Virus record (IMG/VR): IMGVR_UViG_3300025853_000252
Location: 1 to 38,176 of that record
Source: a virus
DNA: 38,176 bases
Reading direction: 5' to 3' (one strand)
The notes under the pieces are model-generated. The model did no database searches. It saw only the letters and a program-made list of their open reading frames with translations, and had not been told where the DNA came from. Positions 1-38,176 of this stretch are shown here, one piece after another; position 1 is the stretch's first letter, and each line of letters begins with the position of its first letter. The position numbers and the translations under genes were made by a program.

Positions 1-24
1 CACACCTCTCCCCTTTTATCTCGA

Positions 25-95
25 AAAGCTCGAAAGCTCGAAAGCTAGCCGGTCGGCGGCCGGGCTGTCTTGAAAAGCTGAAAAGCTAAAAAGCT
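25..95. repeat. Two triplets of 8-bp AAAGCT iterons
   Basis: AAAGCT begins at 25, 33 and 41 and again at 74, 82 and 90, so each triplet has an exact 8-bp period. The triplets are separated by a strikingly GC-rich spacer (about 47-66) and followed by A- and T-tracts (88-128). Short-period iterons beside AT-rich DNA are typical of protein-binding arrays at origins or partition/packaging sites; the actual role is unknown. Confidence 0.65.
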
Positions 96-132
96 AAAAA
101 AAAAGTTTGAAATTTTGAAAAAATTTTTCGAG

Positions 133-161
133 GTGCATATGTGTATGTGTATGTGTGTGTA
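133..161. repeat. Alternating purine-pyrimidine (GT-rich) tract
   Basis: Twenty-nine bases alternate purine and pyrimidine without a break, mostly GT and AT steps. Such tracts can adopt Z-DNA and slip during replication. It sits just right of the iterons and A-tracts. Confidence 0.7.
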
Positions 162-484
162 ATTTTTCCTGCCCCCCTCAACCAATCAACCCACCCCCAC
201 CAAATGGGGTGCGACAACTTGTCCCAACCTCGTGCCTTATTTCTGCCACAATTATATGCTAAGGGATTTTGTTCTCGTTTTGTTCCTCTCTTTATAATAG
301 CAACCCGACCTTGCTGTTCCTGTTTTGTTCCTGTGGATAAGTCTAAAAATGACCTCATTGTTGCCATATTTGTGCCACATTTAGGTACTATCTTTTAACC
401 ATAGCAAGAGAGCTAGGCACCTAGTCAATCCCTCTTTAGATTGCTACCCCTCGATAGGTTTTGAGGGTGCGACAATCTGACTTG

Positions 485-512
485 TTGACCTGGTATCCTG
501 TTCTGATATGCT
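485..512 (+). promoter_or_regulatory. Putative promoter for the early genes
   Basis: TTGACC (485-490), a 16-bp spacer and TATGCT (507-512), about 20 bp upstream of the start codon at 533. The exact GGGTGCGACAA repeat copy (465-475) lies just upstream and could be an operator. Confidence 0.45.
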
Positions 513-532
513 TAGAAAAAGCGAGGTAAAAA

Positions 533-808
533 ATGGCTGTAAACTATGGAAATAGTTACCGAGTTTATACAGAAAAGCAAACGCCAATAGGTCGTAGCCC
601 TGTCTATAATTCGGTAAAAAATGAATATGAAGTTGTGAGTGATCGCAATAAATTGATCGCTAGGTATCCTACTCACAAAATGGATTGTAGCGAGTTACGA
701 ATTGACGGCTTTCACCGATCAAAAGTCAATCAAGTAATTGAACAAGCTAAAGCCAAAAAAGGTAGAAAACCCGCATGGCTCAAAGAATTTAACAAAACTA
801 TTAGATAA
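533..808 (+). CDS. Hypothetical early protein, 91 aa
   Basis: Family not recognised. It is a soluble basic protein without membrane segment or signal peptide; Lys/Arg cluster in the last 25 residues (KAKKGRKPAWLK region), which would suit nucleic-acid or host-protein binding. The ATG is preceded by AAAGCGAGG, the same leader found before the next two genes. It is the first gene after the repeat-rich left region, so it is probably expressed early; a host-takeover role is only a guess. Confidence 0.75.
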   Translation: MAVNYGNSYRVYTEKQTPIGRSPVYNSVKNEYEVVSDRNKLIARYPTHKMDCSELRIDGFHRSKVNQVIEQAKAKKGRKPAWLKEFNKTIR

Positions 809-874
809 GGCAATATTGCCTTATTTTAACCATATTTATAAATTATAAACTATTTTAACAAAGCGAGGTTAATT

Positions 875-1084
875 ATGACTAAAAAAACTTTTGAAAATAT
901 TGCTCGTATCATTGGCCGATTATGTGCCAATGATTGCGAAGGATTGACTAAAAATAATCTTGTCAATGAATTTGTCAGTTTATTTTCTGAGGAAAATCCA
1001 AGATTTAATTCTAACAAATTTCTTAGTTATATTGAGAGTAGCGAGGAATTTAACAACATTTTAACAAAAGCGAGGAGCAAATAA
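875..1084 (+). CDS. Hypothetical early protein, 69 aa
   Basis: Family not recognised. Small, mostly helical-looking soluble protein containing two Cys (around residues 17 and 21). The start is supported by AAAGCGAGG ten bases upstream of the ATG. The gene's last codons themselves contain the AAAGCGAGG ribosome-binding leader used by the next gene, so the two are translationally linked. Confidence 0.7.
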   Translation: MTKKTFENIARIIGRLCANDCEGLTKNNLVNEFVSLFSEENPRFNSNKFLSYIESSEEFNNILTKARSK

Positions 1085-1085
1085 T

Positions 1086-1289
1086 ATGAGCAAATTATAC
1101 ATGAAAAGATTTAATCCTGTATTGGATCAATCACAATATGAACTGTTAAACAGAACTGAAACCAAATACATTGAGCCAATCGAGGATGACTTTGACAATT
1201 TCAGTTTTGAGGAAGAACAGACCCTTAACAAAGAATTGGGAATTGAATTTAACCAAGAAATAAATCGAGGTATCAAACAATGGTTGTAA
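1086..1289 (+). CDS. Hypothetical acidic early protein, 67 aa
   Basis: Family not recognised. The middle of the protein is strongly acidic (EPIEDDFDNFSFEEEQ stretch), with no membrane segment; small acidic phage proteins often act as DNA mimics or inhibitors, but nothing here proves that. Its ATG follows the previous stop directly and uses the AAAGCGAGG leader embedded in the upstream coding sequence. It overlaps the next mini-gene. Confidence 0.7.
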   Translation: MSKLYMKRFNPVLDQSQYELLNRTETKYIEPIEDDFDNFSFEEEQTLNKELGIEFNQEINRGIKQWL

Positions 1290-1393
1290 GTTTTACAGAT
1301 TATGTTCTTGACTTCCAAGAGGAATTGCAAGAGAAGTTATCCGAGCAAGATTACAATGAGGTAATGCTCGAAAAAGCAGACAGCGAAAATTAA
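1280..1393 (+). CDS. Mini-protein, 37 aa, acidic
   Basis: Starts ATG-GTT-GTA at 1280, overlapping the stop of the gene before, and ends TAA at 1391-1393. TCGAGG nine bases upstream matches the GCGAGG leader used by its neighbours, which is the main reason for calling it. The product is Glu/Asp-rich (VVSFTDYVLDFQEEL start, ADSEN end), soluble and probably a single helix. Function unknown. Confidence 0.55.
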   Translation: MVVSFTDYVLDFQEELQEKLSEQDYNEVMLEKADSEN

Positions 1394-1396
1394 TAC

Positions 1397-1460
1397 TTGA
1401 CAATGCCTCTCAATAATATATGAGAGGTATTCTCAAATATTAGAATTAGCTAGTATTTGA
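1397..1460 (+). promoter_or_regulatory. Promoter with two inverted repeats upstream of the amidoligase operon
   Basis: TTGACA at 1397-1402 with TATGAG at 1419-1424 (16-bp spacer) forms a possible promoter. An inverted repeat (AATGCCTCTCA / TGAGAGGTATT, one mismatch, 8-bp centre, about 1402-1431) overlaps the spacer and -10. A second (TCAAATATTAG 1433-1443 / CTAGTATTTGA 1450-1460, one mismatch, 6-bp loop) lies between it and the start codon at 1486. The first has operator geometry; the second could be an operator or an mRNA hairpin. Confidence 0.5.
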
Positions 1461-1485
1461 ATACGAAAAATTAAAGAGGTGTTTT

Positions 1486-2685
1486 ATGACATTACTTGAA
1501 TTACTTAGATCACATTACGCATGGACTAACGACGAAATTTTAGACGTTATTCAAAATAGAAATATGCCAATGCGTGATTATGATAATTGTATTGACTTTG
1601 TTAAACAAATCCAAATGGGTGCATTTAGGATTCATAGACGTAGAAGTCATTCAGTTATGGCAACTGATCTCAAGCACAACAATAATCTATGGCATTGTGA
1701 TGATTGCGAAATTATTGAACATTTTGATGACTTGAGTTCTGTAAATCATGGAGATTATTCTGTTTGTAATAGTTGCCTAGATGATAATTATTATTATTCT
1801 GAAAGCCACGATACTTACAGACATAATGATGATTATGATGAGTACGAGGAGGAAGATTATCAACAAGACAATGGCACATACAATTATGATACCAATGTCT
1901 TGGATTATGTATCGCACCAAGAACTCGAACATGAACGTAACCACAAAAACTTGCAATACTATGGCATTGAACTTGAAGTTGAACGTAGAAAAGATTGTCC
2001 ATATGATATTGCAGACAGTATTAATGGTATGTTTGATGATTTTGCTATCTGTAAAAATGACGGCTCACTCGACAATGGCTTTGAGATTGTGACAGCACCA
2101 GCCACTTATGGCTTTCACAAAGATCGTTGGGAAGATTTTTTCAACAGTAAATTGTGCCAAGAAAATCTCAAGGGTTGGAATACTGATACAGCAGGACTTC
2201 ACATTCACATTGGTAGAAAAACATTGCGACCAACAGACATTGGTAAAATTCTAGTGTTTATCAATGATGACACCAATGAAAATTTTATCAATGGTATCGC
2301 AGGTCGCTCATCTCAACAATGGGCAAAGCGATCACCGAAAAAAGTATCTGATGTGTTGCGACCTTCTGGTGAAAAGTATGAGGCTGTCAATACAAATCAT
2401 TATCATACTATTGAACTTCGTATATTCAGAAGTAATATTACAAGACACGGTTTTTATCGTGTCCTTGAGTTTACCGATGCTCTTGTAAACTTTGTCAAGC
2501 TAGGAACTACTCTAGCAAATACAACACTTCATTACAAAGCATTTTGTCATTTTGTGTCCAAACCAGAATGGCGATCACAATATCCTAACTTACTTGCATG
2601 GCTTATTCGCAAGGGGTATGTGAAGGATATGCAACCAAGTCGTAACGTTGTTGTTACTGACTTACTTGAAACAGCTACTAACTGA
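1486..2685 (+). CDS. Amidoligase-family protein with N-terminal zinc-binding module
   Basis: Predicted COOH-NH2 ligase of the amidoligase family (glutamine-synthetase-like fold), which uses ATP to join an amine to a carboxylate on a peptide or small molecule. Visible family motifs: YGIELEVE (159-166), NDGSLDNGFEIVTAP (191-205), GLHIHIGR (237-244) and TIELRIFR (308-315). These carry the Glu and His residues expected for metal/ATP binding. An N-terminal C-x2-C...C-x2-C set (Cys71, 74, 94, 97) suggests a zinc ribbon, followed by an acidic Tyr/Asp-rich linker (about 98-140). ATG is chosen with AAAGAGGTG upstream. A glutamine amidotransferase follows 12 bp later and a gamma-glutamylcyclotransferase about 2.8 kb downstream. 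Substrate unknown. Confidence 0.85.
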   Translation: MTLLELLRSHYAWTNDEILDVIQNRNMPMRDYDNCIDFVKQIQMGAFRIHRRRSHSVMATDLKHNNNLWHCDDCEIIEHFDDLSSVNHGDYSVCNSCLDDNYYYSESHDTYRHNDDYDEYEEEDYQQDNGTYNYDTNVLDYVSHQELEHERNHKNLQYYGIELEVERRKDCPYDIADSINGMFDDFAICKNDGSLDNGFEIVTAPATYGFHKDRWEDFFNSKLCQENLKGWNTDTAGLHIHIGRKTLRPTDIGKILVFINDDTNENFINGIAGRSSQQWAKRSPKKVSDVLRPSGEKYEAVNTNHYHTIELRIFRSNITRHGFYRVLEFTDALVNFVKLGTTLANTTLHYKAFCHFVSKPEWRSQYPNLLAWLIRKGYVKDMQPSRNVVVTDLLETATN

Positions 2686-2697
2686 AAGGGGTAGATT

Positions 2698-3624
2698 ATG
2701 TGCTTAATTATAGCAACCGAAAATCCAAAACAACTATCATCAGCTTTATTGGAAACAGCTTATGAAAATAATTCTGACGGTTTTGGTGTGATGTTTATCA
2801 ATAAGGGTAAACTTCATACACACAAAATTGTACCAAAAACATTTGCAGACATCGAAAAGATGTGGTCTAAATATCAAGACCTTGAAACCCCAATGGGTAT
2901 TCACTTTCGATTTGCAACCAATGGCGATACAAACAAATCAATGTCACATCCATTCCAAGTGCTATCCAAAGCTAAAGGAGATGACAGAGATATGTGGGTA
3001 ATGCACAATGGCCCTCAGTTGCCAACACCTATGATTGATGACAACAAATCTGACACACATCAGTTTGTCAAATGGGTGTTGCGACCACAACTATCAGCCA
3101 ATCCAAAACTATTGCACAACGCCGAGTGGCAATCCATGATTGAAGAACTGATTGGTACAGACAAACTTTTATTTCTTGACGGCAAGACTAAAGAGTTTGT
3201 TATCTTCAATGAAGATCAAGGTAAACACATGGATAATATTGGGTGGCTATCCAATACATATTCCATACAACCTTCGTACAGTTCCACGACACGTACCAAA
3301 TATTGGAATGACAAAACTAATGAGATCGAAGATCGATCTCACAAGTGGACTTATGATGATGAGTATTGGTCTTATGGTCACTACTCTGGTAGGAATTATT
3401 ACAATACTACTAAGACACCTGTAAGTGTGCAAGAGCCAAAAACTAATACGCAACTTGCACTACCTTTGTCGGAAGATGAAACCGATGAAACCATGTGGAA
3501 TGGCAAGACTCTCTTATGGGAAGATGTTGTTACCTTAGATAAAGATGAAATCATATCGTTATGTGAAGAAAATCCTGTTGGTATGGGTGTTCTAATCAGC
3601 GAAGAATTTGTGGGGAATAGATAA
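2698..3624 (+). CDS. Class II glutamine amidotransferase (Ntn hydrolase)
   Basis: Predicted to hydrolyse glutamine and pass on ammonia, or to act as a related amidohydrolase. Cys2 directly after Met1 is the expected N-terminal nucleophile (MCLIIA). NSDGFGV (25-31), the GxHxRxATxG-like segment GIHFRFATNGDTNKSMSHPF (67-86) and MHNG (102-105) match the glutaminase core of GATase II enzymes. After about residue 200 the sequence is Tyr/Thr/Asp-rich and unrecognised. No synthase domain is fused, so a partner is likely; the amidoligase 12 bp upstream is the obvious candidate. Its start follows AAGGGG and its stop overlaps the next gene (TAATG). Confidence 0.85.
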   Translation: MCLIIATENPKQLSSALLETAYENNSDGFGVMFINKGKLHTHKIVPKTFADIEKMWSKYQDLETPMGIHFRFATNGDTNKSMSHPFQVLSKAKGDDRDMWVMHNGPQLPTPMIDDNKSDTHQFVKWVLRPQLSANPKLLHNAEWQSMIEELIGTDKLLFLDGKTKEFVIFNEDQGKHMDNIGWLSNTYSIQPSYSSTTRTKYWNDKTNEIEDRSHKWTYDDEYWSYGHYSGRNYYNTTKTPVSVQEPKTNTQLALPLSEDETDETMWNGKTLLWEDVVTLDKDEIISLCEENPVGMGVLISEEFVGNR

Positions 3625-4316
3625 TGACGAACTACTTTAAACCAACTGTTGATACTGACTACAACCAAACAATAGTCTTTGGTGTGTCAACCTCTAATCG
3701 TAAAAAAGATTTCGGTCTTGTCAAGGCTTTAGGTTATAGATTTAACCGAGATACAAAACTTGAAATCGTATGGGCAAACATCCAAAAGATTAATGGGTTT
3801 CCACCCTTTGTTCGATTGAAGAATGTACAATTTGGATATGTGCCTAGCGGCAAATCCAGTACTGATATTGTATGGGTAAATGATAAACGTTATATTCCTG
3901 TACGCGAAACACAGTACATTTGTTATCGAGGTGTGCGTATCCGAAAAGCAGAGTACGATACGTTACATAGACCAGACCAAAAGGAATGGACAACTGTCGA
4001 AAGACAAATAAGACGTGACGAAACGTTGCAATTATCTTTATCTTCATTAGTGAAGAAGTGGAAAGATACTGGAATCTGGGAGCAGATTGGAACAAAGACC
4101 AAGACAAGTGAATATTTGTCAGTTCTTACCCCACAAGAATTTCTATCACATAAAAGTTCTGGGCCGTTAACGCGAGTCGCACAATCCATTGCAGATTTAA
4201 GGGGGCATTTCGTAATACCAATGAAAGCCTTAGCAGTGCAACTAGCCAATACTTATGGTGGACTTTCAATACAGCAGTTGTTCTACGAAAACCAACCACG
4301 TTACGTTACCGAGTAA
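3624..4316 (+). CDS. Hypothetical protein in the amidoligase operon, 230 aa
   Basis: Family not recognised. Soluble, no signal peptide or Cys motifs, mixed charge with a basic middle (about 95-145). Its ATG overlaps the stop of the amidotransferase (TAATG), so the two are translationally coupled and probably functionally linked; it could be a substrate, carrier or accessory factor of the amidoligase system, but that is inference from position only. Its last codons overlap the first repeat of the origin-like 11-bp array (from 4308), and it contains one GGGGGCA word (4201-4207). Confidence 0.75.
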   Translation: MTNYFKPTVDTDYNQTIVFGVSTSNRKKDFGLVKALGYRFNRDTKLEIVWANIQKINGFPPFVRLKNVQFGYVPSGKSSTDIVWVNDKRYIPVRETQYICYRGVRIRKAEYDTLHRPDQKEWTTVERQIRRDETLQLSLSSLVKKWKDTGIWEQIGTKTKTSEYLSVLTPQEFLSHKSSGPLTRVAQSIADLRGHFVIPMKALAVQLANTYGGLSIQQLFYENQPRYVTE

Positions 4317-4501
4317 CACCGAAAGAACACCGAAAGAATACCGAGCGTACCTGTTTTCCTGTTAGGGGGGCAGGTATGTATTATTATATAATAAAAATAA
4401 TAATAAATTTTAAATCGTTAATAGGGGTTTCGCATACCCCCCATACCCCAAAAGTGGGTACGTTCGGTGTCCTATCGGTGTCATATCGGTATTATTCGAT
4501 T
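4308..4501. repeat. Mirrored array of 11-bp repeats around an AT-rich core; candidate replication origin
   Basis: Left arm: ACCGA-N6 units start at 4308, 4318, 4329 and 4340 (steps of 10, 11 and 11 bp). Right arm: units ending in TCGGT occupy 4458-4468, 4469-4479 and 4480-4490, with a degenerate fourth (TCGAT) at 4491-4501. The innermost units, ACCGAGCGTAC and GTACGTTCGGT, are reverse complements with one mismatch. Between the arms lie GGGGGGCA (4365-4372), an AT-only-like stretch (about 4377-4415) and CATACCCC twice at 10-bp spacing (4433-4449). Helically phased repeats flanking an easily melted core are the classic form of an initiator-binding origin or of a cooperative operator. Confidence 0.7.
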
Positions 4502-4527
4502 GACAAATAAGGAGATTATGATATGAT
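4500..4527 (+). promoter_or_regulatory. Putative promoter abutting the repeat array
   Basis: TTGACA (4500-4505), 16-bp spacer, TATGAT (4522-4527). The -35 starts inside the last degenerate repeat unit, so a protein bound to the array would touch RNA polymerase. However, the -10 overlaps the start codon of the mini-gene at 4523, so it would serve genes further down unless that start is wrong. Confidence 0.4.
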
Positions 4528-4615
4528 GACTTTAACTTTAATAACTTTTATATGCGGTATGGCGTGTGGCTTTATTGCATTTGGAACTTATACCTTTGTG
4601 AAGGAGGGCAGATGA
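4523..4615 (+). CDS. Small single-span membrane protein, 30 aa
   Basis: ATG at 4523 (a second in-frame ATG follows) with AAGGAG eight bases upstream. The product is one hydrophobic segment (LTLITFICGMACGFIAF region) with a short KEGR tail, so a membrane mini-protein. Its end overlaps the next two alternative mini-ORFs. Too short for homology; called from ribosome binding site, hydrophobicity and tight packing. Confidence 0.55.
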   Translation: MMTLTLITFICGMACGFIAFGTYTFVKEGR

Positions 4616-4616
4616 A

Positions 4617-4691
4617 ATGGTTGACACTACAGTTCTTTATACTGTTATTTTTATTATCGGTTTATTCATCGTCTGGCATATAAACAGATGA
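4617..4691 (+). CDS. Small single-span membrane protein, 24 aa
   Basis: ATG at 4617 lies nine bases after AGGAGG, and its stop overlaps the next start (ATGA at 4688). The product has a short polar N-terminus, one membrane span (VLYTVIFIIGLFIVW) and a basic end. An overlapping frame from the ATG at 4612 (stop 4681-4683, 23 aa, also hydrophobic) is possible but sits only four bases from the same ribosome binding site and is not coupled to the next gene, so I prefer this frame. Confidence 0.5.
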   Translation: MVDTTVLYTVIFIIGLFIVWHINR

Positions 4692-5194
4692 TTATCGGAA
4701 AGTATATACCTGACAACGCATTGCAAGTGCGATACATACATCCATACTACGATACAGATGAAGATGGTTATCGTTACATGGCTAATGAAGATGAAGCGAC
4801 CGATGTGTGGCAGCTTATCATGGATGTAAACAGAACAAGCAAACCTTTGTACTACAGACGACGCGTATCTGAATACGCAAGAGATGATGTGCGACGTTGG
4901 AACAGATCAATCAATGACGCCAACCGAAACACAACTGACTTTCAAGATTGGTATCATGTGCGTGTCAAGAAGGTTGGCAGACGTGTGTTGATTGTTCATG
5001 ATCTAGCATACTGGATGAAAGTATATGCAAGATACAAGAACACAGTGCCGCGAAACCTAAATGTATTAAACGCACCAAGACTAACAACAAGCAATCGCAA
5101 TCGTAATGTGTCCGCACATATTGACGAGGCTTGGCAAGCTCTAGAAGAATCATGGGAAATGGAAAGGAGAAGGGCAGAGAATGACGAACGTTAA
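4688..5194 (+). CDS. Hypothetical protein, 168 aa
   Basis: Family not recognised. Soluble, rich in Arg, Asn, Tyr and Trp; the C-terminus is charged and probably helical (SWEMERRRAENDER). No catalytic motif is evident. The start overlaps the stop of the upstream membrane mini-gene (ATGA) and its end overlaps the next gene by 14 bases, so it is an integral part of the operon leading to the gamma-glutamylcyclotransferase. Confidence 0.7.
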   Translation: MIIGKYIPDNALQVRYIHPYYDTDEDGYRYMANEDEATDVWQLIMDVNRTSKPLYYRRRVSEYARDDVRRWNRSINDANRNTTDFQDWYHVRVKKVGRRVLIVHDLAYWMKVYARYKNTVPRNLNVLNAPRLTTSNRNRNVSAHIDEAWQALEESWEMERRRAENDER

Positions 5195-5462
5195 TATAAA
5201 TAAAAAAGACTTAAACATTTTAGAGATAGAATGGATTGACGCAGTGTCGGATGACAACTCATGGCAAGACATAACTGAATTGCAAAAACAAAAGCTAAGA
5301 CCCGTCACAAGTGTCGGATATTTATTGAAAGAAGATAGCAAATCTACCATTATTGTGTCATCTTTTGATGAAGAAAGTCAATGTGGTGGTGGGGGTGTGG
5401 TTATTCCTACCAACTGTATAATAAAAAAGACAATACTAAAAGGACAAATTGATGTCGAATGA
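5181..5462 (+). CDS. Hypothetical protein, 93 aa
   Basis: Family not firmly recognised; the pattern of short strands around ILEIEWIDAV, a WQD motif and a VGYLLKEDS segment resembles small beta-rich phage proteins of unknown role. Starts inside the previous gene and is preceded by AAAGGAGAAGGG, a good ribosome binding site. Its last codons overlap the ATG (5452) of the gamma-glutamylcyclotransferase, whose ribosome binding site lies within this gene, so expression of the two is coupled. Confidence 0.7.
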   Translation: MTNVNINKKDLNILEIEWIDAVSDDNSWQDITELQKQKLRPVTSVGYLLKEDSKSTIIVSSFDEESQCGGGGVVIPTNCIIKKTILKGQIDVE

Positions 5463-5868
5463 TTATAATTGGAGAACTAATCTATTCGTCTATGGTACAC
5501 TAAAGAAAGGGGGCAGACTTCACAGTGTGCTTGGCAACTCGGCGGAGTTTGTAGGACAATATGTCACAGCAGATTCTAGATATGATTTGTTTAGTTACGC
5601 TAAGAGTTTTCCTATCATGGTAGCCAGAGAGAATGGATACAAAGTAAGAGGAGAGGTGTGGTCTGTTACACCAGAAACAATGGACAGAGTTAATGCAATC
5701 GAGAGTGGCTCGCATTACTATCCATTTCAGATAGATGTGATGAATGAACACACAAAAGAATATGAAATCGGTTCGGCTATGACATTTTTATTTCCAGGCA
5801 ACAAGCACAAACTTATGCCTGTGTCAGATATCAATGAGGTCGACGGAGTAAAGGAGTGGGTATGTTAA
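5452..5868 (+). CDS. Gamma-glutamylcyclotransferase-like protein (GGCT/AIG2 fold)
   Basis: GGCT-fold enzymes release 5-oxoproline from gamma-glutamyl amines or peptides. Seen here: the hallmark substrate-binding motif FVYGTLKKG (residues 12-20), a conserved beta-barrel pattern (GEVWSVTPETMDRVNAIE) and the likely general acid/base Glu84 followed by a YY pair. At 138 aa it has the usual single-domain length. I start at ATG 5452, seven bases after AAGGA, rather than at the TTG three bases earlier. It lies in the same transcription unit as the amidoligase and glutamine amidotransferase, suggesting they act on the same gamma-glutamyl or isopeptide bond. Its stop overlaps the start of a membrane mini-gene. 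Confidence 0.85.
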   Translation: MSNDYNWRTNLFVYGTLKKGGRLHSVLGNSAEFVGQYVTADSRYDLFSYAKSFPIMVARENGYKVRGEVWSVTPETMDRVNAIESGSHYYPFQIDVMNEHTKEYEIGSAMTFLFPGNKHKLMPVSDINEVDGVKEWVC

Positions 5869-6029
5869 ATGTAATCGCAAGTGTCTTGGTAATATTAACC
5901 TTGACAGCTATACCAACAATCAGTATAGTAGGATTCATTACTGATGAACAATACAGAAATCCATTTGTATTGTTTTTAATAATAATGTTTATTTACATAG
6001 GAGTAAAAGCATGGATGAAACCAAGTTAA
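5862..6029 (+). CDS. Small two-span membrane protein, 55 aa
   Basis: ATG at 5862 overlaps the end of the GGCT gene and lies six bases after AAAGGAG. Two clear hydrophobic spans (about residues 4-26 and 34-50) are joined by a short polar loop (TDEQYRN), ending KAWMKPS. A two-span mini-protein next to other membrane mini-genes could be a holin/antiholin or an envelope modulator; nothing specific supports either. A near-consensus promoter lies inside it. Confidence 0.65.
   Translation: MLNVIASVLVILTLTAIPTISIVGFITDEQYRNPFVLFLIIMFIYIGVKAWMKPS
5901..5929 (+). promoter_or_regulatory. Sigma70-type promoter
   Basis: TTGACA (5901-5906), exactly 17 bp, TATAGT (5924-5929): eleven of twelve consensus bases at ideal spacing. 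It lies within the two-span membrane gene and would drive the genes from 6011 onward. Confidence 0.6.
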
Positions 6030-6280
6030 AATTAAAACAAAAACCAGAACTAGAAGTAGCAGACATTGACGACCTCATGGAAGAGGGAGACTTTGTCATG
6101 GATGGGTATCAAATTAACTTAGATCCCAACCAACATTATAACAATGATGATCTTGGGATAGACCATGATGATTATGAAAACATACAGGAGGAATATGGCT
6201 TACAATCCCAAGACGTACAACCTATTGCACTCGACAGATTTATCGAACGCATTGGAAAAAGCCGTCGATCATCTAGATAA
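6011..6280 (+). CDS. Hypothetical acidic protein, 89 aa
   Basis: Family not recognised. Very acidic (Asp/Glu throughout residues 15-70) with a basic tail (ERIGKSRRSSR), so probably a disordered or DNA-mimicking protein or a partner-binding peptide. It starts inside the end of the two-span membrane gene; TAGGAG lies upstream. Its 3' end overlaps the next gene by 86 bases in a different frame, an unusually long overlap. Confidence 0.65.
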   Translation: MDETKLKLKQKPELEVADIDDLMEEGDFVMDGYQINLDPNQHYNNDDLGIDHDDYENIQEEYGLQSQDVQPIALDRFIERIGKSRRSSR

Positions 6281-6518
6281 TAGTGAAAGTGATGAACCGT
6301 TTTTAGAATTAAAATGTGACAAACCTTTCTCATTACAGATGAGATTGTATCGGTATGTGAAAGCATACAAAGTTCAAATGCGTGACAAGTCTGAAGTTGA
6401 TGAGTGTCGCTACGATCATTTGATATTTAAATCAACAGATGATTCAGTGAGAATCACATCAGCTTTAGAACAAGACACATCATTTGTTATCACAGATGAG
6501 AAAGGAAATAATTTATGA
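6195..6518 (+). CDS. Hypothetical protein, 107 aa
   Basis: Family not recognised. I use the ATG at 6195, just after AGGAGG (6186-6191), instead of an upstream in-frame ATG at 6165 without a ribosome binding site. The central part (LQMRLYRYVKAYKVQMRDKS) is basic and helical; the C-terminal half alternates strands, resembling a small alpha/beta protein. The stop overlaps the following ATG (ATGA at 6515). Confidence 0.65.
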   Translation: MAYNPKTYNLLHSTDLSNALEKAVDHLDNSESDEPFLELKCDKPFSLQMRLYRYVKAYKVQMRDKSEVDECRYDHLIFKSTDDSVRITSALEQDTSFVITDEKGNNL

Positions 6519-6838
6519 GCAAAGAACTATCAGACGTTAATCAAAAACTATTTGTCGATTGTCTAGACGATTTGAAAAAACCTATTGCCGATCTGTGTGC
6601 CAAGTATCCAGTCGCTTTGGTTGAGTCGGCACTGATTGAATTGGGTATGCGTATGATATTAACAACGGCAGGAAGTTTGCCCGCGTTACATATGCTATCG
6701 GTTTGTGTGCAGAACGCCACATCAATAGGACACTTAATAGAAAAAGACATTGCTTCCATGAGGGAAGAAGGTCAGGAACCAGATGCATTGGAGGATTGGT
6801 TATATAATGCAAACATTACAGGAAAAACAATACATTAA
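6515..6838 (+). CDS. Hypothetical helical protein, 107 aa
   Basis: Family not recognised. Predominantly helical and moderately hydrophobic but without a clear membrane span; three Cys (residues around 16, 28 and 65). Translationally coupled to the gene before (ATGA). No catalytic motif visible. Its end overlaps the next small gene. Confidence 0.65.
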   Translation: MSKELSDVNQKLFVDCLDDLKKPIADLCAKYPVALVESALIELGMRMILTTAGSLPALHMLSVCVQNATSIGHLIEKDIASMREEGQEPDALEDWLYNANITGKTIH

Positions 6839-6989
6839 TCATGTTCCAACCCAACTAAAATATTGGGCAGATCAAATGTATGACGCAGAATTTGAGGAAC
6901 GTTGGCGTGCATATCATGAAGCGCAAGGTATGTACAATTATTACAAAGCATTAAACGATGAAGGGATAGAACATGAACCAAATTTTTAA
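6807..6989 (+). CDS. Hypothetical protein, 60 aa
   Basis: Family not recognised. I take the ATG at 6807 (GGAGG about 12 bases upstream, slightly far) rather than the in-frame ATG at 6783, which lies deep in the previous gene. The product is aromatic-rich (WADQMYDAEFEERWRAYHEA), acidic and probably helical. It overlaps both neighbours. Confidence 0.6.
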   Translation: MQTLQEKQYINHVPTQLKYWADQMYDAEFEERWRAYHEAQGMYNYYKALNDEGIEHEPNF

Positions 6990-7227
6990 GGTTACACCGA
7001 AACATGATCTATCTTGGTACATTAAATGGGCGGCGACAGTTATTCTATTAACTGGCATGTCATTGACTAGCCTTGAAGTTGCCCCCTTTAATCTGTTCTT
7101 TCATTTAGTGGGTGTGTCTGGTTGGTTAGTCGTGGGGATGTTGTGGCACGATCGCGCACTAATAACAATCAATTCAGTAGGTGTATTTATTTTCTTGACA
7201 GGGATAGGTAAATACTATATTATGTAA
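6973..7227 (+). CDS. DUF6552-like small membrane protein
   Basis: Short protein with three hydrophobic spans (about residues 17-33, 40-57 and 63-80). The pattern WYIKWAATVILL ... GWLVVGMLWHDRALI matches, from memory, a small membrane family common in alphaproteobacteria and their phages (DUF6552), of unknown function. The conserved WxDRALI between the second and third spans is the best marker. Supports an alphaproteobacterial host. It starts within the preceding gene, and a promoter overlaps its 3' end. Confidence 0.65.
   Translation: MNQIFKVTPKHDLSWYIKWAATVILLTGMSLTSLEVAPFNLFFHLVGVSGWLVVGMLWHDRALITINSVGVFIFLTGIGKYYIM
7195..7223 (+). promoter_or_regulatory. Sigma70-type promoter
   Basis: TTGACA (7195-7200), 17 bp, TATTAT (7218-7223): eleven of twelve consensus bases at ideal spacing. 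It lies in the 3' end of the membrane-protein gene and would start transcripts a few bases before the strong ribosome binding site of the basic mini-gene at 7246. Confidence 0.65.
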
Positions 7228-7245
7228 TTCAATAAGGAGGTGTGT

Positions 7246-7350
7246 GTGAAACAACTTTATAAATATATTGCAAACAAAATACGTACGTTCAAGAAGTGGA
7301 CAATGCGTAAGTACAAACCTCATAAAAAATATATGAGAGGAAGGAAATAA
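7246..7350 (+). CDS. Very basic mini-protein, 34 aa
   Basis: GTG start five bases after AAGGAGGT (7234-7241), the strongest ribosome binding site in this region, directly downstream of a near-consensus promoter. The peptide has about 14 Lys/Arg (FKKWTMRKYKPHKKYMRGRK end) and no acidic residue, so it could bind nucleic acid, membranes or acidic proteins. Too short for family assignment. Confidence 0.6.
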   Translation: MKQLYKYIANKIRTFKKWTMRKYKPHKKYMRGRK

Positions 7351-7353
7351 AAA

Positions 7354-7473
7354 ATGACAAACCACGAGTTAATAAAATTATTAAAAAAGAATTTTACTGA
7401 TGTAGAGTTTGAGACCTTTGAAGATATTGAGGGATTAGTAAGAGTAAATTTTGTAACAGATGAGGAGGAATAA
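7354..7473 (+). CDS. Acidic mini-protein, 39 aa
   Basis: ATG at 7354 follows AGAGGAAGGA at a suitable distance; it ends TAA at 7471-7473, three bases before the next ATG. N-terminal half is a basic-amphipathic helix (HELIKLLKKNF), the C-terminal half acidic (FETFEDIEG ... TDEEE). It directly follows the basic mini-protein; the opposite charges make a complex conceivable. Function unknown. Confidence 0.55.
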   Translation: MTNHELIKLLKKNFTDVEFETFEDIEGLVRVNFVTDEEE

Positions 7474-7476
7474 CAA

Positions 7477-7746
7477 ATGAAATTTGATGTAACAACAAGT
7501 CATATGTTTACACAGCATTGGATAGTAGACGCAAAGGACAAGGACGCAGCGGCGCAACAAGTCATGCAGTCTGACATGAAGTTTGATAAATCAAGTCGTA
7601 AGTTTGTATCAAACAAATTGACAATGGGTTTGGTTACAATACCAGACGCCAAGATTATGGCAGTCGAACCACTTGACCAATTAGAAACAAACTATGATGA
7701 AATCAAAGTGGAAGACGTACCTTATGAAGGGACAGACCCAGAATGA
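7477..7746 (+). CDS. Hypothetical protein, 89 aa
   Basis: Family not recognised. Alpha/beta-looking soluble protein with an acidic tail (VEDVPYEGTDPE); the opening (KFDVTTSHMFTQHWIVDAKDKDAAAQQV) resembles the small beta-hairpin-plus-helix phage proteins of unknown role. AGGAGG lies nine bases upstream of the ATG. Its stop overlaps the next start (ATGA). Confidence 0.65.
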   Translation: MKFDVTTSHMFTQHWIVDAKDKDAAAQQVMQSDMKFDKSSRKFVSNKLTMGLVTIPDAKIMAVEPLDQLETNYDEIKVEDVPYEGTDPE

Positions 7747-7868
7747 AAATAGATGTACGAAGTAACGAGTCTTTATATGTAGAACTCAATGGTTGGGTAT
7801 ACTACATTGATGATTCAACAGGCGAGCAGATCGTAAACAAATGGAGAGCTGATGACCAAGACGAATGA
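7743..7868 (+). CDS. Mini-protein, 41 aa
   Basis: ATG at 7743 overlaps the previous stop (ATGA), and its own end overlaps the next gene's start region (7852), a chain of coupled starts typical of this module. The product reads as three short strands (LYVELNGWVYYIDD) and an acidic end (WRADDQDE). I have a weak memory of similar small phage proteins with a GWVYYIDDSTGE core; no function is known to me. Confidence 0.6.
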   Translation: MKIDVRSNESLYVELNGWVYYIDDSTGEQIVNKWRADDQDE

Positions 7869-8085
7869 GTTAGAAATACCAACAGAACTTTTAGAAAAAG
7901 ATCCGTTGGAGTTGGCCGAGAATCAACAAGACATAGATACAATCATTGCGTATTTAAAAGCAACTCGTGAGAATATTAGAGCCGCGGAAAAATCTGGTAA
8001 AAGAATTACAGGTAAGACAGCGAGAACAAAAACAAAACCCGTTACTGAGGGGAGCATACTCGATGTGTTAGTTAAAGATGTCTAA
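7852..8085 (+). CDS. Hypothetical protein, 77 aa
   Basis: Family not recognised. Two-part protein: an acidic helical half (LEIPTELLEKDPLELAENQQDI) and a basic Lys/Thr-rich half (SGKRITGKTARTKTKPV). No enzyme motif. Starts inside the preceding mini-gene and overlaps the start of the nuclease gene by 8 bases, so it may be an accessory factor of the recombination module. Confidence 0.65.
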   Translation: MTKTNELEIPTELLEKDPLELAENQQDIDTIIAYLKATRENIRAAEKSGKRITGKTARTKTKPVTEGSILDVLVKDV

Positions 8086-9031
8086 GCCAGATAAAGTACC
8101 TAAGTATATTTATGTAAACGATAAACCAAAACAAGTGGTGTGGGATACGTCAAGTCTTTCAACTTTCTTGGCGTGTCCTCGTTTATATAATCTAACAAAC
8201 CTACGCGGGTATAAGTTAAAGAGTTATGGTACGGTCACGGGCTTTGGTTCCGCGGTGCATGACGCGTATGAGATACTAGATAGAGGCAGGTTTCATGGTA
8301 AAGATAAACAAGAGACAATGCGTGAAGCTATTACATATACTTTAAAAACATACGGCCCAGATCTTGCACAAGCAGAAGATAAAGCGAGAGGATTAGAAGC
8401 TACCCTTCGTGCAATCGTGTGGCGCGTAGAAGAATACTGGGATGACAACATTAAGATTGCGGCCATGCCAGACGGTGAGCCGTGTCTTGAGAAAAGATTT
8501 GAAGTACCCTTTGGTGAGACAGGTAAAAGATTTTCTGGCAGGATAGATAAGATTGTAGAGTTTGAAGGTGGATTATATTTATGTGATACCAAAACAACAA
8601 AGGCATCTTTATCTGAAATGTATTTCAGAATGTACCAACCAAACAATCAAGTGTATGCGTACCTATGGGCTGCGCGTCACATATTAGATTTACCAGTGCG
8701 GGGATTTATTATTGATGCAGTACAAACAGGTGTGCATTTTTGCAGATTCAATCGTGCAGTATTTAATGTATCTAACTTATCTATTGATGAGTGGTATCAT
8801 GACACAGCATACAATTTAAATGTGTCCGATACATACCATGAACATGAATACTACCCAGCTAACTTTACATCGTGTGGAAATTATGGTGGATGTAAGTTTA
8901 GAGAGATGTGTTCTGAATCACCAGATCATCGCATGACTATACTGAATGAAGACTTTGAAGTGTCGTTACATGATGACCTTGTTCGTGAAGGCGAGATCAT
9001 TGACGCAAAAGAATTGTTTGGTAAAAAATAA
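8078..9031 (+). CDS. PD-(D/E)XK nuclease with Fe-S cysteines (Cas4/RecB-like)
   Basis: Predicted ssDNA/dsDNA exonuclease of the RecB/Cas4/AddB-type superfamily, used in recombination or DNA processing. Visible: GSAVH (57-61), GRID (154-157), CDTK (169-172, the D-x-K of the motif) and a QxxxY helix (Q191-Y195). Cys33 near the N-terminus plus Cys266, Cys272 and Cys278 have the spacing of the 4Fe-4S cluster that ties both ends of these nucleases together. The length, 317 aa, suits a stand-alone nuclease. It heads a replication/recombination block with the RecA-like ATPase and ssDNA-binding candidate next to it. No CRISPR genes are near, so a CRISPR role is unlikely. Confidence 0.85.
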   Translation: MSKPDKVPKYIYVNDKPKQVVWDTSSLSTFLACPRLYNLTNLRGYKLKSYGTVTGFGSAVHDAYEILDRGRFHGKDKQETMREAITYTLKTYGPDLAQAEDKARGLEATLRAIVWRVEEYWDDNIKIAAMPDGEPCLEKRFEVPFGETGKRFSGRIDKIVEFEGGLYLCDTKTTKASLSEMYFRMYQPNNQVYAYLWAARHILDLPVRGFIIDAVQTGVHFCRFNRAVFNVSNLSIDEWYHDTAYNLNVSDTYHEHEYYPANFTSCGNYGGCKFREMCSESPDHRMTILNEDFEVSLHDDLVREGEIIDAKELFGKK

Positions 9032-9034
9032 GTG

Positions 9035-9062
9035 TTGACAAAAATTTTAATTATGATAATAT
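9035..9062 (+). promoter_or_regulatory. Putative promoter upstream of the ATPase gene
   Basis: TTGACA (9035-9040), 16 bp, TAATAT (9057-9062) in the 52-bp gap between the nuclease and ATPase genes, followed by ACAGGAG as ribosome binding site. The -35 is perfect; the -10 is only fair. Confidence 0.5.
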
Positions 9063-9083
9063 TACAAAATACAGGAGATAAAT

Positions 9084-9896
9084 ATGGCAAGCATAAAGAA
9101 TCATACATCAGTAGATGTAACCAAGCTATTACTCGTAGGAGATAGTGGCTCTGGGAAAACGGCTTCATTAGCCACCCTTGCAAATGCAGGATACAAGTTA
9201 CGTATCTTAGATTATGACAACGGCTTAGACATTTTACCCGAGTTCTTAACGGACACAGGTGTCAACAACGTTTCTTATGTAACGTTGAAAGATCCTATGG
9301 GTAAAGCGGAGGCATTTCGTAAGGGGGCAGCTTTGATTTCCAACTGGAAAGATGGCGACGAAGAGTTCGGCCCTGTATCTAAATGGACTAACAAAGATGT
9401 GTTAGTTATTGATAGCTTAACGTTAATGGGTGAGGCGGCACTTCGTGCGGCTCTTGTTTTTAACAATAAGAAATCTACAGATCAAGCCTCGCAACCCGAA
9501 TGGGGAACGGCGGCTCGTGATGTACAACATATCATACAGTACATTACAGGATCGGAAACGCCTTGTAACGTAGTTGTTACAACGCACATGCAATACATGG
9601 AAGGAGACTTGGGAGTGTCCAAAGCATACCCAACTAGCGTAGGTTCTAAACTATCTACAAAGCTAGGAAGATACTTCAACTGTGTATGCAGAATTGATAC
9701 ACGTTCTTCTAGCAAAGGAACCGAGCGTACATTACGTACTGTATCTGATCATAGAATGGATCTCAAAGTTACTGCACCAAGTCTTATTGGTCAGCAAACT
9801 GAGTTGGATCTAGCTAAACTGTTCAGTGCAATACAACAAAATGCACGCAAAAAATTGTCGGCTGACAATGTAGTAAACCTAAAAGGAGGTAATTAA
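9084..9896 (+). CDS. RecA-like P-loop ATPase (Sak4-type recombination protein)
   Basis: Phage ATPase with the RecA core only, as in Sak4-type single-strand annealing proteins. Walker A is VGDSGSGKT (18-26), Walker B is VLVID (106-110), and VVVTTHM (about 163-169) fits the following strand. It lacks the extra domains of bacterial RecA, consistent with 270 aa. The next gene is a DUF669-like ssDNA-binding candidate and the previous one a Cas4-like nuclease, a usual grouping for phage recombination. Start: ATG after CAGGAG. It contains GGGGGCA at 9323-9329 and, at 9720-9730, an exact copy of one 11-bp origin-array unit (ACCGAGCGTAC). Confidence 0.8.
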   Translation: MASIKNHTSVDVTKLLLVGDSGSGKTASLATLANAGYKLRILDYDNGLDILPEFLTDTGVNNVSYVTLKDPMGKAEAFRKGAALISNWKDGDEEFGPVSKWTNKDVLVIDSLTLMGEAALRAALVFNNKKSTDQASQPEWGTAARDVQHIIQYITGSETPCNVVVTTHMQYMEGDLGVSKAYPTSVGSKLSTKLGRYFNCVCRIDTRSSSKGTERTLRTVSDHRMDLKVTAPSLIGQQTELDLAKLFSAIQQNARKKLSADNVVNLKGGN

Positions 9897-10336
9897 TGGC
9901 TGATATTCAAGACTTTTTATCGATGAACCCGGATGACGTACAGGAATCCATAGTGCTACCAGAGGGTAGCTATGACTTTGTGATCACCTCGTATCGTTCG
10001 GATAAAGTTGGTGAAAACCAAAACGAAATCGTAAGACTCAACGTCAAGGCAAATGCTGTCTTGGAATCTGAGATTACGGACAGTGACTTAGATCATTGTG
10101 AACCTACCAGACTAGAGTTCTGGGCGACATCCCGTGCAATGGGGCAAGGGAATCCTGTCATCTCAATCAAGAAGTTCTTAACCAACACCTTGAGTTTGAG
10201 TGGCGCTAGCTTTGGCGAAATGCTAGAGCAAAGCATCGGTCAAACTTTTTCTGGTGTGGTAAAGCACGAGATGGTAGGCAGGAACAAAGACATCCTGCAA
10301 GCGTCTGTTAAACGAATAATTAACAAGGCGGCATAG
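9896..10336 (+). CDS. Putative ssDNA-binding protein (DUF669-like)
   Basis: 146-aa protein that begins directly at the end of the ATPase gene (ATG overlapping its stop, with AAAAGGAGGT upstream). The pattern of an N-terminal acidic stretch, LPEGSYDFVITSYRSDK, a beta-rich middle and a C-terminal GVVKHEMVGRNKDILQASVKRI strand fits DUF669-type, OB-fold-like phage proteins that accompany Sak4 ATPases. Expected role: coat ssDNA during replication or annealing. Family assignment rests on size, neighbours and strand pattern rather than a unique motif. Confidence 0.65.
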   Translation: MADIQDFLSMNPDDVQESIVLPEGSYDFVITSYRSDKVGENQNEIVRLNVKANAVLESEITDSDLDHCEPTRLEFWATSRAMGQGNPVISIKKFLTNTLSLSGASFGEMLEQSIGQTFSGVVKHEMVGRNKDILQASVKRIINKAA

Positions 10337-10340
10337 ACAA

Positions 10341-11417
10341 ATGGGTGAGTATGCAGTAAATAAAAACGTAGCATCGCAACTTACTGAGGGGGCAAGGATT
10401 GCGATAGTCATGGACTACCCGACCGTGACTGAAGTACGATTGAACAAGATGCTTGCCGGGGATTATATTCTTGGCAAAGTTTGTAAACTAGCAGGGATAA
10501 AGCTAGAAGATTGCATGCTCACCCACGTCTTTCAAAGACGACCGGCACAGGAAAACTTACAAAACTTTTTTCACAAGAGGAGTGAATACAAGGCTTTGTG
10601 CAAAGGTACAGAGTGGCGAACACCCTATCCGTCCTCGACGCTAGGGTTTCTCAAACAGGAGGCGCAACCACATCTGGAGAGGCTGTACAAGGAGATCAAT
10701 GATATTAAACCTAATGTTATATTAGCACTGGGGGCAGTATCATTGTGGGCATTCACAGGGTATGATAAGATTGGAACTTATAGAGGAGCGCTCATCTCCT
10801 CTAACACCTCGCACATCAATGATGATATAAAAATAGTTCCCTCTTATGCCCTGTCGAGTGTCGCTAGAAATTACGCATTGAGATCTATCATGTATTCAGA
10901 TTTCAAAAAAGCATTACAAGAATCAGAAACAACAGACATAGTAAATATAGAAAGAGAACTCTGGATCGAACCGAGTATAAACGACTTAGATAAATTTAAA
11001 GAAGACTTCATAAAGAAGGATAACGCAAAACAACCTTTGTCATTTGACATTGAAACAGCAGGCGGGCGAATAACTTGTATTGGGTTTGCCCCCTCTCCGA
11101 CTCATGCCATTGTAGTTCCATTCACGTACGGATACTGGAAGAATGATGATGAAACTAAAGCATGGGACTGGGTTCGAGATTTACTAGAAGATAAACAGAT
11201 TGTAAAGGTGGCACAGAATCAATCATATGATGTGTCATGGTTAAAGTATAAACAAAACATAGATGTAAAGGGTATTGTACATGATACGATGCATGCTCAA
11301 CATTCTTTACAACCAGAAATGGAAAAAGGTTTAGGCTTCTTAGGCTCCATATACACTAACGAGGGTGCATGGAAAACTCTAGCCAAGTTTTCAGATAGCA
11401 CGAAAGCCGATGAATAG
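10341..11417 (+). CDS. polA: DNA polymerase A, N-terminal piece: UDG-like domain plus exonuclease motifs I and II
   Basis: Residues 1-195 resemble the uracil-DNA-glycosylase fold found at the N-terminus of SPO1-like phage polymerases (DYPTVTEVRLNKMLAG, LGKVCKLAG, a strand ending LALG, then RGAL). The catalytic HPS expected near 168-172 is replaced by SYALS, so glycosylase activity is doubtful. Residues 230-358 are the first part of the 3'-5' proofreading exonuclease: Exo I SFDIET (Asp236, Glu238) and Exo II NQSYD (Asn293, Asp297). The protein stops before Exo III, which is encoded in the gene starting at 11950. A complete exonuclease needs both products, so they must assemble or be joined. 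No clear ribosome binding site precedes the ATG. Confidence 0.85.
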   Translation: MGEYAVNKNVASQLTEGARIAIVMDYPTVTEVRLNKMLAGDYILGKVCKLAGIKLEDCMLTHVFQRRPAQENLQNFFHKRSEYKALCKGTEWRTPYPSSTLGFLKQEAQPHLERLYKEINDIKPNVILALGAVSLWAFTGYDKIGTYRGALISSNTSHINDDIKIVPSYALSSVARNYALRSIMYSDFKKALQESETTDIVNIERELWIEPSINDLDKFKEDFIKKDNAKQPLSFDIETAGGRITCIGFAPSPTHAIVVPFTYGYWKNDDETKAWDWVRDLLEDKQIVKVAQNQSYDVSWLKYKQNIDVKGIVHDTMHAQHSLQPEMEKGLGFLGSIYTNEGAWKTLAKFSDSTKADE

Positions 11418-11770
11418 TGAAGCGACCAAATTACTTTTCTGCCAAAGACGTTGATGAACGTTGGGCGGATCAAGTCAACACCGTCCGACTCTGGCGTGCT
11501 GTTATTGATCAAGTCTTACAAGATTTAATTTACGAAGGCAAAGGAAAAGACGACAAGCGATCACATTTAACTGCATGGGAGTGGTTGAATGACACAACAA
11601 AAGGTAATGACTTTGCGTTTGTCTGTGAGTTAGCAGACTTAGATGAAGCAAGAACACGTAAAGAAATTTACAAACTAATGGAGAAATTTTATGGTAATAA
11701 ATATAGAAGAAAACTTAAGACAAGCCTTGAAAATATTAAAAGGGCCAAGAGAAAAAGAGTACGGAAATAA
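11417..11770 (+). CDS. Hypothetical protein inserted between polymerase halves, 117 aa
   Basis: GTG start overlapping the stop of the polymerase N-piece (TAGTG), with no visible ribosome binding site, so it is probably translated by re-initiation. The product has a Trp-rich helical half (ERWADQVNTVRLWRAVIDQVLQ), a WEWLND ... DFAFVCELADLDEARTRKEI segment that I associate with a common small phage/alphaproteobacterial family of unknown role, and a very basic tail (YRRKLKTSLENIKRAKRKR). I see no HNH, LAGLIDADG or GIY-YIG motif, so it does not look like a homing endonuclease. It overlaps the next gene by 80 bases. Confidence 0.7.
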   Translation: MKRPNYFSAKDVDERWADQVNTVRLWRAVIDQVLQDLIYEGKGKDDKRSHLTAWEWLNDTTKGNDFAFVCELADLDEARTRKEIYKLMEKFYGNKYRRKLKTSLENIKRAKRKRVRK

Positions 11771-11969
11771 AAAAGATAATCATGAAAACATCGCAGGTTT
11801 ATGGTCAGCATATTTAGATACTAAAGTTTCAGCACACGATGTTTCCATCTTAATGTTACTGTTAAAGGTAGCAAGATTGAAGTCTGGTCAACCTTCCAAA
11901 GATACATATGTAGACATGGTAGGGTATTCAGCAATAGCGGGGGAACTGAGTGATAAAAGTAAGCAATAA
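11691..11969 (+). CDS. DUF6378-like protein between polymerase halves, 92 aa
   Basis: The pattern REKEYGNKKDNHENIAGLWSAYL ... DVSILMLLLKVARLKSG ... DTYVDMVGYSAIAGEL matches, from memory, a small helical family widespread in phages (DUF6378). The spaced Asp/Glu/His residues (KDNHENI, DxxGY) resemble all-alpha NTP pyrophosphohydrolase relatives (MazG-like), so a nucleotide-cleaning role is possible but unproven. ATG at 11691 follows GGAGA at about 7 bases. It overlaps the upstream gene by 80 bases and the polymerase C-piece by 20. Confidence 0.7.
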   Translation: MVINIEENLRQALKILKGPREKEYGNKKDNHENIAGLWSAYLDTKVSAHDVSILMLLLKVARLKSGQPSKDTYVDMVGYSAIAGELSDKSKQ

Positions 11970-13479
11970 TAATTTAGATTTAAAACCATACAACGACGAG
12001 CAGATCAACTGGATATACTGTGCATTAGATTGTACGTTGACACAAGAGATTTGGTCTAAGATATCAGAAGAACTTGATGAGACAACAAAAGGTACGTATG
12101 AGTTTGAACTAAAAAGTCTTAAGCCTGCAATGGCTATGACGTTACGCGGTTTAAAAGTAGATGAAGATAAAGTCAAGGCAATAAAAAAACCTCTTAAAGA
12201 AAAGAGATTACGTCTTGAAAGAATGTTGCATTTGTTTTCACAAGCGGTATCTGGTAAAGATTTAAATCACAACAGCCCAGTGCAGTTGAAGAAAATTTTA
12301 TATGAAGATTTAAATTTACCACCAGTTGTTTCTTATGCTAAAGGTAAACAAAAGATATCAACCAATAGAGATGCTTTAGAATCTTTATCGGATTCTTATC
12401 CAAGAGCCAGACCTTTTTGCAGAACAATACTTGCACTGCGTGACATTGATAAAAACTTAGGAGTGCTTGCGTCAAAGCGTGACCCTGATGGTAGAATAAG
12501 ATGTTCTTACAATGTAGCGGGTACAGAGACAGGCAGGTGGTCATCAAGAGAATCACCATGGCGTACTGGTACAAACTTACAAAACATAACAAAAGATTTA
12601 CGTGAAGTATTTATACCAGATACAGGTAAGCAAATGTTTTATGCAGACTTAGAACAAGCAGAGTCACGTGCCGTTGCATACTTGGCTGCGGATGAAAACT
12701 ATATCAACGTGTGTGAAAGTACTGACTTGCATACTGAAGTTGTTAAAATGGTATGGCCTAACATGGGTTGGACAAACGATCCAAAACAAGATAGAGCTAT
12801 GGCAGATCGTAATTATTATTTACATCACAGTTACCGTGACATATGTAAACGAGCAGGACATGGAACGAACTATGGTGTGTCGCCACACTCACTAGCAAGA
12901 CAGATAAAGATCAAAGTGTCACAGGCTACACGATTTCAGTTGCTTTATTTCGGCGGTGTGATATCATCAGTTAGTTTAGAAAGATGGCACAAACAAGATC
13001 CAATGGGAGGCTACCAAGAATTGTTAGATATGGGAGAAAAGATTGGCAAAGATACTCTCAAGATTAAGGGGGCATTTCCCGGCATACGTGTGTGGCATAA
13101 CACGATACAACAAGAATTAATTGAGAAGGGTAGCTTGACAACACCTATGGGTAGGCGTAGACATTTTTGGGATAGACTAAAAGATGCGTCAACCTTGCGT
13201 GCGGCGATTGCATTTGTACCACAGTCAACAATAGGTGACTTGCTAAACTTAGGTTTGTGTCGAGTGTATGACGAACTGCAAGAAGCAGGTGTAGAAATAT
13301 TAGGTCAAGTACACGATGCGATACTAGGGCAATGTGATAAGGATAAAGTAAATGATCTTATGCCACAAGTTCTTGATAGAATGCACAATCCATTGATGGT
13401 CAATGGACGCAAAATGTTAATACCTTCTTCCGTAGAGGTGGGAGATAACTGGAAGGATTTAAAAACATGGACGATATAA
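11950..13479 (+). CDS. polA: DNA polymerase A, C-terminal piece: exonuclease motif III plus polymerase domain
   Basis: GTG start at 11950. Residues 14-30 contain Exo III (Tyr23-x3-Asp27, IYCALDC), completing the exonuclease begun in the gene at 10341. Polymerase motif A is FYADLEQAESR, with the catalytic Asp. Motif B is RDICKRAGHGTNYG: the Arg and Lys of RxxxK are kept, and the position of E. coli Pol I Phe762 holds His. Motif C is QVHDAI, with catalytic Asp but Ala in place of the usual Glu. About 509 aa is right for an exo tail plus polymerase domain. The protein alone lacks Exo I and II and cannot proofread. The next gene overlaps its end. Confidence 0.9.
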   Translation: MIKVSNNNLDLKPYNDEQINWIYCALDCTLTQEIWSKISEELDETTKGTYEFELKSLKPAMAMTLRGLKVDEDKVKAIKKPLKEKRLRLERMLHLFSQAVSGKDLNHNSPVQLKKILYEDLNLPPVVSYAKGKQKISTNRDALESLSDSYPRARPFCRTILALRDIDKNLGVLASKRDPDGRIRCSYNVAGTETGRWSSRESPWRTGTNLQNITKDLREVFIPDTGKQMFYADLEQAESRAVAYLAADENYINVCESTDLHTEVVKMVWPNMGWTNDPKQDRAMADRNYYLHHSYRDICKRAGHGTNYGVSPHSLARQIKIKVSQATRFQLLYFGGVISSVSLERWHKQDPMGGYQELLDMGEKIGKDTLKIKGAFPGIRVWHNTIQQELIEKGSLTTPMGRRRHFWDRLKDASTLRAAIAFVPQSTIGDLLNLGLCRVYDELQEAGVEILGQVHDAILGQCDKDKVNDLMPQVLDRMHNPLMVNGRKMLIPSSVEVGDNWKDLKTWTI

Positions 13480-13679
13480 ATAAAGTATATGTAGAGAATG
13501 GAAAGATAATAGTAGAGGAACCTAATAAAGGCACAACCAAATGCGATGGAGCAGAGATTGAAGGGCCTTCCGTTTTAAAGCAAGACGATGATGGAAACAT
13601 ATGGATAGAAACAAAAGCTAAAGTGGTAAAAATTGTGAAGATTCTGCCAGAAAACATTTCAATAACGAATGAAAAATAA
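13467..13679 (+). CDS. Hypothetical small protein, 70 aa
   Basis: Family not recognised. Mostly short beta strands (KVYVENGKIIVEE, GNIWIETKAKVVKIVKI) and two acidic patches; one Cys at about residue 26. Overlaps the polymerase gene by 13 bases, and its stop overlaps the next ATG (TAATG). Position between polymerase and helicase suggests a replication accessory, without direct evidence. Confidence 0.65.
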   Translation: MDDINKVYVENGKIIVEEPNKGTTKCDGAEIEGPSVLKQDDDGNIWIETKAKVVKIVKILPENISITNEK

Positions 13680-14938
13680 TGGCAAGAAAATTCAAAGACT
13701 TTGTTCAAGCGTCTGTTGACGCCATAAAAGATAGTCCAATACCAAAACCATTTGCTAAGTGGACAGCACTGTCTGCTATAGCCGGTGCTATGGGTAGACG
13801 TGTATGGTTTCCAATGGCAAACTATAACATTGGTTCTAATCTTTTTGTTATATTGATTGCACCACCGGGCAGAAATAAATCAGTAAGTTTGATATTACCT
13901 TTCTCAAAAGTATTCAGCAGACTTACTACTCCTGTTGGTTCAACACCAGAAGATCATAATTTCAATTCTGGATTAGCGGAATATAATTTAAAAGATTATC
14001 CTTTATACAGTATTCAAGATAGAATCACGCCAGAAAAACTAGCAGTTGATATGACTAAAGTTACACGTATGGATATGCGGTTGGGTAATATTGAAAATGA
14101 GTTTCAATTTCACGACTCGTCATTGACTCTTGTGACGTCAGAGTTCGGTACATTCATGGGTCGTAATGAAAGGTACTTACAAATGTTTCTTACAGATATG
14201 TGGGATGCTAAAGATTCATACAGTCACAAAACTAAAACAGCAGGGGAGTATCTTATTCAAGGCCCTTGTTTAAACTGGATAGCTTGTGCTACACCAACAC
14301 AGTTTGTTGACAACTTACCAGAAGACGCAAAGTCTCAAGGTTTGTTATCAAGAATTATACCTGTGTTTTATGAAGGCGAAAGAATACCACAAGACTTACG
14401 ACAAAAAGTTATTAGTGAACACACAATAAATGATTTACGAAATGATTTAAGTCTTATCGCAAAGATGCATGGGCCAATGCAGTTTGATAAAGAAGCTTTT
14501 GAAATTGCAAACCAAGATATCTATGACAACATACAACCAGAACCAACTGATCCACACCTGTCCGAGTATGGGCAACGACGTGTGTCGCATTTCTTAAAGG
14601 TTGCTATGTCCGTATCAGCGGCGCGTGGTTCTTCACGTTTCATTACGAAGGATGATTGGGAAACAACAAAAGAAACTATGTTTGATATGGAAAAAGATAT
14701 GCCAAAAGCCTTGGAAGGTTTTGGTATGGCAAAGACAGGGCGTATTGCTCACGACATGAAGGTGTGGCTAGACGCCACACTTGCTGCGAGTGGCAAGAAC
14801 CATATGCAGTTGCGATTCTTTAAGAGAGAACTGTTAAGAAAGATACAAAATCCCGGCGAACTGGATCAAACAATCAAGGCGATGCAGGATTCTGGGTACA
14901 TAAAGCTAGAAGGTAATTTAATTTTTCCAAAAAAGTAA
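13679..14938 (+). CDS. DUF3987-type P-loop ATPase, putative replicative helicase/primase-helicase
   Basis: The N-terminal layout (FAKWTALSAIAGAMGRRVWF ... NLFVILIAPPGRNKSVSL) is that of DUF3987 proteins, helicase-like ATPases of phages and mobile elements. The P-loop is atypical, APPGRNKS (61-68), lacking the second Gly of GxxxxGKS but keeping Lys67 and Ser68. A Walker B-like strand LTLVTSEFG lies at 149-157, and NWIACATP further on fits a sensor strand. The C-terminal 100 residues look like a winged-helix (QLRFFKRELLRKI ... MQDSGYIKLEGNLIF). No other replicative helicase is in the window, so this is the best candidate. Starts by TAATG overlap; a promoter for nrdA begins right after its stop. 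Confidence 0.7.
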   Translation: MARKFKDFVQASVDAIKDSPIPKPFAKWTALSAIAGAMGRRVWFPMANYNIGSNLFVILIAPPGRNKSVSLILPFSKVFSRLTTPVGSTPEDHNFNSGLAEYNLKDYPLYSIQDRITPEKLAVDMTKVTRMDMRLGNIENEFQFHDSSLTLVTSEFGTFMGRNERYLQMFLTDMWDAKDSYSHKTKTAGEYLIQGPCLNWIACATPTQFVDNLPEDAKSQGLLSRIIPVFYEGERIPQDLRQKVISEHTINDLRNDLSLIAKMHGPMQFDKEAFEIANQDIYDNIQPEPTDPHLSEYGQRRVSHFLKVAMSVSAARGSSRFITKDDWETTKETMFDMEKDMPKALEGFGMAKTGRIAHDMKVWLDATLAASGKNHMQLRFFKRELLRKIQNPGELDQTIKAMQDSGYIKLEGNLIFPKK

Positions 14939-14967
14939 TTGCTTATGGAAACAAAAGATGCTATACT
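14939..14967 (+). promoter_or_regulatory. Extended -10 promoter for the RNR genes
   Basis: TTGCTT (14939-14944), 17 bp, TATACT (14962-14967) preceded by TGC, giving an extended -10. It starts at the stop of the helicase gene and lies 36 bp upstream of the nrdA ATG at 15003. Confidence 0.6.
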
Positions 14968-15002
14968 ACAAAACTTTGTGTGTAAAATAATTGAGAGGAA
15001 AT

Positions 15003-16751
15003 ATGAAAGTAGAAATTGATTTAAATAAAGATGGCTTGTTGCCTAAAAATGCTGTGGATATCTTGCGTGACAGGTATATGTTACCAGAAGAAATAAGTCC
15101 ACAAGAATCCTTTGCCAGAGCATGTATGGCTTTTGCAGATAACAAGGCGCATGCCGAGAGATTATATAAGTATGTATCTAATCTGTGGTTTATGTTTGCT
15201 TCTCCTCTCTTATCTAATGGTGGTACGGACAGAGGTCTTCCCATCTCTTGCTTCTTGAATTATGTACCCGACAGCCGTACTGGATTGTCTGAACACTATA
15301 CAGAAAACATCTGGTTGTCTAGTATGGGGGGCGGAATAGGGGGTTATTGGGGCCATATTCGCTCACAGGGACAGTCTACAAGCAAAGGTAATAAAACTAC
15401 AGGGGTAATTCCTTTTATGCACGTAGTGGACTCGCAAATGGTAGCATTTAACCAAGGCTCTACCAGACGTGGATCGTATGCCAGCTATATGGATATATCT
15501 CACCCCGAAATTATAGAGTTTATGGAGATGAGAAAGCCGAGTGGCGGCGATGTCAACAGAAAGAATCTAAACCTGCACCATGGTGTGGTAATATCAGACA
15601 AGTTTATGAAGGCGGTTGAGGGTGATCTAGATTGGGATCTTATAGATCCAAACAGCAAGGATATAGTAAAGACAGTAAAAGCTAGAACCCTGTGGATAAA
15701 GTTGTTGGAAACTAGAGTTTCAACTGGTGAGCCGTATATCATGTTTGGAGATACAGTCAACAAACATTTACCCAAAGAATTAAAAGCTAAAGGTTTAAAG
15801 GTACATCAATCTAATTTATGTAGCGAGATTACCCTACCAACTGATGAAGATAGAACAGCCGTGTGTTGTTTATCAAGTTTAAATTTAGAATACTTCGATG
15901 AGTGGTCAAAGGATGAAATGTTTTTAGAAGATATTGTTAGAATGCTAGACAATACTTTAACATCATTCATCAAATCTGCCCCCTCTACGATGTGGCGTGC
16001 TATCAAAAGCGCAGAGTCTGAAAGGTCTATTGGTTTAGGTACAATGGGTTTCCATTCTTACTTACAAAAGATTGGTATCGCATTACAAAGTCCAATGTCA
16101 ATGGGGCCGAACCTAAAAATATTTAAACATATTAAAAAGAAATGTGACGAAGCTAATATGTTATTAGGAAAAGAAAGAGGTGAAGCGCCAGACATGAAAG
16201 GCACCGGAAAAAGATTTTCCCACATGACTGCAATCGCACCGAATGCAAGTAGTTCGGTTATATGTGGGAACACCTCGCCAAGCATCGAGCCACTACGTGC
16301 CAATGCGTTCTCGCAAAAAACACTTAGTGGTTCTTTCTTGTTAAAGAATAAATATCTCGAGGCATTATTAGAAAAGAAGGGGCAGAACACAAAGGATGTG
16401 TGGTCGAGTATCATCACATCGGGGGGCAGTGTACAGCACCTAGACTTTCTAACACCGCAGGAAAAGAATATATACAAGACAGCTATTGAAGTTGACCAAG
16501 CATGGTTAATAGATCTAGCGGCGGAACGTCAAAAATATATTGATCAAGCTCAGTCTTTAAATTTATTCTTCCCACCAGATGCGGATGTGAAAAGATTAAA
16601 CAGCGTTCATAAAAGAGCGTGGTCAAAAGGATTAAAGACTTTGTATTATTTACGAAGCCAAGCTATCAAACGTGCGGAAAATGTTTCACTTAAAGTGGAA
16701 CGACAAATCCGTGAAGATAGTGAAGATGAATGTGTAATGTGTCAAGCGTAA
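15003..16751 (+). CDS. nrdA: Ribonucleotide reductase class I, large subunit
   Basis: Reduces ribonucleotides to deoxyribonucleotides for phage DNA synthesis, with NrdB encoded next. Active-site residues are visible: Cys83 (LPISCFLNY), Asn271-Cys273-Glu275 (NLCSE), Cys288 (AVCCLSSLNL), the Tyr548-Tyr549 radical-transfer pair, and the C-terminal shuttle CVMC (577-580). At 582 aa it is shorter than E. coli NrdA and lacks an N-terminal ATP cone, so allosteric overall-activity control by dATP is probably absent, as in many phage enzymes. ATG at 15003 directly follows GAGAGGA; the in-frame TTG at 14991 is ignored. No glutaredoxin or thioredoxin gene is in view, so a host reductant must serve. Confidence 0.95.
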   Translation: MKVEIDLNKDGLLPKNAVDILRDRYMLPEEISPQESFARACMAFADNKAHAERLYKYVSNLWFMFASPLLSNGGTDRGLPISCFLNYVPDSRTGLSEHYTENIWLSSMGGGIGGYWGHIRSQGQSTSKGNKTTGVIPFMHVVDSQMVAFNQGSTRRGSYASYMDISHPEIIEFMEMRKPSGGDVNRKNLNLHHGVVISDKFMKAVEGDLDWDLIDPNSKDIVKTVKARTLWIKLLETRVSTGEPYIMFGDTVNKHLPKELKAKGLKVHQSNLCSEITLPTDEDRTAVCCLSSLNLEYFDEWSKDEMFLEDIVRMLDNTLTSFIKSAPSTMWRAIKSAESERSIGLGTMGFHSYLQKIGIALQSPMSMGPNLKIFKHIKKKCDEANMLLGKERGEAPDMKGTGKRFSHMTAIAPNASSSVICGNTSPSIEPLRANAFSQKTLSGSFLLKNKYLEALLEKKGQNTKDVWSSIITSGGSVQHLDFLTPQEKNIYKTAIEVDQAWLIDLAAERQKYIDQAQSLNLFFPPDADVKRLNSVHKRAWSKGLKTLYYLRSQAIKRAENVSLKVERQIREDSEDECVMCQA

Positions 16752-16760
16752 GGAGAATTG

Positions 16761-17720
16761 ATGTCAGTATTTGAAGAAAGAAGTTATTATAAACCATTCC
16801 AATATCCTTGGGCTTTTGAGTCCTATGATATGCAACAGAAGATGCACTGGCTACCAAGCGAAGTGCCCCTTCACGAAGATGTAAATGATTGGAACAACCG
16901 TATGAGTGTAGCAGAAAAGAATTTAGTAAAACAAATACTAACTTTCTTTACACAGGGTGATGTTGATATTGCACAAGCATACATGGATGTCTACATTCCT
17001 ATGTTCAAACAACCAGAAATTAGAATGATGCTATCTGCTATCGCTACAAGTGAAGCAAACCATGCACACTCTTATTCTTTGTTGAATGATACAATAGGTA
17101 TGGATGATAAAGAATACAAAGCGTTTCAAGAATATGCAGCCATGAACGACAAGCATAATTATCTCTGGCAAAATAAAGGGGGCACAAGAGATGAGAAACT
17201 TGTACGGGACATGGCTGTCTTCTCAGCATTTGGCGAAGGACTGCAGTTGTTTGCAAGCTTCGTCATGTTGCTGAACTTCCAACGTCATGGAAAGATGAAA
17301 GGCATGGGGCAAATCGTAGCGTGGTCTATACGTGACGAGTCTCATCATGTAGAAAGTATGATGAAGTTATTTCATTGTCTATTAGATGAGAAGCCTCATG
17401 TCTGGAACGACACGTTTAAGAAAAGTTTATATGATATATGCCGAGACATGGTAACGTTAGAGGATAGGTTTATTGATCTGGCTTTTGAACTAGGGCCAGT
17501 AGAAGGACTTGAACCTCATGAAGTTAAACAGTATATAAGGTATATAGCAGATAGAAGATTACTACAGTTAGGATTAAAGCCTAACTTTGGAGTAAAAGAA
17601 AACCCTCTCGAGTGGGTCGACTGGGTAATAAATGGTGTAGAGCACACGAACTTTTTTGAAAATAGATCGACGGAGTACGCAAAGGGCGCATTACAAGGAT
17701 CTTGGGACGATGCTTTTTAA
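16761..17720 (+). CDS. nrdB: Ribonucleotide reductase class Ia-type, small subunit
   Basis: Houses the di-metal centre and tyrosyl radical used by NrdA. Ligands are visible as Asp67/Asp69 region (FTQGDVD), Glu98-x2-His101 (SEANH), Glu159 (FGEG), and Glu193-x2-His196 (DESHH). The radical Tyr is Tyr105, four residues after His101 as in E. coli NrdB, so this is a tyrosine-containing enzyme rather than a Tyr-less subclass. 319 aa from the ATG at 16761, five bases after TAAGGAG; the TTG just before is ignored. Spacing of nine bases from nrdA indicates one operon. Confidence 0.95.
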   Translation: MSVFEERSYYKPFQYPWAFESYDMQQKMHWLPSEVPLHEDVNDWNNRMSVAEKNLVKQILTFFTQGDVDIAQAYMDVYIPMFKQPEIRMMLSAIATSEANHAHSYSLLNDTIGMDDKEYKAFQEYAAMNDKHNYLWQNKGGTRDEKLVRDMAVFSAFGEGLQLFASFVMLLNFQRHGKMKGMGQIVAWSIRDESHHVESMMKLFHCLLDEKPHVWNDTFKKSLYDICRDMVTLEDRFIDLAFELGPVEGLEPHEVKQYIRYIADRRLLQLGLKPNFGVKENPLEWVDWVINGVEHTNFFENRSTEYAKGALQGSWDDAF

Positions 17721-17730
17721 AATAAAAGTG

Positions 17731-17759
17731 TTGACTTTAAAAACGTTTTGTGCTATTAT
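17731..17759 (+). promoter_or_regulatory. Extended -10 promoter after nrdB
   Basis: TTGACT (17731-17736), 17 bp, TATTAT (17754-17759), with TGC immediately before the -10. GGGGGGCA (17768-17775) lies at or just after the expected transcription start, and a perfect 10-bp hairpin follows in the leader. Confidence 0.65.
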
Positions 17760-17779
17760 ATAATCTTGGGGGGCAGAAC

Positions 17780-17818
17780 GAAGCTAACTATAGCTAACCT
17801 AGTAGTTAAGTTAGCTTC
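17780..17818 (+). promoter_or_regulatory. Leader hairpin before the gene at 17832
   Basis: GAAGCTAACT (17780-17789) is an exact reverse complement of AGTTAGCTTC (17809-17818), with a 19-base loop that repeats TAGCTAAC and allows alternative pairings. CACT-GTTTT-AGTG adds a small stem at 17818-17830, right before the GTG start, which has no ribosome binding site. No U-run follows, so it is more like a leader structure or attenuator than a standard terminator; nrdB termination remains an alternative. Confidence 0.5.
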
Positions 17819-17831
17819 ACTGTTTTAGTGT

Positions 17832-18149
17832 GTGGATTTTACGGCAGAACAATTAAAGAATTATATTAAAGACTATCAGAAGCGTGGTAAAGAAGCGTAT
17901 TCTAGATCACGAAGTACCCGTGTTGATATTAAAGACCGGGCGAAATATCATAGAGACTATCTTGATTCGCAAGCTATGATACGTAACATCAATAATAAAT
18001 TAACAAAGAACGAATGGTTGTATGATGACTTGCCAAATGGGCATCACATAAAACATTTTAGAGTTCTAGCATCTGGTGATCCTAACAGAGTTGGTAAACT
18101 AATAGATGGTTTTGGAAGAGAGTATGATGTATCAAGAGAAAGAAACTAA
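17832..18149 (+). CDS. Hypothetical protein, 105 aa
   Basis: Family not recognised. Basic, helical N-terminal half (EQLKNYIKDYQKRGKEAYSRSRSTR) and a mixed C-terminal half ending GFGREYDVSRERN. The start is a GTG with no visible Shine-Dalgarno, placed just after the leader hairpin, so translation may depend on RNA structure or leaderless-like initiation. It overlaps the next gene. Confidence 0.65.
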   Translation: MDFTAEQLKNYIKDYQKRGKEAYSRSRSTRVDIKDRAKYHRDYLDSQAMIRNINNKLTKNEWLYDDLPNGHHIKHFRVLASGDPNRVGKLIDGFGREYDVSRERN

Positions 18150-18354
18150 GTACGATGGTTACGCTAAGAAATTGTTTTATGATTGGCGTAACAAAAGAAA
18201 AATAAGACTACCCGTTTGGGAAAAACTAGACTATAAAGACCGAGATGAGTGGCGTGGTGTGGCTCAACTTATGAAACGTGAAAGAAGAGAAATAAAAAAA
18301 CTTTTCAAAAATACAGGAGATAAACATGAAAGACAAACTACTCGAAGCCGTTAA
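18124..18354 (+). CDS. Hypothetical basic protein, 76 aa
   Basis: Family not recognised. Rich in Lys, Arg, Trp and Tyr (YAKKLFYDWRNKRKIRL) with a strongly basic C-terminal helix. I take the paired ATG at 18124/18127 inside the previous gene, after GGAAGAGAG, rather than the ATG at 18106. Its end overlaps the metallophosphoesterase gene by 29 bases, so the three genes from 17832 form one unit. Confidence 0.6.
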   Translation: MMYQEKETKYDGYAKKLFYDWRNKRKIRLPVWEKLDYKDRDEWRGVAQLMKRERREIKKLFKNTGDKHERQTTRSR

Positions 18355-19558
18355 TGCAGTTGTCTTAGCTAAAGGAAATAAATCAGACGCGGCTCGTAAA
18401 TTAAATATACCAAGGCCAACACTGATGACTCGTTTAGAAGCGGCTGAACGTGAGAATATAGTACCTTCTGTCAAATCACCAGACTTAGAAGTAGCTTTAG
18501 CAGAACAAAAGATGACGTATGAATTACAGATACGGGATCTAAAGAAACAACTTGAAGAGTCTACGTTACATAACATCACTGCAAGTTATGTTCGTAAACA
18601 TATATTTAAATTAGGTGAGCATGAACCTAACCCACCGGAGTGGTTAATAAAAGCAAAGCCATCTAAGAGTACGCCGGGCGTACCTACATTATTCTTGTCA
18701 GACTTTCACTACGGAGAAGTTGTAAAGAAAGATGCAGTTAATAATTTAAATAGCTTCAATAAAAAAATATCACAGAAGAGATTAAAAGAAACAGTAGAAA
18801 ATGCTATTGATCTATGTCATAATCATATGGTCAATCCAAACTATCCGGGCATTGTCTTAGCATTAGGTGGTGACATGATGTCGGGAAACATTCATGATGA
18901 ATTAACCGAGACAAATGATGGCACAACTATCGATCATGTACTGGAATTGTTTGATCAAATGATATGGACAATTACTACATTGGCTGATAAGTTTGGTAAA
19001 GTATTTGTTCCAACAAGTTATGGTAATCACTCTCGTGCTTATCAACAATACCGGAATAAAGAAGCGGCGCATTTAAGTTTCGATTGGATGCTATATAATT
19101 TATTAGAGAAACATTTTAAATCTATTAAAGATACAAGAATTAAATTTCAGATACCAACTGGATTCGATGCATACTATAAAGTATACGACACTACATACCT
19201 ACTAACACATGGAGATAGACTCGGTGTACGAGGAGGTACTGGTATTGTCGGAATGCTTGGGCCTATTGCAAGAGGAGTTCAGAAGGTTAGATCAGAATAT
19301 ACTAGCATTGGTAAGTCCATTGACTATGTTATCATGGGGCACTTCCATCAGTATATTTCTATCAAAGGAGCCATTGTAAATGGTTCCCTCAAAGGCTATG
19401 ACGAGTACGCTATGAGTAATCGTTTTGCTTTTGAAACACCTAAACAGGCTTTATGGTTTACACACCCGCAACATGGTGTGACTTTCCAAGTTCCTATCAT
19501 TGCAGAAGATGCACCGATTAAGAAACGAAAGAAAGAATGGCTTCAATGGGCGTCATAA
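18326..19558 (+). CDS. Calcineurin-like metallophosphoesterase with N-terminal helix-turn-helix
   Basis: Predicted metal-dependent phosphoesterase; in phages such proteins are annotated as DNA repair exonuclease-like or phosphatases. Metal motifs are complete: SDFHYG (Asp126, His128), GGD (Asp183), GNH (Asn234, His235), LTHGD (His295) and GHFH (His339, His341). Residues 16-40 (GNKSDAARKLNIPRPTLMTRLEA) form a Fis/HTH-type DNA-binding helix-turn-helix, followed by a coiled coil (58-80), so it probably acts on DNA. ATG follows ACAGGAG. A strong hairpin follows its stop. Substrate cannot be told from sequence. Confidence 0.8.
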   Translation: MKDKLLEAVNAVVLAKGNKSDAARKLNIPRPTLMTRLEAAERENIVPSVKSPDLEVALAEQKMTYELQIRDLKKQLEESTLHNITASYVRKHIFKLGEHEPNPPEWLIKAKPSKSTPGVPTLFLSDFHYGEVVKKDAVNNLNSFNKKISQKRLKETVENAIDLCHNHMVNPNYPGIVLALGGDMMSGNIHDELTETNDGTTIDHVLELFDQMIWTITTLADKFGKVFVPTSYGNHSRAYQQYRNKEAAHLSFDWMLYNLLEKHFKSIKDTRIKFQIPTGFDAYYKVYDTTYLLTHGDRLGVRGGTGIVGMLGPIARGVQKVRSEYTSIGKSIDYVIMGHFHQYISIKGAIVNGSLKGYDEYAMSNRFAFETPKQALWFTHPQHGVTFQVPIIAEDAPIKKRKKEWLQWAS

Positions 19559-19566
19559 ATCCGATT

Positions 19567-19593
19567 CAAAGGGGGTTGCAACTGCCCCCTTTG
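19567..19593 (+). terminator. Strong hairpin after the metallophosphoesterase gene
   Basis: CAAAGGGGG (19567-19575) pairs perfectly with CCCCCTTTG (19585-19593) across a nine-base loop. Nine base pairs, five G-C in the core, begin eight bases after the stop codon. There is no clean U-run afterwards, so termination may be partial. The -35 of the next promoter lies in the loop. Confidence 0.55.
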
Positions 19594-19604
19594 TCTGATA
19601 TAAT
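19576..19604 (+). promoter_or_regulatory. Promoter nested in the hairpin, ahead of the late + strand genes
   Basis: TTGCAA (19576-19581), 17 bp, TATAAT (19599-19604) with TGA before the -10, an extended -10. The -35 occupies the hairpin loop and a TGCCCCC word (19583-19589) lies in the spacer. The start codon at 19622 follows with TTGGAGG between. Confidence 0.6.
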
Positions 19605-19621
19605 ACAGCTTGGAGGTTATT

Positions 19622-19750
19622 ATGGATAATAACAAATGGACAGAAGATCAGCAGTTTGCTATGGGTATTGTAAAAATCGGTGGCGATGCTGTAAAAGAAG
19701 GGGAATCAAATGGTGACTCGAGCGCAAACGAAGAAAATGGTGGAGAATAA
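19622..19750 (+). CDS. Small acidic protein, 42 aa
   Basis: ATG at 19622 after TTGGAGG at good spacing, first gene behind the promoter at 19576. N-terminal half helical (NNKWTEDQQFAMGIVKIGGDA), C-terminal half Gly/Glu/Ser-rich and probably disordered. Similar tiny acidic proteins occur near marine phage lysis genes in my memory, function unknown. It overlaps the next gene by 41 bases in another frame. Confidence 0.6.
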   Translation: MDNNKWTEDQQFAMGIVKIGGDAVKEGESNGDSSANEENGGE

Positions 19751-19919
19751 AGTGGATTTAAAAAATAAAATGAAAAGACAGGGAAAAGGTAGCTATGGCA
19801 ATCCTTTCTCAGCAGGATCTGGTACTGTAAAGAAAAAACCTAAGAACAAATACGGTGCTCCAAAGAAAAAAACAAAGATGCCTGCTAGAAAAATGGGCAT
19901 AGCAATGCCAAAAAAATAA
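19710..19919 (+). CDS. Lysine-rich basic protein, 69 aa
   Basis: About one third Lys/Arg, with repeated KKK and GxG patches (GKGSYGNPFSAGSGTVKKKP, KKKTKMPARKM); no membrane span. Likely disordered and nucleic-acid or membrane binding. AAGGGG lies about six bases before the ATG. Its acidic overlapping neighbour makes a charge pair comparable to the 7246/7354 pair. Function unknown. Confidence 0.6.
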   Translation: MVTRAQTKKMVENKVDLKNKMKRQGKGSYGNPFSAGSGTVKKKPKNKYGAPKKKTKMPARKMGIAMPKK

Positions 19920-20156
19920 ATGATTAAAATATTTTTAATGGTGGCGTTTATGTCATCGCCGCCATGGCCTTCTGTTAAAACACAATCGTATGTGTATGCT
20001 GATGATCCAACTTGTCAACAAGCGGTAGCAGATTTTTTTAATTACTATGAATCACAAAGCGATTTTTACAAAAGCAATGTTGTAGTAGATGCACACTGTT
20101 TAGAGTTTGAATCATTTATGATACCGGGATTTGAACCAATGAGTTATGGATCCTAA
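19920..20156 (+). CDS. Putative exported small protein, 78 aa
   Basis: The N-terminus (MIKIFLMVAFMSSPPWPSV) has a Lys and a hydrophobic stretch resembling a signal peptide, though with Pro residues; the rest is polar, acidic and contains two Cys (about residues 32 and 60) that could form a disulfide. ATG overlaps the upstream stop (TAATG-type). Beginning of the lysis/envelope region. Family not recognised. Confidence 0.6.
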   Translation: MIKIFLMVAFMSSPPWPSVKTQSYVYADDPTCQQAVADFFNYYESQSDFYKSNVVVDAHCLEFESFMIPGFEPMSYGS

Positions 20157-20286
20157 CATGTGTCAAAATTGTGACCATGCGTGTCACTGTAGTAGTGGCG
20201 GTTCTTGCATGGGCGGTCAGTGTGAATGCGCTAACTGTGAACACCAATCAACTGAAGAAGAAAGAGTTTGGGATGGCGGGTATTGA
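20146..20286 (+). CDS. Cys-rich metallothionein-like mini-protein, 46 aa
   Basis: Eight Cys lie between residues 6 and 31 in the order C-x2-C-x3-C-x-C-x5-C-x4-C-x-C-x2-C (Cys6, 9, 13, 15, 21, 26, 28, 31), with His11, His14 and His33. The density and C-x-C/C-x2-C spacing are what metallothioneins and compact zinc knuckles use to chelate Zn or Cu. It opens MDPNMC and has GGSC, loosely like animal metallothioneins, surely convergent. The tail (EEERVWDGGY) is acidic. No good ribosome binding site is seen; it overlaps the gene before by 11 bases and the hydrolase start by 14, so coupling is plausible. Too short for certain calling. Confidence 0.55.
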   Translation: MDPNMCQNCDHACHCSSGGSCMGGQCECANCEHQSTEEERVWDGGY

Positions 20287-20791
20287 GTTATTAAAAATGT
20301 TGGCTGAAAAAGTGCAAGGAGCAATGGGTCTTGATAAGACTCCAATAGAATCTTTTTTAGAAGATAGATTAAATATAGATGCTAATACACTAGATGATTT
20401 CATTGCAGAGACAGCAGAAATAGAAAGTGAAGGGGGCAAAATTAGTGGACAAAGTAGTGCCAAAGGAACCTTTCAATTTCTAACTAAAGGAGAAGGCAAC
20501 GCCTTTCAAACAGCATTAAATAGAACAGCGGCATCGTATGAAGCTATGGGCAGAGATGTACCGGGCTGGGTTTTGAAAGCACAGAAACATAATGATCCAT
20601 TAAAACTTTCATACGATCAAGAAAAGGAAGTGTTTCTTGCAAACCTATATCAACAAGAAGGAACAGACGAATTATTTAAGGGAATAGCAGAAGGTGATCC
20701 ATTGGCTAAATACAAATTGTATGCCACGTATCATCATACTGCCCCCGATGAGAACACAGTTCAACGAGCCATGAGTATTTATAATCTATAA
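20273..20791 (+). CDS. Putative peptidoglycan hydrolase (lysozyme/transglycosylase-like endolysin)
   Basis: The segment FIAETAEIESEGGKISGQSSAKGTFQF has the catalytic-Glu helix followed by an S-x-A-x-G-x-x-Q-F signature of lytic transglycosylase/lysozyme-like enzymes, and GEGNAFQTALNR supports a wall-degrading domain; the gene sits next to a holin candidate. I start at ATG 20273 (172 aa). The same frame stays open to ATG 20177 (or GTG 20171), where it would encode a near-perfect signal peptide. That stretch, however, is the +1 frame of the Cys-rich gene, where Cys codons automatically give Val, so the signal peptide may be an illusion. Contains GGGGGCA (20432) and TGCCCCC (20740). Confidence 0.7.
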   Translation: MAGIELLKMLAEKVQGAMGLDKTPIESFLEDRLNIDANTLDDFIAETAEIESEGGKISGQSSAKGTFQFLTKGEGNAFQTALNRTAASYEAMGRDVPGWVLKAQKHNDPLKLSYDQEKEVFLANLYQQEGTDELFKGIAEGDPLAKYKLYATYHHTAPDENTVQRAMSIYNL

Positions 20792-20794
20792 TGA

Positions 20795-21319
20795 ATGGAA
20801 TGGTTAATAGCAATTATTACAGGAGTAATTGTCCAAGGAGGCATAAAAGAAGTAACCCAAGTAAACAATGGAGGAACTAATATGTTAGGGGGATTACCTG
20901 TAGAAATGATTACAATGCTTGGCTCAAGCATACTGGGTGGCGTAATGTCTATCTGGTCGCAGAGTATTAAAGCAAAACAAGATGAGCAAAAAATGTTATT
21001 GGCGAGAGCTGATAAACAAATGTCTTTCGTAGAGAAAGCAAGAACATATGAGAACAAAGGGTTTCAGTTTACCCGAAGGGTTATAGCTTTATCGGCGGTA
21101 TTTGCTATAATTGTGTGGCCAAAAGTTGTACCAGTATTTTTTGATACAAGTGTTTGGATTACATGGACTGAGTTATCAAGAGGATTTTTATTCTTGATAG
21201 AACAAAAAGAGGTGGTAATGGATAAAGAGTTTTTTGGAATAGTAATAACTCCTCTAGATACACACTTAATGTCAGCAATCGTAGGTTTGTATTTTGGAGG
21301 TAGCCTTGTTAAAAAATAG
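20795..21319 (+). CDS. Holin-like multi-span membrane protein
   Basis: Hydrophobic spans at about residues 2-15, 34-54, 96-115 and 152-170, separated by a charged coiled segment (KAKQDEQKMLLARADKQMSFVEKARTY). Size, topology and place directly after the hydrolase fit a holin, which would permeabilise the inner membrane; sequence alone cannot confirm it. There are two plausible starts: ATG 20795 without a visible ribosome binding site, and ATG 20882 (residue 30) five to six bases after a strong GGAGG, which would drop the first span. Two start sites giving two holin forms would be a known regulatory theme. Confidence 0.6.
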   Translation: MEWLIAIITGVIVQGGIKEVTQVNNGGTNMLGGLPVEMITMLGSSILGGVMSIWSQSIKAKQDEQKMLLARADKQMSFVEKARTYENKGFQFTRRVIALSAVFAIIVWPKVVPVFFDTSVWITWTELSRGFLFLIEQKEVVMDKEFFGIVITPLDTHLMSAIVGLYFGGSLVKK

Positions 21320-22004
21320 TTTATTAGTATTATTAATTGTATGTTTAACCACTGTAACGTTTGCAACAGATACGAATACGCAATCAAATCAAAGTGGTTC
21401 CAACACCAACATAACAGGAGGGTACACTGCGACAACGAATAACACCTACTCTGGGGGGCAAACGAACACCACGACCAATTCCACTACATCAACTACCAAT
21501 GGGTCAGACATACCTCCACCATCAGCAAATAGTCCATCCTATTCGAGCATGTCTCAAGATGTTTGCTCAATGGGTATTAGCGGTTCTGTTAGCACTGGGG
21601 TCTTTGGCCTTTCTGGCGGCAAACATGTAGTTGACGAGAACTGTGAGCGAATTAAACTCGCAAAAGTTCTACAAGATTTTGGCATGAAGGTAGCAAGTGT
21701 GGCAGTATTATGTCAAGATCCTCGAGTGTTTCAAGCAATGGAATCAGCAGGTACTCCGTGTCCGTTTGAAGGAAAGATTGGTAAAGAAGCGGCTGATTTA
21801 TGGGCAACATATGTTGAGCTTCGACCAGACTATGAATGGCACATGAGGAAGATAGAATTAAAAGGCAAAGTTGATGCGGCTATAATGTTAGAAGAAGAAA
21901 AGCAAAGAGCGGCAGAAGAAAAACAAAAAGAGATAAAGGAAACTTATGTTAAAAAAGAGTCTACTCATAACAGCACTCTGCCTAATACCGCTCCACACAA
22001 GTAA
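21306..22004 (+). CDS. Exported protein with Thr/Asn/Ser-rich linker, 232 aa
   Basis: Starts at TTG 21306, five bases after GGAGGT, giving a textbook signal peptide (MLKNSLLVLLIVCLTTVTFA, cleaved before TDT). Residues about 22-75 are low-complexity Thr/Asn/Ser/Gly. A conserved-looking domain follows (VCSMGISGSVSTGVFGLSGG ... CERIKLAKVLQDFG ... VAVLCQDP ... CPFEGKIG) with four to five Cys likely in disulfides, and a charged helical tail. Found in the lysis region, so an envelope or outer-membrane disruption role is possible; family not named. It overlaps the next gene by 59 bases. Confidence 0.65.
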   Translation: MLKNSLLVLLIVCLTTVTFATDTNTQSNQSGSNTNITGGYTATTNNTYSGGQTNTTTNSTTSTTNGSDIPPPSANSPSYSSMSQDVCSMGISGSVSTGVFGLSGGKHVVDENCERIKLAKVLQDFGMKVASVAVLCQDPRVFQAMESAGTPCPFEGKIGKEAADLWATYVELRPDYEWHMRKIELKGKVDAAIMLEEEKQRAAEEKQKEIKETYVKKESTHNSTLPNTAPHK

Positions 22005-23388
22005 CGCAGACACTACAGGAAATCTATTATCAAACTCTACGTTTGATGATGGATCGTTAACCGGTTGGACAACCAATGATTCTAGTCAATACCATGATGG
22101 TATTGGTAATGAATGTTTGGGGGGCAGCATAGATTATGATTCAAGTGGTTGCGGTACAAGCGGTTCCGTTGCATTTGTACATGAGGGTTACATCGAACAA
22201 ACTGTTTCCTTACAAGAAGACGGCGGCTTAACTAAGCAAGAAATAAATCAAGGGTTTGAATCTACGGTATCCGCGGATGCATGGTTCTGGAGTGGTTCAG
22301 ATGATTCAATTATTCTTAGACAAACTTTAGTAGATGATAACGGAAATGTTACAGTACAAACCAGAACGATTACAGGTACAACTGATACTGTATATACTAA
22401 TCAATACAGCACTTACACAGATAAAATAATTGTATCATCAAACTCCCAAGAAGATTACGACATAACCGTTAGAGTTACAGCCACGGATGGCGGCAAAATT
22501 TCTGGCGGACATAATGCCCCCGACCTCGATAACGTAACGTTAGATGTTACGTATGAACAGTATGTTCCTGTTACTATTGAAGAAGAATTTAAAATAAAAG
22601 ATGTTGAAATTAAATGGGAAGAGGTTATAGATGATTTTGATACAAAGTTTATCGTAGAAGATTATGAAGTTTCTTCTGCTTTCGAAGACGAAAGTTTTGA
22701 AGAGGTTGTAACGGAAGACTTTACAGAGTTTGAAGTTGCAGAAACAATGGAGGAACCAACCTATGAAGAAGAACTAGAAGAACCTGATAGTATAATGGAA
22801 GAGCCTAGCGGCGAAACGTTTGATGAAGAACCAGAACCAAAAACTAAGGAGGTTCAAGATGAAGATACTATGGACGAATCTGGTGAGACAATGGAAGAAG
22901 AGCCAGCAAACGAAGGAAGCGCATCGGAGGTTGCTAAGAATGAAGATGAAGAAATGGAAGAAGGAGAATCCGATAGCGAAGACACTGAGGACACCGAGAT
23001 ACAAACTGCAGAGGGAAGCTCTGAAAAGAAAGTATCATCGACCGAGGCAAAAGCTAAACTCTCTGAAGATGTTGGAGGAACTTCAGTAAATTTAAAGACA
23101 GTGGAGAAACAGTTATCAACGTTAGATAAACTGTTAATCCAACCAGAGTTAGATGGATATAAAGAGGTAGCTTTTTATAAAGCAAAAGATATTTACCTCA
23201 ATAACAATGTAGAATTATTTGAGAATCAGATAGACTTGGGGGCATATAGTGTCTCTATATATACTAATGTCTCCCTATCTGATTATAAACTAAATGATCC
23301 TATGGAAATATTTAACAACAGGTTAGACTTTTTAGCTAGACAAAAGCTTTCAATTATGATAGAGTTGAAAAAACTAAAGGAGAACTAA
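21946..23388 (+). CDS. Exported protein with carbohydrate-binding-like module and acidic stalk, 480 aa
   Basis: Signal peptide MLKKSLLITALCLIPLHTSNA, probably cut before DTT. Residues 23-215 begin NLLSNSTFDDGSLTGW, the opening pattern of jelly-roll carbohydrate-binding modules (N-L-x-N-x-x-F-x-x-G-x-x-x-G-W). Residues about 220-360 are dominated by Glu/Asp (EEPxxEEEL-type repeats), a probable extended stalk. The C-terminal 110 residues are alpha/beta. ATG follows AAAGGAA. An exported surface protein in a phage operon may help wall or outer-membrane breakdown or alter the host surface. Contains GGGGGCA words at 22120 and 23238 and TGCCCCC at 22515. Confidence 0.65.
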   Translation: MLKKSLLITALCLIPLHTSNADTTGNLLSNSTFDDGSLTGWTTNDSSQYHDGIGNECLGGSIDYDSSGCGTSGSVAFVHEGYIEQTVSLQEDGGLTKQEINQGFESTVSADAWFWSGSDDSIILRQTLVDDNGNVTVQTRTITGTTDTVYTNQYSTYTDKIIVSSNSQEDYDITVRVTATDGGKISGGHNAPDLDNVTLDVTYEQYVPVTIEEEFKIKDVEIKWEEVIDDFDTKFIVEDYEVSSAFEDESFEEVVTEDFTEFEVAETMEEPTYEEELEEPDSIMEEPSGETFDEEPEPKTKEVQDEDTMDESGETMEEEPANEGSASEVAKNEDEEMEEGESDSEDTEDTEIQTAEGSSEKKVSSTEAKAKLSEDVGGTSVNLKTVEKQLSTLDKLLIQPELDGYKEVAFYKAKDIYLNNNVELFENQIDLGAYSVSIYTNVSLSDYKLNDPMEIFNNRLDFLARQKLSIMIELKKLKEN

Positions 23389-23846
23389 TGAAAATTATAG
23401 ATAAACTAAGTACATACGCCGCACTGATTGGAACCATATCAGTAATCGGTGGAGGATTTTATGCGTGGGGTGAGTTCAATACTAGACTTTCTGCTATAGA
23501 AGGTACACCAGCCGTAAACTTACAGCCATTGCAAAACAAAGATAAAGAATTAACAACCGCAATCAATGATAATAAGATTGATTTAATTGATCGAATTAAA
23601 AAAGTGGAAGATAAAATTCAACCTGTTGATTTGACTACGGTGTTTAAAGAGATTGGTAAAGTTAGAGAAGAAGTAGCAATGATCAACATTCCTAACATAG
23701 ATGGCATTAAAAAAGATATCAAAGAAATAAATGCTACCATAACAAGAATAGAAAAGAAACTAGCTATACTGGAAAAAGAAAAAGAAGTATTGGCGATAGA
23801 GATAGAGGAGATTAAACTTGAATCCAATAATCCCTTATCTAATTAA
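23388..23846 (+). CDS. Membrane-anchored coiled-coil protein (spanin/Rz-like candidate), 152 aa
   Basis: One N-terminal membrane span (about residues 9-27, YAALIGTISVIGGGFYAWG) with a short Lys-containing cytoplasmic end, then a long periplasm-side helical region with heptad-like repeats (RIKKVEDKI, ITRIEKKLAILEKEKEVLAIEIEEIKLE). This topology is that of i-spanins, which link inner and outer membrane during lysis; no partner o-spanin lipoprotein is obvious unless an exported neighbour serves. ATG overlaps the previous stop after AAAGGAG. Its stop overlaps the stop of the convergent giant gene. Confidence 0.6.
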   Translation: MKIIDKLSTYAALIGTISVIGGGFYAWGEFNTRLSAIEGTPAVNLQPLQNKDKELTTAINDNKIDLIDRIKKVEDKIQPVDLTTVFKEIGKVREEVAMINIPNIDGIKKDIKEINATITRIEKKLAILEKEKEVLAIEIEEIKLESNNPLSN

Positions 23847-26800
23847 TCTAACCCAAGTCTAATTCTTATATTACGCTTTTCATTATAATTCTTGATACCA
23901 CCTTTTTCAAGTCTATAATTAGGATACACGGCTTGTAAAGCTTGATCAAATAGTCTCTCCAAGTCTGGAGTAAACACCATATGAGGAGGGACTTTACTGT
24001 TAAATTTTATAATGTCTTTAGTAATCTCTTGTATCTTAACTTGAGCATCTAAGACTCTAGAAGTATCTCCTTCTTTTTGTGCTAGTATAATATCTCTATA
24101 CGCGTTTGTAATTCGTGCATTCATTTTTTGTCTATAGCCCGATGTTGCACCACCTACTTTCTTTTCTAAGTATAAAGCTTCTCTAGCTTTAGCAATCTTG
24201 CTTGGTGTATAACCCATAGCCTGTATAAAAGCATCCGTCAAACCTAAGTCTTCATTCAATACAACCCCGTAACCTGTATATGCTTTTCCGCTAGACGCGT
24301 ATTGTGCCCCCTTGTAAGCGTTTCTAACAAAGTTTGGAAGAAACTTACTAAACATAGTACCATAATTGCCTTCTCGTATACCATCGTTTATAACAGACTG
24401 AGTTGCTGTCATAAAAATTGAACCCGGTGCACCTAAGAACTCCTCAGCTCTAGCACCTGTATTTAATCCTGTGGTAGCAAGGAGAGCACGGGCTTGAGTT
24501 GACCAAGGTAGATTGCCAAAACCAATACGTCTTTGTACATCGATATTTAAAAAAGCATTACCTAAACCTGAAGTAGCAAACTCTATCATTTTAGGATTGA
24601 ACCCTACTTCATATAACATTTTTCTAAACTCATCGCGGATATCACTATCTATTCCACTTACTTGTTTTCTAATCATATTGTAAATATCTTCTGCATCTTC
24701 GCCGCCGGGTAATGCAAATACACCGCCAGTTACTAATAACATTAAAGCAATTCTTGCTAAAGCTTTTCGTGCTACTCTATTCTGTATTCTTGTTCTATTT
24801 GGATACAAAGATTGAACACGATACCCTTCCGCTGTTTTTCTAATCGTCGGTGGGTTCAACATTTTAACCATCATACCAACCATTTGTGATACGTATGTCA
24901 TAAATAATCCAACAACGGAACCAAAACCTCGGCCAATAAGTTGTCTATTTATTTTACCATACACACCGAATGTTTCATTCGTAATAAATCTTGCTAGTAT
25001 TTCTGGGGTTAATACGTTATCGTTCTTTTCAATTTGGAATTGGAAATCGGCATTGTCGGCATATAGTTTCTTAGCTTGTTCTAACATTTGTGGATTATCT
25101 CTGGCCATTCTTAAAGTTGCGATAAACGCTGTTATACGAGAGAAAGATTCCATCGTGTTGAAAGCTCCTCCAATTACCATGTTTTCAAATGCTCTAAATC
25201 CTGCTTGTGCTCCACCACCTGTGACCATTTGAGACATACCAGATTCTTGTATTGCCTGTCCTTGTTTAATAGTACCGTCAGCCACTGCACGAAGCACTTC
25301 TTCTTTTACGTCAGAAGGTAACTCGTCTAAATTGAGGATCGCATCCTCAAACGCCGTTTCTTTAAATGCTCCTCTATATACCATTTTGCTGGCAACAGCC
25401 ATCGAATTTGCCAGTGCTATGTTTACTTTACCAAATCCAACTCCCGGCACAAATTTTGGATTAACTAATTCAGCCAATATGGGCCCGGTAAATTGTACCG
25501 CACTTATAAGTTGCAAGAAAGCAGATGACAAGTTGCCCCCCAAGTACCACCAGAAACCTAATCTTCTAACGCCAGACCACTCTTGAAAAGGATCATCAGA
25601 ATAGTCCATCCATTTAGTTACAGCTTGTTGTAAATTTCCATCACCAATTTCGATAGCATACTTATTTACTTCTTTGTAACTTTGTGCTATGTTTTTATTA
25701 AATCTATTTTGTGCTGATTGATTTCCAAAGCCAGCAATAAATTGTAATGTTGCTCGTGTAAAGTCTGGATCGTAACCCGGCACACCTTCCGCTCCTACTT
25801 GTTTATTTCTAGGCATGTAGAAATTTTTAAACGGCGCAACAAAATTAGTTTCTTTTTCTTTTAACTCTTGTATATCTAATTTTAATTTTTTATAAAATTC
25901 TTTTCTTAATTCAGCATATTGTTTACCATTGGCTTGAGATAAAAATCCAGATATGGTATCAATAGAATCCATTTCTTTTTTAAACACTTTTCTTAATTCA
26001 TCAATAGTAATTAATGATGGTTCACTAACTTGTGCGTCTGGGTATTTTAATCGCAACTGTTGATAAATTCCACGAGCTTTTCGTTCAGTGCCAAAACCAC
26101 CCGGCACATCACTTTCAATTTGTTCATACCATATTAATTTACCATCGGTATCTTTTACAGAAATAAAGTATGTACCATATCTCATCAAAGGAGCGTAGTC
26201 ATCTTTAATTCTATCCTCATATGCTTGGGCTTGTGTCATGAAACCTTCAGATAATCGTCTTTGTATGTTAATTAAATTAGTTAAATCTTCTTCGGTCATT
26301 GTGATACCAGTATCTATTGTATATAATCTGTTTTGATATCTAGTTGCTATAGCTTGTAATTGATCTAATAAAAATTGACCATCAGCTAATTTCATATTTT
26401 CTAATATATCACTAGCAGCTTCTGGTGATAGGTTAGATAAATCAGGTAAACCTTGTGTACCCGGTAAAAATTTATTGATAAAGGTAATGGCGTCTTTTAT
26501 ATGTACATCGTACTCACCTGCAATCATGTCACGCAAAATTTGTTGATTAATCATACCTATAGTCATGGTATAATTTTCATAAGCCAAAGCTACGTCACCG
26601 GTTAGTACGATTGTTTCACCAGCTTTTACTGATTCGTTTTTATCACTGCTGTTTAGGGGGGCAGTAAAGACAATCTCGTCTTGAGCATTTCGTCTATACC
26701 TTCCGCCTGTCATCTGTGCAATGATGTGTGCTTTGTTTAATGCCTCAGCGGCCGCCGGATCTTGTTTAACTTTTAAATAAACCTCACCTAACATACCTCC

Positions 26801-29800
26801 AAAACGTGATTGCAAGAAATTAGAATAACCATTTTTCATTTGCACTGCATTAAATAACGGTGTAAACTTTGGATAGTCAGCGGCCATTCTTCTAAAGTGC
26901 CCTACAAATTTTGCAAATGCACTCATCTTTATCGGCGTTGTGGAAGTAGAAGAACCGTCAGCATCCTCTTTCATTTGTTTAGAATACTTTTCTATGTTTC
27001 TAAGATACCTTCTCTTTTCCTGTCTATTCATTGGTTCAAAGGTATTCAATGGCGATGCGCCCGGATCGTTGTACATTTTAACTTCTTTTCGTTTAGACTG
27101 AGCGGCTCTATTATTCGCGGCGTTTTGTACTGAAGCATCACGTTGTCCGATAATACCAGCATCAATCATTTCAAATATATCTGTTACGTCATTGAATCCA
27201 GATGTACGAAGTGCGCCGGCCAAGCTAAAAATAAAGGCTTTGATTCTTTGAAATGCTCTACCTAATATAGAACCAAAAGTATTTCTGTTAACCATGTAAT
27301 GCGCGAATGCTTCAGAGATAGCTTCTTCAATTTGTTCTTCTTGTGATAACTCTGGATATTTTTCTTTAATATTAAATTGATCTATCCAAGTTGATCTTGC
27401 CGCATCTTGTAATGATTTATATTCTTCTGCTGTAAATAAACCTAAATCTTTTAAAGCATGTATTACTTCATGGTGTAAGGTGTATAGTGTTGCATCTTGT
27501 TGATTGTTATAGATGTCAGTGTCTGGTCTAGCATTGAGGGATATCTGTACTAAGCGTTGACCTATTAAATATTTACCATTAACTTCAAACCCGTCTGATG
27601 ATAATACTCTATCTAATACATCTAATTGAAACTTACTTAAACCTAATGCATCCAATCGACGTCTTAATAATTGCGCTACTTTAATTGCATTGTCTTTAAA
27701 TGTTTCACGTAGTCTAGGTTGTGCATTAGACATTACTGACCAACGTTCTGCTTTAGCTTTTATCGGTCTACGTTTAGTTATTGTTTCTGTTTGATCTAAT
27801 CGCTTTCTTAAAGCTGCCAAGCCTTTAACGTTGCCGTTAAATGTTTCCCAATTAGTAATAGGTTCTAAACTTAAAGATGTAAGTAGTTGATTAAGTCTTG
27901 CTCTGTTTCTCATTGCTCTTGCAATCAAACCACGATACGCCGCTAGTTGTTCTTCAACAGGTCTTCTTATATTAGGATCAAGTGAGTTAAGTCTTTCATC
28001 TCGTTGTAAATTATTAATAGCTTGTTCAGCTGTTCGGATAGCTTGCGGCGATCCAATCATTAATAAAGAAAACGGCGAACCTTTTGGTGCAAAAGGATTT
28101 TCTAATATGTGATATCCTTTGTTTTTTAAATTCTTTAACTCTTGACGTATTTGTACTTTGGCTATTGGATCTGATGTAGATCTGAGTTCACTTTGTTTTT
28201 CTTTTACCGCTTCCGTTAGACCGGGATAATATGGAGAGCCTGCAATCTTCCAACCTCTTGCGTCAAGTGATTGAACTAATTCTCTTATCTCTCTAAAACG
28301 TTGAGAGATATTCATGTTAAAAATGTATGTTGGTTTAGCGTTAGGATCAGCTAGCTTTTCTCCCGTAATGCTAGAACGTTGCTCTGGTGTAAGTGGCTCA
28401 GTAACTTGTACGTTTTCTCCGATAATAACTTCTACTTCTCTATCAGACTTGGGAACAACATCTTCAAATCGTTTTTTATTATCGATGATATCTCGCAAGG
28501 TTCGCATACCTTGTGTTGTATCAGCCACAGGTCTTACATCATTGATATATCGTTGTACTGTTTCTTCTCCAAGTGGCCCATTAAATCCTAATTCACTAAG
28601 TGCTTTTCTATCTTTTGCTGTAATTTGATTTTCATTAATACTACCAGCTTCTTCTATTATCTGTTGTCGTCTAAAAGCTGGGTATGCTTTGTTAACAGCT
28701 TCTCTTAATTTGTCACCTTCTAATCCTTCAAACTGTTGATAGAATAAAGGCATTAAATAATTGTCTGCTTGTGTTGGTTTAATTATAGGCTGTTCTTCTT
28801 CTGGTTCATTTAACAAATCTTGTTCTTGTTTTTCTAAATCTTTTTGTCGTATTCTATCATTCTCAATTTTTTGTGTTATCTCATCTACTTGTTTCTCTCT
28901 ATCTAAATATTCATCTACTGATTTATTTGTAGCACTAGAGATGACATTTAATTGATTTAATTTCTTTTTAGATGTTTCGTATTGTTGTCTTGTATCTTGT
29001 GTATCTTCTAATACTGGATCAAGAAAATCATCATACTTATATTCAATACCTGTTACTTCTGTTTTAGCTTTCGGTGTTCTTTTAAAAATTGCGCCAATGT
29101 CTTCAATAGGAACAAACATTGCAGAAACTGTACCATCTTCTAATTGCTGATCTTCAAAGCCGATAACAAAATCAGTATCAGTATTACCTAATAATTTTAA
29201 TTTAGGATCTTCTATCTTCTTGTCTGATTCTTTTCCTGTGAGCTGGCCTGCATTATACACACCCGCCACACTTACATCGTCGCCAAATTCTAAATCAGAT
29301 TCTTCTAATAACTTACCATCTTGTTGGAAACTTCCAAACTTACCTTTGAACTCTGGGTTTGCCCCCTTAGTGCCAAACTGTTTAAATGCATTTGCTGTAG
29401 GATTAATAACACCAAAACCAAAACCACCAAAGAAACCAGCTGCCGCCGCTTCACCTATCTGTTTTACAAACTCAGGATTTTGATAAACTTCTTCAAAGGA
29501 TTTACCTGCTTGTAAAAATTCACCACCTGTAATATTAAGAGTTTCTTGTATTGCTTCTGCAACTGCTTCTTGTCCACCAACTTTAGCCATTGACGTAGCT
29601 AAGTTTTTAGGATATTCAAATCCTTTTTTAGCAACTTTATTTTTAAGATCTTGCATTGCTCCCGACTTGAGCATGCTTTTCTTGAATTGATCTTTACCAA
29701 TAGTTTTAGATATAAACTGATTAGATACACCAAACAATCTTTCTGCAAACGCATATGGCACACCTAAGGCAAATGCTATTCCGGCAATAGGATCTTCTTC

Positions 29801-30424
29801 ACCTTCAACAGCATCTAGTTGTGCACCGTACACATCACCTACGCCAAAAACATAAGAAGATAAAAGTAATGCACTTGTACCTCCGATTGGCCCACCAACT
29901 AAACTACCAGCGATTGTGGCTAAAGCAATAGGTACAGATGTCATAGCACCTTCACCAACTTTAGCACCTAAGTATTTAGTAAATGCGGTAAACTGTGCTT
30001 CGTCATTAAGCACATCTTCAATAGTATTTGGTCTAGGTAATATAGAACCGTCTTCTTGTTGCCTAAACATGTAGGCTGTTCTGTCTAATTTGTATTGTTC
30101 GTAAACGTTCTTCGCATTTTCTTGAGCTTCTGTTGCACCAAAAGTATCATAAATAGCACCCATCATATTAGTGCCGATAGATTTTAAACTATTAACTGCC
30201 CCCTTAACGCCAGATACAAAAGCATTATCATTAAGATTATCAGGTTGAAGCATGTCCACAGGCTGTAAGCCATACTTATAGGCAAACCCATTGGATACCA
30301 TGAAGTCTTCGAACTCACCTGACTTTAAAATGTTTGAGATTTCTTCTGGAGTAGCATCGGCATTGACCTTAAGCTTTGGTGCTTTAGGTGTATCAAACGT
30401 AATATACTTTACTTTTTCTGCCAT
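23843..30424 (-). CDS. Giant polyvalent/internal virion protein, 2193 aa, with HExxH motif
   Basis: Largest gene of the window. Residues about 160-200, 213-229 and 325-345 are hydrophobic Gly/Ala-rich segments; residues 480-545 form a charged coiled coil; HHEVIH (His985-Glu986-x2-His989) followed by EEAISEAF about 40 residues later looks like a zinc metallopeptidase site; the C-terminal 600 residues contain further hydrophobic stretches (FWWYLGGNLSSAFLQL, ALARIALMLLVTGGVF). Such giant multi-domain proteins in phages are usually packaged and ejected with the DNA (polyvalent or internal virion proteins). Ejection and protease roles are inference. It has several GGGGGCA words (24305, 25534, 26657, 29360, 30197). 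No promoter or terminator was seen at its ends. Confidence 0.75.
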   Translation of the reverse strand: MAEKVKYITFDTPKAPKLKVNADATPEEISNILKSGEFEDFMVSNGFAYKYGLQPVDMLQPDNLNDNAFVSGVKGAVNSLKSIGTNMMGAIYDTFGATEAQENAKNVYEQYKLDRTAYMFRQQEDGSILPRPNTIEDVLNDEAQFTAFTKYLGAKVGEGAMTSVPIALATIAGSLVGGPIGGTSALLLSSYVFGVGDVYGAQLDAVEGEEDPIAGIAFALGVPYAFAERLFGVSNQFISKTIGKDQFKKSMLKSGAMQDLKNKVAKKGFEYPKNLATSMAKVGGQEAVAEAIQETLNITGGEFLQAGKSFEEVYQNPEFVKQIGEAAAAGFFGGFGFGVINPTANAFKQFGTKGANPEFKGKFGSFQQDGKLLEESDLEFGDDVSVAGVYNAGQLTGKESDKKIEDPKLKLLGNTDTDFVIGFEDQQLEDGTVSAMFVPIEDIGAIFKRTPKAKTEVTGIEYKYDDFLDPVLEDTQDTRQQYETSKKKLNQLNVISSATNKSVDEYLDREKQVDEITQKIENDRIRQKDLEKQEQDLLNEPEEEQPIIKPTQADNYLMPLFYQQFEGLEGDKLREAVNKAYPAFRRQQIIEEAGSINENQITAKDRKALSELGFNGPLGEETVQRYINDVRPVADTTQGMRTLRDIIDNKKRFEDVVPKSDREVEVIIGENVQVTEPLTPEQRSSITGEKLADPNAKPTYIFNMNISQRFREIRELVQSLDARGWKIAGSPYYPGLTEAVKEKQSELRSTSDPIAKVQIRQELKNLKNKGYHILENPFAPKGSPFSLLMIGSPQAIRTAEQAINNLQRDERLNSLDPNIRRPVEEQLAAYRGLIARAMRNRARLNQLLTSLSLEPITNWETFNGNVKGLAALRKRLDQTETITKRRPIKAKAERWSVMSNAQPRLRETFKDNAIKVAQLLRRRLDALGLSKFQLDVLDRVLSSDGFEVNGKYLIGQRLVQISLNARPDTDIYNNQQDATLYTLHHEVIHALKDLGLFTAEEYKSLQDAARSTWIDQFNIKEKYPELSQEEQIEEAISEAFAHYMVNRNTFGSILGRAFQRIKAFIFSLAGALRTSGFNDVTDIFEMIDAGIIGQRDASVQNAANNRAAQSKRKEVKMYNDPGASPLNTFEPMNRQEKRRYLRNIEKYSKQMKEDADGSSTSTTPIKMSAFAKFVGHFRRMAADYPKFTPLFNAVQMKNGYSNFLQSRFGGMLGEVYLKVKQDPAAAEALNKAHIIAQMTGGRYRRNAQDEIVFTAPLNSSDKNESVKAGETIVLTGDVALAYENYTMTIGMINQQILRDMIAGEYDVHIKDAITFINKFLPGTQGLPDLSNLSPEAASDILENMKLADGQFLLDQLQAIATRYQNRLYTIDTGITMTEEDLTNLINIQRRLSEGFMTQAQAYEDRIKDDYAPLMRYGTYFISVKDTDGKLIWYEQIESDVPGGFGTERKARGIYQQLRLKYPDAQVSEPSLITIDELRKVFKKEMDSIDTISGFLSQANGKQYAELRKEFYKKLKLDIQELKEKETNFVAPFKNFYMPRNKQVGAEGVPGYDPDFTRATLQFIAGFGNQSAQNRFNKNIAQSYKEVNKYAIEIGDGNLQQAVTKWMDYSDDPFQEWSGVRRLGFWWYLGGNLSSAFLQLISAVQFTGPILAELVNPKFVPGVGFGKVNIALANSMAVASKMVYRGAFKETAFEDAILNLDELPSDVKEEVLRAVADGTIKQGQAIQESGMSQMVTGGGAQAGFRAFENMVIGGAFNTMESFSRITAFIATLRMARDNPQMLEQAKKLYADNADFQFQIEKNDNVLTPEILARFITNETFGVYGKINRQLIGRGFGSVVGLFMTYVSQMVGMMVKMLNPPTIRKTAEGYRVQSLYPNRTRIQNRVARKALARIALMLLVTGGVFALPGGEDAEDIYNMIRKQVSGIDSDIRDEFRKMLYEVGFNPKMIEFATSGLGNAFLNIDVQRRIGFGNLPWSTQARALLATTGLNTGARAEEFLGAPGSIFMTATQSVINDGIREGNYGTMFSKFLPNFVRNAYKGAQYASSGKAYTGYGVVLNEDLGLTDAFIQAMGYTPSKIAKAREALYLEKKVGGATSGYRQKMNARITNAYRDIILAQKEGDTSRVLDAQVKIQEITKDIIKFNSKVPPHMVFTPDLERLFDQALQAVYPNYRLEKGGIKNYNEKRNIRIRLGLD

Positions 30425-30442
30425 GCCTTACAAAATGTATTC

Positions 30443-30456
30443 AGGGGTTGCCCCCT
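30443..30456 (-). terminator. Small GNRA-type hairpin between structural genes
   Basis: On the - strand AGGGG-GCAA-CCCCT forms a 5-bp stem capped by a GCAA tetraloop, just after the stop at 30462 and before the giant gene. No U-run follows. It could slow transcription, protect the mRNA end or bind a protein; it includes one GGGGGCA word. Confidence 0.4.
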
Positions 30457-30461
30457 TAGTT

Positions 30462-31397
30462 TTATTTAGTTGCGTCGTAAATAGAAGTAGCACTTTGACT
30501 TGTAGACCCATCTCCGGTTCCAAGTAATTCTTGTAACTGACTTCTGTACGCATCTATTTCTGCCATAATTTCTTGTCTAATATTTTGATCATTTTCAAAC
30601 TGCAATCTTTCTCGAGCATCGTTAAGTAATTCTGATATTGCAGTTGTTGATTCCCCAATATTTGCAAGACGTAATCTGTCAGAAACAAATTCATTGTATG
30701 CCGTAGTACCCGGCTTTAAACCTTTTTTCTTAGCTTCGTCATAAACATTTTTCATTGTTGATGTATAGTATTGTTCAGGACTCATGGCCTTTTGAGCTTG
30801 TGCATATTTCAATGCCGCTTCAGCCGCCGCCGCTTGTTCAGCAGAATAACGTGCTTCTCCTTTTTCTACACCGGCAGATATATCAGATAGTAAACCTCTA
30901 GCTTCACCCGGCTGTGTTGGTCTTACTAATTCTCTACCAACAGATCCCAACATATCAAATAGTTTGTTTCTTGCACTTTCATTCTTTGATAAGTATTCAC
31001 CCAGCTTACCAAACGGCCCTTCATACTTTGGATCTGGTTCTGGTTTAGGTTTTGGAACAATTCTATTAGGATCCATCTCTTTTAAATCTTCTGATATATC
31101 CATACGTTCCATACGCATTTGTTGTTTTTCAGTGCCGCCTCGACCAAACGTGGTTGGAAATATCTGAGGTTGATCTTTTGTTTTCTTAAGTAATTTATCT
31201 AAATCGTTTTGTATTCTTTTTCTAGCTGTTTCATTTTCAACAGTTTCTAATAATTTTTGTAATCTAATTATTTCTGCTGTATTTTTTTCAGCCGCTTCGC
31301 CAAAACTAATATCTCTACTCTTTAATGGCATAGTAGAAGGCATATCACCAACTGCTATATCTGTTCCGTATTTTCTAATAAACTCTTCTATCTTCAT
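30462..31397 (-). CDS. Putative internal/structural protein, 311 aa
   Basis: Family not recognised. Helical protein with coiled-coil stretches (AAEKNTAEIIRLQKLLETVENETARKRIQNDL, EQAAAAEAALKYAQAQKAM) and a Pro-rich linker (VPKPKPEPDPKYEG). No membrane span. Lies between the giant virion protein and another Gln/Ala-rich protein in the same orientation and is likely co-expressed; a tail or ejection-complex role is inferred from place. Start ATG abuts the previous stop. Confidence 0.65.
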   Translation of the reverse strand: MKIEEFIRKYGTDIAVGDMPSTMPLKSRDISFGEAAEKNTAEIIRLQKLLETVENETARKRIQNDLDKLLKKTKDQPQIFPTTFGRGGTEKQQMRMERMDISEDLKEMDPNRIVPKPKPEPDPKYEGPFGKLGEYLSKNESARNKLFDMLGSVGRELVRPTQPGEARGLLSDISAGVEKGEARYSAEQAAAAEAALKYAQAQKAMSPEQYYTSTMKNVYDEAKKKGLKPGTTAYNEFVSDRLRLANIGESTTAISELLNDARERLQFENDQNIRQEIMAEIDAYRSQLQELLGTGDGSTSQSATSIYDATK

Positions 31398-32282
31398 TTA
31401 TTTAAACGGTTGCCATCCAAGACCTGCCGCCGCACCTAAACCTTGTAAGCCAAAGCCTAATAGCTGTTGCCCAATAGGTGCAGGAGTTTGTCCCGGCGAT
31501 GTAGTTACTCTTTGTTCAGGGAATGCAGCACCTCTAATAATATTAGACACAAATCCTAACTGTTCTTTTGGATATTGTTGTTCTTTTAAGAAATCACTGT
31601 AAGCGATGTCTAAACCTTTTTGTTGTTGTTCTCTTTGTAAAGCACCAATACCTAATCTTTGAGCTACGTCTGACGCACCAAGTTGTGCAGCTGTTGTAGC
31701 TGTTGTACCCATACCAAGGGCTGATCGTAATTGTTGTTCTCTATCTTTTTGTGACGCCGCTAAAGCAGTTTTGTAAGCGTCTGCTTGTGCTGTTGCATAT
31801 AAATCGCCAAGACCTTGTGTCAAACCTTTTTGTCTTTCAGCTTCCAATACAGCAAAACGTGAGGAGTCAAGTCCACCCGCACCTACTGCTTGCGCTGCAA
31901 TTTGTTGTTGTTGCTTTTGAGATTCTTCTCGCATCTGACGTGCTGCGATATCCGCTACACGTTGTTGATAATCTGTCATGTATTGATCAACTCCACCGAT
32001 AGCTGGTGCACCTGATGCAGTTGCTGCTGTATATGCTTCGCCACCTCTGAGAGTACCTATGCCCCCCATCGCTCTAGCAGATTCCATTGCTGCTAATTCA
32101 TCTTGTGTTAATCCTGCTAATCTTGCACCACTGTAAGGTATGTAACCTTCTTTAGCTACATCCATAGCTTCACCAATTATATCAGCTGTTGGCTCCGCAA
32201 TATATGATGGGATGTTTGTTTGAGTGGTTGTTGTTACTGGTGGTGGATTAGAAGATCCAAATAAAAAATCAAATATTGCCAT
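31398..32282 (-). CDS. Putative tail/ejection protein, Gln/Ala-rich, 294 aa
   Basis: Begins MAIFDFLFGSSNPPP, then PSYIAEPTADIIGEAM, a pattern I have met in short-tailed marine phages in genes next to large internal proteins. The middle is a long Ala/Gln helix (QQYMTDYQQRVADIAARQ-like), the end is Gly/Leu-rich and hydrophobic (LLGFGLQGLGAAAGLG), which could insert into a membrane. Function not proven. ATG overlaps the stop of the gene upstream (TAATG). Confidence 0.65.
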   Translation of the reverse strand: MAIFDFLFGSSNPPPVTTTTQTNIPSYIAEPTADIIGEAMDVAKEGYIPYSGARLAGLTQDELAAMESARAMGGIGTLRGGEAYTAATASGAPAIGGVDQYMTDYQQRVADIAARQMREESQKQQQQIAAQAVGAGGLDSSRFAVLEAERQKGLTQGLGDLYATAQADAYKTALAASQKDREQQLRSALGMGTTATTAAQLGASDVAQRLGIGALQREQQQKGLDIAYSDFLKEQQYPKEQLGFVSNIIRGAAFPEQRVTTSPGQTPAPIGQQLLGFGLQGLGAAAGLGWQPFK

Positions 32283-33733
32283 TAATTAACTCCACTAAAA
32301 ATTACGTTACCTTCTTCATCAAAGTACTCCGGTTCTTCTTCTCCCAAATATTCACGTCTTCTTGCGATATATTCTTGGAATGGTTCCAGTTGTGAATATC
32401 CTCCCATTGTAGCATATTTCATTGCTTCTTGCAAGTCCATACCCTTAGGAGCCATCTCACCTTCTCGACCTAATTGAAATCTTCTACCAAGTGGTACTTC
32501 CATTTCAACGCCGCCTGTTCTATCACTAGTATATGGCATCATATCACCGATCGCAAAAGCGCCTGCTCTTGGATCTTGTTCTGCCGGTGTCTCTGGTTCG
32601 ACGAAGGGGGCAGGGGCCGCTCCCATTTCTTCTGGTCTACCCTCTTGTTTTTTAGACATATATTCTCTAGCTTCCATAACTCGTGCCGCCAATCTTCTAT
32701 CTTCTTTACTGTTTCCTAATTTACCTAAATCAACTTTAGATAAATCTTCAATGCCTTGGGTGGTTGCTGGTACATTAAACTTGTAGTATAGTTTTGGATC
32801 ATATCGTTTTAACATTTCCATACCTTCTCTGCCCCCTAGTTCTTTTAATCTCTTTTGCAAACCTTCTAATGTTCTGTCATCTGTAAGTTCGCCTTCTTCA
32901 TCTGTTCTAAATAATCTTTTTGGATCATCTTTATCTAAACCAAAAGGTGCTGCCATTTGACCAAGCATACTAGGAAGACTGCCTAATTTCATTTTGAAAG
33001 GTTCATAAGCTTCAATTTCCTTAACCATTTGATCATAAAACCCATATTGTTCTGGCTCACGTTCTCCTGTTTGAAGACTTTTCATCATTCCTATTCCTAA
33101 ACTTTGAGCAGTTTCTGTTTTAGGATTAATATCATAGTTGCCTATGTTTGAATCTTGTGATATAACATCGGCTATTTGTTGTGGCATTCCTGATTCACCT
33201 TTTTTCTCACGGTCTTCATAAAATTTTATAACCGCTTGGTTCTCAGCTTGTTTTCCTCCAGCTTCTTTTCTAGATTCTGCGTATTCTTTATAAGGATTAG
33301 ACGAGGGTGCTGAAGATGATTTTTCTTTTTGTGTACCGCCTGCGGTTCTGCTTAAGTAACTTCCTCTGTCAATTTCTTTATCAAATTGCGGAACGCCTGT
33401 TGCAGGATTGACATCGCCCGAGCCTCCAAGAAGTTTTAAAATACCTGCTTCTTCAGGTGTGATGTATGCTAGCATGTGACCCTCTGGGCCAACAGACTCT
33501 ACGTTACGTGCCATACTAGTCAGATCACGCTGTACATTTGCCATTGCACTCTGCATAAATTCTGGTGTTGCTGGTTTTGTGTCGGGAAGTTTATATACAC
33601 CCGGCGTATTTTTACGTGCCATCTTATTAAGCATAGCCGCCGCTCCAGCAGGAGCTTCGCTCTGTCTCATTACTACGTCACCTTGATTTACCGGGCCCGC
33701 TAAAGCCCCTAATTGTTCTATACCTGTAGCCAT
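32282..33733 (-). CDS. Putative structural protein, 483 aa
   Basis: Family not recognised by name. Low-complexity Ser/Pro/Gly N-terminal third, a helical core with many Lys/Glu (LEGLQKRLKELGGREGMEML), and a C-terminal segment (GGYSQLEPFQEYIARRREYLGEEEPEYFDEEG) that reads as a conserved docking tail. No Cys, no membrane span. A near-consensus promoter lies directly upstream on the - strand, so this gene leads a transcription unit that includes the giant virion protein. Confidence 0.65.
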   Translation of the reverse strand: MATGIEQLGALAGPVNQGDVVMRQSEAPAGAAAMLNKMARKNTPGVYKLPDTKPATPEFMQSAMANVQRDLTSMARNVESVGPEGHMLAYITPEEAGILKLLGGSGDVNPATGVPQFDKEIDRGSYLSRTAGGTQKEKSSSAPSSNPYKEYAESRKEAGGKQAENQAVIKFYEDREKKGESGMPQQIADVISQDSNIGNYDINPKTETAQSLGIGMMKSLQTGEREPEQYGFYDQMVKEIEAYEPFKMKLGSLPSMLGQMAAPFGLDKDDPKRLFRTDEEGELTDDRTLEGLQKRLKELGGREGMEMLKRYDPKLYYKFNVPATTQGIEDLSKVDLGKLGNSKEDRRLAARVMEAREYMSKKQEGRPEEMGAAPAPFVEPETPAEQDPRAGAFAIGDMMPYTSDRTGGVEMEVPLGRRFQLGREGEMAPKGMDLQEAMKYATMGGYSQLEPFQEYIARRREYLGEEEPEYFDEEGNVIFSGVN

Positions 33734-33741
33734 TAATCTAT

Positions 33742-33770
33742 ATTATACTCCATATTTAGCGGATTGTAAA
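33742..33770 (-). promoter_or_regulatory. Sigma70-type promoter on the - strand
   Basis: Read on the - strand: TTTACA (33770-33765), 17 bp, TATAAT (33747-33742), eleven of twelve consensus bases. A GGGGGCA word (33771-33777 on +) touches the upstream edge of the -35. The start codon of the 483-aa gene lies about 9 bp beyond the -10, so the transcript would be nearly leaderless, or the start is internal. Confidence 0.55.
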
Positions 33771-33782
33771 GGGGGCAGCCCA

Positions 33783-34151
33783 TTATAAACCCCTCAATTC
33801 ATCGCTTATTTCCATTACTGATATGTATACATTTGCTGGTTGAACGCTTGTATCTATCTTTAATACATCAGCTGACTCTAAAACAATAGGCCCTTTATCG
33901 GTCGGATCGACAGTTGTATTAGCTGCAAAAGCTGATGTCGTATACTCTCGTATAGTTACCGTGGATGTAGCACTTGTATCCGTTAGCTTGATATCTAATG
34001 TCCCGGCACCTGCTGTTGTATTTAAAACTGTAAATGTTTTTACTATCGCAGAATATTTAACTAAGTTTGTTGATGTAGGACAAGTGTAAATCGTTTGGTC
34101 TGACCCTGTTGTCGTAACACTTGTTACTACATTTTTATATTCTATAGCCAT
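33783..34151 (-). CDS. Small beta-rich structural protein, 122 aa
   Basis: Thr/Val/Ser-rich with alternating strands (TVLNTTAGAGTLDIKLTDTS), no helix or Cys cluster apart from a single Cys; typical of decoration or tail-accessory proteins with a beta-sandwich fold. Lies between small and large tail genes in one operon. Exact role unknown. Confidence 0.6.
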   Translation of the reverse strand: MAIEYKNVVTSVTTTGSDQTIYTCPTSTNLVKYSAIVKTFTVLNTTAGAGTLDIKLTDTSATSTVTIREYTTSAFAANTTVDPTDKGPIVLESADVLKIDTSVQPANVYISVMEISDELRGL

Positions 34152-34343
34152 TTAATCTCCTAAAAACCAATTCATTGATCGTTGTTCATTTTCATCAGCA
34201 ATTCGTACAGGAATTTCTCCAACAGATTGATCACGCAATCGTAATATTTGCATGAGAGCATCGTACGTTCTAGCTGTAATAATATTATCTCTTCTTTCTT
34301 GATATGATAATTCAGGATAAACTGCTTTATTATATAATGTCAT
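34152..34343 (-). CDS. Hypothetical small protein, 63 aa
   Basis: Family not recognised. Helical, charged (YQERRDNIITARTYDALMQILRLRDQS) with conserved-looking end (NWFLGD). ATG overlaps the stop of the 628-aa tail gene (TAATG), so translation is coupled; a tail-assembly accessory is a guess. Confidence 0.6.
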   Translation of the reverse strand: MTLYNKAVYPELSYQERRDNIITARTYDALMQILRLRDQSVGEIPVRIADENEQRSMNWFLGD

Positions 34344-36229
34344 TATCTAGTTCCGTCTGCTTGACCTTCCGCTCTCCATGTACCGAGACGCCATGATGTG
34401 TCAACGGCTGAGGATGACCACTTACATTGGAATGATCTACCTCGTGAGCGTAAGTTTAATTTATTGGTGGATGATGTTACAGCAAAAGGCCCTTTCGTTA
34501 TCTCTGTATCGTTAGGGTATCTTTTACTTTTAATCTCAAAGTTAATAGTTGTTCCTGCTGAAAAAGATGTGTCGGGTATAATACGTTTCATAAAGATAAT
34601 GTTATCACCGTTTGCATCACCACTAAAGTATCCTGTTTCTAAAGAAGATGCTAAAGCAGATGATTCATCATTAACTCCGTTTTCTTGGTTAAAGGCGTTG
34701 CCTGCAGAATTGCTTGCGATTGGGAATGTGAAGATACCAGAGTCGTGCCACGCTGTTCTATCTAAATTTCCAATAGACCATGTGTTGTCTAGGTAATTAT
34801 AAATAACATATCTATCAACTTCTGTAGATAAAGCTGATGGATAGAACCACCAGATTTCATTGAACTCTAATATCTCTGCACTAAATATTTTTTCACGTTG
34901 TACAGGATTGAAATCATCAAAGACATAATTAAGTACAGGGCATTTTAATGTTTGTACAGCACCATCATATGCATAGAAGTTATTCGTACCCATCCAGAAT
35001 GCACCACCTTCAATCATCGCTGGAGAGTTTTTAGAAATAGTTCCTGATGCTTCCCCTAGTAATGAGAAAGAGAAAGTAAATGGGGGGCCAACAAATTGCA
35101 TACCATATAAATCCACATCTGTCCAAATGTAAATTTGACCACGACCTTTCTTTGCCGCTTCAATGTTTGTACCTGTACCAAGTTTTTGTGAACCTGCTGT
35201 ATTTGTTATTTGTGCATCCCATACGGATAAACTTTCTTGTGATGCGAATCGAATAGTTGTTCTGTCATATGTAGATGAACCTTGCGGGTTACAACCAAAT
35301 ACAACTAAGTGACGATCTGGAGTTGATACCAGAATTTGCCCAACTTTTGTTGGTACTTGTGACGCGTCGCCGCTTAGTGTATTTGTTATGTAATATGCTA
35401 GAGTTGTTCCACGATACGTGCTGGCACTTGCTTTAAAAGCACTGATATCAAAGTAGTAGATTGTATCCTCACCACCGCCAACAGAAGCCACAATATCTTC
35501 GCCCCATGCATCCATGCTCCAAACTCTAGGGGATAGTACAATCCCTGATGTAGATCTTGCTGTACCCCATGATGCCGATCCCCAAAGACCTGCACCGAAA
35601 CCATATCCTGTTAAGCCGTCATCCGGCCCGTTGTTTACAAGGTAACGGACATTGACTGATCCGCCGCCAGTCTGCCCCCCTACCGCCGCTGTACCTGTGA
35701 TACTTCCTGTACCACCGGGTACTGCTGTTATTGTATAACTATTTGCGTTTACATATGTTGCAAAATATTCACCCGCTGTAATGGTAATCCCATCAACTGT
35801 TCCACTTGCTATTGATTCAATAACAACTCTAGAAGCTGGACTTGTAAAAGCAACACCGTGGTTTGTATGTGTTACGGTAACAGTACTTGTTCCTACCGCT
35901 CCTGTTGTAAATGGATTTGTTAATGTTTGTGTGTCTGTTCGAAAGGGTGTAATGTCATACAAAACGTTTGAATATTCTACATAGACATGTGAACTTGTTC
36001 CGTATAAAATATATTTAACACCGTCTGTATCACGATGCGGTTTAATGTTTCTATTGACACCAGAGAATGTGGATGTATTGAAGGCGTCACGCTTAGCCCA
36101 GCCGCCAATCTTTTCTGGCTGACCAAAACGAAAACGAACTTTATCAGCAGAGGTATATCGCATACCCGCTTGATAATCCGTTATCTCAGTAATGACTCCG
36201 GGTGGGGGTGTAAGTTGTACTAATGGCAT
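34343..36229 (-). CDS. Large tail protein (stabilisation/hub-like), 628 aa
   Basis: The opening (LTPPPGVITEITDYQAGMRYTSADKVRFRFGQPEKIGGW) and long run of Trp/Tyr-containing beta repeats (GTSSHVYVEY, WSMDAWGEDI, NNFYAYDGAV, WWFYPSAL) suggest a beta-propeller-like tail or DNA-stabilisation protein, as in short-tailed phages where such proteins follow the portal. A Gly/Thr-rich insert (about residues 110-200) resembles an Ig-like or adhesin module. Assignment is by pattern memory, without a unique catalytic motif. Contains a TGCCCCC word at 35673 and the variant GGGGGGCC at 35082. Confidence 0.65.
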   Translation of the reverse strand: MPLVQLTPPPGVITEITDYQAGMRYTSADKVRFRFGQPEKIGGWAKRDAFNTSTFSGVNRNIKPHRDTDGVKYILYGTSSHVYVEYSNVLYDITPFRTDTQTLTNPFTTGAVGTSTVTVTHTNHGVAFTSPASRVVIESIASGTVDGITITAGEYFATYVNANSYTITAVPGGTGSITGTAAVGGQTGGGSVNVRYLVNNGPDDGLTGYGFGAGLWGSASWGTARSTSGIVLSPRVWSMDAWGEDIVASVGGGEDTIYYFDISAFKASASTYRGTTLAYYITNTLSGDASQVPTKVGQILVSTPDRHLVVFGCNPQGSSTYDRTTIRFASQESLSVWDAQITNTAGSQKLGTGTNIEAAKKGRGQIYIWTDVDLYGMQFVGPPFTFSFSLLGEASGTISKNSPAMIEGGAFWMGTNNFYAYDGAVQTLKCPVLNYVFDDFNPVQREKIFSAEILEFNEIWWFYPSALSTEVDRYVIYNYLDNTWSIGNLDRTAWHDSGIFTFPIASNSAGNAFNQENGVNDESSALASSLETGYFSGDANGDNIIFMKRIIPDTSFSAGTTINFEIKSKRYPNDTEITKGPFAVTSSTNKLNLRSRGRSFQCKWSSSAVDTSWRLGTWRAEGQADGTR

Positions 36230-36255
36230 TCATCTAACCACAATCAGGACAAGGA

Positions 36256-36471
36256 TTAATCATAACTATCCATTTCTGTTTTTACTGCTGTCCATGTTAA
36301 TTCTGAATGAGGACAAGTAGTTGATTGAATTGCACTTCCATTATCGTCAACACCTATGTTCCATAAAACTTTGTTGTAGCCACTTTCATCATCTACTGGT
36401 GAAACTAAACTAAACTCTGTTCCCTGTTTTAAAATTTTTACTGCTTTTATAAATTTATCTGTATTTGTCAT
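36256..36471 (-). CDS. Hypothetical small tail-region protein, 71 aa
   Basis: Family not named; NKVLWNIGVDDNGSAI and HSELTWTAVKTEMDSYD resemble small proteins that accompany tail fibres in marine phages. One Cys, no membrane span. Start overlaps the stop of the neighbouring fibre gene (TAATG). Confidence 0.6.
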   Translation of the reverse strand: MTNTDKFIKAVKILKQGTEFSLVSPVDDESGYNKVLWNIGVDDNGSAIQSTTCPHSELTWTAVKTEMDSYD

Positions 36472-37010
36472 TATGCTAGTACCTCCATTAAAGTTATTCC
36501 ACTTTCATTAGTATTATGAGGTGCTGAAAAATGAGTATTAGAATTACCTGAAGCAACTTGTACTTTATAAGTTAAAGAACTTGTACTTGATGGAGTATCT
36601 AAAATACTCATAGTCCACATATCATGGTTATACAACATATAACCAGCCATCCTTGTACTTTCACTTATATTAGTTGTACCTCTTAAAACTTTTATTTGTG
36701 ACCAAGTCGTGTCAGATTCACTATCAGTGTTAGAAACTGACGCATGATATAAAACTAAAATTTTTGAAGATGAAGCACTTGGAGTAATTGATAAAGTTAA
36801 ACCTGGAATATCCACATAGCTTGTTGAATTAGTTTTGATACCTTGGCCAGAAGCACCACCCTCTGTCTGATTTTGATTTATTTTAACAGTTTTAACTTGA
36901 GCAATCTTACCCGGAGCAAAGCTTGTAGCACCTGTACCACCATTACCTGTAGGTAATGTACCTGTTACTGAGCTTGTAAGATCTAAATTCTTTATTGTTG
37001 TTAATGCCAT
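36471..37010 (-). CDS. Tail-fibre/adhesin protein, 179 aa
   Basis: Begins with a short helix and the motif TLPTGNGGTGATSF, a hallmark of tail-fibre proteins of marine phages (GGTG repeat before the receptor-binding part), followed by a beta-rich domain (SYVDIPGLTLSITPSASSSKILVLYHASV) of jelly-roll type. Probably binds the host surface or links to another fibre. It follows two genes with related C-terminal modules in the same orientation. ATG preceded by AGGAGTATAGA. Confidence 0.75.
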   Translation of the reverse strand: MALTTIKNLDLTSSVTGTLPTGNGGTGATSFAPGKIAQVKTVKINQNQTEGGASGQGIKTNSTSYVDIPGLTLSITPSASSSKILVLYHASVSNTDSESDTTWSQIKVLRGTTNISESTRMAGYMLYNHDMWTMSILDTPSSTSSLTYKVQVASGNSNTHFSAPHNTNESGITLMEVLA

Positions 37011-37035
37011 TCTATACTCCTATTTATTGTTAAAC

Positions 37036-37548
37036 TCATACTAATTTAAATCCTTGCATAAAAGTATCATATTGACCAACACCTTTACCTGATAAAGTTC
37101 CACCACTATTCTGCATGGCAAAACATTCAATGTAATCACTAGCAGTTAAAGTAACAAGTGCTGACGTGGTAACAGTACCACCCTCATCGTGATACACTTG
37201 TGCGTTTGCTACATTAGTTCCACTAATTCTAATATCTACGTACCATATATTAAAATTTGTGCTTGTATCTATTCTCGCTTGAGTAAGAATTGCGTATTGA
37301 CCAGCGACACCTGGTGTTACTCTGTTTGTACCTGTATCTAGCAAAGAGCCAGAACTAATAGCTGTTTCATCATAAGGAACTTTGGTATCTGCACCTGTAC
37401 TCAGTGACCAAGCGCCTGATCGCCATACTTTCCAATAAGGAGTATTAGCAACACCTAAATTATTAGTAAATGTACCAGAGCCATCACTAGAAATAATAGA
37501 GTTACCTCCACTATCTTGCAAATCATTTACTCTTATTATACTTGACAT
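37036..37548 (-). CDS. Tail-fibre tip protein with C1q-like jelly-roll, 170 aa
   Basis: Starts with a short assembly segment (SSIIRVNDLQDSGGNSII), then a beta domain with the C1q/TNF-like pattern: GQYAILTQARID, an inner strand pair, VTLTASDYIECFAMQ and a closing GFKLV. Such domains trimerise and bind receptors. Its C-terminus and 3' flank are paralogous to the partial gene at 37932, suggesting duplication. Ribosome binding site upstream is weak. Confidence 0.7.
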   Translation of the reverse strand: MSSIIRVNDLQDSGGNSIISSDGSGTFTNNLGVANTPYWKVWRSGAWSLSTGADTKVPYDETAISSGSLLDTGTNRVTPGVAGQYAILTQARIDTSTNFNIWYVDIRISGTNVANAQVYHDEGGTVTTSALVTLTASDYIECFAMQNSGGTLSGKGVGQYDTFMQGFKLV

Positions 37549-37552
37549 CTAA

Positions 37553-37903
37553 TTAGCCTTTAGGGTATTTTGATTTTACAGCCGCTCTTGCTGTAGCTAA
37601 AGCGTCAAACTCTGTTGAGTCGCCTGCTTCTTTTTTAAAGATAGCGTCTACTACATCACCGAGTGATGGGTATTCACTAACTCTATTGCCTAATGCTTGA
37701 GCGTTAGATTCTGCGGTATTGCCTGCTGTTTCATAAGAAGCTAGTTGCTCGTCAGTTGGCTTAGCCAATCCTTCGATACTCCAGCTTTTTATGTACGGCC
37801 CGTTCCCGTCAGAGTCATCTTGTAAAATAACATTGTTTGTAAAGTCAGCAACCTTGCTGTTTGCTTCGCAATACAATTTTATCTTCGTTGATAATTGTGC
37901 CAT
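37553..37903 (-). CDS. Tail-fibre-associated small protein (XkdW/DUF4376-like), 116 aa
   Basis: The pattern YIKSWSIEGLAKPTDEQLASYE near the middle and YPSLGDVVDAIFKKEAGDSTEFDALATARAAVKSKYPKG at the end matches small phage tail proteins often lying beside tail fibres, similar from memory to XkdW/DUF4376 families. A role in fibre attachment or assembly is likely. AAGGAGGTGCATA directly precedes the ATG. Confidence 0.65.
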   Translation of the reverse strand: MAQLSTKIKLYCEANSKVADFTNNVILQDDSDGNGPYIKSWSIEGLAKPTDEQLASYETAGNTAESNAQALGNRVSEYPSLGDVVDAIFKKEAGDSTEFDALATARAAVKSKYPKG

Positions 37904-37931
37904 TATGCACCTCCTTTATTTATTGTTAAAC

Positions 37932-38176
37932 TCATGTTATTAATTTATATCCTGTAAAATATGTGTAAGCTGTGCCACCTTGTATATCACAGTTATTAGA
38001 TCCATTAGGATTATTTTGTTCAGCATAAACTTCATAATAATCACTAGTGCTTGTAGAATTATCTATGGTATTAATAGTTAAAGTTAAATCTCTTATTATT
38101 GGGTCGCCACCATCTAAATATTTAAGATTACTTCTTACTAATGTTGAGCCGTTTTTATATATATGTAAATATCCTC
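37932..38176 (-). CDS. Partial tail-fibre gene (C-terminal end only)
   Basis: Open on the - strand from the window edge to TGA at 37934-37932, giving at least 80 residues. The readable end (DYYEVYAEQNN ... FTGYKLIT) parallels DYIECFAMQNS ... MQGFKLV of the gene at 37036, so it is another C1q-like fibre-tip paralogue. The start lies beyond 38176. Confidence 0.7.
   Translation of the reverse strand, partial: GYLHIYKNGSTLVRSNLKYLDGGDPIIRDLTLTINTIDNSTSTSDYYEVYAEQNNPNGSNNCDIQGGTAYTYFTGYKLIT

Follow-up and report, generated by a model that had tools for sequence, protein, structure and literature searches.

The stretch of DNA analysed here (38,176 nucleotides; hereafter the window) derives from a marine tailed phage of bacteria, and it carries a slimmed-down version of a gene cassette already known from other phages rather than a new type of system. 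The genes for an amidoligase, a class II glutamine amidotransferase (GATase) and a gamma-glutamyl cyclotransferase (GGCT) are genuine enzyme genes, all located on the + strand where an earlier note on this DNA had placed them, and the trio probably feeds ammonia into, builds and breaks amide bonds on a host molecule. The features of the region are as follows.

1397..1424, + strand: sigma70-like promoter candidate TTGACA-N16-TATGAG, upstream of the amidoligase (consensus match only)
1486..2685, + strand: zinc-ribbon amidoligase, 399 aa, a glutamine-synthetase-like carboxylate-amine ligase (motifs, PHROG, fold)
1696..1776, + strand: N-terminal zinc ribbon of the ligase, Cys71-x2-Cys74 ... Cys94-x2-Cys97 (the four Cys do not vary across alignment A12)
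2698..3624, + strand: class II glutamine amidotransferase, 308 aa, Cys2 nucleophile (family profile, invariant residues)
3624..4316, + strand: p230, fast-evolving, overlapping the GATase stop codon
4308..4500, + strand: conserved structured element (z -6.2, conservation, compensating pairs)
4500..4527, + strand: sigma70-like promoter candidate TTGACA-N16-TATGAT (consensus match; its -10 overlaps the start of the 30-aa frame)
4523..4615, + strand: membrane mini-protein of 30 aa with AAGGAG as its ribosome site (site and frame both conserved)
4612..4683, + strand: mini membrane protein, 23 aa, its start overlapping the stop of the 30-aa frame (conserved)
4688..5194, + strand: p168, conserved in the marine clade
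5181..5462, + strand: p93, small protein, PHROG 25889
5452..5868, + strand: gamma-glutamyl(amine) cyclotransferase, 138 aa, YGTL, catalytic Glu84 (Pfam GGACT, profile, Glu84)
5856..6029, + strand: 57-aa membrane protein overlapping the GGCT end (conserved in most marine-clade loci)

The GxExE, DGS...GxE, GxHxH and ExR motifs of the glutamine synthetase (GS)-like amidoligase superfamily were invariant or nearly so across 37-41 sequences, the window motifs being YGIELEVE (residues 159-166), NDGSLDNGFEIVTAP (191-205), GLHIHIGR (237-244) and TIELRIFR (308-315). Complete conservation in 37 relatives was observed for G160, E162, E164, D192, S194, G198, E200, P205, G237, H239, R274, E310 and R312, as well as for the cysteines C71, C74, C94 and C97, which upholds the zinc module that the earlier note had described on the ligase. 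Taken alone, the window's amidoligase core scored 18.5 bits against Pfam Amidoligase_2 (PF12224), below the gathering cut-off of 22, but seven of the seven members of the core alignment matched this family (best 1.9e-12), and PHROG 16683 was matched at 1.3e-23. The predicted model (pLDDT 83) was aligned by Foldseek to GS and YbdK with prob 1.0, and its VIA fold alignment to YbdK gave a Z of 11.7 and an rmsd of 3.9 over 208 residues; GS, YbdK and GCL (Z up to 11.7) were among the fold matches, as were PafA and Dop, and the modelled ligase has a predicted fold of the GS/GCS2 type. A comparison of the ligase sequence profile with the PDB gave no convincing relative, the relationship being visible by fold alone, and an RSC8 match (0.012) was set aside as too weak. 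Contig scans with single-sequence amidoligase, GATase and p230 queries gave near-identical contigs only; the scan with an alignment used a four-member version of the amidoligase core alignment.

The GATase alone likewise produced a weak Pfam match (13.4 bits), whereas its family profile, aligned to the GlmS glutaminase domain, matched the GlmS/PurF structures at 1.5e-7. The N-terminal Cys nucleophile and the HNG, RxxT and D site residues are all there, and the invariant positions comprise C2, R71, T74, H84-P85, H103-N104-G105 and D119-T120. Judged by its sequence, the product of 2698-3624 is a class II GATase with predicted glutaminase activity. A downstream open reading frame of locus L007, which had been included in alignment A2, is not a GATase; it was rejected and match W06 was disregarded. 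The third enzyme was recovered well above the cut-off by Pfam GGACT/AIG2-like PF06094 (9.2e-15; 55.7 bits against 22.8), and its profile matched the structures of GGACT/A2LD1, YkqA and YtfP. Its YGxL motif (Y14, G15, L17) and Glu84 were invariant in 19 sequences, numbered from the ATG at 5452 (the alternative TTG start at 5449 is less likely), and these features assign it to the predicted gamma-glutamylamine (GGACT) type. Purifying selection was observed on all three genes (dN/dS 0.03-0.27, and 0.03-0.15 for the GATase), with catalytic motifs intact. The enzyme identities proposed in the earlier note are therefore borne out by family profiles, motifs and fold, and the catalytic residues it named (the ligase motifs, Cys2 and Glu84) are kept in the alignments.

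In about 40 of 50 clusters (70% identity) of diverged phage loci the amidoligase and GATase genes stood next to each other, 67 of the 78 measured gaps between them were overlaps or at most 30 bp, and a GATase gene adjoined or overlapped every contig-complete ligase with paired CxxC motifs. The functional grouping of these two enzymes is thus strongly supported. The comparison divides the three genes that the earlier note had grouped: the GGCT is kept in the window's marine clade but was found in only 2 of the 22 records outside it. Since the other 20 diverged ligase-GATase records are without it, the GGCT is dispensable for the core reaction, and within the marine clade it could be a gene independent of the pair. 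A reading in which the real module is the ligase-GATase pair and the marine-clade cyclotransferase is an unrelated neighbour, engaged for example in glutathione or gamma-glutamyl salvage, is in our view unlikely, though deserving some weight: besides its rarity elsewhere, the GGCT lies ~10-12 kb from the pair in L054, L056, L057 and L058, and in the marine-clade loci examined it directly follows p93, behind a conserved element and a promoter-like site. However, phages C75C1 and ctfjg026 fuse GATase and GGCT in one protein, the ctfjg026 fusion ending in a zinc ribbon of its own; the GGCT also occurs in the independent phiEco32-like cassettes of CW02, GAP52 and Melvirus, and the marine clade retains it even where it has moved. 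Because two phages join both enzymes in one protein, a functional link between GATase and GGCT is credible, and the fusions together with the marine-clade conservation moderately support placing the GGCT in the grouping.

The intervening element (4308-4500) consists of inverted arrays of phased YCGA half-sites flanking an AT-rich core with internal hairpins, and was present in every marine-clade locus that spans that place. Its predicted structure has a z of -6.2, with 17 of 79 pairs compensating in one sub-lineage, and the Rfam comparison returned no family, the weak matches falling far under gathering; it may be a more novel feature than the enzyme module. The adjoining TTGACA-N16-TATGAT is the sole such match in the window (0.08 expected), and its TTGAC is conserved in all relatives; the candidate upstream of the amidoligase is conserved in 8 aligned relatives, which carry TATGAT. 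Element and promoter-like site separate GATase and p230 from the cyclotransferase, so the single transcription unit claimed for the trio is doubtful, and a transcription start of its own is possible for the GGCT unit.

The 230-aa protein, put forward earlier as a coupled partner, makes a weak candidate for an obligate one. It is the fastest-evolving (relatives in the marine clade are 19-40% identical), it was not found in L041-L046 and L049-L052, several of which have the same gene order, and sequence searches gave no family match; its model is moderate (pLDDT 69.6), and the fold search returned nothing in BFVD at E<=0.001 and nothing in the PDB with VIA-align. The membrane mini-genes noted earlier persist in altered form: the proposed 43-aa frame is out of frame, and its likely replacement is the two overlapping, conserved mini-proteins of 30 and 23 aa.

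Combining these observations, we lean towards a glutamine-fed amide-bond module whose most likely substrate is a cell-wall peptide or precursor; the analogies behind this choice are the phiEco32/RIO-1/LUZ24 cassette and the enzymes already known to amidate the wall. The module would be expressed from the non-virion (early/replication-side) strand; it sits among replication genes. The GATase would hydrolyse glutamine and hand ammonia to the neighbouring zinc-ribbon amidoligase, which, like glutamine synthetase, would activate a carboxylate with ATP through an acyl phosphate and then form a primary amide or amide link at a carboxyl group of the host substrate; the zinc ribbon would help to recruit that substrate. 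The cyclotransferase, acting downstream or in reverse, may open gamma-glutamyl products with release of 5-oxoproline, and the altered wall would be an obstacle to competing phages or to the lytic enzymes of such rivals. Against a wall substrate, the window is without the second ligase and the ATP-grasp protein of the proposed wall-modification cassettes.

The zinc ribbon is as compatible with a substrate made of protein or nucleic acid as with a wall precursor. PafA and Dop add and remove Pup on proteins, and GGACT enzymes act upon gamma-glutamyl-lysine isopeptides. On this model, a host protein recruited by the ribbon could receive an amide or gamma-glutamyl tag from the ligase and lose it again through the cyclotransferase. 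We consider such protein tagging rather improbable: PafA and Dop among the fold matches, the GGACT family substrates, and the ribbon's invariance in 37 aligned ligases and recurrence on the ctfjg026 fusion speak for it, but a GATase partner suggests ammonia rather than a protein lysine as the amine, no tag protein was recognised, and most relatives are without the GGCT. It is doubtful that the three enzymes form a reversible system that marks a ribbon-recruited host protein or nucleic-acid-bound factor with an amide or gamma-glutamyl group early in infection and erases the mark through the cyclotransferase.

In butirosin synthesis, BtrJ and BtrG carry out gamma-glutamyl protecting-group chemistry. 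A comparable small-molecule pathway, with a metabolite or cofactor as the target of amidation by the pair and a gamma-glutamyl protecting group stripped by the GGCT, would agree with the GGACT fold common to YkqA and with amidoligases predicted in metabolite pathways (Iyer 2009, as cited in PMC10580990), yet it seems very unlikely given that neither a carrier protein nor any other gene of a biosynthetic pathway was seen nearby in the window and that replication genes surround the module. DNA base modification was set aside, the scanned replication-region proteins of this fragmentary record having given no 7-deazaguanine or base-hypermodification family.

Amidoligase, GATase and GGCT genes turn up repeatedly among phages with many different hosts, and the earlier note was right to connect them with prior comparative genomics of amidoligases. 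It had called their phage roles largely open, which holds for the substrate, none having been found reported in the literature searched, but a 'peptidoglycan modification cassette' with all three enzymes had already been published for phiEco32/RIO-1/LUZ24-type phages, with cell-wall modification proposed (PMC5498523, PMC3890496; also Iyer 2009 and Hardies 2013, as cited therein), the action on peptidoglycan being a proposal and not a demonstration (PMC5498523); the larger cassette literature also includes PMC10580990. The minimal version described here narrows the question to a core of two genes with an optional third, the natural GATase-GGCT fusions offer compact constructs for testing, and the product, if found, would define a chemistry new to phages that acts on the wall or the proteins of the host.

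Like the cassette of phiEco32, RIO-1, PSA-HP1, LUZ24 and CW02, the window module clusters an amidoligase, a class II GATase and an AIG2-type GGCT within the DNA-metabolism region of podovirus-like phages. It differs in its compact GATase in tandem with the ligase and in lacking the COOH-NH2_lig (PF14395) and ATP-grasp partners: PF14395 had no match in the window record or five marine-clade records (all fragments) but matched in CW02, GAP52 and Melvirus, and a RimK-like ATP-grasp, present in these three and in the distant L058, matched no open reading frame in the window (a fragment) or its near marine relatives. The N-terminal zinc ribbon is likewise missing from the ligases of CW02 (gp9), GAP52, Melvirus and RHph_N3_13. 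Methylophilales phages MEP401/402 and mycobacteriophage Marvin (PMC10580990) share the ligase-GATase tandem and N-terminal CxxC motifs, but they are 25-30% identical and their genomes have no GGCT. In C75C1 and ctfjg026 an amidoligase-like gene also lies 5' of a GATase with attached GGCT, which there form one open reading frame, with the zinc ribbon of ctfjg026 at the fusion end. Among wall-amidating enzymes, AsnB/LtsA perform glutamine-fed amidation of wall precursors with a ligase fold different from the window's. MurT/GatD (PMC3267633) resembles the module in its glutamine-fed amidation of a carboxyl group, but employs another ligase fold and a class I GATase.

The 38-kb linear viral record from IMG/VR encodes on its + strand small genes, the cassette under study and then replication genes (PD-(D/E)XK nuclease, AAA ATPase, an exonuclease/UDG-like protein, family A polymerase, DUF3987 and both ribonucleotide reductase subunits), and the large proteins encoded on the - strand, from ~23.8 kb to the right end, look like virion genes judging from the layout. 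The family A polymerase is split into separate genes, with the exonuclease domain, which is linked to a UDG-like one, at 10341-11417 and the polymerase domain at 11950-13476; two small ORFs separate them, and the closest named polymerase is that of Caulobacter phage Kuura (36%). The amidoligase, class II glutamine amidotransferase (GATase) and gamma-glutamyl cyclotransferase (GGCT) reported in the earlier note all lie where it had placed them.

Features of the cassette in the window
1486-2685, + strand, amidoligase
2698-3624, + strand, GATase
3624-4316, + strand, p230, a 230-aa protein overlapping the GATase stop codon
4308-4500, conserved structured element between p230 and the mini-genes, recognized by fold and conservation
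5452-5868, + strand, GGCT

As a single sequence, the window amidoligase scores under the Pfam Amidoligase_2 cut-off; all seven sequences in a core alignment of divergent relatives from phages do match this family, and PHROG matches were to families 16683 and 2443 (amidoligase). Twelve residues (G160, E162, E164, D192, S194, G198, E200, G237, H239, R274, E310 and R312) showed no variation in 37 viral-contig relatives, nor did C71-x2-C74 and C94-x2-C97, the four cysteines of a zinc ribbon. Foldseek matched the AlphaFold model (mean pLDDT 83; most of the catalytic core >90) to glutamine synthetase and YbdK, and its list also included PafA, Dop and GmaS; the alignment to YbdK (VIA-align; Z 11.7, rmsd 3.9, 208 residues) covers residues 150-378 and therefore does not bear on the zinc-ribbon half.

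The GATase matched weakly as a single sequence, and a profile of its 23-member family reached GlmS at 1.5e-7 in an alignment spanning the HxR-AThG, HP and HNG motifs, whose residues are invariant together with Cys2. The window GGCT matches Pfam GGACT (9.2e-15), its profile matches structures of gamma-glutamylamine cyclotransferase (A2LD1), YkqA and YtfP, and YGxL and Glu84 are invariant. In those marine-clade loci that were examined, the marine clade being the window's own, a gene for a 93-aa protein (PHROG 25889; 5181-5462) directly precedes GGCT, and the two overlap at the GGCT start. In one contig (L034, 7592-7952) the GGCT frame is broken into two partial ORFs, through either true loss or sequencing error. 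Ligase, GATase, GGCT and p230 are all maintained by selection, with Nei-Gojobori dN/dS between the window and relatives of 0.08-0.27, 0.03-0.15, 0.08-0.23 and 0.11-0.26, respectively, the ratios of several more distant pairs being rough because silent sites are saturated. The most diverged protein is p230, at ~40% identity where GATase has 74%.

A profile scan of viral contigs yielded 80 loci, whose ligases, together with those of the named phages, formed 50 clusters at 70%. GATase was adjacent to the ligase in 39 of these by script, and MW202733, which escaped the script through an upstream extension of its ORF, makes the 40th; the two genes overlap or lie <=30 bp apart in 67 of the 78 gaps measured, and every contig-complete ligase that carries the paired CxxC motifs at its N-terminus either adjoins a GATase or overlaps one. 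GGCT was found in 7/8 marine-clade records tested whole (~10-12 kb distant on the same strand in four) and in 2/22 records outside that clade; it was not found in MEP401/402, Marvin, MW202733, the Microcoleus phage or the Clostridioides phage. Ligase and GATase therefore make up the core, to which GGCT is an accessory. The best evidence of a pathway common to GATase and GGCT is their presence on one chain in two phages, C75C1 (L016, 5001-5894; 298 aa, Amidoligase_2 gene upstream) and ctfjg026 (L096, 6001-7215; 405 aa, C-terminal CxxC...CxxC zinc ribbon); these proteins are 41% identical and may derive from one fusion event.

All marine-clade loci that cover this position have the structured element (-80 kcal/mol over 251 nt, z -6.2) there, and no Rfam family was found for it. 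Its arms carry up to four YCGA half-sites each side, 10 or 11 bases apart and inverted about an AT-rich core, and this near-10.5-base phasing favors a DNA-bound protein array, for example an origin or centromere-like site. The element also has internal hairpins, and 17/79 predicted pairs show compensating changes in one sub-lineage (e.g., CGAGGG/CCCTCG to CGACCG/CGGTCG); G-U pairs and the compensation within the inner stems favor an RNA. The element is thus a candidate either for a site of phage replication origin or partition or for a structured RNA. A TTGACA-N16-TATGAT site lies 3' of it, a candidate promoter only, because the window has a mini-gene, with its own AAGGAG ribosome site, whose start overlaps the -10. 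Under either reading of the element, the single transcription unit proposed for the trio is not established, as the element and this candidate promoter intervene. The 43-aa membrane ORF listed earlier is probably spurious; conservation is seen instead for two overlapping membrane proteins (30 and 23 aa) that use another frame or a later start. These two (4523-4683) have strong ribosome sites and escape ORF callers whose lower limit is 40 aa.

Most likely, GATase would release ammonia from glutamine at Cys2, the amidoligase would use it in an ATP-dependent amidation and GGCT would open gamma-glutamyl products. The analysis itself established the families, motifs, fold, pairing, selection and fusions. 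Ammonia transfer, substrate, direction and benefit are what we infer, and the wall peptide would be the target by precedent rather than from the window sequence.

That precedent is the cassette with all three window enzymes termed the peptidoglycan modification cassette, which might prevent superinfection (PMC5498523; PMC3890496); the function of the two-enzyme version in MEP401/402 is unknown according to its authors (PMC10580990). CW02, GAP52 and a Melvirus combine GATase, COOH-NH2 ligase, amidoligase, RimK-like ATP-grasp and GGCT. The window lineage shares amidoligase, GATase and GGCT with them, whereas the PF14395 ligase and ATP-grasp gene were not found in it, the window record being a fragment, and it is therefore not classed as a member of the known phiEco32/RIO-1/LUZ24-type cassette. 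In a distant relative (L058, 10620-11719), a weak version of the element immediately precedes an ATP-grasp gene located 3' of the ligase and GATase genes, an arrangement that suggests that the ATP-grasp partner was lost or gained here. The window set is classed instead as a reduced zinc-ribbon variant, which plausibly acts in the manner of the known cassette.
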